In this document: piece after piece, positions 1 to 64,000 of the stretch
Position numbering within the stretch: the first letter of the stretch is position 1
Layout of the letters: each line of letters starts with the position of its first letter
Origin: Gammaproteobacteria bacterium
GTDB taxonomy: Bacteria > Pseudomonadota > Gammaproteobacteria > SpSt-1174
DNA length: 64,000 nucleotides
Direction: 5' to 3'
Assembly: GCA_037388465.1 (NCBI GenBank)
Contig: JARRKE010000019.1
Coordinates: 1 to 64,000, forward strand
Notes under the pieces: model-generated
Databases searched by the model: none
What the model was told of the DNA's origin: nothing
What the model saw: only the letters and a program-made list of their open reading frames with translations
Program-made: the position numbers and the translations under genes

Positions 1-911
1 TCTGACCGGCGCCGACGTATTCGGTCCCGGTCACTTGTTTGCAGGTGCCGGGCTCGTCGCCGGTCACCTTGCCGCTGCGGCCGACCTCGTTGCCGGTGAC
101 GCGGTTGCCGCGGCCGGTCGAACTCACGCCGACCCGGTTAAAACCCTTGGCCGGTTCGGCCTGGCAGAAATCGCGGAAGATATCCGCACCCATGTATTCG
201 GTGCCGGTCACGGTGCGGCAGGTGCTCGCCTCGTCGCCGGTCACGTCTCGGCTGCGGCCGACCATCGTCCCGGTCACGGTCTGCCCGTCTGCGGTTTCGC
301 TGGCGCCCACCTTCCAGGGCGCGTCCTGGGCCGCAGCTTGCGAAGCGTTGGTGCGAGCCGGCCGCTGCCGCCCGGTCGGCGCGGACTTTTTCTGTCCGGC
401 GCCGCCACGCCGGCTCCGCTGCTCGCGCAGCGCCTGGGCAAGCTCGCGCCCGGACAGTTCCGGATTGCCTGCGCGGGCGGCCTGCGCCGGCGTCATGCCA
501 GCCGCGCTGACGCCCGCCTTGCCGCGCGCAGCCTGTGCCCGGCGGCGGGCCATGGATGCGGCACGACCGGGTTGCCGGAGCCGTGTCCTGCACCGGCTTG
601 CCGGGCATACCAGTGCGTACGCGGTCCTGAACGCCGGCAGCGGTTTTGCCCTTGCTGGACATGGCCTTGCGACGGGCGAGCGCAGCGGCGCGGCTGGACG
701 TGCCACTGCCGGCGGCAGCCCCCTGGCTGCGCGCTGCGGGCACCGGGGCCGCAGCCGTCTGGGCCGGCGCGGCACTGCGCGCGGCCGAGTCCGCCCGAGT
801 GCGGCTGGCCGCGGAGGCCTTGTCGGCCGCCTTGCCGGCACTCGACAAGGCCTTGCGCCTTGCCAGCGCCAACGCGCGTCCGCTTATCTGTGCACTGGTC
901 TGCTGTGTCAT
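1..911 (-). CDS. csoS2: Carboxysome scaffold protein CsoS2, 5' part, apparent frameshift
   Basis: Intrinsically disordered scaffold that links RuBisCO to the shell of alpha-carboxysomes. The ATG at 911 opens MTQQTSAQ and two N-terminal repeats of the type SGRALALARRKALSSAGK. The frame is then lost near 565-600. One frame over, the reading continues with a third repeat (PGRAASMARRRAQAARGKAG), a fourth (SGRELAQALREQ), and then the middle-region repeats with VTGTMVGRS, VTGDE.STCR, VTGTEYMGA and VTGTEYVGA, up to the window edge. Joining the parts needs a +1 shift (one base too many, or two missing). Either a sequencing or assembly error or a real lesion would explain it. The programmed shift known for CsoS2 in Halothiobacillus is a -1 shift, so this is not obviously the same event. 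Lies 111 bp downstream of cbbS in the usual cbbL-cbbS-csoS2 order. The 3' end is outside the window. Confidence 0.9.
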
Positions 912-1022
912 GTCTTCACCCGTCTGAAAAGCTGTCTTTACTGCCGGTTTTCCGGCCCAGGGCGGCATGCTGTTGCGTTGCCGCCCCAGCCGGATTCGCC
1001 TCACTTCATTGCGTGGCGTCGA

Positions 1023-1367
1023 TTAGCCACGGCCCTCGATGACCACGAAGCACACGCCCTGGCTCTGGGTGTAGTTGTCGTAGCCAATCAGGCGCACGTG
1101 ATGGCCCGGGTAGGCGCGATGGCAGGCATCGATCTCCGCCATTACGTTGTCCAGATTCTTCTCGCCGAAGAACGGGAGCTTCCACATGGTCCAGTAGTGG
1201 TTGCCCGCGCGGCTCGGGTGCTCGTGCTCGATAGCCGGGGTCCAGCCGTTGGCGATCAGGTACGCGATCTGGTCGTAGACCTCGTCCTGGGTCAGCTTGG
1301 GCAGAAAGCCGAAGGTCTCGAGCGTCTGGGCGGTCTGGTAATCACCCATCGTGGAACTGTTGTTCAT
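1023..1367 (-). CDS. cbbS: RuBisCO small subunit, form IA
   Basis: 114-residue small subunit of ribulose-1,5-bisphosphate carboxylase/oxygenase, which caps the L8 core in the L8S8 enzyme. It shows the expected [10 protein letters not shown] start of the fold, the [13 protein letters not shown] and [12 protein letters not shown] segments, and ends in CFVVIEGRG. Length is normal for carboxysomal form IA subunits. It follows cbbL by 54 bp and precedes csoS2, so the three should be one transcript. The start ATG at 1367 has a GAGG ribosome-binding site about nine bases upstream. Confidence 0.97.
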
Positions 1368-1421
1368 TGAGTTGTCCTCGTAATCGTTTCAGTCGGTCTG
1401 AAGTCGTGAACGGACAGGCGA

Positions 1422-2834
1422 TCAGCCCACGTCGAGCTTGTCGACGGTGTCGAATTCGAACTTGATCTCCTTCCAGGTCTCCATCGCGATGGCCAGCTCG
1501 GGGCTGTGCTTGGCGGCCTCGGTGAGGATGTCGCGCGACTCTTTCTCGAGTTCGCGACCCTGGTTGCGTGCCTTGACGCAGGCCTCGAGCGCCACGCGGT
1601 TGGCAGCGGCACCGGCGGCGTTGCCCCAGGGATGCCCCTGGGTACCACCACCGAACTGCAGCACCGAGTCGTCGCCGAAGATCGTGACCAGCGCAGGCAT
1701 GTGCCAGACGTGGATACCACCGGAAGCGACCGCGAACACGCCGGGCATGGAGCCCCAGTCCTGGTCGAAAAACACGCCGCGGCTGCGATCTTCCGGCACG
1801 AAGGACTCGCGCAGCTGATCGACGAAGCCGAGGGTGGAGGCACGGTCGCCTTCGAGCTTGCCGACCACGGTGCCGGTGTGCAGGTGGTCACCGCCGGACA
1901 GGCGCAGGCACTTGGCCAGAACGCGGAAGTGGATACCGTGCTTCGGGTGACGGTCGATAACCGCGTGCATGGCGCGGTGGATGTGCAGCAGCATGCCGTT
2001 CTTGCGGCACCACTTGGCCAGGCCGGTGTTGGCGGTGAAGCCGCCGGTCAGGAAGTCGTGCATGACGATCGGGCAGCCGATTTCCTTGGCGAACTCGGCG
2101 CGCTCGTACATCTGCTCCGGATCGGGCGCCGTCACGTTCAGGTAGTGACCCTTGCGCTCGCCGGTTTCCTGCTCGGCCTTCTGGATGGCCTCGCCGACGA
2201 ACTCGAAGCGGTCGCGCCAGCGCATGAACGGCTGGGAGTTGACGTTCTCGTCGTCCTTGGTCAGGTCCAGACCGCCGCGCAGACACTCGTACACGGCACG
2301 GCCGTAGTTCTTCGCGGACAGGCCCAGCTTTGGCTTGATGGTGCAGCCCAGCATCGGGCGGCCGTACTTGTTCAGGCGGTCGCGCTCGACCTGGATACCG
2401 GCCGGCGGACCGCCGCAGGTCTTGATGTAGGCGATCGGGAAGCGGATGTCTTCCAGACGCAGGTGGCGCAGGGCCTTGAAGCCGAACACGTTACCGACCA
2501 GCGAGGTCAGCACGTTAACGATGGAGCCTTCCTCGAACAGGTCGATCGGGTAGGCGATGAAGGCGTAGAAGGACTCGGGGTCACCCGGCACGTCCTCGAT
2601 GCGGTAGGCGCGGCCCTTGTAGTACTCCAGGTCGGTCAGGAGCTCCGACCACACGGTGGACCAGGTACCGGTGGAAGATTCCGCGGCGACGGCCGCCGCC
2701 ACTTCCTCGCGCGGCACGCCAGGCTGGCCGGTGCATTTGAAGCACGCGAGCAAATCGGTATCGAGCGGCACATAGTCCGGCGTCCAGTACATCTCGCGGT
2801 ACTCTTTCACGCCCGCTTGGTAATTCGCACTCAT
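1422..2834 (-). CDS. cbbL: RuBisCO large subunit, form IA
   Basis: 470-residue catalytic subunit that carboxylates ribulose-1,5-bisphosphate in the Calvin cycle. Active-site landmarks are all present: TIKPK around residues 165-169, the carbamylated lysine in LTKDDEN (about K193, with D195 and E196 as Mg ligands), the HDFLTGG and HIHRAMHAV segments and the loop with GKLEGDR. Together with an adjacent csoS2, this marks the carboxysomal form IA type. A strong AGGAGGA ribosome-binding site precedes the ATG at 2834. No cbbR lies divergently upstream within the window, unlike in many cbb operons; a sigma-factor gene occupies that place. Confidence 0.98.
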
Positions 2835-2950
2835 TGAGGAGTCCTCCTAATTTGCGATTTGAGTGTTAATCGATCGACGGCTTCGCGTTCCTGATACGCA
2901 GCCCAAGCCTGCAAGATTGGCTCAGAGTTTATGGAGCCGGATATGTAAAT

Positions 2951-3090
2951 AACAGTTTAAGTTTTTAAACTTTTGCTTTAATAATCGTTTAAATATATGG
3001 CAGCCCGGCAATGTGCGCGGAGTCTAGGGCGGGAGGAGCGGTAAATTACAGTTTAAGTTTTTAAATATTGCGTTTAGCAATCGTTTAAAC
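2951..3090. promoter_or_regulatory. Duplicated 44-bp operator-like block upstream of cbbL
   Basis: Two related blocks, 2951-2994 and 3047-3090, match at 35 of 44 positions and are offset by 96 bp. Each begins with an inverted repeat GTTTAAGTTTTTAAA(C/T) (2955-2970 and 3051-3066) and, exactly 28 bp further on, has AATCGTTTAAA(T/C) (2983-2994 and 3079-3090). Such paired T-N11-A palindromes are what LysR-type regulators bind, so CbbR is the obvious candidate. The binding protein is inference; the repeat is seen. Confidence 0.6.
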
Positions 3091-3203
3091 CTGGAAAATC
3101 CAGGCCGAAACGAATCGGCGTTATCCGGCAACTGGCGGGACAACGAGGGCGTGCTACGCAAGGGAACAAAGCCTGAAGGCCGCCTCAGAACGGCCGTTTT
3201 TTT
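3090..3203 (+). ncRNA. Possible structured leader or small RNA ending in a terminator
   Basis: Consecutive hairpins can be drawn: CCTGG-AAAAT-CCAGG (3090-3104), CCGA-AACGAA-TCGG (3105-3118) and a terminal GGCCG-N8-CGGCC (3178-3195) followed by G and seven T. The run ends just before the promoter of the sigma-factor gene, so it is not part of that gene's mRNA. It would fit a small RNA or a terminated leader read on the plus strand. I do not recognise the family. Confidence 0.3.
3178..3203 (+). terminator. Rho-independent terminator
   Basis: Stem GGCCG/CGGCC with an 8-base loop followed by a 7-base T run (3197-3203). It insulates the sigma-factor promoter at 3218 from upstream transcription. 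Confidence 0.65.
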
Positions 3204-3217
3204 ATTTCCACGGCGGA

Positions 3218-3244
3218 TGTCACAATCCGGCCACTCGGGACGTC
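3218..3244 (+). promoter_or_regulatory. ECF41-type promoter of the sigma-factor gene
   Basis: TGTCACA (3218-3224), 16-bp spacer, CGTC (3241-3244). An identical arrangement lies before the next gene. This matches the -35/-10 pattern reported for ECF41 sigma factors, so the gene is probably autoregulated. It also places transcription start near 3250 and rules out a longer reading frame beginning at 3151. Confidence 0.75.
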
Positions 3245-3285
3245 TCCAGATTGGATCCCCACGCATACCCGGACAGGAGGAAGGA

Positions 3286-4161
3286 ATGCCTTCCGAAGCA
3301 ACCGACTTCAATCACTATCGTCCCCGACTGTTCGGCATCGCCTATCGCATGCTCGGCACCCGCAGCGATGCCGAAGACGTCCTGCAGGATGCCTATCTGC
3401 GCTGGCATCACGCGGACACCTCATCACTGGACACCCCGGAAGCCTGGCTGGTCACGGTCGTGACCCGGCTGTGCATCGACCACCTGCGCAAGGCCAAGCG
3501 GGAACGCGAAACCTATCCGGGTGAATGGCTGCCCGAGCCGCTGATATCCGCACAGGCCGCCTCTGCGGAAGAAACCATCGAACTGGCGGGCGATATCTCG
3601 CTGGCCTACCTGCGCCTGCTCGAACGCCTCAGCCCCGAAGAGCGCGCCGCCTTTTTGTTGCGGGAGGTCTTCGAATACGACTACCCGGCCATCGGGCAAA
3701 TCCTGGAAAAATCGCAGGAGGCCTGCAGGCAGATCGTCCATCGCGCCAGAAAACACCTGCAAGCCGGGCGGACCCGTTACTCGGTCGATCGCCAAGCGCA
3801 TCTGGACCTGCTGTCGAAATTCGTCTCCGTCGCCTACACGGGCAACATCGATGCGCTCAAGACCCTGTTCGCCGAGGATATCCGCCTGATCAGCGACGGC
3901 GGCGGCAAGGCCACCGCCGTCAACCGGATTCTCTACGGACCGGAACGCATCGCCAGACTTTATTACGCGGTCAGCAAACGGCTGGACGGCCTGCGGCGGT
4001 TTGAGATCATGGACATCAACAACGAGCCGGGCCTAGTCGCCTATCGAAACGATAACGGAGACGTGGAATCCGTCATCCTGCTGATGACGGATGGCCAGGC
4101 GATCCACGAGATCTACACCGTCCGCAATCCGGACAAGCTTTCGCTACTCACCCTCCACTGA
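3286..4161 (+). CDS. ECF41-family RNA polymerase sigma factor (SigJ-like)
   Basis: Extracytoplasmic-function sigma factor, 291 residues from the ATG at 3286, which has AGGAGGAAGG just upstream. Region 2 (FGIAYRMLGTRSDAEDVLQDAYLRW) and region 4 (LSPEERAAFLLREVFEYDYPAIGQIL) are followed by an extra C-terminal SnoaL-like domain. The three signature motifs of group ECF41 are present: WLPEP in the linker between regions 2 and 4, DGGGK in the extension, and NPDKL near the end. In this family the extension acts in place of a separate anti-sigma factor, and the target is a neighbouring COE gene (carboxymuconolactone decarboxylase, oxidoreductase or epimerase). That gene follows here at 4243 with the same promoter. 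Confidence 0.92.
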   Translation: MPSEATDFNHYRPRLFGIAYRMLGTRSDAEDVLQDAYLRWHHADTSSLDTPEAWLVTVVTRLCIDHLRKAKRERETYPGEWLPEPLISAQAASAEETIELAGDISLAYLRLLERLSPEERAAFLLREVFEYDYPAIGQILEKSQEACRQIVHRARKHLQAGRTRYSVDRQAHLDLLSKFVSVAYTGNIDALKTLFAEDIRLISDGGGKATAVNRILYGPERIARLYYAVSKRLDGLRRFEIMDINNEPGLVAYRNDNGDVESVILLMTDGQAIHEIYTVRNPDKLSLLTLH

Positions 4162-4179
4162 GAGGGACATAGCGCCCAT

Positions 4180-4206
4180 TGTCACAAACCGTCCGATCCG
4201 GGCGTC
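4180..4206 (+). promoter_or_regulatory. ECF41-type promoter of the carboxymuconolactone decarboxylase-like gene
   Basis: TGTCACA (4180-4186), 16-bp spacer, CGTC (4203-4206). Same elements and spacing as upstream of the sigma-factor gene, so this is the likely target promoter. Confidence 0.78.
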
Positions 4207-4242
4207 TTCAGGATGCACACACCAAGCACAGGAGACCCCGAC

Positions 4243-4743
4243 ATGCGACCACAACTGAATTACACGGAAATCGCCCCCGAGGGGCTGCAGCCGATGCACG
4301 GACTGGAGGCCTATATCCGCCAGTGCGGCCTGGAACACAGCCTGCTGGAACTCGTCAAGACACGCGCCTCGCAAATCAACGGCTGCGCGTTCTGCCTGGA
4401 CATGCACACCAAAGATGCGCGCGCCGCCGGTGAAACCGAACAGCGCCTCTACACCTTGCCGGCCTGGCGGGAGACGCCGTTCTTCTCAGCCCGGGAAAGA
4501 GCCGCCCTGCTCTGGACCGAGACCCTGACCGAGCTTTCGACACACGAGATCACGGAGCAGATCGAACAGACGGTGCAAGAGCAATTCAGCGACAGGGAGC
4601 TGGTCGACCTGACACTCGCCATCATCGTGATCAATGGCTGGAATCGGCTGGCCATCCCCTTCCACACACCCGCGGGCAGCTACGACCCCGCAACCTGGCC
4701 ACGCCGGACAAAACTGAAATCGCACTACCAGCAGGCAAGCTGA
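4243..4743 (+). CDS. Carboxymuconolactone decarboxylase/AhpD-like protein
   Basis: 166-residue protein of the AhpD/CMD family. It carries the redox-active signature ELVKTRASQINGCAFC followed by LDMHTKDAR, i.e. CxxC with the downstream histidine, as in alkylhydroperoxidase-type members. It is the typical COE partner of ECF41 sigma factors; the true substrate is unknown for this group. The ATG at 4243 is preferred because CAGGAG precedes it at a normal distance. The upstream ATG at 4213 lies too close to the promoter and has no usable site. Confidence 0.88.
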   Translation: MRPQLNYTEIAPEGLQPMHGLEAYIRQCGLEHSLLELVKTRASQINGCAFCLDMHTKDARAAGETEQRLYTLPAWRETPFFSARERAALLWTETLTELSTHEITEQIEQTVQEQFSDRELVDLTLAIIVINGWNRLAIPFHTPAGSYDPATWPRRTKLKSHYQQAS

Positions 4744-4761
4744 CCCGCCAGGCATATCCAC

Positions 4762-4796
4762 GAGGGTCTGTCCGGTACCTGTGCCGACAGGCCCTC
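4762..4796 (+). terminator. Hairpin after the CMD-like gene
   Basis: GAGGGTCTGTC (4762-4772) pairs with GACAGGCCCTC (4786-4796) with one G-U pair. There is no T run, so it may be a weak terminator or a 3'-end stabiliser. Confidence 0.4.
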
Positions 4797-5017
4797 CTCA
4801 CCGGTCCGCAAGACCTGAAAGCCCCACCCTGCCTTTATCAAGCGGCAACGCAGCGCACGAACTCAGCCACGCATCCGCAGTCAAACATTCGACTGGATAC
4901 CACGCGGCGCAACACAGGCCGTTCGTCCCCACCCGCCGCTCCAGCACCCCACCGACGCAGCGCCCCCGGCGCGCCAATCCGGTGCACGAAGCACCTGGCG
5001 CACCATATCCGCGCATA

Positions 5018-5032
5018 TGTTTATTATTAAAA
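5018..5032 (+). promoter_or_regulatory. PuuR-like operator upstream of potA (distal)
   Basis: TGTTTATTATTAAAA, close to the shared island motif TGTTTAnTATATTAA and to the reverse complement of the E. coli PuuR box as I recall it (TGTTCATTATATTTT). Confidence 0.4.
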
Positions 5033-5173
5033 ACACCTCGATTCGGGCTTACGGCCGGCCACGGCGTTGGCCAACCCAGTTGACTTACAACGAAAATTGC
5101 TGCAAATATGCAGAAATAGCCTTGTCCCCGGAGGCGTTTTTTTACTGTTGAATCCGGCGCTTAGGCATATACG

Positions 5174-5188
5174 CGTTTATTATATTAA
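5174..5188 (+). promoter_or_regulatory. PuuR-like operator upstream of potA (proximal)
   Basis: CGTTTATTATATTAA differs from the copy beside the regulator gene (13872-13886) at only two positions. It lies 166 bp before the potA start. Confidence 0.55.
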
Positions 5189-5247
5189 TCCAAAAACGAA
5201 GCTTGATACCGCCATCCAAGGAGATTCCCCGCCCGACCAGCCCTAAT

Positions 5248-5264
5248 TTGGCACGCATTTTGTT
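5248..5264 (+). promoter_or_regulatory. Sigma54-like promoter element upstream of potA
   Basis: TTGGCACG, N4, TTGTT. This matches the sigma54 consensus TTGGCACG-N4-TTGCW apart from GT in place of the -12 GC. It is placed 90 bp before potA. Confidence 0.35.
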
Positions 5265-5354
5265 ACCCCCCTTTGGCAACGCCTATCACAACAACAATCC
5301 GGCGGCTGCTGAAAACAATACGACTCGCAGTATTTGACTGAGGAATGAGATCTG

Positions 5355-6482
5355 ATGCCTGAAGCCCAACGATCCCCCCATGCGGTCTTGGACGACCCTC
5401 AATCCACGGCACAGACCGCCCCCCTGTCCCACGGGGTAAGCCTGGAAGTGCAGCAAGTTACCAAGCATTACGATGAACATCTGGCACTGGACGGCGTAAG
5501 CCTGAAGGTGGAACCCGGCGAATTCTTTACCCTCCTCGGACCGTCGGGTTGCGGCAAGACCACGCTGTTGCGATGCATCGCCGGACTCGAACGACCCGAT
5601 TCCGGCGAGATAGTCATCAACAACAAGCAGGTTACCGCCGAGTCCGCCCACGTCCGCAAAGTCAACACCGTCTTCCAGTCCTACGCCCTGTTTCCCCACC
5701 TGAACGTCACCGACAACATCGCCTTCGGACTTCGCATGCGCGGCATCTCCAAGGCCGAGCGCCACGCGAAGGTGGCGAAGATCCTCGAATTCATGCACCT
5801 GGAGCCGCTGGCCTCGCGCCGGCCGGACCAGCTTTCCGGCGGCCAGCAGCAGCGCGTCGCGCTGTCGCGGGCCCTGGTCAACGAACCGCAGATCCTGCTG
5901 CTCGACGAACCGCTTTCCGCGCTCGACGCCAAACTGCGCACCGAGCTGCAACTGGAGCTCAAGCGCACCCAGCAGCGCCTGGGCATGACCTTCGTCCTGG
6001 TCACGCACGACCAGGCCGAAGCGCTGACCCTATCGGACCGCATCGCGGTCATGCGCAACGGCCGCGTCGAGCAGGTCGGTGGCGTGACCGAACTGTATGA
6101 GCGTCCCCGCACGGCCTACGTCGCCGAGTTCCTCGGCCTGGCCAACTGCCTGCCGGTGAACCGCGTGGATGGCAATGCGCTCGACACACCGATCGGACGC
6201 CTGATGATCGAACCCGCGGCAACCAACGTATCCAAGGTGATGATCCGCCCCGAGCGACTGCGTATCGGCTGCGAATCACTGCCCGGCTACAACAGCTTCC
6301 AGACCGTGGTGCGTGAACGCATCTATCTCGGCGCCAGCAGTCGCTACAGCCTGGAAATCGGCGATTACTGCCTGACGGCGGTGGTCGCCCACCAGGGCCA
6401 CGGCTGCGATCTGCCGGAGATGGGTGAGACGATCACCGTGCAGGCGCATCCCCAGGACGTCATCCCGCTCGCGGATGACTGA
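5355..6482 (+). CDS. potA: Spermidine/putrescine ABC transporter ATP-binding protein
   Basis: 375-residue cytoplasmic ATPase that powers polyamine import. Walker A GPSGCGKTT lies at about residues 62-70, with the Q-loop in VFQSYALFPH, signature LSGGQQQRVALSRAL, Walker B ILLLDEP and the switch histidine in LVTHDQAEA. A C-terminal TOBE-type regulatory domain covers roughly residues 280-370. First gene of a four-gene operon potA-potB-potC-potD. The polyamine assignment rests on PotD and on the polyamine-degrading genes that follow. Two PuuR-like boxes upstream suggest induction by putrescine. Confidence 0.93.
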   Translation: MPEAQRSPHAVLDDPQSTAQTAPLSHGVSLEVQQVTKHYDEHLALDGVSLKVEPGEFFTLLGPSGCGKTTLLRCIAGLERPDSGEIVINNKQVTAESAHVRKVNTVFQSYALFPHLNVTDNIAFGLRMRGISKAERHAKVAKILEFMHLEPLASRRPDQLSGGQQQRVALSRALVNEPQILLLDEPLSALDAKLRTELQLELKRTQQRLGMTFVLVTHDQAEALTLSDRIAVMRNGRVEQVGGVTELYERPRTAYVAEFLGLANCLPVNRVDGNALDTPIGRLMIEPAATNVSKVMIRPERLRIGCESLPGYNSFQTVVRERIYLGASSRYSLEIGDYCLTAVVAHQGHGCDLPEMGETITVQAHPQDVIPLADD

Positions 6483-6511
6483 CCGATCCATCAAGTAACG
6501 GAGATGCGCAC

Positions 6512-7414
6512 ATGATCCGCTTGAATGGGTCCTCATACACACAGGCTTTACGGCTCACCGCCACCATCGGTCCCGGGGTGGCGTGGATTACCGTCTTTTT
6601 GTTCCTGCCCAGCGTGCTGATGGGCCTGTTGGCCTTCCTGACCAACGGCGCCTACGGCCAGCCCGTCATGCCGCTGACCACGGATGCCTTCAAACAGGTC
6701 GCGGGTTTCAACTTTCTGGGGTGGAGTCCTGGCAATCTGCAGGTCATCGGCCGCTCGCTGCTGCAGGCGGGCTATACGACCATCGCGACCATCCTGCTCG
6801 CCTATCCGGTGGCATTCTTCATCGCCGGCGTGCGCGAGCGCTATCGCGCCTTCCTGCTGCTGTTGGTCATCATCCCCTCCTGGACCAACCAGGTGGTACG
6901 CACCTATGCCTGGATGCAGCTGCTCGCGCCCGACACGCCGCTGTCCGATCTGGCCGTGCACCTGGGCCTGATCCCGCAGCATCTCGGCCTGTATCCCAGC
7001 AATTACGCCGTATCGATGGGCCTGATCTACAACTACCTGCCCTACATGGTGTTGCCGATCTATGCCTCGGTCGAAAAGCTCGACTGGCGCCTGGTCGACG
7101 CCACGCGCGATCTGTACGCCAACAGCTGGCGGGTGTTCTGGCACGGCGTGTTCCCGCAGACCATCCCGGGCCTGCTGGCCGGCATCATCCTGGTGGCCAT
7201 CCCGGCATTCGGCGCCTACATCGTTCCCCAGCTGCTGGGCGGTGACAAAGCCATGATGCTCGGCAACCTGATCGCCTCGCAGTTCAGCTCGCTGCCCAAC
7301 TGGCCGTTCGGTGCCGCCCTCACGCTGGTCATGCTGGCCTTCACTTTCATCGGATTGGCGGTATTCAGGCGCCTCTCCCGAAAACTGAACGCCGGGGAGG
7401 CGAACCTGCTATGA
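6512..7414 (+). CDS. potB: Spermidine/putrescine ABC transporter permease PotB
   Basis: 300-residue inner-membrane permease with about six hydrophobic segments, beginning with GVAWITVFLFLPSVLMGLLAF. The conserved EAA-type loop is DATRDLYANSWRVFWHGVFPQTIPG, the contact site for PotA. It forms the channel with PotC. The stop codon overlaps the ATG of potC (ATGA), so translation is coupled. Confidence 0.93.
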   Translation: MIRLNGSSYTQALRLTATIGPGVAWITVFLFLPSVLMGLLAFLTNGAYGQPVMPLTTDAFKQVAGFNFLGWSPGNLQVIGRSLLQAGYTTIATILLAYPVAFFIAGVRERYRAFLLLLVIIPSWTNQVVRTYAWMQLLAPDTPLSDLAVHLGLIPQHLGLYPSNYAVSMGLIYNYLPYMVLPIYASVEKLDWRLVDATRDLYANSWRVFWHGVFPQTIPGLLAGIILVAIPAFGAYIVPQLLGGDKAMMLGNLIASQFSSLPNWPFGAALTLVMLAFTFIGLAVFRRLSRKLNAGEANLL

Positions 7415-8232
7415 GATCCGGTATCGCCAAGAAGATTTCGAACGCCGTCGCGCTCGCCACGCTGGGCTTTTTGTGGATGCCGCTGGTCGTGGTGGTGGCC
7501 TTTTCGTTCGAACCCGAAATGGCCGCGGTGCACCTGACCGGCTTTACGCTCGACTGGTACGGCAAGGTGCTGGAAGGCGGCGGCATGCTCAACGCCCTGT
7601 TCAAGTCGCTGGAACTGGGCCTGACATCCGCCCTCATCGGCACCCTGTTCGGTGCCTTCCTGGCCGTCGGGCTGCACAAGTATCGCGGCAGGGGATTCGC
7701 CGTTCTGGCCCTGATCGTCTACCTGCCGATCGTGATGCCCGACGTCATCTACGGCATCTCGCAGATGGTGTTCTTCAACTACCTCAAGCAGTTCATCGGC
7801 TGGCCGAACGCGGGTCTGCTGACCATGGGCATCGCCCACATCAGCTTCCAGATTCCCTATGTCGCACTGATCGTCTATGCGCGCCTGGTGGGCCTGGACC
7901 GGGATCTCGTCAACGCGGCGGCCGATCTTTACGCCTCACCGCTGAAGAGCATCTACGCCTTCTGGATCCCCGTGCTGCGCCCGGCCCTGATCGCCTCGTT
8001 TCTGCTGGCGTTCACGCTGTCGCTGGATGACTTCGTCATCAGCTTTTTCACCAGTGGCCCGGGCAGCGTGACCCTGCCGATCTACATCTGGGGCAGCATC
8101 GCCAAGCACGGCGTCACACCGGAAACCAACGCCATCGCGAGCCTGCTGATCGGTGCCGTGCTGCTGGTCGCGTTGATCCAAACCTATTTAAGCGCCCGTC
8201 GTGTTGGGCATCTTGCACCAACGAGTAATTAA
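7411..8232 (+). CDS. potC: Spermidine/putrescine ABC transporter permease PotC
   Basis: 273-residue permease with six predicted membrane helices, starting with an N-terminal helix LATLGFLWMPLVVVVAFSF. The EAA loop reads NAAADLYASPLKSIYAFWIPVLRP and is followed by SLDDFVISFFTSGPGSVTLP, typical of PotC-type permeases. It pairs with PotB in the membrane. It starts within the potB stop codon and ends 31 bp before the potD ATG. Confidence 0.93.
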   Translation: MRSGIAKKISNAVALATLGFLWMPLVVVVAFSFEPEMAAVHLTGFTLDWYGKVLEGGGMLNALFKSLELGLTSALIGTLFGAFLAVGLHKYRGRGFAVLALIVYLPIVMPDVIYGISQMVFFNYLKQFIGWPNAGLLTMGIAHISFQIPYVALIVYARLVGLDRDLVNAAADLYASPLKSIYAFWIPVLRPALIASFLLAFTLSLDDFVISFFTSGPGSVTLPIYIWGSIAKHGVTPETNAIASLLIGAVLLVALIQTYLSARRVGHLAPTSN

Positions 8233-8263
8233 CCATCAGCCAGATATAAATGGAGAGCAACAC

Positions 8264-9325
8264 ATGTCCCTGTTCAAACGACTGTTAATGACACTGGTGC
8301 TGGCGTCCCTGCCGGCATGGGCCTTCGCCCAGCAGACGCTTTATCTGTTCAACTGGACCGAGTACATGGATCCGGACATCATCAAGGCGTTCGAGAAAAA
8401 GTACGATGTAAAAGTTGTCGAGACCTACTATTCTTCCAACGCCGAACTGCAGGCCAAGCTGATGGCCGGCGGCACCTCCCAGTACGACGTGGTCGTCCCC
8501 TCGAACTACATGATCCAGCGCATGGCCAAGGCCGGCCTGCTTATGAAGCTGGATCACAAACAGATTCCCAACCTCAAGAATCTGATGCCGCAGTTCAACA
8601 ACCCGGCCTACGATCCCAACCTGCAGTATTCGATTCCCTACCAGTGGGGTACCACGCTGCTCGCCTACGATGACCGCAAGATCAAGAACCCACCCAAGAG
8701 CTGGTCGCTGATCTTCGACCCGAAGGTCAACGCCTCTTATCCCTTCGCCGTCATGGGCAGCACCGGTGCGGACACCATGGGCGCCGCCTGCGCCTATCTC
8801 GGCCTCGGCTTCGACTGCACCGGCGTGGACGCATGGAAAAAGGCCGCCAAAGCGGTGGTCGCCGTGCAGAAACGACCCAATTTCACCGGCTTCGTCGACG
8901 GTACGCCGGCCCTGCATCAGCTAGAGAAAGGCATCATCTCCGTCGGCATGATCTTCAACGGCGACCTCGCTTCCGAGATCGAGGGCAGCCCCAAGGCCAC
9001 CAAGCATGTGAAGTGGTTCATCCCGAAGGAAGGCTCGGAGGTCTGGGTGGACAACATGGCCATTCCCGCCCATGCCCCGCATCCGGCGCTGGCCTACAAG
9101 TTCATCAACTACATCCTGGATGCCAAGGTCGGCGCGCAGCTGTCGAACTATAACGTCTACGCCAGTCCGAACGCCGCCGCCAAACCCTACCTGGATCCGG
9201 TGCTGAAGACCCCGCTGGTCACCCCGACCGCCGAGGAGTGGAAGCGACTGAGCTATGTGCCTGCCTTGGAAGGTGAGGCGTTGAAGCAGTACTCAGCGAT
9301 CTGGCGCGCCGCGCGCGAGCACTGA
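8264..9325 (+). CDS. potD: Periplasmic polyamine-binding protein PotD/PotF
   Basis: 353-residue substrate-binding protein that captures putrescine or spermidine for PotABC. A Sec signal peptide (MSLFKRLLMTLVLASLPAWAFA) precedes QQTLYLFNWTEYMDPDII, the usual start of the mature family fold. The segment YDVVVPSNYMIQRMAKAGLL is also characteristic. The ATG at 8264 was chosen because GGAGAG precedes it and it gives a clean signal peptide. Putrescine-preferring and spermidine-preferring members cannot be separated by eye. The operon ends at the terminator at 9339. Confidence 0.93.
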   Translation: MSLFKRLLMTLVLASLPAWAFAQQTLYLFNWTEYMDPDIIKAFEKKYDVKVVETYYSSNAELQAKLMAGGTSQYDVVVPSNYMIQRMAKAGLLMKLDHKQIPNLKNLMPQFNNPAYDPNLQYSIPYQWGTTLLAYDDRKIKNPPKSWSLIFDPKVNASYPFAVMGSTGADTMGAACAYLGLGFDCTGVDAWKKAAKAVVAVQKRPNFTGFVDGTPALHQLEKGIISVGMIFNGDLASEIEGSPKATKHVKWFIPKEGSEVWVDNMAIPAHAPHPALAYKFINYILDAKVGAQLSNYNVYASPNAAAKPYLDPVLKTPLVTPTAEEWKRLSYVPALEGEALKQYSAIWRAAREH

Positions 9326-9338
9326 TCCTGTGCCTCCG

Positions 9339-9386
9339 CCCCCGTTGCATCTCTCATCGCGAGGGATGCAACGGGGGTTTTCTTTT
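9339..9386 (+). terminator. Rho-independent terminator of potABCD
   Basis: CCCCCGTTGCATC (9339-9351) pairs with GATGCAACGGGGG (9365-9377), a perfect 13-bp stem, followed by TTTTCTTTT. Confidence 0.93.
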
Positions 9387-9493
9387 GGGTGCGCCAACGC
9401 ATCCGTCCCGCCAACCATGCTTCCCCCGACAGCAGCCCCGCATTACCGCCTCATCGACGTATAGCCATCAACCCATTCTGGTTCTTCAGGCAC

Positions 9494-9527
9494 AAAAAAG
9501 CCGCGGGCCCGTCACCGGACCCGCGGC
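9494..9527 (-). terminator. Rho-independent terminator of the semialdehyde dehydrogenase gene
   Basis: GCCGCGGG (9500-9507) pairs with CCCGCGGC (9520-9527). The A run at 9494-9499 is a T run on the minus strand, just past the stop of the gene at 9554. Confidence 0.88.
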
Positions 9528-9553
9528 ATTGGCTTGCAGGTAATGCGTGACCG

Positions 9554-11101
<1,548 letters not shown>

Positions 11102-11125
11102 TAGGATTACCCCGATTTGGCAGGC

Positions 11126-11138
11126 CTTATCGTATAAG
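11126..11138. promoter_or_regulatory. Palindrome upstream of the semialdehyde dehydrogenase gene
   Basis: CTTATCGTATAAG has perfect 5-bp arms around a 3-bp centre (CTTAT-CGT-ATAAG). It lies 25 bp before the start codon at 11101, and the sequence differs from the PuuR-like boxes. Confidence 0.35.
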
Positions 11139-11170
11139 CGTAGGCCCTGGACGACGAATGCGACAGAAAC

Positions 11171-11201
11171 AAAAAAATCCGCGGGGGGCGTTGCGCCCCC
11201 C
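11171..11201 (-). terminator. Rho-independent terminator of ald
   Basis: GGGGGGCG (11183-11190) pairs with CGCCCCCC (11194-11201). The seven-A run at 11171-11177 gives a T run on the minus strand. Confidence 0.85.
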
Positions 11202-11217
11202 ACGGCAATACCGAGCT

Positions 11218-12351
11218 TCAGCTCGCCAGGGAAAGTCGTTTCAGCGCATCCAGCGCAGGCTGATAGTCATAGCCCAGATCTCGGGCCACGGCCTCGAAGG
11301 TCACCTGCCCCTTGTGCACGTTCAGGCCGTTGCGCAGATGCGGGTTGTCCAGCAATGCCTGTCCGTAGCCCTTGTCCGCCAGTTCCAGCGCATACGGCAG
11401 CGTCGCGTTGGTCAGCGCGAAGGTCGAGGTGCGCGCCACGCCGCCCGGCATGTTGGCGACGCAGTAGTGCACCACGCCCTCAACCACGTAGGTCGGATCC
11501 TCGTGGGTGGTCGCACGGCTGGCCTCGAAGCAACCGCCCTGGTCGATGGCGACGTCCACCACCACCGAACCGTTGTGCATGTGCTTGAGCATCTCGTTGC
11601 TGACCAGCTTGGGCGCCGCGGCACCGGGCACCAGCACGGCACCGATGACGAGATCCGCGTTGTACACGTGTTCCTCGATGGCGTCGGAGGTGGAGTAGAC
11701 GGTCTTCAGCAGCGGACCGAACTGGGCGTCCAGCTCCTTGAGCCGGTTCAGGTTCCTGTCCAGGATGGTGACGTTCGCGCCCAGCCCCATGGCCATGCGC
11801 GCCGCATTGATACCGACCACGCCGCCGCCGATGACGGTGACATTCGCGGGCGCCACACCGGGCACGCCGCCCAGCAGCACGCCGCGGCCGCCCTGGGCCT
11901 TTTCCAGCGCGTGGGCACCGGCCTGAATGGACATGCGCCCGGCGACCTCGCTCATCGGGGCCAGCAGCGGCAGCCCACCGCGGTCATCGGTCACCGTCTC
12001 GTAGGCGATGGCGATCGCGCCGGAGGCCACCAGCAGCTTGGTCTGCTCCGGATCCGGGGCCAGGTGCAGGTAGGTGAACAGCACCTGGTTTTCGCGCAGC
12101 ATCTTGCATTCAACCGGCTGCGGTTCCTTCACCTTGATGATCATTTCCGCACGCTCGAATATCTCGGCGGGCGTGGCGACGATCTCCGCACCTGCGGCCT
12201 GGTAGGCCTCGTCTTCCAGACCGATGCCGGCACCGGCCTGGGTCTCGATCATCACCTTGTGGCCGTGCTGCACCATCTCGCGAACGCCAGCCGGCGTCAG
12301 GCCAACACGGTACTCGTGGTTCTTTATCTCTTTAGGGACGCCGATCAACAT
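11218..12351 (-). CDS. ald: Alanine dehydrogenase
   Basis: 377-residue NAD-dependent enzyme interconverting L-alanine and pyruvate plus ammonia. It begins with the family-typical [20 protein letters not shown] and has VKEPQPVE, the active-site lysine and histidine region [10 protein letters not shown], and the NAD-binding [17 protein letters not shown]. The ATG at 12351 has GGAGAG seven bases upstream; an in-frame ATG at 12366 is less likely. Between two enzymes of beta-alanine catabolism it would recycle the alanine that pyruvate-dependent aminotransferases make, releasing ammonia for growth. Confidence 0.95.
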
Positions 12352-12416
12352 CGTAAAACTCTCCATCTATATGAATGTTTGAACAGTCGGGCGCACAAAC
12401 GTTCGCCAACTGCGTA

Positions 12417-13760
12417 TCACTTGGTCGCCTTGATCGCCTCGGCCAGTACACCGATCAGTTCGTCTATCTGCGACTTCTCGATAATCAGCGGCGGGGACAT
12501 CGCGATGATGTCGCCCGTAAACCGCACCAAGGCACCTTTCTCAAAACACCTCACATGGACATCAAACGCCCGCTTACCGGGTTCGCCCGGCCGCGAGTCG
12601 AGTTCTATGCCCGCCACCAGACCCAGATTGCGGATGTCGATGACGTTGGGCAGATCTTTCAGGCTGTGCACCGCATCTTCCCAGTACGATGCCAGCTCGG
12701 CACCGCGGGTCAGCAGGCCGTGCTCCTCGTAGACGTCCATGGTCGCGATGCCCGCTGCGGCAGCGACCGGATGCCCTGAATAAGTGTAGCCATGGAACAG
12801 CTCGATCATGTTTTCGGGGCCGTTCATGAAGGCCTCGTAGACGTGCTCGCGCACGAACACCGCGCCCATGGGGATGGTGCCGTTGGTCAGGCCCTTGGCG
12901 GTGGTCATGATGTCGGGCAGCACATCGAAGTACTGCGCGCCGAAGGGCTCGCCCAGGCGTCCGTAACCGGTGATCACTTCGTCGAAGATCAGCAGAATGC
13001 CGTACTTGTCGCAGATCTCACGCAGGCGTTTGAGATATCCCTTGGGCGGCAGAATCACGCCCGCCGAACCGGCCACCGGCTCCACGATGACCGCGGCGAT
13101 GGTGGAGGCATCGTGCAGGCCGACGATGTGCTCGAGCTCGTCCGCCAGTTCCGTGCCGCCGTCCGGCAGGCCGCGGGTGAAGGCGTTGGCCTTGATGTTC
13201 AGGGTATGGGGCAGGTGATCGACGCCGGTGAGCAGGCTGCCGAACTGCTTGCGGTTGGTGACGATGCCGCCTACCGACACCCCGCCGAAATTGACGCCGT
13301 GGTAACCCTTTTCGCGCCCGATCAGGCGCTGACGGGCACCCTCGCCGCGCGCGCGATGGTAGGCAATGGCGATCTTGAGCGCGGTATCCACCGACTCGGA
13401 GCCCGAGTTGGTGAAGAACACGTAGTTCATGTCCCCGGGCGTGTGCTTGACCAGCCGGTTTGCCAGCTCGAAGGGCAGCGGATGCCCCATATTGAAGGTG
13501 GGGGCGAAATCCAGTTCCTCGATCTGGCGCTGAATCGCCTCTACAATTTTACGTTGGCCGTGGCCCGCATTGACGCACCAGAGACCGGCCTGCCCGTCGA
13601 GGATCTTGCGGCCATCCGCCGTGGTGTAATGCATACCTTCGGCCGCAACCAGCAAACGGGGTGCATCCTTGAACTGGCGATTGGCCGTAAAGGGCATCCA
13701 GAAGGACTCCCTGCTGGCACGATCCTGGATAATGTTTTGATAGCGGTTCACGTCGTTCAT
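12417..13760 (-). CDS. Beta-alanine (omega-amino acid)--pyruvate aminotransferase
   Basis: Class III PLP-dependent aminotransferase, about 447 residues, of the BauA/OapT type: moves the amino group of beta-alanine or related omega-amines to pyruvate. Features: DGQAGLWCVNAGHG, FFTNSGSESVDTALK, LLIFDEVITGYGRLG, the PLP lysine in TTAKGLTNG, and FHGYTYSGHP. Neighbours encode the enzymes for both products (semialdehyde dehydrogenase and alanine dehydrogenase). The ATG at 13760 is taken as start; an in-frame TTG at 13781 is the alternative. It is divergent from the PuuR-like regulator, with operator-like boxes between them. Confidence 0.9.
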   Translation of the reverse strand: MNDVNRYQNIIQDRASRESFWMPFTANRQFKDAPRLLVAAEGMHYTTADGRKILDGQAGLWCVNAGHGQRKIVEAIQRQIEELDFAPTFNMGHPLPFELANRLVKHTPGDMNYVFFTNSGSESVDTALKIAIAYHRARGEGARQRLIGREKGYHGVNFGGVSVGGIVTNRKQFGSLLTGVDHLPHTLNIKANAFTRGLPDGGTELADELEHIVGLHDASTIAAVIVEPVAGSAGVILPPKGYLKRLREICDKYGILLIFDEVITGYGRLGEPFGAQYFDVLPDIMTTAKGLTNGTIPMGAVFVREHVYEAFMNGPENMIELFHGYTYSGHPVAAAAGIATMDVYEEHGLLTRGAELASYWEDAVHSLKDLPNVIDIRNLGLVAGIELDSRPGEPGKRAFDVHVRCFEKGALVRFTGDIIAMSPPLIIEKSQIDELIGVLAEAIKATK

Positions 13761-13808
13761 CACCACGGGTCCATGGTTCAATAGCTCAATACTGGCGATT
13801 CTAGCATG

Positions 13809-13824
13809 TTAAATAAAATAAACA
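13809..13824 (-). promoter_or_regulatory. PuuR-like operator for the aminotransferase operon
   Basis: The minus strand reads TGTTTATTTTATTTAA, matching TGTTTATTATATTAA at 13 of the first 15 positions. It sits 49 bp before the aminotransferase start. Confidence 0.45.
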
Positions 13825-13871
13825 ACACACCCGCGATATTTCCGGGTATTCCTGGAATTCAACCGCTTACG

Positions 13872-13886
13872 TGTTTACTATATTAA
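13872..13886 (+). promoter_or_regulatory. PuuR-like operator, autoregulatory
   Basis: TGTTTACTATATTAA lies 20 bp before the regulator start codon. It matches the recalled E. coli PuuR box (reverse complement TGTTCATTATATTTT) at 11 of 15 positions. Confidence 0.6.
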
Positions 13887-13905
13887 GTGGAATGAGGTTA
13901 AATAC

Positions 13906-14454
13906 ATGAGCATAGATGTCGGTGCACGACTGCGCGCATTACGTGAGATGTACGGTCTCTCGCAGCGCGAACTCGCCAAGCGGGCGGGAGTGACAAACGG
14001 GATGATTTCGCAGATCGAGCAGGACCGGGTCAGCCCGTCCATCGGCTCGCTGAAGAAGATCCTGGACGGCCTTTCGCTGTCCATGGCGGATTTCTTCACC
14101 CAGGATTTCGGCGCGGCGGAACAGGTGTTCTTTTCCAAGGACGACCTGCCGGATCTGGGCAGCGGACCGATCGCCTTCTTCCTGGTCGCAGCCAACCGCA
14201 AGGAACGCGCCATGTCGATGATGCATGAGGTCTACGCGCCCGGTGCCGATACCGGCGAGGAGATGCTGCAGCACAACGGCGAGGAAGCCGGCGTGGTGGT
14301 GCGCGGGGAAATCGAAGTGACGGTCGGCGGAGAATCGCGCGTGCTGGGGCCCGGCGACTCCTATTACTTCGAGAGCCGGATTCCGCACCGCTTCCGCAAC
14401 CCGGGTGATGTCGAGGCGGAGATCATCAGCGCCAACACACCGCCCAGTTTCTGA
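13906..14454 (+). CDS. puuR: PuuR-like XRE/cupin transcriptional regulator
   Basis: 182 residues, with an N-terminal XRE helix-turn-helix (about 6-60: RLRALREMYGLSQRELAKRAGVT, then GMISQIEQDRVSPSIGSLKKIL) and a C-terminal cupin (EAGVVVRGEIEVTV, VLGPGDSYYFESRIPHRFRN). This is the architecture and length of E. coli PuuR, which represses putrescine catabolism and is released by putrescine. It sits in the middle of the polyamine island, and boxes of one motif lie beside its own gene and beside the pot, puuA, puuD and aminotransferase operons. The first gene downstream, 64 bp on, is the puuC-type dehydrogenase. The ligand is inferred. Confidence 0.87.
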   Translation: MSIDVGARLRALREMYGLSQRELAKRAGVTNGMISQIEQDRVSPSIGSLKKILDGLSLSMADFFTQDFGAAEQVFFSKDDLPDLGSGPIAFFLVAANRKERAMSMMHEVYAPGADTGEEMLQHNGEEAGVVVRGEIEVTVGGESRVLGPGDSYYFESRIPHRFRNPGDVEAEIISANTPPSF

Positions 14455-14518
14455 TCCCGGACGTCAGGCGACAGGTCGGACGCCCGGTGATGATCAACCA
14501 ACACCTTTTGGAGTTCTC

Positions 14519-16021
14519 ATGACCAGTAACCTGACGCTCTCTGACTGGCAGGCCAAAGCCACGACCCTGAACATCCGCGGCCAGGCCTTCATCGGCGGGC
14601 GGTATGTAGACTCGCTGTCGAACAAGACCTTCGACTGCATCAATCCCGCCAACGGCCAGACCCTGGCCAGGATCGCGGAATGCGATGCGGCGGATGCCGA
14701 TGCCGCCGTAGCCGCCGCCCGCAAGGCCTTCGAGTCCGGCTCCTGGTCACGCATGGCGCCGCACGATCGCAAGCAGGTGATGATCCGTTTCGGCCAGCTC
14801 ATGGACGAACACCTGGAGGAGCTCGCGCTGCTCGAAACCCTGGACATGGGCAAGCCGATCGGGGACAGCACCACCATCGACATCCCCGGTGCGGCCCGCT
14901 GCATCCGCCACTACGGCGAAGCTGTCGACAAGCTGTACGACGAGGTGGCACCAACTCCCGACGCGGCCCTGGGGCTGATCACCCGCGAACCCATCGGCGT
15001 GGTCGCGGCCATCGTCCCCTGGAATTTCCCCATCCTGATGGCGGCCTGGAAGATCGGCCCGGCCCTGGCCGCCGGGAACTCGGTCATTCTCAAGCCCTCG
15101 GAAAAATCGCCCCTGACCGCCATCCGCGTGGCCGAACTGGCGATGGAGGCCGGCATGCCGGAGGGCGTGTTCAATGTCCTGCCCGGTTTCGGCCACACCG
15201 TCGGCAAGGCCCTCGCCCTGCACATGGACGTGGATTGCATCGCCTTCACCGGCTCCACCTGGGTCGGCAAACAGATCATGCAGTATGCCGGCCAGTCCAA
15301 CCTGAAACGGACCTGGCTGGAGTGTGGCGGCAAGACGCCGAATATCGTGTTCGCCGACACCCCCGACCTGGATGCCGCGGCCGAGGCCTCCGCCTTCGCC
15401 ATCTTCTACAACCAGGGCGAGATGTGCACCGCCGGTTCGCGTCTGCTGGTGGAGGAATCGATCAAGGAGGCATTCATCGAAAAGGTCATCGCCTCCGGCC
15501 AGCGCATGGCGCCCGGCGATCCGCTCGACCCGCAGACCCGCATGGGCGCCATCGTCGACGACATCCAGCTCGACCGGGTGATGGGCTACATCGAGGACGG
15601 CAGAAAGGCCGGTGCGCGCATTCGCCTGGGTGGCGAGCGTGCCCTGCAGGAAACCGGCGGCTATTATCTGCAGCCGACCATCTTCGACAATGTGACCAAC
15701 GACATGAAGATCGCCCAGGAGGAGATCTTCGGCCCGGTGCTCTCCACCATCAGCTTCACGGATGAGGAAGAGGCCGTACGCATCGCCAACGACACGGACT
15801 ATGGCCTGGCCGCGGCGGTCTGGACCAGCAACATGAGCAAGGGGCACCGCATGGCCAAGCGCCTGCGCGCCGGCACCCTGTGGGTCAACTGCTTCGATGA
15901 AGGCGACCTGACCGTGCCGTTCGGCGGTTTCAAGCAATCCGGCAACGGCCGCGACAAGTCGCTGCACGCCTTCGACAAGTACGTCGAGCTCAAAACCACC
16001 TGGATCGATCTGAGTCGCTGA
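14519..16021 (+). CDS. puuC: Gamma-glutamyl-gamma-aminobutyraldehyde dehydrogenase
   Basis: 500-residue NAD(P)-dependent aldehyde dehydrogenase of the PuuC type, oxidising gamma-glutamyl-gamma-aminobutyraldehyde to the acid. Features: VVAAIVPWNFPILMAAWKIGPALA, catalytic glutamate in LECGGKTPN, catalytic cysteine in NQGEMCTAGSR, and the C-terminal TVPFGGFKQSGNGRDKS. The ATG at 14519 follows TTTTGGAG. Placed directly behind the PuuR-like gene and followed closely by a GNAT and an SDR gene. PuuC-type enzymes are broad, so other amine-derived aldehydes are possible substrates. Confidence 0.9.
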   Translation: MTSNLTLSDWQAKATTLNIRGQAFIGGRYVDSLSNKTFDCINPANGQTLARIAECDAADADAAVAAARKAFESGSWSRMAPHDRKQVMIRFGQLMDEHLEELALLETLDMGKPIGDSTTIDIPGAARCIRHYGEAVDKLYDEVAPTPDAALGLITREPIGVVAAIVPWNFPILMAAWKIGPALAAGNSVILKPSEKSPLTAIRVAELAMEAGMPEGVFNVLPGFGHTVGKALALHMDVDCIAFTGSTWVGKQIMQYAGQSNLKRTWLECGGKTPNIVFADTPDLDAAAEASAFAIFYNQGEMCTAGSRLLVEESIKEAFIEKVIASGQRMAPGDPLDPQTRMGAIVDDIQLDRVMGYIEDGRKAGARIRLGGERALQETGGYYLQPTIFDNVTNDMKIAQEEIFGPVLSTISFTDEEEAVRIANDTDYGLAAAVWTSNMSKGHRMAKRLRAGTLWVNCFDEGDLTVPFGGFKQSGNGRDKSLHAFDKYVELKTTWIDLSR

Positions 16022-16049
16022 TAGCGGCTCGCGGCCGCCCGCCGATACG

Positions 16050-16544
16050 ATGAAGCGCAAGCCTCCCGTAACGGCGGGCACCCGCCCCACCCTGAGTATC
16101 GTCCCGGCCGCGCCGGACAATCTCGAACAACTGCTGGCCCTGATCGAGGACTACCAGCGCTTCTACCGGGCCACCGACATCGATCCGGCGCGCAACCGCG
16201 CGTTCTTCGCCTCGCTGCTGGAAGCACCCGAGGAAGGCATCCAGCATCTCGCCCTCGTCGATGAACATCCCGTCGGTTTCTCCACCCTTTACTTCACCCG
16301 CTGCAGCGTCGAGGCACGGCGCATCGCCACGCTTTACGATCTGTTCGTGGCATCAACCCATCGCGGACAGGGTATCGGCCGGCAACTGATGGAGCACGCT
16401 GCCGGCATCGCCCGCGCGCGTGGGCTCACCCTGATGGAATGGGAAACCGCCGGCGACAATCTAACGGCCCAACGGCTTTATGACGGTACCGGCGCCGAAC
16501 GCAGCGCCTGGGTTCACTACAGCAAACGCATCGATCACTTTTAA
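16050..16544 (+). CDS. GNAT-family N-acetyltransferase
   Basis: 164-residue acetyltransferase. The acetyl-CoA-binding motif A is clear: LYDLFVASTHRGQGIGRQLMEHA (R/Q-x-x-G-x-G), followed by LMEWETAGDNLTAQRLYDGTG, typical of the C-terminal half. Substrate unknown. Its place between puuC (28 bp upstream) and an SDR gene (9 bp downstream) suggests an amine or polyamine intermediate, but this is inference from context only. Confidence 0.85.
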   Translation: MKRKPPVTAGTRPTLSIVPAAPDNLEQLLALIEDYQRFYRATDIDPARNRAFFASLLEAPEEGIQHLALVDEHPVGFSTLYFTRCSVEARRIATLYDLFVASTHRGQGIGRQLMEHAAGIARARGLTLMEWETAGDNLTAQRLYDGTGAERSAWVHYSKRIDHF

Positions 16545-16553
16545 GCACCATCA

Positions 16554-17348
16554 ATGGACAGGGAACGCTTTTCCAACCGGGTTGCACTCATCACCGGCGC
16601 CGGCAGCGAAACCGGTATCGGCTTTGCAACGGCATGCAACCTGGGGCGCTCGGGCGCCCGCATTGCCATCACCTCCACCACGGCGCGCATTGATGAGCGG
16701 GTGGCGGCCCTGCAGGCCGAGGGAATCGACGCGCGCGGCTACGTCGCCGACCTCACCGACCGTAAACAGGTCGACGCACTGATCGGGAACGTACAAAGGG
16801 ATTTCGGAGCCGTCGACATCCTGGTCAACAACGCCGGCATGACCCAGGTGGGGCAGGAGGAGCCGCTGCTGTCGCTCGCCGACATGACGCCCGAGACCTG
16901 GGATGAGAGCATCGACCGCAACCTCGGCACCTGCTTCAACGTCACCCATCGCGTGCTGCCCGGCATGATCACCCGAGGCTACGGGCGCATCGTAAACGTG
17001 TCGTCGGTGACGGGCCCGCTGGTCAGCAATCCCGGCGAGGCCGCCTATAGTGCCGCCAAGGCCGCGATGGTCGGCATGAGCCGCAGCCTGGCCATCGAGG
17101 TGGCCGCCCACGGCATCACCGTCAACAACGTCGCCCCCGGCTGGATCGCCAGCGGTTCGCAAACCGCGGAGGAGGCCGTCGGGGCGCAGAACACGCCGAT
17201 GAAGCGTGCCGGCACGCCGGCCGAGGTGGCCGACCTGATCGCCTTCCTGGCCTCCGACGAAGCGACCTACATCACCGGCCAGCTGCACGTCATCGACGGC
17301 GGCAACATCCTGCAGGAATACAAGGGTCCCGGCGAGCAGTACTACTGA
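16554..17348 (+). CDS. Short-chain dehydrogenase/reductase
   Basis: 264-residue SDR oxidoreductase. The N-terminal nucleotide-binding motif is ALITGAGSETGIGFA (TGxxxGxG), with NNAGM, the catalytic serine in NVSSVTG, and the YxxxK pair in YSAAK. It ends in ITGQLHVIDGGN, as in the FabG-like group. The true substrate is not evident. It is the last gene of the puuR-puuC-GNAT-SDR run and ends 5 bp from the convergent puuB. Confidence 0.88.
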   Translation: MDRERFSNRVALITGAGSETGIGFATACNLGRSGARIAITSTTARIDERVAALQAEGIDARGYVADLTDRKQVDALIGNVQRDFGAVDILVNNAGMTQVGQEEPLLSLADMTPETWDESIDRNLGTCFNVTHRVLPGMITRGYGRIVNVSSVTGPLVSNPGEAAYSAAKAAMVGMSRSLAIEVAAHGITVNNVAPGWIASGSQTAEEAVGAQNTPMKRAGTPAEVADLIAFLASDEATYITGQLHVIDGGNILQEYKGPGEQYY

Positions 17349-17353
17349 GCCGG

Positions 17354-18640
17354 TTACGGCAGCAGGTCGCGCATCCGGAACCAGGCCATCGACAGGACCA
17401 GCGCGGGCGTGCGGAACCACTTGCCGCCAGGGAACGCCATGTGCGGAATCCTGGCGAACACGTCCAGGCGTTCCTCGGTGCCGGCGATGGCCTCCGCCAT
17501 CAACTTGCCCGCGAACCCCGTCAGCGCGATGCCGTGCCCGGAAAAGCCCTGGGCGAAATACAGGTTCTGATCCAGCTTGCCGAAATGCGGCGCCCGGTTC
17601 TCGGTGATGGCGACATAACCGCCCCAGGCGTACTCCACCTTCACATCGCCGAGCTGCGGGAAGACCTTGAGCATGCGCTTGCGCATGGAATGCCGGATGC
17701 TGAGCGGTTCGACCGTGGAATAGGAAACCCGTCCGCCGAACAGCATGCGGTGGTCCGCCGATAGCCGGAAGTAGTCCAGCACGAAGTTGATGTCCGCGAC
17801 GGCCGCGTTGTTGGGCAGCAGCGAGCGCGCGGTTGCCTCGTCAAGCTGCTCGGTGGCGATGATATAGGTGCCGACCGGCATGATGCGACGCCACAGCTTC
17901 GGCTCCAGGCCGTCCAGATGGGCGTTGGCGCACAGCACCACGTGCTTGGCGCGCACCCGCCCGCCCCGGGCGGTATGCACCGTTGCGGTATTGCCGCGCT
18001 CGATATGCGTCACCCGGCTGTCCTCGAAGATCTGCGCCCCGGCCTTTTGGGCCGCGGATATCAAACCGAGGGTGTAGTTCAGCGGATGCAGGTGGCCACT
18101 GCGCGGATCGTACAATCCGGCGACATAGCGGTCGCTGTCGACCATCGCCCTGAGCGCGTCGCCGGTCAGCACCTCGACGCCTTCGTAGCCGTAGTCGCGC
18201 ACCAGCTCATCGCGCCAGCGCTCCAGCTCCCGATGCTGGCGCGATTTGAGCCCCACGTGCAGATGCCCCGGCGCGAGATCGCACTGGATGCCGTGCTTTT
18301 CGATCAGCGAATCGACCAACGACAGGGCTTCGACGGACATATCCCACAGCTGCCGGGCGTCACCCTTGCCGACCAGGCGGTCCAGTTTGCCCATGTCGCA
18401 GCCGTAGCCGAAGATCTTCTGCCCGCCGCTGCGCCCGGAAGCGCCCCAGCCGACCCGTTGCGCCTCGAGCAAAGCCACCTTGTAGCCGCGCTCGGCGAGA
18501 TGCAGCGCCGTGGAGGCGCCGGTGATGCCAGCCCCCACCACACAGACATCCACATTGATGTCCTCTTCCAGAGCGGGAAAGTCGAGCGTGAGATTACGGC
18601 TCGCAGCGTAGTACGAATCGACATGGGCCGACTTGGTCAT
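17354..18640 (-). CDS. puuB: Gamma-glutamylputrescine oxidase
   Basis: 428-residue FAD-dependent oxidoreductase of the DAO fold, oxidising gamma-glutamylputrescine to the aminobutyraldehyde with release of ammonia and H2O2. FAD-binding GxGxxG appears near residue 35 (VCVVGAGITGASTALHLAERG), followed by GWGASGRSGGQKIFGYG and the C-terminal YFAQGFSGHGIALTGFAGKL typical of PuuB. It lies 16 bp downstream of puuA on the same strand, so the two enzymes that start the pathway are one operon. Confidence 0.93.
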   Translation of the reverse strand: MTKSAHVDSYYAASRNLTLDFPALEEDINVDVCVVGAGITGASTALHLAERGYKVALLEAQRVGWGASGRSGGQKIFGYGCDMGKLDRLVGKGDARQLWDMSVEALSLVDSLIEKHGIQCDLAPGHLHVGLKSRQHRELERWRDELVRDYGYEGVEVLTGDALRAMVDSDRYVAGLYDPRSGHLHPLNYTLGLISAAQKAGAQIFEDSRVTHIERGNTATVHTARGGRVRAKHVVLCANAHLDGLEPKLWRRIMPVGTYIIATEQLDEATARSLLPNNAAVADINFVLDYFRLSADHRMLFGGRVSYSTVEPLSIRHSMRKRMLKVFPQLGDVKVEYAWGGYVAITENRAPHFGKLDQNLYFAQGFSGHGIALTGFAGKLMAEAIAGTEERLDVFARIPHMAFPGGKWFRTPALVLSMAWFRMRDLLP

Positions 18641-18656
18641 AAGGACTCCGAACAGG

Positions 18657-20039
18657 CTAGACGGTGAGCAGATACCACTCGTGCTCGAGCGGCGAGACGT
18701 GATAATTGAATTTCTCGCGTTCGAAATACTTGTTGGCGAGATAGACCTTGAGGAAGTCGCGTCCCAGGTATTCGGGAATCACCGCTGCGGCTTCCAGCGC
18801 CTGCAGCGCGCTCAACCAGGTATTGGGCAGGCAGGGTTCGAACTGTTCGTAGGCGTTGCCTTCCACCGGCTTGCCCGGATCGACCTTGTTGACGATGCCG
18901 TGATGCATGCCCGCCAGCACGGTGGCGGCAAGCAGGTAGGGATTCACGTCAGCGCCCGCCACCCGATGCTCGACACGCTTGGCATGGTCCGCCCCCGCGG
19001 GTATGCGCAGCGCCGTGGTGCGGTTGTTGAAGGCCCAGGCCGGACACAGCGGCACGAAGGAATGCAGGCGGAAACGCCGGTAGGAGTTCGCGTTCGGCGC
19101 GAACAGGGCCATGGACTCCTCCATGGTCACCATCAGACCGCCGATGGCATGACGCAGAACATCGCTGCCCAGCTCGCTCCCGTCGGCGAACACGTTGCGC
19201 CCCGACTCATCGACCAGGCTGACGTGCACATGCGTGCCGCTGCCGGCGTTGTCGTCGTAAGGCTTGGCCATGAAGGTCGCCTCCATGCCGTGCTTCTGCG
19301 CGACATTCTTGATCACGCGCTTGAGCAGGATGGCATGGGCGCAGGCCGACAGCGGGTCGGCCTCGTGATGCAGGTTGACCTCATACTGGCCGGGCGCGTA
19401 CTCCGCCACCGCGGTTTCCGCAGGAATGCCCTGAATGGCGCAGTATTCGCCGATGTCCGCCAGGAACTCGCTGTAGTCGTCCACCTCGGACATGCCGTAC
19501 ACCTGCGTATTGCGCTCGCGCTCGCCGGTCACCGGCGAAAGCGGCGGCTGCGGCGCACCGCCGGCGACCCGACGCTTGTCGATGAGATAGAACTCCATCT
19601 CCACCGCCACCACCGGCGTCAGGCCCAGTTCACGCTTGAAGCGCTCCAGCACGCGGGCGAGCACATGCCGTGGATCGGCAAAGTAGGGGCTGCCGTCCAT
19701 GGTGTACATGCTCAGCATGAGCTGGCCCATGGGACGCGAATGCCAGGGCACGAACTCCAGGGTACCGGGCACCGGATAGCAGATCTGGTCCGCGTCGCCG
19801 ATCTCGAAACCGAGCCCGGTCTCCTCCGCCGTATCGCCCGTGATGTCGGCACCGAACAGCGACCCCGGCAGATTCACTCCGTCCTGATAGCATTTATCCA
19901 GGGTGCCGACGTCTACCCGCTTGCCGCGCAGAACGCCGTTCACGTCCGGGACGAGCAGATCGACGGCACGGACCTGGGGATACTGGCGCAGAAACTCCGC
20001 GACCTCGGGATGATCGCTCACAGCGGTTTGGGCGGACAT
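18657..20039 (-). CDS. puuA: Gamma-glutamylputrescine synthetase (glutamine synthetase fold)
   Basis: 460-residue member of the GS superfamily that ligates glutamate to putrescine with ATP. GS landmarks: VAVEMEFYLIDKR, QYEVNLHHEADPL, the ATP/glutamate segment GSGTHVHVSL, and NRTTALRIPAGADH plus HRVAGADVNPYL. The absence of the adenylylation region and the pairing with puuB, puuC and puuD support PuuA over true glutamine synthetase. Transcribed divergently from puuD, with PuuR-like boxes in the shared 270-bp region. Confidence 0.92.
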   Translation of the reverse strand: MSAQTAVSDHPEVAEFLRQYPQVRAVDLLVPDVNGVLRGKRVDVGTLDKCYQDGVNLPGSLFGADITGDTAEETGLGFEIGDADQICYPVPGTLEFVPWHSRPMGQLMLSMYTMDGSPYFADPRHVLARVLERFKRELGLTPVVAVEMEFYLIDKRRVAGGAPQPPLSPVTGERERNTQVYGMSEVDDYSEFLADIGEYCAIQGIPAETAVAEYAPGQYEVNLHHEADPLSACAHAILLKRVIKNVAQKHGMEATFMAKPYDDNAGSGTHVHVSLVDESGRNVFADGSELGSDVLRHAIGGLMVTMEESMALFAPNANSYRRFRLHSFVPLCPAWAFNNRTTALRIPAGADHAKRVEHRVAGADVNPYLLAATVLAGMHHGIVNKVDPGKPVEGNAYEQFEPCLPNTWLSALQALEAAAVIPEYLGRDFLKVYLANKYFEREKFNYHVSPLEHEWYLLTV

Positions 20040-20055
20040 GATTTACGCTCTGGGT

Positions 20056-20070
20056 TGTTTAATATCTTTA
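20056..20070 (+). promoter_or_regulatory. PuuR-like operator at the puuA start
   Basis: TGTTTAATATCTTTA matches TGTTTATTATATTAA at 12 of 15 positions. It begins 17 bp upstream of the puuA start codon. Confidence 0.45.
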
Positions 20071-20144
20071 TACTGGTGATCGTCACCAGGACCTGTCAAG
20101 TCGGCTCGCCCACTCCGGAATCCGGCGCCGCCCGGGACTGCACC

Positions 20145-20159
20145 AAAATATGATGCACC
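20145..20159 (-). promoter_or_regulatory. PuuR-like operator between puuA and puuD
   Basis: The plus strand reads AAAATATGATGCACC, 12 of 15 identical to the E. coli PuuR box AAAATATAATGAACA as I recall it. It is inverted relative to the boxes on either side. Confidence 0.4.
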
Positions 20160-20281
20160 CGGCACGTCCGCACGACTTCGGTGCAAACTGGCCGTTTTAT
20201 AATTACTTAAGCCCTGCCTCGACAGGGACCGGACAGCCGCATTGCGCCGGCCCCGCTTGTTTCACTCGCGAGGCGATGATA

Positions 20282-20296
20282 TGTTTAATAAACTTA
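20282..20296 (+). promoter_or_regulatory. PuuR-like operator at the puuD start
   Basis: TGTTTAATAAACTTA, 11 of 15 positions as in TGTTTATTATATTAA, ending 13 bp before the puuD ATG. Confidence 0.4.
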
Positions 20297-20309
20297 ACAC
20301 AAACTCACC

Positions 20310-21068
20310 ATGACCAACAGCAGCCCCATCATCGGGATCCCCGCGGATCGCCGCGAACTGAGCCCGCACGTCTATCACATGGCGGGTGAGAAATACCTGA
20401 CGGCCGTGACCGAGGCCATCGGCGGCGTACCGATCATTATCCCCGTCCTGTCAGGCCACTTCGACATGAACACGGTGCTCGAACTGGTCGACGGCATCCT
20501 GCTGACCGGCAGCTATTCGAACATCGAGCCGGCGCATTACGACGGCCCGCCCAGCGCGCCGGGGACGCTGCACGACAGCGCCCGCGACGCCGTGACCCTG
20601 CCGCTGATTCGCACGGCCATCGAGCGGGGCATACCGCTGTTCGGCATCTGCCGGGGATTTCAGGAGATGAACGTGGCCCTGGGCGGCAGCCTGCACCAGC
20701 GGGTGCACGAAGTCCCCGGCAGACACGACCATCGTGAAGACGCCACCCAGCCCCTCGATATCCAATACGGTCCCGCTCATGCGGTATCGTTTACCGAGGG
20801 CGGCCTGCTGCACAGCCTGACCGGCAAACTCGAAGGCGAGGTCAATTCCATACATTGGCAGGGCGTCGACCGGCTCGCGCCCGGCCTGAACGCGGAAGCG
20901 ACGGCACCGGACGGCTTGGTCGAAGCATTTACGGTAAACAACGCGCCGGGCTTTACCCTGGCGGTGCAATGGCACCCCGAATGGCGCGCCACACAGAATC
21001 CGCTATCGATGGCGATGTTCAAGGCGTTCGGTGACGCCTGTCGCCAGCGAGCGAAGGTAGGTAACTAA
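20310..21068 (+). CDS. puuD: Gamma-glutamyl-gamma-aminobutyrate hydrolase
   Basis: 252-residue class I glutamine-amidotransferase-like hydrolase (peptidase C26) that splits gamma-glutamyl-GABA into glutamate and GABA. The nucleophile elbow is LFGICRGFQEMNVALGG (Cys in GICRG) and the catalytic histidine sits in LAVQWHPEW. Length matches the family. The stop TAA shares its last base with the ATG of the next gene (TAATG), so the two are translationally coupled. Confidence 0.93.
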   Translation: MTNSSPIIGIPADRRELSPHVYHMAGEKYLTAVTEAIGGVPIIIPVLSGHFDMNTVLELVDGILLTGSYSNIEPAHYDGPPSAPGTLHDSARDAVTLPLIRTAIERGIPLFGICRGFQEMNVALGGSLHQRVHEVPGRHDHREDATQPLDIQYGPAHAVSFTEGGLLHSLTGKLEGEVNSIHWQGVDRLAPGLNAEATAPDGLVEAFTVNNAPGFTLAVQWHPEWRATQNPLSMAMFKAFGDACRQRAKVGN

Positions 21069-22423
21069 TGAGTATGGACCCGACCCAGATGGCATACATC
21101 ACCCAGTGGCTGCAGGAGCACAAGATCACTGAGGTCGAATGCCTGATCCCCGACATGACGGGCAACGCCCGCGGCAAGATCATCCCGGCCGCCAAGTTCT
21201 GCAAGGAACAGGGCATGCGCCTGCCCGAGCAGCTCTTCATCCAGACCGTCACCGGCGACTGGCCGGATGACGAGAGCATGATCGATCCGCGCGAGGTCGA
21301 CATGGTGCTGCATCCCGATGCGAACTCACTGCGTCTCGTCCCCTGGGCGGCGGATGCCACGGCCCAGGTCATTCACGATTGCTACCTGCGCGACGGCGCA
21401 CCGGTGGATATCGCCCCGCGGCAGGTCCTCAAGCGCGTGCTCGCCCGCTACGAGGAGCGCGGCATGCAGCCCATCGTGGCGCCGGAACTCGAATTCTTCC
21501 TGGTCAAGCGCAACATCGACCCCGATTATCCGCTGGAACCGCCGATTGGCCGTTCCGGACGTCCGGAACGCGCGCGCCAGTCCTACGGCATCGACGCGGT
21601 CAACGAGTTCGACCCGCTGTTCGAGGACATCTACGACTATTGCGAGGCGCAGAACCTGGACATCGACACCCTGATCCACGAATCGGGTGCCGCGCAGATG
21701 GAGATCAACTTCCTGCACGGCGACGCGCTCGAACTGGCCGACCAGGTATTCCTGTTCAAACGCACCGTACGCGAGGCCGCCCTGCGCCACGACATGTACG
21801 CCACCTTCATGGCCAAGCCGCTGGAGGACGAGGCAGGTAGCGCCATGCATATCCACCAGAGCGTGACGGACACGACGACCGGCAGGAATCTCTTCTCCAA
21901 CGAAGACGGCAGCATGAGCAAGACCTTCTGCCAGTACATCGGCGGACTGCAGCGGCACATGCCCGCCGCCATGTCGTTCTTCGCCCCCAATGTGAATTCG
22001 TACCGGCGCATCGCCCGCCACGAATCGGCGCCCATCAACGCCGACTGGGGTATGGACAACCGCACGGTGGGACTGCGTGTGCCCTTCGCCTCAGCCCAGA
22101 ACATGCGGGTGGAAAACCGCGTCGCCGGCGCGGACGCCAATCCCTATCTGGCACTAGCCGGCACTCTGGCCTGCGGCCTGCTCGGCATCCTCGAAGACGC
22201 CCACCCCCGGGATGAGCAGAAGGGCAGCGCCTACGATCTGCCGTTCGGTCTGCCGCGCAGCCTGGAGGATTCCCTGATCAACCTGGAGGCGAGCGCGCCC
22301 CTGCAGGACCTGCTCGGTGAACGTTTCGTCCGCGCCTATACCGCGGTCAAGCGCAAGGAATATGAAACCTTCTTTCGTGTCATCAGTTCCTGGGAGCGCG
22401 AGTTCCTGCTGTTGGCCGTGTGA
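21068..22423 (+). CDS. Second glutamine-synthetase-like gamma-glutamyl ligase
   Basis: 451-residue GS-fold ligase with PELEFFLVKR, AQMEINFLHGDALELADQ, GSAMHIHQSV, the RR segment SYRRIARHESAPINADWG and NRVAGADANPYLA. It differs clearly from the puuA product at 18657 (different N-terminus and C-terminus, for example SSWEREFLLLAV against PLEHEWYLLTV). Coupled to puuD and followed by an aminotransferase gene. It could be a second gamma-glutamylpolyamine synthetase with another amine preference (spermidine, cadaverine, diaminopropane, ethanolamine). Substrate cannot be read from the sequence. Confidence 0.87.
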   Translation: MSMDPTQMAYITQWLQEHKITEVECLIPDMTGNARGKIIPAAKFCKEQGMRLPEQLFIQTVTGDWPDDESMIDPREVDMVLHPDANSLRLVPWAADATAQVIHDCYLRDGAPVDIAPRQVLKRVLARYEERGMQPIVAPELEFFLVKRNIDPDYPLEPPIGRSGRPERARQSYGIDAVNEFDPLFEDIYDYCEAQNLDIDTLIHESGAAQMEINFLHGDALELADQVFLFKRTVREAALRHDMYATFMAKPLEDEAGSAMHIHQSVTDTTTGRNLFSNEDGSMSKTFCQYIGGLQRHMPAAMSFFAPNVNSYRRIARHESAPINADWGMDNRTVGLRVPFASAQNMRVENRVAGADANPYLALAGTLACGLLGILEDAHPRDEQKGSAYDLPFGLPRSLEDSLINLEASAPLQDLLGERFVRAYTAVKRKEYETFFRVISSWEREFLLLAV

Positions 22424-22470
22424 ATACGTCGCCGTTCCGCGCCGACCTACAACCTTAAGAGAGATTGACC

Positions 22471-23856
22471 ATGGCAGAAGCAGCCCACAAGCACAAAACC
22501 ACCGCGGACTGGCAGCGTATGGATTCCGCGCATCACCTGCATCCCTTCACCGACTACAAGGACCTCAACACCAAGGGGTCGCGCATCATCACCCGCGCGG
22601 AAGGCTGCTATGTGTGGGACTCCGACGGCAACAAGATCCTGGACGGCATGGCCGGGCTGTGGTGCGTGAACATCGGCTACGGCCGCAAGGAACTCGCCGA
22701 GGTCGCCTATCGGCAGATGCAGGAACTGCCGTACTACAACAATTTCTTCCAGTGCAGTACGCCGCCCGCGGTCGAGCTCGCCGAGCTGTTGTCCGAGGTA
22801 ACGCCCGCCCACCTCAACCACGCCTTCTTCACCGGCTCGGGTTCGGATTCCAACGACACCGTGCTGCGTATGGTGCGTTACTACTGGAAGCTGCTGGGCA
22901 AGCCTTATAAGAAGGTCATCATCTCGCGCCAGAACGCCTACCACGGCAGCACCGTGGCCGGCGCCAGCCTGAGCGGCATGACCGCCATGCATGAACAGGG
23001 CGACCTGCCCATTCCCGGCATCGTCCATATCGAGCAGCCCTACCACTTCGGCAACGCGCCCGACATGGACCCGAACGAATACGGCATCCAGGCCGCGCGC
23101 GAACTGGAAAAGAAGATCGACGAGGTGGGCGAGTGCAACGTGGCCGCCTTTATCGCCGAACCGATCCAGGGCGCCGGCGGCGTCATCATCCCCCCGGAAA
23201 GCTACTGGCCCGAGATCAAGCGCATCTGCGCCGAGCGCGAGATCCTGCTCATCGCCGACGAGGTCATCACCGGCTTCGGACGCCTGGGCACCTGGTTCGG
23301 CTCCGAGTACTACGGCATCGAACCCGACCTGATGCCCGTCGCCAAGGGACTGTCCTCGGGCTACATGCCCATCGGCGCGGTGATGGTCAGCGACAAGGTG
23401 GCCGACGTCGTGATCAACCAGGGCGGCGAATTCTTCCACGGCTACACCTACTCCGGTCATCCGGTGGCCGCCGCCGTCGCCGCCGAAAACCTGCGCATCA
23501 TGCGTGACGAGGGCATCATCGAGCATGCCGGCAAGGAGATCGCCCCCTACCTGCAGCAGCGCTGGCGCGAGCTGGGCGATCATCCGCTGGTGGGCGAGGC
23601 ACGCGGCGTCGGCATGGTGGCCGCCATGGAACTGGTCAAGTCCAAGGAACCGCGCGAGCTGTTCCCGGAACCCGGCAAGGTCGGCACCCTGTGCCGCGAC
23701 ATCAGCGTCCAGAACGGCCTGATCATGCGCGCCGTGCGCGACACCATGATCATCTCCCCGCCGCTGATCATCACCCGCGAGCAGGTCGACGAGCTGATCG
23801 ACACGACCAAAAAGGTCCTCGACCTCACCGCGCAGCGGGTGCACGAGGTTCTCTGA
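22471..23856 (+). CDS. spuC: Putrescine/GABA-type class III aminotransferase
   Basis: 461-residue PLP enzyme of the SpuC type, probably pyruvate-dependent and acting on putrescine, GABA or other omega-amines. Features: LHPFTDYKDLNTKGSRII, DGMAGLWCVNIGYG, FFTGSGSDSNDTVLRM, LLIADEVITGFGRLGTWFG, the PLP lysine in PVAKGLSSGYMPIGAV, and FFHGYTYSGHP. Start ATG at 22471 has AAGAGAG upstream. Followed by a dehydrogenase that would take the semialdehyde product to succinate. The gene name is the best family match; GABA aminotransferase is an equally good functional label. Confidence 0.88.
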   Translation: MAEAAHKHKTTADWQRMDSAHHLHPFTDYKDLNTKGSRIITRAEGCYVWDSDGNKILDGMAGLWCVNIGYGRKELAEVAYRQMQELPYYNNFFQCSTPPAVELAELLSEVTPAHLNHAFFTGSGSDSNDTVLRMVRYYWKLLGKPYKKVIISRQNAYHGSTVAGASLSGMTAMHEQGDLPIPGIVHIEQPYHFGNAPDMDPNEYGIQAARELEKKIDEVGECNVAAFIAEPIQGAGGVIIPPESYWPEIKRICAEREILLIADEVITGFGRLGTWFGSEYYGIEPDLMPVAKGLSSGYMPIGAVMVSDKVADVVINQGGEFFHGYTYSGHPVAAAVAAENLRIMRDEGIIEHAGKEIAPYLQQRWRELGDHPLVGEARGVGMVAAMELVKSKEPRELFPEPGKVGTLCRDISVQNGLIMRAVRDTMIISPPLIITREQVDELIDTTKKVLDLTAQRVHEVL

Positions 23857-23865
23857 CGCAATGCC

Positions 23866-23890
23866 GTGCCGCGGGCATGACCCGCGGCAC
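23866..23890 (+). terminator. Intercistronic hairpin
   Basis: GTGCCGCGGG (23866-23875) pairs perfectly with CCCGCGGCAC (23881-23890) around CATGA. There is no T run, so it may tune expression or RNA decay between the two genes rather than stop transcription. Confidence 0.5.
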
Positions 23891-23931
23891 GCTTATCCCA
23901 CCTTGCTCCCCGCCGGGGACAGGATTCCGAC

Positions 23932-25296
23932 ATGAGCTTTCAATCCATCAATCCGGCGACCGGCGAACTGCTGGCCGAATTCGGCACCTGGGATGCATCC
24001 GCCCTGGAAGACGCCCTGGCCCGCGCCGACGACGCGGCCCGGCAATGGCGCGCGACCCCGCTGGCCGAGCGTACCCGCATCATCGCCAACGCGGGCCGGC
24101 TGCTGCGCGAACAGGTCGAACCGCTGGCCCGTCTCGCGAGCCTGGAAATGGGCAAACCGATCACCGAGGCGCGCGCCGAGGTCGAAAAAAGTGCCTGGGC
24201 CTGCGATTACTTCGCCGAGCATGCGGAAGCCATGCTTCGCCCGGAACCGGTGCAGACCGACGCCTCGCACAGCTATATCAGCTATCAGCCGCTAGGCACC
24301 GTGCTGGCCATCATGCCCTGGAACTTCCCCTACTGGCAGGTGCTGCGGCACATGGCCCCCACCCTCGCCGCCGGCAACACCCTGCTGCTCAAGCACGCCC
24401 CCAACGTGCCGCAGGTGGCGCAGGCCATCGAACGCCTGGCACTGGAAGCCGGCGTTCCCGAGGGCGTGTTCATCAACCTGCCGATCGACGTGGACCTCAT
24501 CGAGGCCGTGATCGCCGATCCGCGGGTGCACGCCGTAACCCTCACCGGCAGCGAACGCGCCGGACGCTCTGTGGCGGAGCTGGCAGGGCGGCATCTCAAA
24601 AAGGTGGTGCTGGAACTGGGGGGCTCGGACGCCTTCGTGGTTCTGGAGGACGCCGACCTGGATCTCGCCGTCAGCCAGGCCGTTCCCGCCCGCTTCCAGA
24701 ATGGCGGTCAGAGCTGCATCGCCGCCAAGCGCATCATCCTCACCGAACCGGTGGCGGAGAACTTCACCGGGCGCTTCGTGGAAGCGGTACGGGCATTGCG
24801 CGTCGGCGACCCGCTCGACGAGGCCACGCAGATCGGTCCGGTCGCCCGCGCCGACCTGCGCGATGAACTGCACCGCCAGGTACGGGCCAGTATCGATGCG
24901 GGCGCGCAGCTGGCGGCAGGCGGTGCCCCCATCGAAGGCCCGGGCTATTTCTACCAGCCCACAGTGCTGGACCGGGTCGGGCCCGGCATGACGGCCTATT
25001 CGGAAGAGCTGTTCGGGCCGGTCGCCACCCTGATCCACGCCCGGGACGAGGCGCAGGCCCTGGCCATTGCCAACGACAGCCGCTTCGGGCTGGGCGGCTG
25101 CGTGTGGACGCGCGACACCGAACGGGGCGAGCGCTTCGCCGCCGCCCTCGAGTCCGGCGGCGCATTCGTCAACGGCATGTTCAAGAGCGACCCGCGCCTG
25201 CCCTTCGGGGGCATCAAGGCCTCCGGCTACGGACGCGAGCTCTCCATTCACGGCATTCGCGAGTTCGTGAACACCAAGACCCTCTGGGTCCGCTAA
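23932..25296 (+). CDS. Succinate-semialdehyde-type aldehyde dehydrogenase
   Basis: 454-residue NAD(P)-dependent aldehyde dehydrogenase resembling Sad/GabD. It starts directly with FQSINPATGELL and has LGTVLAIMPWNFPYWQVLRHMAP, the nucleotide segment LLLKHAPNVPQ, catalytic glutamate in LELGGSDAFVV, catalytic cysteine in NGGQSCIAAKR, and the end segment LPFGGIKASGYGREL. Context (after PuuD and an aminotransferase) points to succinate semialdehyde from GABA as substrate. This is the last gene of the island. Confidence 0.9.
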   Translation: MSFQSINPATGELLAEFGTWDASALEDALARADDAARQWRATPLAERTRIIANAGRLLREQVEPLARLASLEMGKPITEARAEVEKSAWACDYFAEHAEAMLRPEPVQTDASHSYISYQPLGTVLAIMPWNFPYWQVLRHMAPTLAAGNTLLLKHAPNVPQVAQAIERLALEAGVPEGVFINLPIDVDLIEAVIADPRVHAVTLTGSERAGRSVAELAGRHLKKVVLELGGSDAFVVLEDADLDLAVSQAVPARFQNGGQSCIAAKRIILTEPVAENFTGRFVEAVRALRVGDPLDEATQIGPVARADLRDELHRQVRASIDAGAQLAAGGAPIEGPGYFYQPTVLDRVGPGMTAYSEELFGPVATLIHARDEAQALAIANDSRFGLGGCVWTRDTERGERFAAALESGGAFVNGMFKSDPRLPFGGIKASGYGRELSIHGIREFVNTKTLWVR

Positions 25297-25310
25297 CCCT
25301 CGATATGACC

Positions 25311-25340
25311 GGGCCGCGGGTCGCTTTTGATCTGCGGCCC
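25311..25340 (+). terminator. Hairpin after the polyamine island
   Basis: GGGCCGC (25311-25317) pairs with GCGGCCC (25334-25340). It lacks a clean T run, so it is a weak or factor-dependent terminator at best. Confidence 0.4.
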
Positions 25341-25543
25341 GCGCCCACCCCCTGTCCGAAAGCCCGCCGCAGCACTGTGCCCGGGCCGGTCCCGCCAAAT
25401 AATGCGCGACAAGTTCATTCGGACTCGATAATCCGCTAATATACCGCCCCTTTGGGTCGCGGGCGCCCCAGGGACGCCCGTGCCCTCACGAGAACAATCC
25501 AACCCTGCAACTGCCGTCCGGCAGGCGACAGCGGAGACACAGT

Positions 25544-26677
25544 ATGCCTTTGAAACTGGCCATTCCCAGAGAGACCAGCACCGGTGAACGGCGCGTGGCT
25601 GTCGACGCGTTGATCGCGGGCAAGCTGAGCGGCCTCGGTCTCGAGGTGCTGCTCGAAACGGGCGCCGGCGACGCCGCGCGCATGCCCGACGACAGCTATA
25701 CCGACGTCACGGTGGTGAAAGACGCCGCCGGCCTGTATGCCCAGGCCGACATCGTCGTCAAGATCCAGCCTCCGACCGAGGACGAGATCGCCCAGATGAA
25801 GGAGGGCGCGGTGCTGATCGGCACCCTGCTGCCCCACCGCCACCCGGAGCTGGTGGCCAAGCTGCGCGACCGCAAGATCACCAGCTTCGCCATGGAGCTG
25901 ATCCCGCGCATCTCGCGCGCCCAGTCCATGGACGTGCTGTCCTCCCAGGCGGCCGTGGCCGGCTATAAGGCTGCCATCATGGGCGCCGACCTGGCCTCGC
26001 GCTTCTTCCCGATGCTCACCACCGCGGCCGGCACCATCCGCCCATCGAAGGTCATCGTGCTCGGCGCCGGGGTTGCCGGCCTGCAGGCCATCGCCACGGC
26101 ACGCCGCCTGGGCGCCATGGTGGAGGCCTATGACGTGCGCTCCGCCACCAAGGAGCAGGTGGAATCGCTGGGCGCCAAGTTCATCGAGCTGGACATCAAG
26201 GCTGAGGGCGAGGGCGGCTACGCCCGCGAGCTCACCGACGAGGAAAAGCAGAAGCAGCAGGAACAGCTGGCCGGCTTCGTGGCCCAGGCGGACGTGCTGA
26301 TCACCACCGCCGCCGTGCCGGGGCGCCCGTCGCCCAAGCTGGTGCCGGAAGCCATGGTGCAGGGCATGAAGCCCGGCTCGGTCATCATCGACCTGGCCGC
26401 CGAAGGCGGCGGCAACTGCGTGTTCACCGTGCCCGGCGAGACGATCGAAAAGCATGGCGTGGTCGTACACGGCCCGCTCAACGTGCCCAGTCAGGTGCCG
26501 TTCCATGCCAGCGAAATGTACGCCAAGAACGTCTTCAACTTCCTGTCCCCGATGATCCAGGAAGGTCAGTTCACCCCGAACTGGGAAGACGAGATCCAGG
26601 CGCAGAGCGTGCTCACGCACGAGGGCGCCATCAAACACGAACCCACCCGCAAGCTGGTTGAAGGAGAGGCATCATGA
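25544..26677 (+). CDS. pntAA: NAD(P) transhydrogenase subunit alpha part 1
   Basis: 377-residue NAD(H)-binding component (domain I) of the proton-translocating transhydrogenase, which couples hydride transfer from NADH to NADP+ with proton inflow. It begins LKLAIPRETSTGERRVAVD and has KIQPPTEDEIAQMKEGAVLIG, the mobile-loop region and the nucleotide fold VIVLGAGVAGLQAIATARRLGA. It is the split form (PntAA plus PntAB), usual outside enterobacteria. Its stop overlaps the next ATG (ATGA). Confidence 0.96.
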   Translation: MPLKLAIPRETSTGERRVAVDALIAGKLSGLGLEVLLETGAGDAARMPDDSYTDVTVVKDAAGLYAQADIVVKIQPPTEDEIAQMKEGAVLIGTLLPHRHPELVAKLRDRKITSFAMELIPRISRAQSMDVLSSQAAVAGYKAAIMGADLASRFFPMLTTAAGTIRPSKVIVLGAGVAGLQAIATARRLGAMVEAYDVRSATKEQVESLGAKFIELDIKAEGEGGYARELTDEEKQKQQEQLAGFVAQADVLITTAAVPGRPSPKLVPEAMVQGMKPGSVIIDLAAEGGGNCVFTVPGETIEKHGVVVHGPLNVPSQVPFHASEMYAKNVFNFLSPMIQEGQFTPNWEDEIQAQSVLTHEGAIKHEPTRKLVEGEAS

Positions 26678-26967
26678 TCGAGGGTTTCGTCGCACTGTAT
26701 ATCTTCATGCTGGCCGCCTTCACCGGCTATGAAGTCATCTCCAAGGTGCCGGTGATCCTGCACACCCCGCTGATGTCCGGCTCCAACTTCGTGCACGGCA
26801 TCGTGCTGGTCGGCGCCATGGTGGCGCTCGGCCATGCCACCACAGGGCTGGAGCAGGTGATCGGCTTCGTCGCCGTGATCCTGGCCGCGGGCAACGCGGC
26901 CGGCGGCTACGTGACCACCGAGCGCATGCTGGAGATGTTCAAGAGCTCCAAGAAGGAGGCGAAGTGA
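26674..26967 (+). CDS. pntAB: NAD(P) transhydrogenase subunit alpha part 2
   Basis: 97-residue membrane component (first part of domain II) with three to four hydrophobic helices: GFVALYIFMLAAFTGYEVI, LMSGSNFVHGIVLVGAMVAL and VIGFVAVILAAGNAAGGYV. It overlaps pntAA by four bases and shares one base with the pntB start (TGATG), so the three subunits are made in step. Confidence 0.95.
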   Translation: MIEGFVALYIFMLAAFTGYEVISKVPVILHTPLMSGSNFVHGIVLVGAMVALGHATTGLEQVIGFVAVILAAGNAAGGYVTTERMLEMFKSSKKEAK

Positions 26968-28346
26968 TGGGCCTGATCATCAACATTGCGTACTTCGCCG
27001 CCGCGGTCCTGTTCATCCTCGGCCTGAAGCAGATGAGCTCGCCGGTCAACGCCCGGCGCGGCATCGTCTGGGCGGGCATCGGCATGCTGGTCGCCACCGT
27101 GGTGACCTTCTTCCATCCCGCCATCCACGGCGCGATGAACTATCTGCTGATCGTCATCGCCATCGCCATCGGCGGCGGGCTGGCCTGGTACACCGGCAAG
27201 AAGGTGGCCATGACCGACATGCCGCAGATGATCGCGCTGTACAACGGCATGGGCGGCGGCGCGGCCGCGGCCATCGCCGCGCTGGAACTGGTCAAGGGCG
27301 CCGAGATGACCCTCACCCTGCAGTCCATCGCCGTACTGGGCGCACTGATCGGCACGGTGGCCTTCTCCGGCTCGCTGATCGCCTTCGCGAAACTGCAGGG
27401 CATCATGCGCAAGACCTTCCGCTTCGGCGGGCAGCAGATCTTCAACCTGACGATGTTCGGCGTGACCGTCGCCCTCGGCGTGATCATCGCCGTCAGCGGC
27501 CATTACAGTCTGATCGTGCTGTTGATCTTCTTCCTGCTGGCCCTGGCCTTCGGCGTGTTCATGACCCTGCCGATCGGCGGCGCGGACATGCCGGTGGTGA
27601 TCTCGCTGTACAACGCCCTGACCGGCCTCGCCGTCGGCCTGGAAGGCTTCGTGCTCGGCAACCCGGCCATGATGATCGCCGGCGTGGTAGTCGGCGCCTC
27701 CGGTACCCTGCTGACGCAGCTGATGGCCAAGGCCATGAACCGCCCCATTACCAACGTGCTGTTCAGCCACTTCGGTGCCAGCGGCACCGGAGCCGAGGAG
27801 GAGGAGGTCTCCGGCCACCTCAAACCCATCGAGGCACCGGATGCCGGCATCATGATGGCCTTCGCCGAGAAGGTGATCATCGTGCCCGGTTACGGCATGG
27901 CCGTGGCCCAGGCTCAGCACAAGATCTGGGAGCTGACCCAGCTGCTGCAGGAGCGCGGCGTGACGGTGAAGTTCGCCATCCACCCGGTGGCAGGCCGCAT
28001 GCCGGGTCATATGAACGTGCTGCTGGCCGAGGCGGGCGTGCCGTACGACATCATCTATGACCTGGACGAGATCAATAACGAGTTCGCCACCGCCGACGTG
28101 GCCCTGGTCATCGGCGCCAACGACGTGGTGAACCCGGTCGCCCGCACCAACCCGGACAGCCCGATCTACGGCATGCCGATCCTGAATGCGGACCAGGCCA
28201 AGAATGTCATCGTCATCAAGCGCGGCCAGGGCGCCGGTTTCTCGGGTATCGAGAACCATCTGTTCTACGCCGACAACACGCGCATGCTGTACGGCGACGG
28301 CCAGGCCATGGTCTCCGAGCTGATCAGTGCGGTGAAATCGCTCTGA
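26967..28346 (+). CDS. pntB: NAD(P) transhydrogenase subunit beta
   Basis: 459-residue subunit with an N-terminal membrane half of about nine helices and a C-terminal NADP(H)-binding domain III (VPGYGMAVAQAQHKIWELTQLL, HPVAGRMPGHMNVLLAEA, VIGANDVVNPVART, VIKRGQGAGFSGIENHLF). The ATG at 26967 follows AAGGAGG at seven bases; a GTG one codon earlier is possible. In an autotroph the complex would supply NADPH for the Calvin cycle. A strong terminator follows at 28373. Confidence 0.96.
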   Translation: MGLIINIAYFAAAVLFILGLKQMSSPVNARRGIVWAGIGMLVATVVTFFHPAIHGAMNYLLIVIAIAIGGGLAWYTGKKVAMTDMPQMIALYNGMGGGAAAAIAALELVKGAEMTLTLQSIAVLGALIGTVAFSGSLIAFAKLQGIMRKTFRFGGQQIFNLTMFGVTVALGVIIAVSGHYSLIVLLIFFLLALAFGVFMTLPIGGADMPVVISLYNALTGLAVGLEGFVLGNPAMMIAGVVVGASGTLLTQLMAKAMNRPITNVLFSHFGASGTGAEEEEVSGHLKPIEAPDAGIMMAFAEKVIIVPGYGMAVAQAQHKIWELTQLLQERGVTVKFAIHPVAGRMPGHMNVLLAEAGVPYDIIYDLDEINNEFATADVALVIGANDVVNPVARTNPDSPIYGMPILNADQAKNVIVIKRGQGAGFSGIENHLFYADNTRMLYGDGQAMVSELISAVKSL

Positions 28347-28372
28347 TCTCCGCCTTCATACAGCAACCCCCG

Positions 28373-28398
28373 AGCCCGGCCACGTGCCGGGCTTTTTT
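28373..28398 (+). terminator. Rho-independent terminator of the pnt operon
   Basis: AGCCCGGC (28373-28380) pairs with GCCGGGCT (28386-28393), then T to 28398. Confidence 0.93.
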
Positions 28399-28874
28399 GT
28401 CTGGGCCCCTTCAGACTCGACAGGCTCGGCCTCGCCATGGAAGATTGAACAAGGCCGCCGGGACGGATATCGCAGACCGTTTTGCCCGTTTTTGCCCCAA
28501 TATTTAATCCCTGTGATTTAATTTTTTTCTGCTTTTTTGCAACCGGAGGGCTTGACAGAATCAAACGAAGCCTTCCGGCATGAATCTTGTTATGCACAGG
28601 AAGGAGAATCGTCAGCAGCCATTTACACAAAAGACTGTCGAGATTCCGTCAAACGCCAGCCATTCACATAACCCATTGAAAAATAAAAACAAAATTAGCT
28701 GGTCACTTTTTGACCAATTAAACAAAAATGTAGCATTCAGTGTGGCTGGAGCAACTTGATGACACGCTGTCCACAGAGTTATCCACAAGATGTGTGGATA
28801 AACCCAAACGACAATGTAGTTTTAATCAGTTACCTTCACACTCCTAATAAATCGCTTTAACAGCAGAGCGTAAC
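28399..28874. other. AT-rich intergenic region with DnaA boxes upstream of priA
   Basis: No gene seen. It contains TTATGCACA (28590-28598), TTATCCACA (28779-28787) and TGTGGATAA (28793-28801), all matching the DnaA-box consensus TTATNCACA; the last two are perfect and face each other across 5 bp. Weaker two-mismatch boxes are CTGTCCACA (28767-28775) and ATTTACACA (28621-28629). AT-rich tracts lie at 28499-28538 (with GATTTAATTTTTTT) and 28670-28735. A GGTCA-CTTTT-TGACC inverted repeat lies near 28701-28715. Confidence 0.6.
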
Positions 28875-31088
28875 TTGCCTCCCGACACCCCTCTCACCCA
28901 ACCCCTCGTACAAGTCGCCGTACCGTCTCCGTTGTACGGGGTATTCGACTACCTGCCGCCGCCGGGTCAGCCACTGCCGGCCCGGGGAAGCCGCGTACGG
29001 GTACCCTTCGGCCGTCAGCATCTGGTGGGGGTGGTGATGGCGCTCGCCCCGCGCAGCGAGATGCCCGCGCATCGCCTGAAACATATCGAGGCCGTACTGG
29101 ACGGCGAAGCGCTGCTCGGCCCGCCCCTGCTGGGCCTGCTCGAATGGGCCGCCGGCTATTATCAGCACCCGCTGGGAGAGGTCATCAGCACCGCCCTGCC
29201 CACCCTGCTGCGCCAGGGAGAGGCGGCACAGGTGCAGGGGATCACCCGCTGGCGCGCAGCGGTGGACGAGGTGCCCGAGGAAATGATGCGCCGCGCCCCG
29301 CGCCAGGCCGCCCTGCTGCACGACCTGATCGCACAGCCCGGCGGGCTGGACGCGCAGCAACTGAATGACGCCCATGCCAACTGGCGTGCCCCGATGGGCG
29401 CGCTGGTCGACAAGGCGCTGGCAGCCAAAGCGGAAAGCCCCTGCCTACAGGGCATCCCCGTCGACCCGGACACGGTTCGCAGTGTCTCCCTCAACCCCGC
29501 CCAAGCAGCGGCGGCAAAGGCGGTGATCTCGGCCCCGGACGGATTCGCACCGTTTTTGCTGGAGGGCGTGACGGGCAGCGGCAAGACCGAGGTTTATCTC
29601 AGCATTATCGAGGACGTCGTCGCCGCCGGCCGCCAGGCGCTGGTGCTGGTGCCGGAGATCGGCCTCACGCCCCAGCTGCTGACGCGGTTCCAGGCGCGCT
29701 TCGAACGGCCGATCGCCGTCCTGCACTCCGGCCTGACCGATCGCGAACGATTGTGTGCCTGGCTGTCGGCACGCAGCGGCGAGGCCCCCATCGTGATCGG
29801 CACCCGTTCGGCCGTGTTCACCCCGCTCGCCAACCCAGGCGTCATCCTGGTCGACGAGGAACACGATTTGTCGTTCAAACAGCAGGACGGCCTGCGTTAC
29901 CACGCCCGCGACCTGGCCGTGATGCGCGCGCGGCGCGAAAACGTGCCGGTCGTGCTGGGCTCTGCGACACCCGCCCTGGAAAGCATCAACAACGCGCGCA
30001 AAGGCGGCTATCGGCACATCTCCCTGCCGGAGCGCGCCGGCGTCGCCAGCCACCCGGAAGTCAGCCTGCTCGACGTACGTCGCCGGCCGATGACCGAGGG
30101 CATGTCGGACATCCTCATCGAACAGATCCACCGGCACCTGGATGCGGACGGCCAGGTCCTGCTGTTCCTGAACCGCCGCGGCTATGCGCCGGTGCTGCAA
30201 TGCCACGACTGCGGCTGGGCGGCGGACTGCCCGCGCTGCGACGCCCATATGACCTATCACGCCCGCCGTCGCCAGCTGGTGTGCCATCACTGCGGCGTGC
30301 AGATGGGTGCGCCGGATCAGTGTCCCGGCTGCGGCAGCGCCCAGGTCCATCCCCTTGGGCAGGGCACGGAGCGCATCGAAACCGCGCTGCAGACGCTGTT
30401 CCCGGAGGTGGAGATCTCGCGCATCGACCGCGACACCACGCGCCGCAAGGGTGCCATCGAGGCCAAACTGGAAGGCGCCCGCAGCGGACAGCACCGGATA
30501 CTGGTCGGTACTCAGATGCTGGCCAAGGGACACGATTTCCCCGGCGTTACCCTGGTCGGCATCCTGGATATCGATCAGGGGCTGCTGAGTGCCGACTTCC
30601 GCGCCACCGAGCGCATGGCTCAGCTCATCACCCAGGTGGCGGGACGCGCCGGGCGCGCCGAGCGTCCCGGCCACGTGCTGATCCAGACCCGACAGCCGGA
30701 TCATCCGCTGCTGCTGACCCTGATCCACGAAGGCTACCGGGGATTTTGCCGCCAGGCCCTCGAAGAGCGCGAGGCGGCCTGCCTGCCGCCCTTCAGCTAC
30801 CAGGCCCTGATCCGCGCCGAATCGCCCCAGGCCGACCATCCCCTGGCCTTTCTCGGCGAAGCACGCGAGCTGTTCCAGCAGGCCGGTTCGACGGTTCAGG
30901 TGCTCGGTCCGGTGCCGGCCCCGATGGAGCGCCTGGCCGGCCGCTACCGGGCCCAGTTGCTGCTGCAGGCCGAGACGCGGGCCCCGTTGCACCAGCTGCT
31001 GTCGCGCCATGTCCAGGCCCTGGCCAGCCTGCCGCACGCGCGCCGGGTGCGCTGGTCGCTGGATGTCGATCCCATGGAGCTGTTTTAA
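28875..31088 (+). CDS. priA: Primosomal replication protein N' (PriA helicase)
   Basis: 737-residue DNA helicase that restarts stalled replication forks by loading DnaB outside oriC. N-terminal DNA-binding domain (QVAVPSPLYGVFDYL, RVRVPFGRQ), Walker A GVTGSGKTEVY near residue 240, DEEH box (VILVDEEHDLSFKQQ), and the zinc-binding cysteines in CHDCGWAADCPRC and CHHC, with later CPGCGS. The conserved start appears to be TTG at 28875; no in-frame ATG fits. Followed by argS and a SPOR gene, the order known from Pseudomonas. Confidence 0.95.
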   Translation: MPPDTPLTQPLVQVAVPSPLYGVFDYLPPPGQPLPARGSRVRVPFGRQHLVGVVMALAPRSEMPAHRLKHIEAVLDGEALLGPPLLGLLEWAAGYYQHPLGEVISTALPTLLRQGEAAQVQGITRWRAAVDEVPEEMMRRAPRQAALLHDLIAQPGGLDAQQLNDAHANWRAPMGALVDKALAAKAESPCLQGIPVDPDTVRSVSLNPAQAAAAKAVISAPDGFAPFLLEGVTGSGKTEVYLSIIEDVVAAGRQALVLVPEIGLTPQLLTRFQARFERPIAVLHSGLTDRERLCAWLSARSGEAPIVIGTRSAVFTPLANPGVILVDEEHDLSFKQQDGLRYHARDLAVMRARRENVPVVLGSATPALESINNARKGGYRHISLPERAGVASHPEVSLLDVRRRPMTEGMSDILIEQIHRHLDADGQVLLFLNRRGYAPVLQCHDCGWAADCPRCDAHMTYHARRRQLVCHHCGVQMGAPDQCPGCGSAQVHPLGQGTERIETALQTLFPEVEISRIDRDTTRRKGAIEAKLEGARSGQHRILVGTQMLAKGHDFPGVTLVGILDIDQGLLSADFRATERMAQLITQVAGRAGRAERPGHVLIQTRQPDHPLLLTLIHEGYRGFCRQALEEREAACLPPFSYQALIRAESPQADHPLAFLGEARELFQQAGSTVQVLGPVPAPMERLAGRYRAQLLLQAETRAPLHQLLSRHVQALASLPHARRVRWSLDVDPMELF

Positions 31089-31207
31089 GCCTGCTGTCTA
31101 CTCATGCGGCACGATAGGGCGTCAAAACCGTGCTCATAGATGCGGGGCCGCGAAGCGGCAAACACTTCAAGTAAACTGCGCTTTTTGGCAGGCACGCTGC
31201 GCGGCTG

Positions 31208-31240
31208 GCGCGAAAATCTTTTCCAGAAAGATTTTTCGCC
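31208..31240. other. Long AT-rich hairpin between priA and argS
   Basis: GCGAAAATCTT and AAGATTTTTCGC pair with one bulged T around TTCCAG or similar. The following tract (31231-31255) is T-rich, so it could terminate priA transcription. The 278-bp gap holds no gene. Confidence 0.4.
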
Positions 31241-31366
31241 CGATTTTTCCTTCTCTCGCACTCGCCTGAGCGACAATATCAACCCGTTGATAACCTATGG
31301 CTTCTCGCCCCGGCGCCATTTCTTTAGAATGACGGCTCTTTGCCGTCTGCCTGATCGGAATCCAGA

Positions 31367-33124
31367 TTGAAAGCCACCATCCACGCGCTCGTTACCGCCG
31401 CTCTCGAACAACTTCATCAGGCGGGTGACCTCGACACCCTGCCCGGCGACCTGATCATCAGCCGCACCCGCGACAGTGCCCACGGCGATTTCGCCTGCAA
31501 CGTCGCCATGCCCCTGGCCAAGCAGCTCGGCCGCAAGCCGCGCGACATCGCCCAGGCGATCGTCGACCACCTGCCGGCATCGAAGGACATCGACAGGGTC
31601 GAGATCGCCGGTCCCGGCTTCATCAATTTCTTCCTCAGCATCGAGTGCCGGCTGGCCGTGGTGAACCGCACCCTCGACGAGGGCGACGCCTATGGCCGCA
31701 GCCAACTGGGCGCCGGCAAGCGGGTACAGGTGGAATTCGTGTCCGCCAACCCCACCGGCCCGCTGCACGTGGGCCACGGCCGCGGCGCGGCCTACGGGGC
31801 CGCGGTGGCCGACCTGCTCGACGCCGTGGGCTTCGACGTGCACCGCGAGTATTACGTCAACGACGCCGGCCGCCAGATGGACATCCTCGCCACCAGCGTC
31901 TGGCTGCGCTACCTGGAGCAGTGCGGCGAACGCTTTCCCTTCCCCAGCAACGGCTACAAGGGCGATTACGTGCGTGACATCGCCGCCGTTCTGCACAAGG
32001 AACACGGCGGCGAGTGGGCCTCGCCGGCCGGGGCGGTGCTGGACGGCCTGCCGCCCGACGAACCCCAGGGCGGCGACAAGGAACAGCACATCGACGCCCT
32101 CATCGGACGCGCCCGCGAGCTGCTGGGCGACACCCGCTACCGCTACGTGTTCGACCTCGGCCTCAACGCCATCCTCGACGACATCCGCGAGGACCTGCGC
32201 GAATTCGGGGTGGAATACGACGAGTGGTATTCGGAACGCTCGCTGACCGAACGCGGCAAGGTCAATCTGGCCATCGAACGGCTGCGGGACGCCGGACACA
32301 TCTACGAGCAGGACGGCGCGCTGTGGTTCCGCTCCACCGAGTTCGGCGACGAAAAGGACCGCGTGGTACAGCGCGACAACGGGCAGACCACCTATTTCGC
32401 CTCTGACATCGCCTACCACATGGACAAGATGGAGCGCAGCTTCACCCGCGTCATCGACGTGTGGGGCGCCGATCATCACGGCTACGTGCCGCGCGTGAAG
32501 GCGGCGCTGACCGCGATGGGCGAGGATGCGGCCAAGCTCGACGTGCTGCTGGTGCAGTTCGCCATCCTCTACCGAGGCGGCGAGCGGGTGCAGATGTCGA
32601 CCCGGTCCGGGTCCTTCGTCACCCTGCGCGAACTGCGCGAGGAGGTGGGCAACGACGCCGCGCGCTTCTTCTACGTCATGCGCCGCTGCGAGCAGCATCT
32701 GGACTTCGACCTCGACCTGGCCAAATCCCAGTCCGCGGACAACCCGGTGTATTACATCCAGTACGCCCACGCCCGCATCAGCAGCGTCATGCGCCAGCTG
32801 CAGGACAAGGGCATGCATCACGACCGGGCCAACGGCGCGGCCAAACTCGGCCGGCTGGCGGAATCCCATGAGCACAGCCTGATCGACCGCATCGGCCGTT
32901 ACCCCGAGGTGGTGGAGGCCGCCGCCCTGAACGAGGAGCCGCACCAGGTCTCACAGTACCTGCGCGAGCTGGCCAACGATTTCCACGCCTGGTACAACGC
33001 CCACCAGTTCCTGGTGGAGGACCCGGACCTGCGTGACGCCCGCCTCAACCTGTGCCTGGCAGTGCAGCAGGTGATCCGCAACGGTCTCGGTTTGCTGGGC
33101 GTCAGCGCCCCCGAAACGATGTAG
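31367..33124 (+). CDS. argS: Arginine--tRNA ligase
   Basis: 585-residue class I aminoacyl-tRNA synthetase. It has the HIGH-like [24 protein letters not shown], the N-terminal Add-1 domain, [19 protein letters not shown], and the KMSKS-equivalent [10 protein letters not shown] (the family lacks a standard KMSKS). The TTG at 31367 is the start: it gives the family-typical [16 protein letters not shown] and has a CGGA site upstream. It ends two bases before the SPOR gene ATG. Confidence 0.96.
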
Positions 33125-33126
33125 CC

Positions 33127-33687
33127 ATGGCGCGCGACTTCAAAAACAGCCGAGCCAAACAGAACAAGGCCCTGCCGGGCTGGGCCTGGCTGCTGGCCGG
33201 CCTGACGATCGGCCTGTTCGTGGCGCTGCTGGTGTATCTCAACAACACGCCCGCGCGCATGGGCGCGCCCCATCTGACGGTGCACAAGGCGCGTCCCGAA
33301 CCCGTCAAGAAAGCGGCTGCCGCACCGAAAACCACCACCAAGACGGAAAAGTCCGCCGAGAAACAATCCCCGCCCAAGCCCAAGTTCGATTTCTACACCC
33401 TGCTGCCCGAACTCGAGGTGGTGGTGCCCGACGGCAACTATACGGTCCACAACGAAAACCAGTCCGGCGGCAACGCCCAGCCCGACAAACCGGGCGAGTA
33501 CGTGCTGCAGGTGGGCTCGTTCAAGAGCTACGACCAGGCGGACAGCATGAAGGCGCGCCTGGCCCTGCTCGGCGTGCATGCCTCCATCCAGAAGGTTTCC
33601 GTCAACAACGACACCTGGCACCGGGTCCGGATCGGCCCCTACAAGGACCTCGCCCAGCTCAACAAGATCCGCGAACTGCTTGCCTGA
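33127..33687 (+). CDS. SPOR-domain cell-division protein, FtsN-like
   Basis: 186-residue bitopic membrane protein. Short cytoplasmic N-terminus (MARDFKNSRAKQNK), one helix (WAWLLAGLTIGLFVALLVYL), a Lys/Pro/Ala-rich periplasmic linker with a PKFDFYTLLPELEVVVP segment, and a C-terminal SPOR domain (YVLQVGSFKSYDQADSMKARLALLG, WHRVRIGPYKDLAQLNKIRELL) that binds denuded peptidoglycan at the septum. Directly behind argS, as in Pseudomonas. ATG at 33127 chosen because it gives the classic start; longer frames run into argS. Confidence 0.9.
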   Translation: MARDFKNSRAKQNKALPGWAWLLAGLTIGLFVALLVYLNNTPARMGAPHLTVHKARPEPVKKAAAAPKTTTKTEKSAEKQSPPKPKFDFYTLLPELEVVVPDGNYTVHNENQSGGNAQPDKPGEYVLQVGSFKSYDQADSMKARLALLGVHASIQKVSVNNDTWHRVRIGPYKDLAQLNKIRELLA

Positions 33688-33774
33688 CCCGGTACCTCGC
33701 TCTACAGTAAGCCTCAGGAACTCCGGACAATAATCACAACCGGTCCCAGCGGACCCCCTGATGGGAACTCGCGC

Positions 33775-34386
33775 ATGATTCGACTGTTCAGCACCCCCGG
33801 CGACTCCTCGGCCGACAGCATCCGCATCGCGCTCGCGCTCAAGGGCCTGTCTTACGACATCCACCCCTTCGAGGAGCTCGAAAACGCCACCGACGTGGTG
33901 TCGTCGCCGGCATTGGAGGAGATGGCACCGTCGATCCTGCTGGACGAAAAGCGCATGCTGACCCAGGCGCTGCCCATCATCGAATACCTCGACGAAAGCT
34001 GGCACGAACCCACGCTGCTGCCCGGCATGGCGCGGGAACGCGCCCAGATCCGCAGCCTCGCCTATCTGATCATGAGCGAAACCAACACCCGCGTCGCGCA
34101 GCGCACCCTGCAGGCACTGCCCAGCGGCGTCGACACCCAGGCCTGGCAGCAGCACTGGTACGAATCGGGTCTCGCGGTGCTCGAGTCCCTGATGATGAAC
34201 AACCCCACCGTCGGCCGGTTCTGCTACGGGGACCAGGTCACCCTGGCCGACGTGTGCCTGATTCCGGTCAGCTGGGCGGCCCGCCGCGCCGGCCTTGATC
34301 TGTCGGCATTTCCCACCATCCAGCGCATCTGCGGGCACTGCATCCAACTGCCGGAAATCGCCCACATCGCCGCGCAGGCCGACTAG
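33775..34386 (+). CDS. Glutathione S-transferase family protein
   Basis: 203 residues. N-terminal thioredoxin fold (IRLFSTPGDSSADSIRIALALKGLSYD, then the cis-proline and glutathione-binding QALPIIEYLDESW) and an alpha-helical C-terminal domain with YGDQVTLADVCLIPV. It resembles the zeta/maleylacetoacetate isomerase group (SS in the active-site region), but the aromatic degradation genes expected for MaiA are not nearby. Its TAG stop overlaps the stop of the convergent EamA gene. Confidence 0.87.
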   Translation: MIRLFSTPGDSSADSIRIALALKGLSYDIHPFEELENATDVVSSPALEEMAPSILLDEKRMLTQALPIIEYLDESWHEPTLLPGMARERAQIRSLAYLIMSETNTRVAQRTLQALPSGVDTQAWQQHWYESGLAVLESLMMNNPTVGRFCYGDQVTLADVCLIPVSWAARRAGLDLSAFPTIQRICGHCIQLPEIAHIAAQAD

Positions 34387-35270
34387 GCCACGGCCTGCGC
34401 CGTCCGCCGCGTCCGGAAACAGGCGCTTTCGTAGATCAGCAGACCGCCCAGAATCAGCCCAGCGCCGGCCACCACGCCCGGCCCCACCGGCTCATGGTTG
34501 AGCAAATGTCCCAGCAGCAGGGCCAGCACCGGCGTCAGCAGGGTGATCATCGCCACCCGCGTCGCGCTCAGCTCGCGCAGCAGGAAGAAATACAGGCTGA
34601 AGCCGAAGGCGGAGCCGAACAGGGCCAGATAGGCGATGGCCCACGGCATCACCGCCGGCATGACCCGCGGCATCCCCTCGCCGCTCGCCAGCCAGGCCAG
34701 CAGGTACAGCGGGGCGGCGAACAGCAGACTTCCGCTCGCCAGACTCAGCCCGGACAGCCCGGGATTCAGCCGTTTCACCCATACGCCACCGACCGCATAG
34801 AGGGACATGCCTACAAAGGCGGCCGCGATGCCCACCGCGGACTGCTCGCCCAGCCGGCCGCCGGCATAAAACACCAACGCCAGACCGGCGAGACCGCTCA
34901 GCATGCCGACGATCCGCAGGGGACTGAAGGCCTGTTCACCGAGCCAGAACGAAGCGAACACCCCTGTCATGATCGGTGACAGCCCGAAGACCAGCGACAG
35001 CCAGCCGGAGGGGATGTGCCGTGCGGCCCAATAGGTGAACATCATCGCCGTGAACAGGGAAAGCGCCGCCACCGCGTAAGTGCCACGTGCCGCGCTCGTC
35101 ATCGGCAGCCTGCCTACGAACACGCGGTGCAGCAACCAGGCCGACAGCCCACCCAGCCACATGCGTGCGGTCACCCCGAAGACGAAACCGTCGCCGGTAT
35201 TGCTCCACTGGATGGCCAACGGCGTGGTTGCCCAGATCATGATCACCAATGCATAGGCCAGACCGACCAT
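34383..35270 (-). CDS. EamA/DMT-family transporter
   Basis: About 295 residues with ten predicted membrane helices in two EamA repeats (first around MVGLAYALVIMIWATTPLAIQ, second around GIAAAFVGMSLYAVGGVWVKRL). DMT members export amino acids, metabolites or drugs; the substrate is not evident. The ATG at 35270 has CGGAG upstream and starts right at the first helix, so longer versions up to 35354, which would run through a terminator hairpin, are unlikely. Confidence 0.87.
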   Translation of the reverse strand: MVGLAYALVIMIWATTPLAIQWSNTGDGFVFGVTARMWLGGLSAWLLHRVFVGRLPMTSAARGTYAVAALSLFTAMMFTYWAARHIPSGWLSLVFGLSPIMTGVFASFWLGEQAFSPLRIVGMLSGLAGLALVFYAGGRLGEQSAVGIAAAFVGMSLYAVGGVWVKRLNPGLSGLSLASGSLLFAAPLYLLAWLASGEGMPRVMPAVMPWAIAYLALFGSAFGFSLYFFLLRELSATRVAMITLLTPVLALLLGHLLNHEPVGPGVVAGAGLILGGLLIYESACFRTRRTAQAVA

Positions 35271-35295
35271 GTATACGCTCCGAAAAAATGACAGC

Positions 35296-35325
35296 AAAAA
35301 ATAGCCGCGGTCCTGGGACCGCGGC
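35296..35325 (-). terminator. Terminator hairpin in the leader of the EamA gene
   Basis: GCCGCGGTCC (35304-35313) and GGACCGCGGC (35316-35325) form a perfect 10-bp stem. The A run at 35296-35301 is a T run on the minus strand. It lies 26 bp before the EamA start codon, a position that suits attenuation. Confidence 0.75.
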
Positions 35326-35533
35326 CTGGAATTCTTCCGATGTGGATCAGTCAATCAGAAATCATGCATGCGCGCGGCCAGCACTCCGGGAGGAGTGGTA
35401 ATGACGGGAATCATTCGCAGGGACCAACGTCGCATGTCGGTGAGCATGCATCGCCATCCCGAACCGTGTCAATAGCGCTTGACTCCCCCGGGGGCCGACG
35501 TAAGCTGAGGGCAGGTTCACCCCCGCACAAATC

Positions 35534-36916
35534 ATGAACGATCCGCACAGCGAGTCCCCCCACAACGTCAAGCCGCGACGTTTTTTCGCCCCCTGGGAAC
35601 ATGCCTTCGACCGCGTCCTGACGCCGTTCGAGGCGTTCATCCACAATCAGACGACGGGCGGCATCATGCTGCTCATCTCCGCCGTGGTCGCCCTGCTGTT
35701 CGCCAACAGCCCCTGGGGTGCGGCCTACCATCATCTGCTGGAAGCCCGCGTTCAGATCTCGCTGGGCGGTTTCGTGCTCAATAAGTCACTGCACCACTGG
35801 ATCAACGACGGGCTGATGACCCTGTTCTTTTTTCTGGTGGGAATGGAAATCAAGCGCGAGGTGCTGGTCGGCGAGCTGTCCAGTCTGCGCCAGGCATCGC
35901 TGCCCATCGTCGCCGCCATCGGCGGCATGGCCGCACCCGCACTGGTGTACGTGCTGGTGGCCGGCGGGCCGGAATTCGTCCAGGGCTGGGGCATCCCGAC
36001 CGCCACTGACATCGCCTTTGCCGTCGCCGCCCTGGTGCTGCTGGGACGCCGCATTCCGGGGCCACTGATGACCTTCCTGGTCGCGCTGGCGATCGTGGAC
36101 GACATCGGCGCGGTGATCGTCATCGCCGTGTTCTACACGGACCAGATATCGACAACGTATCTCGCCCTGTCGGCCGCCCTGCTGGTCACCCTGATCGCCT
36201 TCAATCTGGGCGGCATCCGCCGACCGCTGCCTTATTTTATTCTTGGCACTTTGTTGTGGCTGGCGATGCTCAAGAGCGGGGTGCACGCCACCCTGGCGGG
36301 TGTGCTGCTGGCCTTCACGATTCCGGCGCATCCCAAGTTCGACCCGGATGATTTTGCGAACAAGCAGAAACACCTGCTGGACCGCTTCGATGACGCGCGC
36401 ATCAAGACCGGCCCCCTGCTGTCCAGCCCGCAGCAGCAGGCCATCCTGGAAACCATTGAAGACAATGCGGCCGGCATGCAGACCCCCTTGCAGCGCCTGG
36501 AAGGCGGCCTGCACCTGCCGGTCGCACTGCTCGTCATGCCCCTGTTCGCACTGGCCAACGCCGGCCTCAGCCTGGACCCCGCAGCCGTGCGTCTCGCCCT
36601 GTCCCATCCGGTCACGCTGGCCGTGGCAGCCGGTCTGGTCATCGGCAAACCGCTCGGCATCGTGGGCAGCACCTGGCTGGCGATCAAGCTGGGCCTGGGA
36701 CGTTTGCCCGAGGGCGTGCTGATGCGCCACGTGATCGGTGTATCCATGCTGGCCGGCATCGGATTCACCATGTCGATCTTCATCACCGACCTGGCCTTCA
36801 GCGGCAACACGGAACTGATCGAACTGGGCAAGGCCGGCATCCTGTTCGCTTCATGTAGCGCCGGCCTGCTCGGCTATCTCTGGCTGCGATTTGTGCCCAC
36901 GCCGCAGCGTAAGTGA
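35534..36916 (+). CDS. nhaA: Na+/H+ antiporter NhaA
   Basis: 460-residue inner-membrane antiporter that expels Na+ for H+. Family landmarks: LFFFLVGMEIKREVLVGELSS, GWGIPTATDIAFAVAAL with the essential aspartates in the next helix (VALAIVDDIGAVIVIAVFY), and ALANAGLSL. It has a longer hydrophilic N-terminus and a loop around residues 270-330 than E. coli NhaA, as in many proteobacterial homologues. Suggests exposure to salt or alkaline pH. Confidence 0.95.
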   Translation: MNDPHSESPHNVKPRRFFAPWEHAFDRVLTPFEAFIHNQTTGGIMLLISAVVALLFANSPWGAAYHHLLEARVQISLGGFVLNKSLHHWINDGLMTLFFFLVGMEIKREVLVGELSSLRQASLPIVAAIGGMAAPALVYVLVAGGPEFVQGWGIPTATDIAFAVAALVLLGRRIPGPLMTFLVALAIVDDIGAVIVIAVFYTDQISTTYLALSAALLVTLIAFNLGGIRRPLPYFILGTLLWLAMLKSGVHATLAGVLLAFTIPAHPKFDPDDFANKQKHLLDRFDDARIKTGPLLSSPQQQAILETIEDNAAGMQTPLQRLEGGLHLPVALLVMPLFALANAGLSLDPAAVRLALSHPVTLAVAAGLVIGKPLGIVGSTWLAIKLGLGRLPEGVLMRHVIGVSMLAGIGFTMSIFITDLAFSGNTELIELGKAGILFASCSAGLLGYLWLRFVPTPQRK

Positions 36917-36949
36917 TGACTGGCGGCTCACGCCGCGCAAGGAGTCTCT

Positions 36950-38203
36950 ATGACACTCAACGCCCAGGCACGCATCACGCGTGAGCGACTCGCTTTCCTC
37001 AATCGCGACGGCCTGCAACTGGCCGGCCTGCTGGAACGGCCGACCGGCCAGCCCCGCGCCTATGCCCTGTTCGCCCATTGCTTCACCTGTTCCAAGGATA
37101 TCGGCGCCGCCACCCGCATCGCGCGCGCCCTGGCCGAACAGGGATTCGCCGTGTTGCGCTTCGACTTCACCGGCCTAGGCAACAGCGAGGGCGATTTCGC
37201 CAATACCAACTTCAGTTCCAATATCGACGATCTGGTCAGCGCCGCGGAGCATCTGGCCGAAACCGGCTGCGCGCCCGACCTGCTGATCGGACACAGTCTG
37301 GGCGGGGCGGCCGTGCTGGCCGCGGCGCATCGCATCCCCTCGGCCAAGGCCGTGGTCACCATCGCCGCGCCCAGCGACCCGGCCCACGTCGCGAATCTGT
37401 TCGAAAACAGCCGCGAGGAGATCAAGGAGGCCGGTTACGCGCAGGTCAATCTGGTCGGACGGCACTTCACCATCAAAAGGCAGTTCCTCGAGGACATCGA
37501 ATCCCATTCCCTGCATGAACAGATCGCGCACCTGAACCGCGCCCTGCTGATCCTGCATTCACCGACCGACGAGGTAGTGGGCGTGGAACATGCCCGGCAC
37601 ATCTACGAGGCCGCCAAGCATCCCAAGAGTTTCATCTCGCTGGACCGGGCCGATCACCTGATCACCCGCCAGGAGGATGCGAGCTACGTCGCCGACACCA
37701 TCGCCATCTGGGCCAGCCGCTACCTTGCCCGCTGCGCGGAGGACGGCGGCCGCATGGAATCGCCCGCGCTGCAAACGGGCGAGGTCCTGGTGCGCGATAC
37801 CTACGGGCATCTCACCCACGAGGTCTTCACCGAGTCGCACCGCCTGCTGGCCGACGAACCGATCCACGAAGGTGGCGACGCGATGGGACCGTCGCCGTAC
37901 GAATACCTGCTCGCGGCCCTGGGTTCCTGCACCGCGATGACCCTGCGGCTTTATGCCGAGCACAAACAGCTCCCGCTGCGACACGTCAGCGTGCGCCTCA
38001 CCCATGCCAAGGTGCACGCGCAGGACAGTGAGCACTGCGCGGAAAATCATCCCGAGAAACTGAGTCTGATCACGCGCGAGATCACGCTCGTCGGCGATCT
38101 CACCGAGGCGCAGCGCCAGCGCATGCTGCAGATCGCCGATCGCTGCCCGGTGCACCGCACCCTGACCGGCAAGATCTGCATCGAATCGCGCCTGGCGACC
38201 TGA
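36950..38203 (+). CDS. Alpha/beta hydrolase-OsmC fusion protein
   Basis: 417-residue fusion. Residues about 1-260 are an alpha/beta hydrolase with [23 protein letters not shown], the nucleophile elbow [16 protein letters not shown] and the acid/histidine region LDRADHLIT. Residues about 270-417 are an OsmC/Ohr domain with cysteines in [15 protein letters not shown] and DRCPVHRTL, the pair used for peroxide reduction. This fusion is known across proteobacteria; the substrate is unclear. Confidence 0.92.
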
Positions 38204-38283
38204 CGCTTACAACGGGAATTTGAACTCCGATACACCCGCCGCCCTATAATCACCGGCCTGCAAAAACCGAAAGGACGACATCC

Positions 38284-38862
38284 ATGGCACGTACTCCCTC
38301 GACCATGCTCGACCTGGGCACGTCTGCACCCGATTTCTCCCTGCAGGATGCCGTGAGCGGCAACACCGTTTCGCTGTCCGATTACGCCGGCAAACCCCTG
38401 CTGGTGGCCTTCATCTGCAACCATTGCCCGTTCGTGCAGCTGATCCGCCACGAGTTCGCCCGCTATGCGCGCGAATACGAGCAAAAAGGGCTTGCGGTGG
38501 TGGCGATTCAATCCAACGACGTGGAAAGCCACCCGGACGACAGCCCGGAAAAGATGCAGGACGAGGCACGGCGTTTCGGCTACACCTTCCCCTATCTCAG
38601 CGACCCGACGCAGGAAGTGGCCAAGGCCTATCGCGCCGCCTGCACACCGGACTTCTTCCTGTTCGATGCCGACCACAGGCTGGTCTATCGCGGCCAGTTC
38701 GACGCCGCCCGCCCGGGCAGCGATGTTCCCGTCACCGGCGAGGACCTGCGCGTGGCATCCGAGGCGCTGCTGTCCGGCACGCCGGTTCCTCAGGACCAGA
38801 AACCCAGCCTGGGCTGCAATATCAAATGGAAGCCCGGCAACGAGCCGGATTACTACGGCTGA
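38284..38862 (+). CDS. Thioredoxin-like AhpC/TSA-family protein
   Basis: 192-residue cytoplasmic protein with the thioredoxin fold: DLGTSAPDFSLQDAVSGNTVSLSDYAGKP, then FICNHCPFVQLIRHEF holding the CxxC motif (CNHC), IQSNDVESHPDDSPEKM, and ACTPDFFLFDAD with the cis-proline. It has no signal peptide. Homologues are peroxiredoxin- or ResA-like oxidoreductases of unknown partner. The position behind an OsmC-domain gene suggests a shared role in peroxide defence. Confidence 0.88.
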   Translation: MARTPSTMLDLGTSAPDFSLQDAVSGNTVSLSDYAGKPLLVAFICNHCPFVQLIRHEFARYAREYEQKGLAVVAIQSNDVESHPDDSPEKMQDEARRFGYTFPYLSDPTQEVAKAYRAACTPDFFLFDADHRLVYRGQFDAARPGSDVPVTGEDLRVASEALLSGTPVPQDQKPSLGCNIKWKPGNEPDYYG

Positions 38863-38874
38863 GCCGTCGCCCGT

Positions 38875-39795
38875 CTAATCGAGCAGCGCATTGAGGTGGG
38901 CGGCCACGCTGCGCCCCAGCGCGGACAAGGCGTAACCGCCCTCCAGGACCGAGACGATGCGGCCGTGCGCACAGCGCGCGGCCATCTCCACCAGCATCTG
39001 CGTAACCCGCTGGTAATCGCCCTCCACCAGGCGCAGGGCGGACATATCGTCTTCCACATGGGCGTCGAAGCCGGCCGAAATCAGGATCAACTCGGGCCCG
39101 AAATCCTCCAGCGCCGGCACCCAGTGCCGCTCGACCGCCTCGCGGAACACCACGCCGTTGCTGCCCGCCGGCAGGGGGACATTGATGATGTGTTCGTTGC
39201 CGCTGTCCGCGCCCTGGTAGGGGTAAAACGGATGCTGAAAGGTGGAGCAGTACAGCACGCGCGGATCGTCGCGGAAAATATCCTCCGTCCCGTTGCCGTG
39301 ATGCACGTCGAAATCGACGATCGCGACCCGCTGCAACCCGTACACCGCCAAGGCATGCGCGGCACCCACCGCCACGTTGTTGAAGATGCAGAACCCCATC
39401 GAGCTGTCCCGCGTGGCATGGTGACCGGGCGGACGCACCATGCAGAAGGCATGGCGGACGTCGCCGCGCATGACCAGATCGACCCCGTATACCACAGCGC
39501 CCGCAGCGTGCAGCGCGGCATCCAACGACTCGGGGCTCATCCGGGTATCGGGATCCAGCCATGCGCGGCCTTCCAGGGGCGAGGCCTCGAAAATGGACTG
39601 CACGTACGCCGGAGTATGCACCCGCTCGAGCTGCTCGCGGGTAGCCGCCGGCGCGGTTTCGTGGCGCAACAGCATGTCCAGACCCGAGGCGATGAGCTGG
39701 TCGTTGATGGCGTCCAGCCGCGCGGGTTGCTCGGGATGATCGATCCCCATATCGTGAAGCCGGCAGGCTGGGTGGGTAATAAGTGCGAGCGTCAT
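38875..39795 (-). CDS. Histone-deacetylase-family (AcuC/acetylpolyamine amidohydrolase-like) enzyme
   Basis: 306-residue Zn-dependent deacetylase with HPEQPARLDAI, the active-site pair RPPGHHAT, MGFCIFNNVAVGA, metal ligands in VDFDVHHGNGTEDIF, ILISAGFDAH and SVLEGGY. Bacterial members deacetylate proteins (AcuC on acetyl-CoA synthetase) or acetylpolyamines. Both fit here: a Pat-type acetyltransferase gene lies divergently 131 bp away, and a polyamine island is in the same window. The ATG at 39795 starts at the conserved MTLALITHPACRLHDMG. Confidence 0.9.
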   Translation of the reverse strand: MTLALITHPACRLHDMGIDHPEQPARLDAINDQLIASGLDMLLRHETAPAATREQLERVHTPAYVQSIFEASPLEGRAWLDPDTRMSPESLDAALHAAGAVVYGVDLVMRGDVRHAFCMVRPPGHHATRDSSMGFCIFNNVAVGAAHALAVYGLQRVAIVDFDVHHGNGTEDIFRDDPRVLYCSTFQHPFYPYQGADSGNEHIINVPLPAGSNGVVFREAVERHWVPALEDFGPELILISAGFDAHVEDDMSALRLVEGDYQRVTQMLVEMAARCAHGRIVSVLEGGYALSALGRSVAAHLNALLD

Positions 39796-39926
39796 GTCGG
39801 GAACATCCACATGGCTTAAGCTTCCAATGGCCGATGGAGTCAATTCATGGAACGGACCGCTTCATTCTCGCCCGCGCAATGTAACAATGCCAGCATGCCA
39901 CCGCCGACCGAGCTGAGGGAATCCTG

Positions 39927-42605
39927 ATGGGACCGCATTACCTGAGCAGACTGTTTTCGCCCGAATCCATCGCCGTCATCGGCGCCAGCGAACGCCCGGA
40001 CTCGGTGGGCATGCGCGTACTGGTCAACCTCAGGGAAGCCGAGTATCAAGGCGCGGTCTACCCGGTGAACCCCAAGCACAAACGCGTGCTGGAGCAACGC
40101 TGCTATCCCGACGTAGCGTCGATCAACAAACCGGTCGACCTGGCGGTCATCGCCACACCGGCACCCACCGTGCCGAAGATCATTCACCAGTGCGGCGAGG
40201 CGGGGGTGCGCGCCGTGGTCGTCATTTCCGCAGGCTTCGGCGAAGTCGGCGAACAGGGCCACCAGCTTCAGGAGGCGCTGATCGAGGGCGCGCGCCGATA
40301 CGGCATGCGCGTCCTGGGCCCCAACTGCCTGGGCATCATGCGCCCGGAAATCGGCCTCAACGCCACCTTCAGCAAAAACCGCGCACACCCCGGGCATCTC
40401 GCACTGGTCTCGCAATCCGGCGCCCTGTGTACCGCCGTCCTGGACTGGGCGGAACAGAACGATATCGGTTTTTCCGCCATCGTCTCCCTGGGCGACGCGG
40501 CCGACCTCGATTTCGGCGACGTACTGGATTATCTGGCGCTCGATCCCGACACGCGCAGCATCCTGCTCTACATCGAAGGCGTGCTGGATGCGCGCGGCTT
40601 CATCAGCGGCCTGCGCGCCGCCGCCCGCCTCAAACCGGTCATCGTCATCAAGGCAGGACGCCATGCCGCGGGGACGCGCGCCGCCGTGTCGCACACAGGC
40701 GCCCTGATCGGCGCGGACGACGTCTTCGATGCGGCACTGGAACGCACCGGTGCCGTGCGGGCAGCCAGCGTCGCCCAGCTCTTTGCCGCGGCGGAGATCC
40801 TTACCGTCAACAAGCCGGTGCGTCACAACCGGCTTGCCATCGTCACCAACGGCGGCGGACCGGGCGTCATGGCCAGCGACCGTGCGTCGGAAATGGGCGT
40901 CGCACTGCCCGATCCATCGAAAAACAGCATTGAGGCCCTCAACGCCCTGCTTCCCAAACACTGGTCGCACGGCAACCCCATCGACATCCTCGGGGATGCG
41001 CCGCCCGATCGCTATGGCCGTGCGGTAAAGGCCTGCCTGGACGATCCGGCCTACGACGGGGTCGTGGCCATGCTCAGCCCCCAGGCCATGACGGAACCCA
41101 CCGAGGCCGCCCAAGCGGTCGTCGATGCCGCCAAGGACCACCGCAAACCGGTGCTCGCCTGCTGGCTGGGCGAAGCGCAGGTAGCCGACGCGCGCGCGCT
41201 GTTCGCCGAACACCATATCCCTTCGTTCAGTACCCCCGAGGACTCCATCGAGGCCTTTTCGTTTCTGAGCAACTATCACCACAACCAGGCCCTGTTGCGC
41301 CAGGTTCCACCGCCGCTGCACGGCCATGCCGCACCCGACATCGAAGGCGCTCGGCTGATCATCGAAAGCGCACTCAGTGAGAGCCGCAGCCTGCTCAGCA
41401 CCACCGAGACACGCGCCATCCTGAGCGCCTTCCATATCCCGATTCTGCCGGCCATCCAGGCCAAGGACGCCAACGACGCCCTGATCGCCGCCGAGGCACT
41501 GGGCTTCCCGGTCGCGCTCAAGATCGACTCCCCCGATCTCACCCACAAATCCGATGTCGGCGGCGTGCGGCTCAACATCGGCAATGCACCGGCCGTCCGC
41601 GGCGCCTATCAGGCGCTGATGGAAAACGTACAACGCCGCGCCCCCGATGCCCGGGTGCACGGCGTGACCGTGGAACACATGTACGAAAGCGCACAGGCCC
41701 GCGAGCTGTTCATCGGGGTGATGCGCGATCCGGTATTCGGCCCCACCATCAGTTTCGGCCTGGGCGGCACTGCGATCGAGGTGCACCGCGACCGCGCCGT
41801 CGCACTGCCGCCGCTCAACACCTTCATCATCCGCAGCATGATCGGCCGTACCCGCGTCGCGCGCATGCTGGGCGAATTCCGCCAACTGCCCGCGATCAAC
41901 ATGGGTGCCCTGGAAAGCGTCCTGGAGCGCATCTCTGAGATGGTCTGCGAGCTGCCGCACATCAAGGAACTGGACATCAATCCGCTGATGGCCGACGACC
42001 AGGGCGTAATGGCGGTGGATGCGCGCATCGTGGTCGAGCTGCCGGCCCGGCATCACGACCGTTACGACCATATCGCCATCCACCCCTATCCCAGCCACCT
42101 GGTCAGCCGGTGGCAGCTGCCGGACGGCACCGAGATCGTATTGCGCCCCATCCGCCCCGAAGACGCAGGCATCGAACAAACCTTCGTCAAGGAACTGTCG
42201 GACGAGTCGCGCTACTTCCGGTTCATGCAGGCCCTGCACGAACTGACGCCCGAAATGCTGGTGCGTTTCACGCAGATCGATTACTCGCGCGAAATGGCCT
42301 TCATCGCCGTCACCGAAATCGACGGCCGCGAGGTCGAGCTGGGCGTGGCCCGCTACACCATCAACCCCGACCGGGCGAGTTGCGAATTCGCCCTGGTCGT
42401 CCTCGACTCGTGGCACCATCGCGGCATCGGCACTCACCTGATGGAAAAACTCATGCAGGTCGCCCGCGCCCGCAGTCTTCAGACCATGGAGGGCGAGGTA
42501 TTGAGCAACAATCGCAACATGCTGGAACTCGTTCATTCCCTCGGCTTCACCAGCCGCCCCAGCCCGGATGATCCGCAGATTCAGATTGTGTCTGCCAGGT
42601 TGTAG
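39927..42605 (+). CDS. Pat-type acyl-CoA synthetase (NDP-forming)/GNAT acetyltransferase
   Basis: 892-residue protein with the domain order of protein lysine acetyltransferase Pat/PatZ. CoA-binding Rossmann domain at the N-terminus (SPESIAVIGASERPDSVGMRVLVNL), succinyl-CoA-ligase-like domains (LGPNCLGIMRP, VSQSGALCTAVLDWAE, SHTGALIGADDVF), an ATP-grasp region (ALKIDSPDLTHKSDVGGVRL, KELDINPLMAD), and a GNAT domain from about residue 735 (IVLRPIRPEDAGIEQTF, WHHRGIGTHLMEKLM). Pat acetylates and inactivates acetyl-CoA synthetase in enterobacteria. The neighbouring deacetylase-like gene makes the same role likely here. Confidence 0.92.
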   Translation: MGPHYLSRLFSPESIAVIGASERPDSVGMRVLVNLREAEYQGAVYPVNPKHKRVLEQRCYPDVASINKPVDLAVIATPAPTVPKIIHQCGEAGVRAVVVISAGFGEVGEQGHQLQEALIEGARRYGMRVLGPNCLGIMRPEIGLNATFSKNRAHPGHLALVSQSGALCTAVLDWAEQNDIGFSAIVSLGDAADLDFGDVLDYLALDPDTRSILLYIEGVLDARGFISGLRAAARLKPVIVIKAGRHAAGTRAAVSHTGALIGADDVFDAALERTGAVRAASVAQLFAAAEILTVNKPVRHNRLAIVTNGGGPGVMASDRASEMGVALPDPSKNSIEALNALLPKHWSHGNPIDILGDAPPDRYGRAVKACLDDPAYDGVVAMLSPQAMTEPTEAAQAVVDAAKDHRKPVLACWLGEAQVADARALFAEHHIPSFSTPEDSIEAFSFLSNYHHNQALLRQVPPPLHGHAAPDIEGARLIIESALSESRSLLSTTETRAILSAFHIPILPAIQAKDANDALIAAEALGFPVALKIDSPDLTHKSDVGGVRLNIGNAPAVRGAYQALMENVQRRAPDARVHGVTVEHMYESAQARELFIGVMRDPVFGPTISFGLGGTAIEVHRDRAVALPPLNTFIIRSMIGRTRVARMLGEFRQLPAINMGALESVLERISEMVCELPHIKELDINPLMADDQGVMAVDARIVVELPARHHDRYDHIAIHPYPSHLVSRWQLPDGTEIVLRPIRPEDAGIEQTFVKELSDESRYFRFMQALHELTPEMLVRFTQIDYSREMAFIAVTEIDGREVELGVARYTINPDRASCEFALVVLDSWHHRGIGTHLMEKLMQVARARSLQTMEGEVLSNNRNMLELVHSLGFTSRPSPDDPQIQIVSARL

Positions 42606-42681
42606 TGGGTGAGGTGTGGGTTGTGTTGTATTCGACAGGTGTGCAGCCCTGTACCGTTTGTTTTGAATGCAGTTAGATAGG

Positions 42682-42998
42682 CATGTGGAATGGTTTCGCG
42701 CATTCATGGATGCGTGTTTCTAATTAGCTCTTGTAGTAATGCGCGAGCCGGGTTCTTTGCTCGCCCAAAGAACCCGGCGGAAGAAAGGGCGCCCCACGGC
42801 CACGCTATGCCGACACACTGCCTTCCTGGCGCGTCGGCATTCGTGCGCCCCTGCACATCACCTTCACACCCCGCGGTCTGACCCGAGGTCTTTCGACAGG
42901 CCGTCCCTGGCCTGCGAAAGACGCGCGTGATCCTTCACGCGCCCTGACGGCTCCTGGTCAGTCCAATGCGGGGCGTTCCGGGCGTGGCCGACGGGGAT
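42682..42998 (+). repeat. Dispersed intergenic repeat, copy 1
   Basis: Begins GTTTCGCGCATT and TTTCTAA, followed by an AATGCGCGAG box and a hairpin GGGTTCTTTG-CTCGCC-CAAAGAACCC (42750-42775). It then has GCCCCACGGCC and a conserved downstream part with CACCCCGCGGTCTGACC, CGCGTGATCC, CACGCGCCCTGACGGCTCCT and GCGGGGCGTTCCGGGCG. A second copy in the same order lies at 55308-55575. Confidence 0.85.
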
Positions 42999-42999
42999 T

Positions 43000-43240
43000 A
43001 AAGACAGGTGCCGAGCCCTGAGTGCGAAGTGCTGAGTAAAAAACCGCTCTAGACGCTCACTCAGTCCTCAGTACTCTGCACGCAGCACTGTTTTTTCCTT
43101 CCCCCGTCCCACCTTGCCGAGCGACCGATGGCTTGCAGGGTCAGTCCGGCAGGGACGCCGGGCTGAGGTTCATCGCACCAGGGAAGGTGCGTTGAACCGT
43201 GCCCGTCGCAAGCCGGCGGTTGTGAGGGTAGCCCGCAGGG
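43000..43240. other. Spacer between inverted repeat copies
   Basis: No gene supported. It has an imperfect inverted repeat made of GAGTGCGAAGTGCTGAGT and its counterpart around CTCAGTACTCTGCACGCAGCACTG (43013-43090), followed by a T run. It resembles a terminator-like or selfish repeat element. Confidence 0.4.
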
Positions 43241-43355
43241 CCAAGGCGGTGGGGGCGCATTTCTTTCGTCCCTTTCTTTGGGCGAACAAAGAAAGGGACT
43301 CGCACGCCACAATAGGTGTTAGATAAGAAAATCCCAGCGCGTTAGCGTGCGAAAC
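43240..43355 (-). repeat. Dispersed intergenic repeat, copy 2 (inverted, partial)
   Basis: The minus strand reads GTTTCGCACG, then GTGGCGTGCGAG, the hairpin GTCCCTTTCTTTG-TTCGCC-CAAAGAAAGGGAC and GAAAGAAATGCGCCCCCACCG, in the same order as copy 1. It faces copy 1, giving inverted ends about 670 bp apart. Confidence 0.75.
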
Positions 43356-43388
43356 AGGGCCTCAAAGCCATCTAACCGAAAACCCCAA

Positions 43389-43736
43389 TCACCCATACGG
43401 CTCTTCCTCTCGCGGATCGACCAGCTCGATGCGCGCATCCCCCTCGAGCAGCGCAGTCCGGTAAAGCACATGCGCGAGCACCTGCGGGGCATGCAACAAA
43501 ACCAGGTGGGCACGATTCATCGACATGACGCGCAAACAATCGACCAGCAAACCCAACGCCCTGGCATCCTCGACATCGAGATCCAGCAGCTCGAGCGTCA
43601 GCACATCACTCTCTGCGGCCGTCGCGTGCAGCGATGCCAGCGCGGGCGCCGCATTTTGTGCATTCAACTCACCCGCCATGGCCAGACGATCGGGCGCCAG
43701 GGGTTGCACACGAACCGCAGGCGACGAGTGCTTCAC
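43389..43736 (-). CDS. STAS-domain protein
   Basis: 115 residues from a GTG at 43736 that overlaps the stop of the upstream gene (GTGA), so it is translationally coupled. The sequence fits an anti-sigma-antagonist-like STAS fold: LAPDRLAMAGELNAQNAAPALASLHA, DVLTLELLDLDVEDARALGLLVDCL and RVMSMNRAHLVLLHAPQVLAHVLYRTAL. The usual phosphorylatable serine position (D-S/T) reads DVEDARAL, so phospho-switching is doubtful. Role unknown. Confidence 0.7.
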   Translation of the reverse strand: MKHSSPAVRVQPLAPDRLAMAGELNAQNAAPALASLHATAAESDVLTLELLDLDVEDARALGLLVDCLRVMSMNRAHLVLLHAPQVLAHVLYRTALLEGDARIELVDPREEEPYG

Positions 43737-44746
43737 GGCGCGCCAGTCGCCCCCGGCAGTTCCACGACATAACGTCCGTGGGTTTCTCCCGCCAGCATGC
43801 GCTCGAACGTCGAGGGCAGATCCTGCATGCCGATGACGCCGCTCACGAAGGGCGCGAAATCCGTGATGCGCAGATCGCCGGCCAGACGTTGCCAGATCGC
43901 CAATCGCAGCGGGCGCGGACAATCGACCGAATTGATGCCGACCAGGCTCACCCCGCGCAGGATGAACGGCATCACCGTGGTATGCAGCTCATGGCCGGCG
44001 GCCAGTCCGATGCTGGCAATACTGCCCCATGGCCGTACCGTACGCGTCAGCCAGGCCAGGTACTCTCCACCAAGGGTATCGACCGCACCGCCCCAGGCGG
44101 CCTTTTCCAGCGGTCGCTCGCCCAATTCCAGGCTGCGGCGGTCCAGCAGCTCGTCGGCACCGATTTGTTTCAACCAATCGTGCAGTCCGGGCTTGCCGGT
44201 GAGCGCCACGGTTTCGCATCCCTGTTTTTTGAGCATGGCGAGCGCGAAACCGCCCACGCCGCCGGTCGCCCCCGTCACCAGAACCGGCCCAAGCTCGGGG
44301 ACGAGGTGGTTGTCCTGCAGGCGCTGCACGGCCAGCGCGGCGGTAAAACCGGCCGTCCCCAGCGCCATGGCATCGAACGGCGTCAGCCCCTCCGGCAGGG
44401 GGACGACAGCCTCAGCCGGCACTCGCACCAAGCCGCTGTAGCCGCCGTCACGCGTCTCGCTCAGGCCGCAGCCCGTGACGACCACTGCATCCCCCGGCTT
44501 GAGGCCGGAGACCTCGGAGCTGTGTACCACGCCGGCCACGTCGATCCCTCCCACCAGCGGGGAGGTGCGCAAGATCCGACCGCGCCCCGTACCGGCCAGC
44601 GCATCCTTGTAGTTCACCGAGGAATAATGCGCCTCGATCACAACCTCGCCCGGCGATAGATCGGTCAGGGCGAGCTGTTCCAATCCCGCACGGTGACCCT
44701 GTTTGTCGCTGTAAATCCGGAACGCGGGAAAGGTATTGCCGGCCAT
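43733..44746 (-). CDS. Quinone-reductase-like MDR oxidoreductase (YhdH/AcuI type)
   Basis: 337-residue zinc-free medium-chain reductase. Features: FPAFRIYSDK, VNYKDALAGTGRGRI, PLVGGIDVAGVV, GDAVVVTGCGLSETRDGGY, the NADPH-binding VLVTGATGGVGGFALAML and GINSVDCP. YhdH/AcuI enzymes reduce acrylyl-CoA to propionyl-CoA with NADPH. Start ATG 44746 follows GGGGAG at six bases. Nearby fatty-acid genes are consistent with acyl-CoA work, but acrylyl-CoA as substrate is family knowledge only. Confidence 0.9.
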   Translation of the reverse strand: MAGNTFPAFRIYSDKQGHRAGLEQLALTDLSPGEVVIEAHYSSVNYKDALAGTGRGRILRTSPLVGGIDVAGVVHSSEVSGLKPGDAVVVTGCGLSETRDGGYSGLVRVPAEAVVPLPEGLTPFDAMALGTAGFTAALAVQRLQDNHLVPELGPVLVTGATGGVGGFALAMLKKQGCETVALTGKPGLHDWLKQIGADELLDRRSLELGERPLEKAAWGGAVDTLGGEYLAWLTRTVRPWGSIASIGLAAGHELHTTVMPFILRGVSLVGINSVDCPRPLRLAIWQRLAGDLRITDFAPFVSGVIGMQDLPSTFERMLAGETHGRYVVELPGATGAP

Positions 44747-44812
44747 GTACACATCTCCCCTATCTGAACTTGCGCTCGAATTCCGCGCGCTCTAGTGTGT
44801 CTATATCCAAGT

Positions 44813-45334
44813 ATGAAACATCCGACATCGATGCATCACCCTGCTTCCGTCCTGCAAGGCCCCAGCGTTGCCCGTTGGCGATGCCCGAGCTGCGGACGCG
44901 ATGTCCCCAGGCTGCTTCCGAACGGACAACTCAATCGCCATCCGGTTCTCGCGTCGGAATGGATACTACCGGATGCTTCCATCGCCCAGACCCTCCAGCA
45001 GTTCGATCTGCAGACCGAGTTCGAGGTCTGCCTGGCCTGCAGAGACACCGCACATGACCTGCTGGGTACCCTGATCAGGCTCGAACTGCGCGGCGGCCGC
45101 TCGGATGTCGGCGTGATCGGGGCGCTCTGCATCGGCCTGGGTCCGGTCGCACAACTGATGATGTTTGCCGAAGAAAACGATGCGCTCGCACTCAAAGAGC
45201 GCCTTCCTCTACCCGAGCTCATTCCCGCCCGGCTTCTCTACCTAGATTCGCCGTCTGGCGTACCGTCCGCCGTATGGTCGGCACATCAGGCACGGATCGA
45301 CACACTGCGCGCCCTGCTGGACGATTCGGCATAA
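44813..45334 (+). CDS. Hypothetical protein with CxxC pairs
   Basis: About 173 residues, not recognised. Two cysteine pairs, RCPSCGRDVPR near the N-terminus and CLACRDT about 60 residues later, could form a zinc ribbon. The rest looks soluble and helical (LLGTLIRLELRGGRSDVGVIGALCIGLGPVAQLMMFAEEND). The ATG at 44813 is a guess; a start at 44795 is possible. Divergent from the YhdH-like gene, convergent with fadL. Confidence 0.55.
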   Translation: MKHPTSMHHPASVLQGPSVARWRCPSCGRDVPRLLPNGQLNRHPVLASEWILPDASIAQTLQQFDLQTEFEVCLACRDTAHDLLGTLIRLELRGGRSDVGVIGALCIGLGPVAQLMMFAEENDALALKERLPLPELIPARLLYLDSPSGVPSAVWSAHQARIDTLRALLDDSA

Positions 45335-45359
45335 AAATGCCGGGCACTCGGCCCGGCAT
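45331..45359 (-). terminator. Rho-independent terminator of the fadL gene
   Basis: ATGCCGGGC (45337-45345) pairs with GCCCGGCAT (45351-45359); the A run at 45333-45337 is a T run on the minus strand. It may also work for the convergent gene ending at 45334. Confidence 0.85.
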
Positions 45360-45391
45360 CCAACAAACCCGACAGGTCTTGCGCCTAGGGC

Positions 45392-46783
45392 TCAGAACTT
45401 CATGTTGTACTGCGCGCTGAGGATATCCACGCTGGATTTGTAGGTACCCGTGAGGGTCTGGTTTGCACCGGTCTCGGTCGTGTTATTGATCTTCGTATTC
45501 GGCACGAACAGATGCGCATAGCCTACGTCCAGCGAGGAACGGCGGTTCCAGGCCCAGTTGGCGCCCAACGCGATCCAGGTGCGGTCATTGCCCGGGATGC
45601 GTGGCGTGCGGTGTTCCGCGTTGGGTATCGGCGTCTGGTCATAGGCGAGCCCGCCTCGCAGCTTCCATTGGCCGTTCACACGGTAGGTCGCGCCGGCGGA
45701 CACACGCCAGGTGTCCTTCCAATCCTCGGTAGTCGTGGTGCTGGGCTGATAAGGAAAGTTGGCGTAATCCACCACCAGTTCCTTGAAGTGACTCCAACCC
45801 GTCCAGGTCAGGTCGGTCATCAACGTCCAGTCGGGTGAAAGTAACTGCACCCAGCTCAAGGAGGCGGAATCGGGCAGGGTGATGGCGGCATCGACGCTCT
45901 GATTTACGAAGAACTGGCTGTTCAGCGGGGAAGCCGACATCGCATTATTGAATGCGGCCGAGCGATCGAAGGTAGCCGTGCCGCTCAGGTTCTGGATCAC
46001 CGTGGAGCGGTAACCGAAGCCGATCGTGGTACGGTCCGACGGACGATACAGGAACCCGAAGTTCATGCCGTAACCCCAGGAATCGCCCTTGATCGTGGCG
46101 TAGCTGTCCTGCGGTTGATAGCCGGGCGCTGCCGTCAAGGCCCCGGGATTACAGTAGCTTGTATTCTGGTTATACAGACCCGCACAGGTCAGGTAGGAAT
46201 CGGCGGCCTGCGACAGCTTGGCGTCGATGTACTGCGCATTCAGACCGATACCGAACGCCCAGCGGTCACTGAGCTTGAACGACAACGCCGGATTGAGATT
46301 CAGGGTATACATCTCGGAATCGATGGCGTGGTAGCGGCCGATCCAGTCCTTGTTGTATTTGGTCGCCAGACCGAAGGGTGCATTGATCCCGAAACCGAAG
46401 GTTACGTTTCCGGCCAGTGGACGCGTGTAATAAAAGTTCGGCACATAGCCGGTGACGCCCCCGTCTCCGCCGTTATTGCCGGCAGTGGCATACGGCACAT
46501 TACCTGTCGTGGCCGTCGCCGAAGCATCGCTCAACTTCGCACTGGGCTGAATGACATGCACCCCCACCGTCATGCCGCTGCCGTCCATCGCCGACAGGGT
46601 GGCCGGGTTGTAATACATGCCGCTGGGATCGCCGGTGATCGCACCCATGCCGGCAAAGGCAGTGCCCAACCCACTGGCGCTTTGCTCGGTAAGCGCAAAG
46701 CCCGACGCATGGGCCATGCCTCCGGCGCCTGCGAGAGCGAACCCGAGCAGGGCTGCCGAAATCTTTTTTCGATGCGTATTCAT
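45392..46783 (-). CDS. FadL-family outer-membrane transporter
   Basis: 463-residue outer-membrane beta-barrel that lets long-chain fatty acids or other hydrophobic compounds through. Signal peptide MNTHRKKISAALLGFALAGAGGMAHA precedes the FadL plug motif SGFALTEQSASGLGTAFAG and MYYNPATLS. The chain ends in SVDILSAQYNMKF, with a terminal phenylalanine as expected for BAM substrates. ATG at 46783 follows GGAGAC. Next to an acyl-CoA ligase and thioesterase on the same strand. Confidence 0.93.
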   Translation of the reverse strand: MNTHRKKISAALLGFALAGAGGMAHASGFALTEQSASGLGTAFAGMGAITGDPSGMYYNPATLSAMDGSGMTVGVHVIQPSAKLSDASATATTGNVPYATAGNNGGDGGVTGYVPNFYYTRPLAGNVTFGFGINAPFGLATKYNKDWIGRYHAIDSEMYTLNLNPALSFKLSDRWAFGIGLNAQYIDAKLSQAADSYLTCAGLYNQNTSYCNPGALTAAPGYQPQDSYATIKGDSWGYGMNFGFLYRPSDRTTIGFGYRSTVIQNLSGTATFDRSAAFNNAMSASPLNSQFFVNQSVDAAITLPDSASLSWVQLLSPDWTLMTDLTWTGWSHFKELVVDYANFPYQPSTTTTEDWKDTWRVSAGATYRVNGQWKLRGGLAYDQTPIPNAEHRTPRIPGNDRTWIALGANWAWNRRSSLDVGYAHLFVPNTKINNTTETGANQTLTGTYKSSVDILSAQYNMKF

Positions 46784-46850
46784 CACTCGTCTCCTCTAGC
46801 TCTAATGGATCTGTTGTTGTTTTGCTCCATTCTCACCGAAACAACACCGG

Positions 46851-47264
46851 CTACCCTGCCGGGTGTAATCTCTCGGGCACAGGGCGTGGTTTGCCGTCGG
46901 CATCCACGGCCACATAGGTCAAACCCGCATCGGCCACAGCCACCGTCTCAATCTCGCCGTCGCGATGGCGCTGCGCAATCACCTCGACATTGATGCCAAT
47001 CGAGGTGTGTCCCACACGGCTTACCTCGGCATAGAGATTCACCATGTCGCCGATGTACAGCGGCTTGCGAAAGTTGATGTAGTTCACGGCCGCCGTCACC
47101 ACGCGCCCCTTGGCAAGCAGGACCGCCGGGATGCTGCCGGCGATGTCGATCTGCCCCATCAGCCAGCCACCGAAAATATCGCCGCCGGCGTTGGCGGCCT
47201 GCGGCGTCGCCGGCACGCGCATCACCGGGGCGCGCCCGTCCACGACGCCGTTCTCAGGATTCAT
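46851..47264 (-). CDS. Acyl-CoA thioesterase (YciA type)
   Basis: 137-residue hotdog-fold thioesterase: MRVPATPQAANAGGDIFGGWLMGQIDIAG contains the catalytic region (N-x-x-G-D-I-F-G-G-W), followed by RVVTAAVNYINFRKPLYIGDMV. It hydrolyses acyl-CoA to free acid and CoA. The start overlaps the stop of the acyl-CoA ligase gene (ATGA), so ligase and thioesterase are co-translated. Confidence 0.92.
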   Translation of the reverse strand: MNPENGVVDGRAPVMRVPATPQAANAGGDIFGGWLMGQIDIAGSIPAVLLAKGRVVTAAVNYINFRKPLYIGDMVNLYAEVSRVGHTSIGINVEVIAQRHRDGEIETVAVADAGLTYVAVDADGKPRPVPERLHPAG

Positions 47265-49075
47265 GCACAATGCCCTTCATACATGCACTCTATGGCTTCG
47301 TGATATTTGTTTTCGATACGCGCCCGCTTCATTTTCATGGTCGGTGTCAGCAGGCCGTCCTCGATGCTCCAGGGCGTGAGTGAAAGCGTCACGCGACGGA
47401 CCTGAGCGTAGCCGGGAAAATCATCTATCGCCTGAGCGATGCGATGCAGAACGGCCTTTTCAACATATTTGTCGCTCAAGCTGGCCGCCCCGTGCGAATC
47501 CACATCCAGCCCGGCTGCGAATTCCTTCCAGTGATCTTCGTCAAGCACGACAAGAGCGCTGAGATACGGCTTCCCCTCACCGATAATCATGACCTGCTCG
47601 AACAACGGATCCATGGTGATGGCCATTTCCATGTCTGCCGGCGGCACCTTCTCACCGTTGGCCAGCACGATGATCTCCTTCAATCGGCCGATGATGTAGA
47701 TATGCCCGCCCTCATCGATGCGCGCCTGATCGCCGGTATGCAGCCAGCCGTCCGCATCGACGGCTTCCTTGGTTGCCTGCTCGTTGTTCCAGTAACCGAG
47801 CATGACATTGGGCCCGCGCACCAGAAGTTCGTCACGCTCGCCCACCTTGACCTCCACGCCCTCCAGGGCGAGGCCGATACTTTCGGGAATATTGTCATCG
47901 GGGTGATTCACGCTTGCCACCGGACTGCACTCGGTCATGCCGTATCCCTGGAACAGCGGCAGGCCGAGCCCGATAAAGACCTTCGCCACTTCGGGCGGCA
48001 TCGCCGCACCGCCGCAGATGGCGAGCCGCATGCGCCCGCCCAGTCGTGAAAGAATCTTGTGCGCGACCGCTTTTTCCAGCAGCGGCCAGGTCAGAAGCGA
48101 GGGATGCCAGCCGGCGCGCCCCTGGTGATGTTGAAAGCGCCGCCAACCGACCGCTACCGCACGCCTGAACAGGCGTTGCGCCAAGGGGGACTTTTTCTTC
48201 AGACCGTCGAGAATACGTCCGTAAACCCGTTCGTAAATCCGCGGTACCGATACCAGGATGGTGGGACGGATCGCCTGGAGATCCTCACCCAACTGCGGGA
48301 TGGAACGGGCATAAGCCACCTGGATACCGACCATCATCGCCATGTAGTAACCGGCGGTGCGCTCCAGGGTATGCGACAACGGCAGGAAGGAAAGCATCAC
48401 GTCTTCCATCGACATGGGTGCACAGCGGCTGGAGGCATAGGCATTGCTGAGTATGTTGTGGTGACTCAGCATGACCCCCTTGGGTCGGCCGGTGGTCCCG
48501 GAGGTGTAGACGATGGTGGCGAGGTCGTCCGCGTCGCTCTCGCCGGCCTGCAGATCGCCGCGCACACCGAACAGCCATGCGCTCAGCGATTCGAGACGAC
48601 CGTCCGCGGGCCCGTCTTCCTCTTCGATGGTATTGACGCTGATAATGCGTTCAAGACCCTGGATTTCATCCTTTACGGTCTGCAGCTGCTGCCACTGGCG
48701 CTTGCCTTCCACCAGCAGCAGTCGGATATTCGCGTCATTGATGATGTAGGCCGCATTCTCGGGGCGGTCCTCGGTGTACAGGGGTACCGTGACCAATCCC
48801 AGACCCAGCGCGGCCTGATCAAAAGCGATCCATTCACGGGAATTGCGCAACATGATGCCGACGCGATCGCCGGGCTTAAGCCCCTCACGCAACATCGCCG
48901 CCTGCCAGTCACCCACCTCGTTGGCCATTTCGCGCCAGGTGGTTCGCGTCCACTCGCACCGACCGATATCGTACTGCCGATATGCGATCGCATCCGGTGT
49001 CTGATGTACCCGTTCACGAAACAACCCGGCCAGGGTTACCGCCTGCTCCGGCGAGATGGTCGCACCGGTTGTCAT
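47261..49075 (-). CDS. Long-chain acyl-CoA synthetase (AMP-forming)
   Basis: 604-residue ANL-family ligase of the eukaryote-like FAA1 (COG1022) group, activating fatty acids with ATP and CoA. AMP-binding P-loop TIVYTSGTTGRPKGVMLSHHN, LPLSHTLERTAGYYMAM, GYGMTECSPVASVN and WLHTGDQARIDEGGHIYIIGRLKEIIVLANGEKV. Coupled to the thioesterase gene downstream and upstream of fadL. This set would import and activate exogenous fatty acids or remodel membranes. Confidence 0.93.
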   Translation of the reverse strand: MTTGATISPEQAVTLAGLFRERVHQTPDAIAYRQYDIGRCEWTRTTWREMANEVGDWQAAMLREGLKPGDRVGIMLRNSREWIAFDQAALGLGLVTVPLYTEDRPENAAYIINDANIRLLLVEGKRQWQQLQTVKDEIQGLERIISVNTIEEEDGPADGRLESLSAWLFGVRGDLQAGESDADDLATIVYTSGTTGRPKGVMLSHHNILSNAYASSRCAPMSMEDVMLSFLPLSHTLERTAGYYMAMMVGIQVAYARSIPQLGEDLQAIRPTILVSVPRIYERVYGRILDGLKKKSPLAQRLFRRAVAVGWRRFQHHQGRAGWHPSLLTWPLLEKAVAHKILSRLGGRMRLAICGGAAMPPEVAKVFIGLGLPLFQGYGMTECSPVASVNHPDDNIPESIGLALEGVEVKVGERDELLVRGPNVMLGYWNNEQATKEAVDADGWLHTGDQARIDEGGHIYIIGRLKEIIVLANGEKVPPADMEMAITMDPLFEQVMIIGEGKPYLSALVVLDEDHWKEFAAGLDVDSHGAASLSDKYVEKAVLHRIAQAIDDFPGYAQVRRVTLSLTPWSIEDGLLTPTMKMKRARIENKYHEAIECMYEGHCA

Positions 49076-49201
49076 TCACTCCACCCTATGAATCATTTAA
49101 GTTATTGTTGTAGCCGAGACAGTGTGAATCTGTCGCCAGACGTCATCATATTGTAACTATAGCCTGCGCCCCAGCCCTTTTTCAGAACACGAAACACGAC
49201 T

Positions 49202-49948
49202 ATGCAAACTGTGGGGCTTTTCAACCTGAAAGGCGGCGTCGGCAAAACCACTGCCGCGGTCAATCTGGCCTGGCTCGCCGCGCACGCGGGACATCGCACG
49301 TTGTTGTGGGACCTCGACCCTCAGGGCGCCGCCAGTTGGCTGTACCAGGGCGAACCGCAGCGCAAAAAGCATGCAAAAAAACTGTTCGAGGGCGCACATC
49401 CGGTCGGCGAATTCATCACCCCCACCGCCTACGAGCGCCTGGACCTGATTCCCGCCAACCTGTCCGGCCGTCATCTCGACCGCCTGCTTGCCGGCCAGTC
49501 CGAAAAACACGAACGCCTGCAGCAACTGCTCGAACCGCTGGCGGAGGAGTATGCGTTGGTGATCTTCGATTGTCCGCCGAGCCTCTCCAACCTGGCGATG
49601 AACGTCTTTCACGCCGCCGACGTCCTGCTGATGCCGTTACTGCCCAGCCCGCTCGCACTGCGCGCCTACGAGCAGGTCATCGCCCAACTGGCCAAACAAA
49701 AACTCCGCCGCATCAAACTGTATCCGTTTTTGACCATGGTCGACCGGCGCCGCCAACTGCATCGCCAGATGCTCGAAACCTTACCGGGCCGCATCAAGAC
49801 CCTGCTGCACACTACCGTCCCCTACAGCGCGGTGGTGGAACGCATGGGTGTGGAACGTGCGCCGCTGCCTGCCTTTGCACCCAAATCACCGGCCGGCCAG
49901 GCCTATGAGGCCCTGTGGCAGGAGGCCCGGTCCCTGCTGGCGCTTTAA
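49202..49948 (+). CDS. Orphan ParA/MinD-family ATPase
   Basis: 248 residues. Deviant Walker A NLKGGVGKTTAAVNLAWLA near the N-terminus (with the signature lysine), switch I DLDPQGAASWL, and Walker B-like LVIFDCPPSLSNLAMN. ParA ATPases position DNA or protein cargo on the nucleoid. No parB or parS partner gene lies beside it, so the cargo is open. Its stop shares bases with the convergent TlpA-like gene (TTAA). Confidence 0.88.
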   Translation: MQTVGLFNLKGGVGKTTAAVNLAWLAAHAGHRTLLWDLDPQGAASWLYQGEPQRKKHAKKLFEGAHPVGEFITPTAYERLDLIPANLSGRHLDRLLAGQSEKHERLQQLLEPLAEEYALVIFDCPPSLSNLAMNVFHAADVLLMPLLPSPLALRAYEQVIAQLAKQKLRRIKLYPFLTMVDRRRQLHRQMLETLPGRIKTLLHTTVPYSAVVERMGVERAPLPAFAPKSPAGQAYEALWQEARSLLAL

Positions 49949-50457
49949 TCCGATGCGGCATGCGCCGCCCACCAGAGCCGCGCCCGCAATCCCCATGTCG
50001 TGCTGTAACCCAGCTCCGCGAAGCGGATCGTTCCCTGCGGGCCGATGACGAAGTCCGTGGGCACCGCCTGCACGCCGAACCGCCGCGACAGCTCGCCGGA
50101 CTCGTCCACGATAACCGTCCAGCCCAGCCCGTGTTTTTTGAGATACTGCCGGACGTGTTTGGCGTCGCCGGACTGCATGGCCACCGTAATCACCGGCCAG
50201 TCACGGGCCACCGCCGTAATATTGGGCTGTTCCAGGTGGCAGACCGGGCACCAGGTCGCCCAGAAGTGCACCAGCACCGCCCGCCCGCGGTAATCATCCA
50301 GACTGAGCCGCTGGCCCGCCAGGGTTTCGACGTTGAAAGATGGCGCGGGGCCGACCGGCAGGGTCCGCGTGCGCCAGGCCTGAATACCGAAATAAACGCC
50401 CGCCACGACCAGGACCTCCGCCGCCAGCCACAGCAGCTTCCGCGTACGTGGCTTCAT
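49945..50457 (-). CDS. TlpA/ScsD-like membrane-anchored thiol-disulfide oxidoreductase
   Basis: 170 residues: one N-terminal helix (LLWLAAEVLVVAGVYFGIQAW) and a periplasmic thioredoxin domain with active site HFWATWCPVCHLEQP (CPVC) and cis-proline in VQAVPTDFVIG. The end, YSTTWGLRARLWWA, is as in protein disulfide oxidoreductases related to ScsD and DsbE. It shares a base with the stop of the upstream LRV gene (TGATG), so they are co-translated. Confidence 0.9.
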   Translation of the reverse strand: MKPRTRKLLWLAAEVLVVAGVYFGIQAWRTRTLPVGPAPSFNVETLAGQRLSLDDYRGRAVLVHFWATWCPVCHLEQPNITAVARDWPVITVAMQSGDAKHVRQYLKKHGLGWTVIVDESGELSRRFGVQAVPTDFVIGPQGTIRFAELGYSTTWGLRARLWWAAHAASD

Positions 50458-50888
50458 CAGCGGATCATCAGCGCCTGTCCCGGACGCGCCCGCGTGGAAC
50501 GCGGCTTCGGCCCCTTGCGCGCCGCCCGCACCACCAGTTCGTCCGGGTCATCGAGCAGGCGGTTGCGCTGCGTCTCGGTCAGCAGCACATTCCTGGCAAT
50601 GAAATAACGCAGGTTGGGATCGCGGTCATTGACACAGCGCTCGACCTGCTCGGGCGTCAGGTCCTCGCGCTTTGCGCAATTCAGGCGTACCGTCTGGTTC
50701 GGGTCGTCGAGCAGGATGGCCACTTCTTCCGCGCTCAGGTCCGCCCGGCGCGAAAAATAGGCCTTCACCTGGGCATGCTGATCGCGTACCAGACAAGGGC
50801 GCCAGCGCGGATCGAGATCGGCGGACAAGGCCATGTCCATACGCTCTTCGATGGGAATCTGTTTGTATTCCTTCAGTAGGACGTCCAT
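50457..50888 (-). CDS. Leucine-rich-repeat-variant (LRV) protein
   Basis: 143 residues made of about four short helical repeats of the LRV/HEAT-like kind: LSAEEVAILLDDPNQTVRLNCAKR, LTPEQVERCVNDRDPNLRYFIARN and LLTETQRNRLLDDPDELVVRAARK. The classic LRV protein of Azotobacter has a 4Fe-4S N-terminal cluster; only scattered cysteines are visible here, so a cluster is doubtful. ATG at 50888 preferred over a TTG at 50906. Probably a binding scaffold; function unknown. Confidence 0.72.
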   Translation of the reverse strand: MDVLLKEYKQIPIEERMDMALSADLDPRWRPCLVRDQHAQVKAYFSRRADLSAEEVAILLDDPNQTVRLNCAKREDLTPEQVERCVNDRDPNLRYFIARNVLLTETQRNRLLDDPDELVVRAARKGPKPRSTRARPGQALMIR

Positions 50889-51007
50889 CGCTTCGACATC
50901 GCACAAGCGGCTGAGAATATACGGCCGCGCATTCTATCACTACGCGAATCCCTTGATTTAAAAGGGGATATCCCGCACTACCGCCCGCTCTCAACTAAAA
51001 TTAGAAT

Positions 51008-52063
51008 ATGAGCATGAACTCAGCACAGCACGTGGAAATTCTGAAGGCCTATCCTCACACCGACGCGGTGGAGGCGGCCAAGCCGCATTACACCGATGCC
51101 GAGCGTGCCGATGTGAAGCAGCGCATCAAGCAACTGCTCAAGGAGCAGAACGCGGTGCTGATCGCGCACTACTACACCGATGCGGAGCTGCAGGAACTGG
51201 CGGACGAAACCGGCGGGTACGTCTCCGACTCCCTGGACATGGCCCGCTTCGGCAAGGAACACCCTGCCGACACCCTGGTCGTGGCCGGCGTACGCTTCAT
51301 GGGCGAAACGGCCAAGATCCTCTCTCCCGAGAAACGCGTCCTCATGCCCACGCTGGAGGCCGAGTGCTCGCTGGACCTGGGCTGCCCCATCGAGGAATTC
51401 GCACCGTTCTGCGACGCCCACCCCGACCGTACGGTGGTGGTGTACTCGAATACCAGCGCCGAAGTGAAAGCCCGCGCGGACTACGTGGTCACCTCCAGCA
51501 TCGCCGTCAAACTGGTCGAGCATCTGCGCGACCGCGGCGAAAAGATCCTGTGGGCCCCCGACCGCCACCTGGGACACTACATCCGCCGCCAGTCAGGTGC
51601 CGACATGGTGATCTGGGACGGCGCCTGCATCGTGCACGAGGAGTTCAAGGCCCGTGCGCTCGAGGAGCTGAAGGCGGAGCATCCGGAGGCGGCCGTCCTG
51701 GTTCATCCCGAATCGCCGGAGGACGTCATCGACATGGCCGATGCCGTGGGTTCGACCTCACAACTCATCAAGGCCGCCCACACCCTGCCCAACAGCAGTT
51801 TCATCGTGGCCACTGACTACGGCATTTTCTACAAGATGCAGCAGGCGGCTCCCGGCAAGACACTGATCGCCGCCCCGACCATGGGCAAGGGCGCCACCTG
51901 CATCAGCTGTGCGCACTGCCCCTGGATGGCCATGAACGGCCTGCACAACCTGCTCGAAACCCTGAAAACCGGTCACAACGAGATTCATGTCGACGAAGAA
52001 ATCCGCGTCAAGGCCCTGCGCTCCACCCAGCGGATGCTGGATTTCGCCGCCACCCTGAAATAG
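51008..52063 (+). CDS. nadA: Quinolinate synthase A
   Basis: 351-residue 4Fe-4S enzyme that condenses iminoaspartate with dihydroxyacetone phosphate to quinolinate in NAD synthesis. Features: [44 protein letters not shown], cluster-binding cysteines in [21 protein letters not shown] and [14 protein letters not shown], and the HPES motif. The downstream hairpin at 52092-52116 may mark its 3' end. Confidence 0.96.
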
Positions 52064-52089
52064 ACCGTTTGTCAGCTCTGACCGCCGAT

Positions 52090-52116
52090 ATGACACCGTT
52101 CGTCACAAAAGTGTGA
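52090..52116 (+). terminator. Hairpin after nadA
   Basis: CCGTT-CG-TCACA pairs with TGTGA-ACGG around AAAG. No strong T run follows, so it is a weak terminator candidate. Confidence 0.35.
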
Positions 52117-52125
52117 ACGGCATCG

Positions 52126-52155
52126 TTGACATGCGCCTGCCCACATTCCTAAGCT
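52126..52155 (+). promoter_or_regulatory. Sigma70-like promoter
   Basis: TTGACA (52126-52131), an 18-bp spacer and TAAGCT (52150-52155), about 30 bp before the next gene. Confidence 0.5.
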
Positions 52156-52186
52156 GCAAGGTCGCGATGGTGTAACGGACCATCTC

Positions 52187-53377
52187 ATGTCCAAGGATAC
52201 TGCCGAAAAACCGCAGATTCCGCTGGAGGTTTTCAGAAAGCTGGTCTTCACGCTCAGCCCCGAAGAACTGGCCAAACTCCCGCCGGAAAAGCTGCCCGAG
52301 AATATCCCGGCCGATTTTACCGAGGAGGCGCCTCTGTATTCGCGCGCCGCCCTGGAAGGCCTGATCCTCGCTTCCAACTCCTACCATCTCAACCGGCGCC
52401 TGACGATGCAGGGCAAGTACGGTGACGAGATCATGGACGCCCTCGACCAGTCTCGCATGAAGGGACTGCCGGCCAGTATCCGGGTGTTCAAGAACAAGGT
52501 GCTGGATCTCGCCGCTCTGTTCCAGGAATACGGCAAAAGCGACGAACAAAAACATCAGGATCTGCTGTCGACCAACGTGCGCCACCTGGGCAGCCTGCTC
52601 ATGGACGTACGCTCCGAAAACACCCGCATTACGCGGCTGTCGCGACTGCTCGAATCCACCCTGCAGAAACACCGCGAGGATCGTGATGTCTTCACCCCCG
52701 CGATCAGGCATCTCCACAATCAGTCGGAGCGCATCGAACGCCTGCTCGCCGAGTTCTACCTGCTGCGGCTGAACATCAACGCGATCCAGATGCGCAAACT
52801 CGCCGCCATTGCCGAACAACACGAGGAAGAGGCCAGAAACCTGTTTCACGAAGCCGAGGCCATGCGGGCCGAGTTGGAAAAGACACAGACCGTGTGGCGG
52901 CGCACGATGAACAAGAAAAAGGCCGACGACGAGGCCCGCGAGATCCGGCTCAAGATCGAGACGCTCATCAACGAGCAAAAGGCGCGCGAGGTCGCCATTT
53001 CCGAAAACGACCTCACGCACTGGCTGGACACCATCGTCGACGTCAGTGTGCACCCTTACACCCGTGAGCGGGTGGGACGCACCCTCAACCTCGCCCGCCT
53101 GGCGCTCTACAACCTGCTGGACCGCTACTGCGTCGGCCAGGAACGGGGCGCGCGCCAGATCGCCCGCAACCCCTTCCTGCAGATCGACGCCAAACAGGCC
53201 ATTCAATACCTGCTGCTGTCCGAGCAGTTCATCCTCGACTACTTCGCCAAGAAGCGAAACCAGGCGACCGCCTTCCTGAGCGATGTCGCACAGATCAAGA
53301 TCGAGGATCTCGACGCCCTGGAAGGCGTGCTGCTCAGCGAACTCAAGAAGAACAGCCGTTTCGGCAGCCGCGGCTAA
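52187..53377 (+). CDS. Hypothetical helical protein
   Basis: 396 residues, not recognised. Mostly helical and charged, with no membrane segment or signal peptide. A coiled-coil-like stretch runs from about residue 200 to 270 (KLAAIAEQHEEEARNLFHEAEAMRAELEKTQ, then KKKADDEAREIRLKIETLINEQKAR). The C-terminal part (LNLARLALYNLLDRYCVGQERGARQIARNPFLQI) looks folded. It has its own promoter and is convergent with a 72-residue gene whose stop codon it overlaps. The coding signature (length, codon use like neighbours) is solid; function unknown. Confidence 0.75.
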   Translation: MSKDTAEKPQIPLEVFRKLVFTLSPEELAKLPPEKLPENIPADFTEEAPLYSRAALEGLILASNSYHLNRRLTMQGKYGDEIMDALDQSRMKGLPASIRVFKNKVLDLAALFQEYGKSDEQKHQDLLSTNVRHLGSLLMDVRSENTRITRLSRLLESTLQKHREDRDVFTPAIRHLHNQSERIERLLAEFYLLRLNINAIQMRKLAAIAEQHEEEARNLFHEAEAMRAELEKTQTVWRRTMNKKKADDEAREIRLKIETLINEQKAREVAISENDLTHWLDTIVDVSVHPYTRERVGRTLNLARLALYNLLDRYCVGQERGARQIARNPFLQIDAKQAIQYLLLSEQFILDYFAKKRNQATAFLSDVAQIKIEDLDALEGVLLSELKKNSRFGSRG

Positions 53378-53592
53378 AGCCCGCGCAGTTTCACGCCCTC
53401 GTTCAGCCACGCCGCCCACTGGGCGTGCAGAGAAACGTCGACGCCGTCTTCGCCGGCCCGTCCCTGCAGGTAACGCTGCAGATCCTCAAGCAATTCGGAA
53501 TCCATCAGGGCCGGTTCCTGAGCCAACTGATCGTGCAGCAACCGGTAGATCAGCTTGAGCTCGGCCAGCGTGTATTGATCAAGGGGTTTCAT
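53374..53592 (-). CDS. Small hypothetical protein
   Basis: 72 residues from the ATG at 53592, which has GGAGAG six bases upstream. Sequence MKPLDQYTLAELKLIYRLL, followed by an acidic helical stretch and a C-terminal WAAWLNEGVKLRGL. Not recognised. Lies 18 bp after the MFS gene on the same strand, so likely co-transcribed with it. Confidence 0.6.
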   Translation of the reverse strand: MKPLDQYTLAELKLIYRLLHDQLAQEPALMDSELLEDLQRYLQGRAGEDGVDVSLHAQWAAWLNEGVKLRGL

Positions 53593-53610
53593 ACCCATCT
53601 CTCCCGCCCG

Positions 53611-54759
53611 TCAACCATGTTTAGGCAGCCAGAACGCAAACGGGATGGCGATGAACCCGCAGACGACCGCCGCCCAGAGCGGCGCCTCGGCACCCTGCGC
53701 CTGGGCAAGCGGCCCCAGCAGCATGACACCCACCGCACCCAACGCATTCCCCAGTCCCAGCGCAATGCCCGAACCCAGCGATCGGTTCTCCGGCACGATG
53801 TCCTGCCCGATCAGCACGGTAAGCGGAAGCGTGGAGAACAGTCCGATGCCCAGCAATCCGAGCACCGCGTACGCCATCCAGCCTGAAGACAGCAAAAAAG
53901 CCGGCAACAGCAGAGCGAACGCCACACTGGCGATCCGCACCACCACCTGCCTGCCATAACGGTCGGCGAGCTGCCCGCCGCCGACATTGCCGATGATCCC
54001 GACCACCAGCATCGTGGCGATCAGCGACGCGCCCTCGACCAGCGATCCGCCCTTTTCGTGCCAGACCAGCGGAATAAACGTAACCACGCTGAAGATGACC
54101 AATGCCCGCAATGCACAGTAGGTCACCAATCGGCTGAAAGGGCTGAGATGGGCACGCCATTGGATCGGGTTTTCATGCCGATTGCGCGCCGCCAGCTGGG
54201 GTGTGGCCTGCCAAAGCACGGGCAGGGTCAACAGCCCGGGAATCGCCAGTATCCACAGCATGTGCAGTCCCCAGTGCACCACAACCCAGCTTGCGAGCAC
54301 CGGCCACAGGCCGCGACCGATCTCGCCGCCCACCAGGAATACCGACATGGCGGCCCCGTCCCGTTGCACCGCCAGGGAACGCACACCGGCCATCGCCTGG
54401 GGATGGAACATCGAATTCGCAATCCCGATCAGCACCAGGATACCGACCAGCGGCCAGAAGCCAGGCGCCCAGCCCACCAGGGCGGCCCCCAGCGTGCTGC
54501 CCGCCAAGCCGAGCAACACGAACAGCCGCCCACCGTGGTGATCGGCCAGCCAGCCCATGAACGGCTGCAGCGCCTGTCCGACCAGCAGGGCACCCATCAG
54601 CGGCCCCGCCAGCTTTACCGGCAGACTGAGGCCCAACAGAATCGCAGGCAGAATGCCCGGCAAAAAATTCGCCGCGCCGTCATTGAGGAAATGCGCCCAG
54701 CTCATCAGGCTCAATCGGGCCGGATGCGGTGCGCTCAAGGCTTGGGAGGTCGTGCTCAT
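53611..54759 (-). CDS. MFS exporter, Fsr (fosmidomycin resistance)-like
   Basis: 382-residue major-facilitator protein with about twelve helices. SWAHFLNDGAANFLPGILPAIL and LADHHGGRLFVLLGLAGSTLG are like the Fsr group (HFLND is typical of that family). The second half starts near SRLVTYCALRALVIFSVVTF, with GGGQLADRYGRQVVVRIAS as the conserved loop. Substrate unknown; Fsr members export drugs or unknown metabolites. Confidence 0.87.
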   Translation of the reverse strand: MSTTSQALSAPHPARLSLMSWAHFLNDGAANFLPGILPAILLGLSLPVKLAGPLMGALLVGQALQPFMGWLADHHGGRLFVLLGLAGSTLGAALVGWAPGFWPLVGILVLIGIANSMFHPQAMAGVRSLAVQRDGAAMSVFLVGGEIGRGLWPVLASWVVVHWGLHMLWILAIPGLLTLPVLWQATPQLAARNRHENPIQWRAHLSPFSRLVTYCALRALVIFSVVTFIPLVWHEKGGSLVEGASLIATMLVVGIIGNVGGGQLADRYGRQVVVRIASVAFALLLPAFLLSSGWMAYAVLGLLGIGLFSTLPLTVLIGQDIVPENRSLGSGIALGLGNALGAVGVMLLGPLAQAQGAEAPLWAAVVCGFIAIPFAFWLPKHG

Positions 54760-54853
54760 GGATTCGTCTCTGCTTTATGCGTAGTCTATCGGACCCTCGG
54801 CAAGGCAAACACCCACCGCAAACACGGTTGCTCCCGACAAGACCCGCCCGACC

Positions 54854-55273
54854 ATGTACAAACGCAAAGCGAGAGTCCTGTTCGTCTCCCGGCACTGTCG
54901 TGCCCGCCCCGTGCTGGCGGCCGCGCTGGCCGGCGGCGTGGGCGCCGACTGGCTGGAAGGGCGTGCCGCCGGCATCGACCCTAAACCCGTGCCGTTGGAA
55001 ATAGGACAACTGCTCGCCGAAAAAGATGAATCGAGCCCCGGGCGTTGCCTTGCGCTCGCACCCGAGCTGCTGGAATGGGCCGATCTGGTGGTGGCCTTTA
55101 CGGAAGACGATCTGAAAACCATCGGGCCACTGCCCGCCACGACCCGGAGCAAGGTGTGGGACGTCGAACCTGACGAGACAAATCCCGACCGGCTTTATGC
55201 ACGCCTCAAACACCGTGTGGAATGCATGGTGGGTGGTATGCGGATGCTTTCCAGGGTGGATGAGGACGATTGA
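54854..55273 (+). CDS. Low-molecular-weight phosphatase-like protein without the catalytic cysteine
   Basis: 139 residues with the LMW protein-tyrosine-phosphatase/arsenate-reductase fold. KARVLFVSRHCRARPVLAAALAGG aligns with VLFVCxxNxCRSxxAEAL, and the tail has VWDVEPDETNPDRLYARL. In the CX5R loop the nucleophilic cysteine is serine (S-RHCRA-R); the arginine is kept. It is therefore probably not an active phosphatase and may bind phosphate or a partner. Follows the divergent MFS gene; downstream lies repeat copy 3. Confidence 0.75.
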   Translation: MYKRKARVLFVSRHCRARPVLAAALAGGVGADWLEGRAAGIDPKPVPLEIGQLLAEKDESSPGRCLALAPELLEWADLVVAFTEDDLKTIGPLPATTRSKVWDVEPDETNPDRLYARLKHRVECMVGGMRMLSRVDEDD

Positions 55274-55307
55274 GATGGCTGGGTTTTGGTTCCCGAGTTA
55301 GGTAGGT

Positions 55308-55575
55308 ATGGGGAACCGTTTCGCGCATTATCGGGTGAGCGTTTCTAACTGACCGTTGTCACAATGCGCGAGTTCATTTTCTTTGCTTGTCCAAAGAAAA
55401 CGAACCAAAAGAAACGACACCCCACGGCCGCGCTTTACCTGCACACCCCGCGGTCTGACCGGACGTCGCCCGACAGGCCGTCTTGGCCTGACGGGCGACG
55501 CGCGTGATCCCTCACGCGCCCTGACGGCTCCTGGTCAGTCCACTGCGGGGCGTTCCGGGCGCAGCCGACGGGGAC
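55308..55575 (+). repeat. Dispersed intergenic repeat, copy 3
   Basis: Same order of blocks as copy 1 at 42682: GTTTCGCGCATT, GTTTCTAACT, CAATGCGCGAG, hairpin TTTTCTTTG-CTTGTC-CAAAGAAAA (55377-55400), CCCCACGGCCGCGC, CACCCCGCGGTCTGACC, CGCGTGATCC, CACGCGCCCTGACGGCTCCT and GCGGGGCGTTCCGGGCG. An internal hairpin between CGTCGCCCGACAGGCCG and its complement has diverged arms relative to copy 1 but keeps pairing. The rest of the gap up to 55640 holds no gene. Confidence 0.85.
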
Positions 55576-55640
55576 ATTCGGCGTGAGGAGATGGCAGTGT
55601 CTTTTCGCCTCACCCCTCACTTCTCACGCCTTACTCTCCA

Positions 55641-56825
55641 TCAATGCCGCTGCAGTTTCTCCTTGATCTGCAGCAGATTGCTCTCCAGCCCCAAACCGAG
55701 CTTCTTGTTGGCGAACACCAGCAAAGGGTAGGTGCGCAACATCAGGGAGCGGACCTGTTCGTCGACCTTGCGGGTCTCGCCGGCCTTGAGCAGGACCAGC
55801 GCCTCCTCAACGGAAAGCAGGTTCTGCGGCTCGGGAGCAACCGCCGGCTTGGTTTCGGTCTGGGGTGTCTCCTGCTCGGCATTGGTGATGACGCGGTTGC
55901 CGCCGGTGGCGATGGCCTTGGCCAGGCGCGCCTCGGCGATTTTGAGCACCTCGTCGAACTGCAGGTCGTGGGTGAGCTGCGGCGTTACCAGACCCGCGCT
56001 GATGGTCATGCGAAAGCGCGTATTGCCGACCCGGTAGCCGGTCTTGAGCATGATCTGGTGCACGCGCGCGGCGACGTTGACCGCCGAATCCTCATCCGCG
56101 CCGGGCATCAGCACCGCGAACTTGGCGAGACCGACGCGGGCGGCCGTGTCCTCCTCGCGCACCGTGCCGGAAATGATCTTGCTGATGTTGATCAGCACCC
56201 GCTCCGCCAGTTCCTTGCCCTTTTTCTGATACAGCACGTCGTATTTGTCGACGTTGAAGCGGATGATGGAAATCGGCGAGCCGTGACGGATGGCGAAGGA
56301 CAGCATCTCCGGCCCATGCTGCGTGAAGTAGCGCAGGTTGGGCAGCCCGGTCAGCGGGTCGATGGTGGACTGCTTCTCCAGGGTGTGCTGGGCCTGCGCC
56401 AGCTTGCGGTTGGTGTCCTGGAATTTGACCGCCGAACGCGCGCGCGCCTTGAGGTGCAGCGAATCGAACGGCTTGGTGATGAAGTCCGTCGCGCCCAGCG
56501 ACATCGCCTGACGATGCATCTTCTCATCGTCGTTGTGGCCGGTAATGATGATCACCGGCAGGTGGCTGATCCGGTTGTGGATCGATTCCCGGATATTGCG
56601 CAACAGCTGAAACCCGTTGACACGCGGCATCATCAGGTCGGAAAAGACCACCTGAATGCCGTTGTCCTTCTGGATCATGTCCCAGGCCACGTCGCCATCA
56701 TCCGCCTCCACGACATCGAAGTCGTGGGACAGCAGGCGGCGCATCGACTTTCGCATGACCCGCGAGTCATCGACGATGAGGATGCGCGGCTTTTCGATTG
56801 TGATCTGGGTCTGGGTCAGCTCCAT
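55641..56825 (-). CDS. Response regulator with degenerate GGDEF domain
   Basis: 394 residues. Receiver domain (about 14-135) with ILIVDDSRVMRKSM, phospho-acceptor in VVFSDLMMP and the lysine in ITKPFD. GGDEF-fold domain (about 155-300; TIDPLTGLPNLRYF, FNVDKYDVLYQKKGKEL) where the GGDEF signature reads GLAKF, so it should not make c-di-GMP. A C-terminal helical tail (LLSVEEALVLLKAGETRKVDEQV) follows. ATG at 56825 has AGGAGGGG upstream. No histidine kinase gene nearby. Confidence 0.9.
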   Translation of the reverse strand: MELTQTQITIEKPRILIVDDSRVMRKSMRRLLSHDFDVVEADDGDVAWDMIQKDNGIQVVFSDLMMPRVNGFQLLRNIRESIHNRISHLPVIIITGHNDDEKMHRQAMSLGATDFITKPFDSLHLKARARSAVKFQDTNRKLAQAQHTLEKQSTIDPLTGLPNLRYFTQHGPEMLSFAIRHGSPISIIRFNVDKYDVLYQKKGKELAERVLINISKIISGTVREEDTAARVGLAKFAVLMPGADEDSAVNVAARVHQIMLKTGYRVGNTRFRMTISAGLVTPQLTHDLQFDEVLKIAEARLAKAIATGGNRVITNAEQETPQTETKPAVAPEPQNLLSVEEALVLLKAGETRKVDEQVRSLMLRTYPLLVFANKKLGLGLESNLLQIKEKLQRH

Positions 56826-57040
56826 CCGGCCCCTCCTGGCGGTTCGAACGGGAGACAGGTCCGCCTTATATATCACAGACCCCGTTTAAGGACCTATCCC
56901 GACATAGTCCGCGGACCGGATTTGCACACCCAAACCGGCGTCGGCAAGGGACGCGCGGGGAGCTGCGGCCCGGCTACGGGCAGGTGTGCAACATAGCTGG
57001 CGCGGCTTTGGGCCGCAACCCCCAGGGCGACGAGGCAGGA

Positions 57041-58861
57041 TCAACCTGCCGCGGAACGCGACGCCTTTTTGCGCTCATGCTCCTTGAGCAGTTTCTTGCG
57101 CAGCCGGATGTGGTGTGGCGTCACCTCGACCAGCTCGTCGTCGTCGATGAATTCCAGAGCCTGTTCCAGGGTCATCTGGATCGGCGGTGAAAGCAGCAGG
57201 TTCTCGTCCGTACCGGCAGCGCGGATGTTGGTGAGCTGCTTGGCCTTGAGCGGATTGACCACCAAATCGTTGTCACGCGAGTGAATGCCGATGATCATGC
57301 CCTCGTAGACCTCCTCGCCGTGGCCGATGAACAAACGGCCGCGCTCCTGCAGATTGAACAGGGCGTAGGCCAGCGCCTTACCGTCGGCATTGGCGATCAG
57401 CACCCCGTTCACCCGGTTGCCGATGGCGCCCGGCCGGTGTGTGCCGTAATGATCGAACACATGGTGCAGCAGCCCGGTGCCGGAGGTGGCGGTCATGAAC
57501 TCGGTCTGGAAGCCGATCAGGCCGCGGGCCGGGATGATGTAATCCAGGCGCACCCGCCCCTGGCCGTCCGGGCGCATGTCGCGCAGTTCGCCGCGCCGCT
57601 CGCCCAGGCGTTCCATGATGGTGCCCTGATGCTGCTCCTCGACATCCACGCTGAGCTGCTCGTAGGGCTCCATGAGCTCGCCGTCGACCTCCCGCAGAAT
57701 CACCTCGGGACGCGACACGCCCAGCTCGTAGCCTTCGCGGCGCATATTCTCGATCAGGATGCCGAGATGCAGTTCGCCGCGGCCGGAGACACGGAACTTG
57801 TCCGGATCGTCCGTATCCTCCACGCGCAGCGCCACGTTGTGCTTGAGTTCCTCGGTGAGGCGTTCGCGGATCTTGCGCGAGGTGACGAACTTGCCGTCCT
57901 TGCCCGCGAACGGCGAGCTGTTGACCTGGAAGGTCATGCTCACGGTGGGCTCGTCCACGGTCAGCGGGGGCAGGGCCTCGACCTGTTCGGGATCGCACAG
58001 CGTATCGGAGATGTAGAGCTCCTCCATGCCGGTGAAGGCAATGATGTCGCCCGCCGTGGCCTCCTCGACCTCCACCCGGTCCAGGCCGTGGAAGCCGAAC
58101 AGCTGCAACACCCGGCCATTGCGGAGCTTGCCATCCCGCTCGATGACCTTAATCGCTGTATTCGGCTTGATCCGGCCGCGGGAAATGCGCCCGATGCCGA
58201 TCACGCCCACATAACTGTTGTAGTCCAGCGAGCTGACCTGCATCTGGAACGGTCCGTCGAGGTCGACGGCCGGCGGCGGCACGTGCTCCACGATGGTTTC
58301 GAACAGCGGCGACATGTCCCCGGAGGTCACGTCGGTGCTCATCCCCGCGAAACCCTGCAGTGCGGAGGCGTACACCACCGGAAAATCCAGCTGTTCGTCG
58401 GTCGCGCCCAGCCGGTCGAAGAGGTCGAAGGTCTGGTCCACCACCCAGTCGGGCCGCGCGCCGGGACGGTCGATCTTGTTCACCACCACGATGGGCCGTA
58501 GGCCGCGCGCCAATGCCTTCTGGGTAACGAAACGGGTCTGGGGCATGGGCCCGTCCACGGCATCGACCAGCAGCAGAACCGAATCCACCATCGACAGCAC
58601 ACGCTCCACCTCGCCGCCGAAATCGGCGTGGCCGGGGGTGTCCACGATATTGATGCGGTAGTCCTGCCAGGTCACCGCGGTGTTCTTGGACAGGATCGTG
58701 ATGCCACGCTCCTGCTCCAACGCATTGGAATCCATCACCCGTTCGCCGGTGGTCTTGCGCGCATCCAGGGTGCCGGACTGTTGCAAAAGCTTGTCGACAA
58801 GGGTGGTCTTGCCATGGTCGACGTGGGCCACGATGGCGACATTGCGGAGTTTTTCGATCAC
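57041..58861 (-). CDS. typA: Ribosome-associated GTPase TypA/BipA
   Basis: 606-residue translational GTPase. G motifs: [60 protein letters not shown] and SALQGF; then EF-G-like domains and the C-terminal [15 protein letters not shown]. Start is GTG at 58861 ([11 protein letters not shown]), matching the family start; the longer frame to 58927 is not conserved. The tail [12 protein letters not shown] is lysine-rich, as usual. Confidence 0.95.
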
Positions 58862-58936
58862 GATACAGCTCGATAACGGCAGGAAAGGGGCCGGGATTAT
58901 ACTCCGACGCCGGCTCCAACGCGGCATTTATAATGT

Positions 58937-61342
58937 ATGTTTCTCACCATGACTGATATTTACATGCCCTACGGCCGCCTTTTCCGCGCCGCGCGCAGCG
59001 GCTTTCTGGCACTGTTCGTGGCGCTCGGCGGTCTGTATCCCGTCCCGGCGCCCGCGGCCAGCGCCCAGCAGGCGCTGAATGAATGGATCAACAGCACCGC
59101 CACCCAGATCAAGGAGATCGAGCGGGAACTCCGGCGCGCCACCACCCGGGGCATCGACCAGGACCGCCTCTCGGCACTGCTCAAGCAGACCAACCAGATC
59201 AAGTCGCGGGCCCAGTCCTGCGTCGACACCCAGCAGGAGCAGGCCGACAGCCTGAGTCAGGACCTGGAAACACTGGGCCAACCCGCCAAGGAGCAGAGCG
59301 CCGAAGTCAGACGTATCCGCCAGCGTCTGCTGGCTCAGCAGCAGACCGTGGCGGGGAACCTGGCCAGCTGCAAGCTGTTTCTGGTTGGCGCCCAGGACCT
59401 CATCAACCAGATTACCCAGCAACAGCAGGCGCTGGTCACCCAGCAATTGCTCACCCGCACCCCCAACCTGATTCACGCCATGCAGGAAGGGCTGAAAACG
59501 CCCGGCAGCTGGTTTGAAACGGCGCACAGCTTCCTCGACGCCCAGTACAAACTTCTGGCCGGACATCTCACCACCGTCAGCCTGACCATCCTCGGCTTCC
59601 TGTTGCTCGTCTTCATCCCGCTCGGGCTGGTCCTGCGCCATCTGCTGCAGCCCAAGGCGCCACCCGTGCTGGCACAGGAGGACCGCACGGTGGCATTCAC
59701 CGTGGCACTGCGCTGCAGCCTGCTGCGCCGCCTGCCGGCGATGTTCGCCGCGGTGATTATCGCGGTGGGTCTGAGCGTGATCCTGCCGCTCAGACCAACG
59801 CTGCCGTTCCCTACAGATGCGGCCTATGCCGCGGTGGTCTACCTGTTTGCATTGACCATAGTCGACCTGCTGTTGGCCCCGCCGCCACCGGCCACGCCCT
59901 ATTTCCCGGGACCGGACAAACTCTGGCGGCGCTTTTCCCGGCGCCTCAAGATCTTCGTCACCCTGTGCCTGATTCTGTATCTGCTGTTCTCGACAACGCT
60001 CAAGGACAGTCTTACCGACAATCAGTATTTCCTGCTGCGCGCCGGCATCGGCACTCTGCTGATCGCCAACCTCATTTCCACCACCTGGCTGGTGCGCCAC
60101 TTCCCCTGGGCCATCCTCGGACGAGGCGCGCGGGTCATCCTGATAGGTGCGTTCCTGCTTACCCTCGGCGCGGAATACGCCGGCTTTCGCAACCTCTCCG
60201 CCTACGTGCTGGGAGGACTGCTCGGTACCCTGACCGCCCTGATGCTCGCCATTCTGGTCACCCGCCTGTTCACCGATCTGTATGACGGCATGGACGAGGG
60301 GCGCCTGCTGTGGCAGCAACGCCTGCGGGTCTGGCTCGGCGTCCATATGCAGCAGAACATCCCCGGCCTGATCTGGCTGCGCGCCGCCACCTTCATCGCC
60401 ATCTGGGTCCTGTTTGCCCTGTGGTTCATGTTCGTCTGGAATCTCTCCGACCCCGGCTTCAGCCTGATTTCCACCTATCTCAAGCAGGGATTCACCGTCG
60501 GCACCCTGCAGGTCGTCCCCGTGCAGCTGCTCTGGGCCGTCATCGCCTTCGCAATCATCTCGGCGGCAACCCGACTCATCAAAAGCCGGCTGCTGCCGGA
60601 GTGGCTGCATCGCACCCGTCTGGATCGTGGTGCCCGCGAGGCGGTGACCACCATCACCGGCTACATCGGCATCGCCTTGGCGGCCTTGATCGCATTGTCA
60701 TTGGCCGGCTTCGGTCTCGGCAAGCTCGCGCTCATCGCCGGCGCCCTGTCGGTCGGTATCGGCTTCGGCCTGCAGAACATCGTCAACAACTTCGTGTCCG
60801 GCCTGATCCTGCTGTTCGAACGGCCGATACGTACCGGCGACTGGATCGTCACCGGCGAGACCGAAGGCCACGTAAAGCGCATCAGTATCCGCTCGACGCA
60901 GATCCAAACCTTCGACCGTGCCGACGTGATCGTTCCCAACTCCGAACTCATCTCCGCCAAGGTCACCAACTGGATGCTGTATGACCGGCAGGGACGGGTG
61001 CGGGTACCCGTCGGTGTGGCATACGGCTCGGACACCCAGAAGGTCAAAGAAGTGCTGTTGGAAGTGGCCCATAATCACCCGGACGTGATCAAGGGCTCGC
61101 CGCTGGTACCGGAACCCCGGGTGCTGTTCCTGAATTTCGGCGACAGTTCGCTCAACTTCGAACTGCGCTGCTTCGTACGCGAGATCGACGACCGTCTCAG
61201 CGTACTCAGCGATCTCAATTTTGCGGTCGATGCCGCGTTCCGCCGCGAGGGCATCGAGATTCCCTTCCCGCAGCGCGACATCCACGTGCGCAACTGGCCG
61301 CCCGGCAGCCCCCCGCCGCCGGCGCCCGACGACGCCGGATAA
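58937..61342 (+). CDS. Large MscS-family mechanosensitive channel
   Basis: 801 residues, in the size range of the large MscS relatives (MscM/YbdG-plus). Signal-peptide-like N-terminus (to about residue 45), a periplasmic coiled-coil region (about 45-200, many Gln/Glu), around ten membrane helices, and a C-terminal MscS core ([42 protein letters not shown]), then [30 protein letters not shown] and [17 protein letters not shown]. Protects against osmotic downshock. The start among ATGs at 58937, 58949 and 58964 is uncertain. Confidence 0.88.
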
Positions 61343-61378
61343 CAGACAGTGGGAATCACTTTGGTAAGATAGCCGCCC

Positions 61379-61786
61379 ATGAACGACGCGACCCAACAGC
61401 CCCTGCCCCAGATCACGCCGTACCAGTTGCTGGGCGGCGAAACGGGCATCCGCACCCTGGTGAACCGGTTCTACGAGCTGATGGACACCCTGCCCGAGGC
61501 CTGGGAGATTCGCAAACTGCACCCGGACGATTTGTCGGGGTCGCGGGAAAAGCTGTTCAAGTTTTTATCAGGCTGGCTGGGTGGCCCATCGCTCTACATC
61601 CAGGAATACGGCCATCCCATGCTGCGCCGCCGCCATCTGCCCTTTCCGATCGGCGATCGCGAGCGCGACCAGTGGATGATGTGCATGCGCCAAACCCGGG
61701 AGGAACAGGTGGCGGACGAACAGCTGCGCGCCCAGCTTCTCGATGCATTCCAGCGCACCGCCGATCACATGCGCAACCGCATGTGA
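61379..61786 (+). CDS. Truncated haemoglobin, group II
   Basis: 135-residue 2-on-2 globin. Features: YQLLGGETGIRTLVNRFYELMD, then LFKFLSGWLGGPSLYIQEYGHPMLRRRHLPFPIGDRERDQWM, which holds the proximal histidine (RRHLPF) and the conserved tryptophan (G8) of group II. Binds O2 or NO; group II members serve in NO or peroxide handling. Begins 36 bp after the MscS gene, convergent with a haemerythrin-like gene. Confidence 0.93.
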   Translation: MNDATQQPLPQITPYQLLGGETGIRTLVNRFYELMDTLPEAWEIRKLHPDDLSGSREKLFKFLSGWLGGPSLYIQEYGHPMLRRRHLPFPIGDRERDQWMMCMRQTREEQVADEQLRAQLLDAFQRTADHMRNRM

Positions 61787-61801
61787 TCGAGACTTCACGC
61801 C

Positions 61802-62269
61802 TCAGGCGGCTTCCAGCTGCTGGCCGATACGCCGACGCAGATCGTTGGCGACCGTAAAGTTGAACGCCGCCGCCGACCGCCATTGATTGAACAACACCTG
61901 CGATTCCCACACCCGGTATTCATCGAGCAGATGCGTCAGGCTGCTCAGATGCGGCTTCATGGCGCCGATATCCGGCTGTGCGGCGGACATACCGACATCC
62001 AGCGACAACAGAACCTGTTCCAGCCGCTGATGCTCCTGCTCCAGACGCTTCAGCGTGTCACGCCCTTCCAGGATCTGATCCATATCCAGCACCGGAAGCA
62101 CCGTTTCCCGCTCGATAGTCAGATAGCGGTGCAGGCGGCGGGATAATTGTCGATACAGCGATTTCGCGGCCGTGTAATTGGCAGCTTGCAACCGCATACG
62201 CGTGTCGCCAACCAGTTTCTCGATCTGCTCCCCTTCCTGTTCCAGAAGGTCGATGAAGTCCAGATACAT
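61802..62269 (-). CDS. Haemerythrin-like protein with degraded metal site
   Basis: 155 residues, all-helical. It has the spacing of HHE/haemerythrin proteins: RRLHRYLTIERETVLPVL, LKRLEQEHQRLEQVL and LTHLLDEYRVWESQVLF. The first iron-ligand helix reads LLEQEGEQIEKL, where functional members have histidine in place of that glycine, so a full di-iron site is doubtful. Convergent with the truncated haemoglobin gene. Not a firm family assignment. Confidence 0.6.
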   Translation of the reverse strand: MYLDFIDLLEQEGEQIEKLVGDTRMRLQAANYTAAKSLYRQLSRRLHRYLTIERETVLPVLDMDQILEGRDTLKRLEQEHQRLEQVLLSLDVGMSAAQPDIGAMKPHLSSLTHLLDEYRVWESQVLFNQWRSAAAFNFTVANDLRRRIGQQLEAA

Positions 62270-62353
62270 TTAGATCAAAGCCAAGTCTAAAGGTGCGTTT
62301 CGTGTCGTCAGATAATACCTAAGAAGCCGGTCTTGTCCACGCTTCAAGCCACA

Positions 62354-64000
62354 TCACGACTGACGGCCCTCATCAATCATGCCGGCAGAACGGTAAAGCG
62401 CCTCGGTTTCAGGTGAGCACCCCACGCCAAAAGCCTCCTTCAACAGCTGTTCGCATCGTTCATAAACTTTGCGCACCTCGACCACCCTTCCAAGCTGATG
62501 ATGACTTTGCATAAGCCCACGATAAAAGACTTCGGCATACGGATCGATCTCTATGCCACGTTCAAAATACTTTCTTGCTTCGCTGCCATCACCTTGACGC
62601 AGCAACATATCACCCACCTGCTCCAGCAGTCGCAACGCCTTCGCTCGCACGTTCTCACGTAACTGCAATGCCCAGATCCCGGGCTCACCGGCCAGGAATT
62701 CACCCTGATACAGCGACATCCATTCCCTTAATAAATGCCCAGGCACGTCACTGCCGTCTGACATGCATGCTTCGATTTCCTCGATCAGGCGCATAAAGGA
62801 TTGCACATCGACCCAAACGTAGCGTGAATCGAGGCTTATCTTGCCTGCCTGCACGCTCACCGAACGCATACCAATCATCCTGCGCAACCTGTGCAAGGCT
62901 GCCTTTAAATTTTGCCGCGCCTGGGTAATATCCGCCTCCGGCCATAGCGCATCCATGACCTGTTCCTCACCGACGTTAACTGCTCCCAAGGCGATGACTG
63001 CCGCCAACAATTCAAGCGGCTTTCTTTGCCCTCTACCCTCCGACTGAAGTGGTTGATCATCAACCATGACAGAGAACATACCCAGCGTTTTTATACGCAC
63101 GGGATACGGCCAAGTCGTGGACATTTGGGTTTCATCTTCGGGCACCAACCCATGCAATCGGATGAGATGAAGGGCATAATCCACCTCGATACCCTCACCC
63201 AATGCCACCGAACATAAGCGCGATGCGATTCGTGGCTGCCACCATGTCATCCCTGTTAGCCAGTACTCACGACCGAGCCTCATCAGGTCAGCCACCCGCA
63301 TACGGATCTCGCTGGGATTTTTCTCATCAAGCGCAAATGCCGCCCTGGCAAAGCACAGCATGAATTCCAGATATACGCTGTTCAACTCCCCTTCCAAACG
63401 CTCCACTTCGGCAAAATACCGATCTCGCTCCAGCTTGTCCTTGAGCGCATGCATCACCCACATCATTCCATAATTGGCATCGGCCAACGAATACTTACTA
63501 CCTACCCTGACGGCAAATTCGAGCGCAACACGCTGATCTGCTTGGGCACGAACAGGATCATCCTGCAACATAGCCAGCCAGGCGCGCTGGTGGTAGAAAT
63601 ACAGCCGGTCCAAAGGACGCAACTGACTTAACTGGGTGCTCAGCTCATCCAAAATCCGTGCGGCAGTCTCTTTGTCACCGCGTATCTTGGCGACCGTTGC
63701 GCCAATCAGCATGAGCATGGAATCCCACAAATGGACGCCTGACTCCTTGGCCAACTCCAGACCCGCCTCCATAGCATCAAAGCTTTCCTCGCGCTGCGCA
63801 CTCAATGCAGCCAGCCACCCCTCGACCATCAGGGCTGTCACACGCGCAATTGGTGACGCATCAGCCTCACGCGCCATATTTTTCAACATCTCGACAATCT
63901 GACGTGCGTGAGTAGGATCTCCGGCCCACACATGAGACACCATCAAATAAAATCCCGCCACCAAGCGCAGCCCCAAATCGATATACGGGTCATCGAAAGC
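62354..64000 (-). CDS. BTAD-containing transcriptional regulator (5' end outside window)
   Basis: The frame stays open to the window edge (reading AFDDPYIDLGLRL upstream of the first listed start), so only the C-terminal 549 residues are seen. The visible part is TPR-like helical repeats up to about residue 300. Then comes an OmpR-type winged helix (IKTLGMFSVMVDDQPL, RKPLELLAAVIAL, MDALWPEADITQARQNLKAALHRLRRM) and a C-terminal bacterial transcriptional activator domain (FLAGEPGIWALQLRENVRAKALRLLEQVGD, VEVRKVYERCEQLLKEAFG). The layout is that of MalT/SARP-like regulators; an NTPase domain may lie beyond the edge. Signal unknown. Confidence 0.82.
   Translation of the reverse strand, partial: AFDDPYIDLGLRLVAGFYLMVSHVWAGDPTHARQIVEMLKNMAREADASPIARVTALMVEGWLAALSAQREESFDAMEAGLELAKESGVHLWDSMLMLIGATVAKIRGDKETAARILDELSTQLSQLRPLDRLYFYHQRAWLAMLQDDPVRAQADQRVALEFAVRVGSKYSLADANYGMMWVMHALKDKLERDRYFAEVERLEGELNSVYLEFMLCFARAAFALDEKNPSEIRMRVADLMRLGREYWLTGMTWWQPRIASRLCSVALGEGIEVDYALHLIRLHGLVPEDETQMSTTWPYPVRIKTLGMFSVMVDDQPLQSEGRGQRKPLELLAAVIALGAVNVGEEQVMDALWPEADITQARQNLKAALHRLRRMIGMRSVSVQAGKISLDSRYVWVDVQSFMRLIEEIEACMSDGSDVPGHLLREWMSLYQGEFLAGEPGIWALQLRENVRAKALRLLEQVGDMLLRQGDGSEARKYFERGIEIDPYAEVFYRGLMQSHHQLGRVVEVRKVYERCEQLLKEAFGVGCSPETEALYRSAGMIDEGRQS

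Follow-up and report, generated by a model that had tools for sequence, protein, structure and literature searches.

Recurrent pairing of a type I Pat gene with a class II (HDAC6-like) deacetylase gene in gammaproteobacteria suggests a module for reversible protein acetylation

The window analysed here, a stretch of 64,000 nucleotides from a gammaproteobacterial genome (assembly GCA_037388465.1, contig JARRKE010000019.1, positions 1 to 64,000), carries the genes for a protein acetyltransferase and a deacetylase back to back on opposite strands:

38875..39795, minus strand: class II (HDAC6-like) Zn-dependent deacetylase, 306 aa from the ATG at 39795
39796..39926, no strand: divergent intergenic region between both start codons, 131 bp
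39927..42605, plus strand: type I Pat, 892 aa, with synthetase domains at residues ~12-703 and a GNAT domain at ~737-875

A check of the window sequence found both open reading frames intact at these coordinates. The deacetylase frame is open from 38875 to 39843 on the minus strand, up to a TTG at 39843; because the alignments to its best homologues begin only at about residue 14-22, the ATG at 39795 is the likelier start, and it leaves the 131 bp from 39796 to 39926 before the Pat ATG, confirming the divergent arrangement and spacing described in the first-pass annotation. The shared promoter that the same annotation had placed in this gap was not borne out, as no sigma-70-like site was found between 38600 and 43000 (0 against 0.7 in shuffled sequences), no inverted repeat or motif was found within the 131 bp, and no stable fold is predicted for the gap, its shuffled versions being the more stable. 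Before the Pat ATG, GAGGGAAT resembles by eye a Shine-Dalgarno sequence. The gap may co-regulate both genes.

The deacetylase is spanned by the Hist_deacetyl family (Pfam, E 7e-91) and carries the active-site motifs RPPGHH, DFDVHHGNG, GFD and EGGY together with an apolar gatekeeper (DDMS). Across its aligned relatives, the active-site HH pair, the D/H/D zinc ligands and the Tyr are identical in 150 of 150 sequences, the relay residue is Asn in 145 of 150, as it is in the window enzyme, and the gatekeeper is M, L or I in 149 of 150. Its closest solved relative is 5ji5 (354 bits), with the two-domain chains of HDAC6 at ~300 bits, and no class I chain appears among its best 60 solved-structure matches. 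Catalytic residues and closest similarity thus both assign it to class II, of the HDAC6/HdaH type: it has in common with HDAC6 and the bacterial class II HdaH enzymes (cluster 1; Graf et al., 2024) the catalytic residues, the RPPGHH and EGGY motifs and the relay Asn, while the main text of that study makes no mention of 5ji5 itself. With 5ji5 and HDAC6 chains as its closest relatives, the earlier label "AcuC-like", which would make it a class I enzyme, is ruled out. A class I deacetylase is encoded elsewhere in this genome, on contig C113; it is HDLP-like, with HDLP as its first match (287 bits) and RPD3 and HDAC1/2/8 among the best.

The first-pass annotation had further proposed that the deacetylase could also act on acetylpolyamines. 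In its full form this reading makes the enzyme an acetylpolyamine amidohydrolase working for the polyamine-type genes in the window and lying next to Pat only incidentally. The window does contain PotABCD-like transporter genes (5355-9325) as well as glutamine-synthetase-like and aldehyde-dehydrogenase genes, and an apolar gatekeeper alone is no bar to polyamine deacetylation, since bacterial polyamine deacetylases have one too (PIS motif, PMC11532494). The polyamine-type genes, however, lie 14-34 kb away and score below their models' curated cut-offs; the Glu gatekeeper of HDAC10 occurs in 0 of 150 relatives; the enzyme resembles HDAC6 (~150 bits per domain) more closely than it does the acetylpolyamine amidohydrolase 3q9b (104 bits, over residues 98-317 only); and the recurrent partner of the deacetylase is a GNAT. 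Genes for polyamine transport and the gamma-glutamyl route, if they are such, would in any case need no deacetylation. We find no support for this idea and consider it very improbable.

The acetyltransferase comprises, in order, the Pfam domains CoA_binding_2, Succ_CoA_lig, Ligase_CoA_2, ATP-grasp_5 and GNAT, that is, NDP-forming synthetase domains followed by a C-terminal GNAT, the architecture of type I Pats, and it aligns with 9it0 ("Protein acetyltransferase") over residues 5-875. For both proteins of the pair, the solved relatives leave no doubt about the fold. It retains both the His of the alpha part (SHTGA) and that of the ATP-grasp domain (HKSDV). This was unexpected, as a review describes the synthetase domain of type I Pats as inactive and its catalytic His as absent (PMC8556138); the discrepancy concerns the residue only. 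The deposited Pat structures 9it0 and 9isq do lack the alpha-His, unlike the window Pat, but the SHTGA His was kept in 82 of 90 Pats in a first alignment and in 85 of 100 in a later one. Retention of the alpha-His does not distinguish Pats that are linked to an HDAC: the residue is lost in 10 of 56 linked against 5 of 44 unlinked Pats, which is no association.

The pairing is not peculiar to this genome, as the first-pass annotation's term "local" had implied. Within a draw of 276 gammaproteobacterial genomes, Pat and HDAC lie less than 500 bp apart in at least 29, a lower bound since the weakest HDAC matches were included only in part; 24 of these pairs are divergent, 4 co-directional (Pat then HDAC) and 1 convergent. 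Where clear copies of both genes are present, 26 of 51 genomes have them linked, against ~0.04 expected by chance in a crude estimate. This strict count leaves out three adjacent pairs with an imperfect partner, one with a weak Pat (G044) and two with a Pat that is cut (G076 and G165); in a further pair (G217) the HDAC is in two pieces. The two genes also co-occur, 51 genomes having both, 18 and 15 only one of them and 192 neither (Fisher p 9e-27, kinship ignored). As a control, 26 of the 276 genomes encode a full Pat together with SIR2, and the nearest such pair on one contig is at least 17 kb apart. In a wider draw across the phylum the link was found in 10 of 58 genomes with both genes, 9 of 25 within the same class and 1 of 33 outside it. 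Among the best 80 named loci, a Pat or its remnant lies beside the HDAC in 22, so the suspicion that the pair might adjoin in this genome only can be set aside; in 8 of these 22, among them loci of Hydrogenophaga, Polaromonas and Azohydromonas, the HDAC precedes a Pat that is 39-48% identical. Strains on record with the divergent pair include Ectothiorhodospira shaposhnikovii DSM 243 and Sedimenticola selenatireducens BK-1. Here, as in acuABC, adjacent genes for a GNAT writer and a Zn-dependent eraser are conserved as a pair.

On a tree of 150 HDAC sequences, of which 143 could be scored (the other 7 lie at contig ends), a minimum of 22 changes of the linked state is required, compared with 44-52 when labels are shuffled (10 of 30 shuffles listed); on a tree of 100 Pats the minimum is 18. 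The HDAC tree was built by a quick method, with 47 of 147 inner branches drawn open (support <80%), and it omits HDAC matches below 230 bits, so that two genomes of the census, G209 and G104, are absent from it. Linked loci were fetched preferentially, and fractions on the trees and in clusters are therefore not prevalences; in this non-random set, 77 of 143 scorable HDAC loci have no linked GNAT. Together with the 25 of 54 genomes in which Pat and HDAC are both present but unlinked, this indicates that the two enzymes can work apart.

That about half of the genomes with both genes keep them unlinked also speaks for an inherited neighbourhood devoid of joint function, as does the MoxR/DUF58 group, which in the less biased set of named loci accompanies the HDAC with nearly the frequency of Pat (17-18 against 21 loci), so that plain inheritance of neighbours does yield such counts in related genomes. 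The MoxR/DUF58 neighbours, however, hold a single orientation throughout the loci listed, as inherited neighbours would, whereas the link with Pat persists whichever way the genes face or are ordered (divergent, convergent, Pat-first or HDAC-first) and with Pats 32-66% identical to that of the window; moreover, the HDAC elsewhere adjoins a non-homologous GNAT fusion. We therefore regard mere inheritance as most improbable.

As the two genes stand back to back here and in many other proteobacteria, Pat and deacetylase probably form one on/off switch for proteins, and we put the probability that they constitute a writer-eraser module for the reversible acetylation of protein lysines at roughly two in three. 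This part of the first-pass annotation is supported, as the link is recurrent, whereas its AcuC label and its locality are wrong and its acetylpolyamine idea gains no support. In such a module, Pat would sense acyl-CoA through its synthetase-type domain and acetylate target lysines through its GNAT domain, and the HDAC6-like enzyme would remove the acetyl group by hydrolysis, releasing acetate with no need for NAD+. No match to SIR2 was found in this genome (98.85% complete) by a search that was positive in 10 of 14 control genomes, which leaves the two Zn enzymes as the only erasers found in it, and the Zn-dependent deacetylase of the pair could do here what CobB does alongside Pat in enterics. 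We did not adopt sirtuin replacement as a general reason for the link: SIR2 is present in 7 of 29 linked genomes, and although SIR2-less genomes are more frequent among linked (22 of 29) than unlinked ones (11 of 25; p 0.025, raw), the association is unsupported by 7 independent pairs on the tree, which are too few to decide.

The most likely substrate is acetyl-CoA synthetase (Acs), which is encoded in this genome with the LPKTRSGKIMRR motif, and we infer that both enzymes act on the same proteins, Acs among them. A table in PMC6640162 gives Acs and eight other acyl-CoA synthetases of Rhodopseudomonas palustris as targets both of RpPat, which acetylates them, and of the Zn-deacetylase LdaA, which reverses this; in Bacillus AcuA and AcuC, encoded in one operon, acetylate and deacetylate AcsA (PMC8556138). 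Acs presence fails as a marker of the linked module, since it does not discriminate, with Acs above cut-off in 28 of 29 linked and 51 of 60 unlinked genomes, the latter hand-picked from G001-G091 with some unlinked genomes, the tiniest included, left out. Neither are acyl-CoA synthetase genes regular neighbours of linked Pats, as within the stretches covered they lie near 6 of 102 Pat loci (2 linked, 4 without an HDAC link) and 7 of 77 HDAC-only loci.

The module might instead have a main set of targets other than Acs, such as further acyl-CoA synthetases, for example the fatty-acid one at 47261-49075, or other proteins, with the class I enzyme of contig C113 serving Acs. This second, HDLP/AcuC-like deacetylase could be the real Acs eraser, AcuC being the known one in Bacillus (PMC8556138), and whether a genome has Acs shows no relation to the linked state; on the other hand, Acs is a known substrate of Pat-type enzymes and LdaA alongside other acyl-CoA synthetases (PMC6640162). 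We consider this possible but on the whole unlikely.

Among related systems, the acuABC operon of Bacillus (the GNAT AcuA, the class I deacetylase AcuC and the inhibitor AcuB) likewise places GNAT and Zn-deacetylase genes side by side and controls protein acetylation, chiefly of Acs. The pair described here differs in having a type I Pat, with its NDP-forming synthetase domain, as writer and a class II/HDAC6-like eraser, and its orientation is mostly divergent; as the parts resemble AcuA and AcuC only as members of the GNAT and HDAC superfamilies, the pair may work like acuAC but we do not file it as a member. The Pat/CobB system of Salmonella and E. coli also has a type I Pat as writer, but its eraser is an NAD+-dependent sirtuin, for which this genome has no match. 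RpPat and LdaA likewise oppose a GNAT writer to a Zn-deacetylase on acyl-CoA synthetases, but RpPat is listed in PMC8556138 as a small type IV GNAT with no synthetase domain, unlike the window Pat. Sirtuins are the partners usually considered for bacterial type I Pats, and with a class II Zn-deacetylase as a recurrently linked partner, bacteria that lack sirtuins would have an eraser. The link also points to a probable biological partner for an HDAC clade that has been little studied, and the substrates could be found from a comparison of the two single deletions. No prior description of the link was found in open-access titles and the starts of abstracts, which is weak evidence of absence as subscription literature falls largely outside that scope.

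The GNAT fusion mentioned above, also unexpected, occurs in six Alteromonas/Glaciecola-type loci (four in named records, two in the phylum draw), where a CoA-transferase-GNAT fusion replaces Pat directly upstream of the equivalent HDAC, the two genes lying within 4 bases of each other or overlapping. Evidence for the fusion is limited to these six loci, since the CoA-transferase matches in the 276-genome draw (10 of 276 at 1e-60) end near residue 430, before any GNAT part. The logic is that of the Pat-HDAC pair with another sensor domain, and the swap of synthetase for CoA-transferase beside the same deacetylase suggests that the conserved design is the reading of an acetyl-CoA-forming reaction. 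A more far-reaching and, to us, doubtful version is an acetate-recycling switch that would run as a closed local cycle: the enzyme fused to the GNAT can make acetyl-CoA from acetate, and the neighbouring deacetylase frees the acetate again. The fused enzyme would be an ADP-forming synthetase in the Pats, most of those sampled having an intact catalytic His, and an acetate CoA-transferase with an intact Glu in the Alteromonas/Glaciecola type. The cycle is weakened by the finding that alpha-His retention does not go with the HDAC link; if it were true, the sensor domain would be a working enzyme, and acetylation would read the balance of acetate, acetyl-CoA and ATP independently of NAD+.

The pair lies in a draft genome of 2.79 Mb (98.85% complete) and consists of two frames, in which the deacetylase and the type I protein acetyltransferase Pat face away from each other:

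38875-39843, minus strand, open frame of the deacetylase (Pfam Hist_deacetyl, 305 bits)
39927-42605, plus strand, Pat frame (Pfam CoA_binding_2, Succ_CoA_lig, Ligase_CoA_2, ATP-grasp_5 and GNAT)

As the alignments of the best deacetylase homologues begin at about residue 14-22 of the frame, translation more probably starts from the ATG at 39795, which leaves a gap of 131 bp to Pat and agrees with the first-pass annotation. Antisense to Pat runs a 955-codon open frame (39840-42707, minus strand), which is probably a by-product of high G+C and was not counted among the genes. The window also encodes a fusion of an alpha/beta hydrolase with an OsmC domain (36950-38203) and a RuBisCO large chain (1422-2834), and the organism may be an autotroph.

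Among 276 gammaproteobacterial genomes (requested completeness ≥90%), 69 hold an orthologue of the deacetylase (≥240 bits), 66 a full Pat (≥480 bits) and 51 both, and the two genes lie within 500 bp of each other in at least 29, 26 of them among the strict 51; a crude estimate of the chance expectation is about 0.04. Twenty-four of these pairs are divergent, four are co-directional with Pat first (one with a 7-bp overlap) and one is convergent. As a control, full Pat and SIR2 co-occur in 26 genomes, where same-contig pairs are never closer than 17 kb. The earlier proposal of a reversible-acetylation module is thus strengthened by the recurrence, whereas its description as local to this genome has to be dropped. 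Pat or a remnant of it also adjoins the deacetylase in 22 of the best 80 named loci retrieved with the latter, in divergent orientation (e.g., Gallionella, Sedimenticola, Ectothiorhodospira, Thiobacillus), with Pat first (a Gallionella MAG, Aliiroseovarius) or, in eight loci, with the deacetylase first (Hydrogenophaga, Polaromonas, Azohydromonas and others). On a quick deacetylase tree with many weak forks, the linked state requires at least 22 changes, versus 44-52 with shuffled labels, and all arrangements together at least 29; on the Pat tree, the linked state requires at least 18. Inherited gene order alone explains the link poorly, because the link survives changes of orientation and of partner subfamily. 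In one genome (G217, contig C2, ~3066426-3067110), a second Pat has next to it another copy of the deacetylase, split into two pieces.

The link has its limits. Pat and deacetylase are apart in 25 of the 54 genomes holding both, and in a phylum-wide draw of 299 genomes they adjoin in 10 of 58 with both genes (9 of 25 in the same class, 1 of 33 outside it). Other neighbours of the deacetylase, some of them identified, also recur in the named loci: a MoxR-type ATPase, one DUF58 protein and one further gene occur near it in 17-18 loci each, versus 21 for Pat, and 15 of the 17 MoxR-type loci were scored without a Pat link. These genes lie upstream of the deacetylase on the opposite strand, the ATPase in 17 loci, the DUF58 protein in 19 and the further gene in 17 (L030 and L042 among them).

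The closest solved chains to the window deacetylase are 5ji5 (354 bits) and those of HDAC6, and its best 60 structure matches include no class I chain. A second Zn-deacetylase in the host genome, on contig C113, matches HDLP best (287 bits), followed by RPD3 and HDAC1, 2 and 8, also HDAC6, and by these matches is class I/HDLP-like; the label "AcuC-like", previously given to the window gene, therefore suits the C113 gene instead. The latter (C113, 1-1176) is open at the contig end and lies, by eye, beside a ribosomal protein L9-like frame. All 150 aligned relatives of the window deacetylase share its catalytic HH, its Zn ligands and the Tyr, and 149 of them have Met, Leu or Ile at the position that decides polyamine specificity in HDAC10. 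In Graf et al. (2024, PMC11532494), RPPGHH and EGGY are linked to robust deacetylation and a Glu gatekeeper to HDAC10-type polyamine specificity, while PIS occupies the gatekeeper position in bacterial polyamine enzymes, so that an apolar gatekeeper is by itself compatible with polyamine activity. The polyamine-type genes found among the window frames scanned are:

5355-9325, potABCD-like set
14405-16021, aldehyde dehydrogenase, nearest PuuC
up to 25296, glutamine-synthetase-like and aldehyde-dehydrogenase genes

Their distance to the deacetylase is 14 to 34 kb, and the matches to NCBIfam models naming polyamine functions score under the curated cut-offs. Polyamine transport and the gamma-glutamyl route are not known to involve acetylated polyamines, and the idea that the deacetylase acts on acetylpolyamines of this nearby island finds no support.

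The host genome encodes one full-length Pat; a second match, on contig C144 (212 residues, 32%), is confined to a portion of the synthetase domain. Residues 5-875 of the window Pat align with 9it0, annotated "Protein acetyltransferase" (597 bits), and likewise with 9isq, and the His of its SHTGA motif is missing from both structures. A review describes the NDP-forming domain of Pat-type enzymes as inactive for lack of the catalytic His (PMC8556138). Judging by our alignments, and contrary to that description, its presence is the rule in the sampled Pats and its loss the exception: it is intact in 82 of 90 Pats in a first alignment and in 85 of 100 in a later one that includes the window Pat. 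Among linked Pats 10 of 56 have lost it and among unlinked ones 5 of 44, so the His is no marker of the link. An acetate-recycling switch, in which a writer fused to an acetyl-CoA-forming enzyme would work with a neighbouring, NAD+-independent deacetylase that releases acetate, is unlikely, the argument for it being the intact residues. Four Pats without the link (L148, L159, L160, L161) each have a gene for an Acs-like acyl-CoA synthetase on the other strand at a distance of 255-440 bp, and three of the four have lost the His.

Since SIR2 has no match in the host genome (98.85% complete), which holds two Zn-deacetylases, erasure should be hydrolytic, and lysine deacetylation would proceed through a Zn enzyme. 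The AMP-forming Acs of the host scores over the curated cut-off and carries LPKTRSGKIMRR, which is the classical target of Pat-type control. Pat and deacetylase, encoded side by side, are probably writer and eraser of the same lysines. Control of Acs by opposing GNAT and Zn-deacetylase activities is documented for RpPat and LdaA in R. palustris (PMC6640162) and for AcuA and AcuC in Bacillus (PMC8556138; for AcuC also PMC13039410). Acs is present in 28 of 29 linked versus 51 of 60 unlinked genomes and does not track the link, so we infer the substrate from known families. Linked genomes are not regularly sirtuin-free: SIR2 is present in 7 of 29, and the raw excess of sirtuin-free linked genomes finds no backing in the few independent pairs on the deacetylase tree.

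A different writer may replace Pat. Directly upstream of the deacetylase in six loci (L024, L033, L069, L071, L203, L204; hosts include Glaciecola, Aestuariibacter and Alteromonas), with at most 4 bases between them or an overlap, is an open frame for a fusion protein (614-633 residues) of an acetyl-CoA hydrolase/transferase with a GNAT domain, identified by Pfam in four loci and by a GNAT profile and alignment in two. The best NCBIfam model for the L071 fusion is butyryl-CoA:acetate CoA-transferase, at a score under its cut-off. All six keep the Glu of a GIHSEM-type motif, the catalytic residue of the CoA-transferase family, and the fusion is possibly a second, non-homologous writer type, an acetyl-CoA-reading protein acetyltransferase. 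The draw of 276 genomes yielded no instance of it. At L168 (G121), a lone Pat-like GNAT of 201 residues is divergent from the deacetylase; within the fetched stretches, the Pat-derived GNAT profile has no match within 4 kb in the remaining 77 unlinked loci.

Our searches of open-access literature listed no description of the Pat-deacetylase link. Like the window pair, acuABC places writer and eraser genes side by side, but in the window type the writer is a type I Pat, the eraser belongs to class II and the genes are mostly divergent; its broad spread in Gammaproteobacteria and the exchange of domains in the Alteromonas/Glaciecola loci also set it apart.
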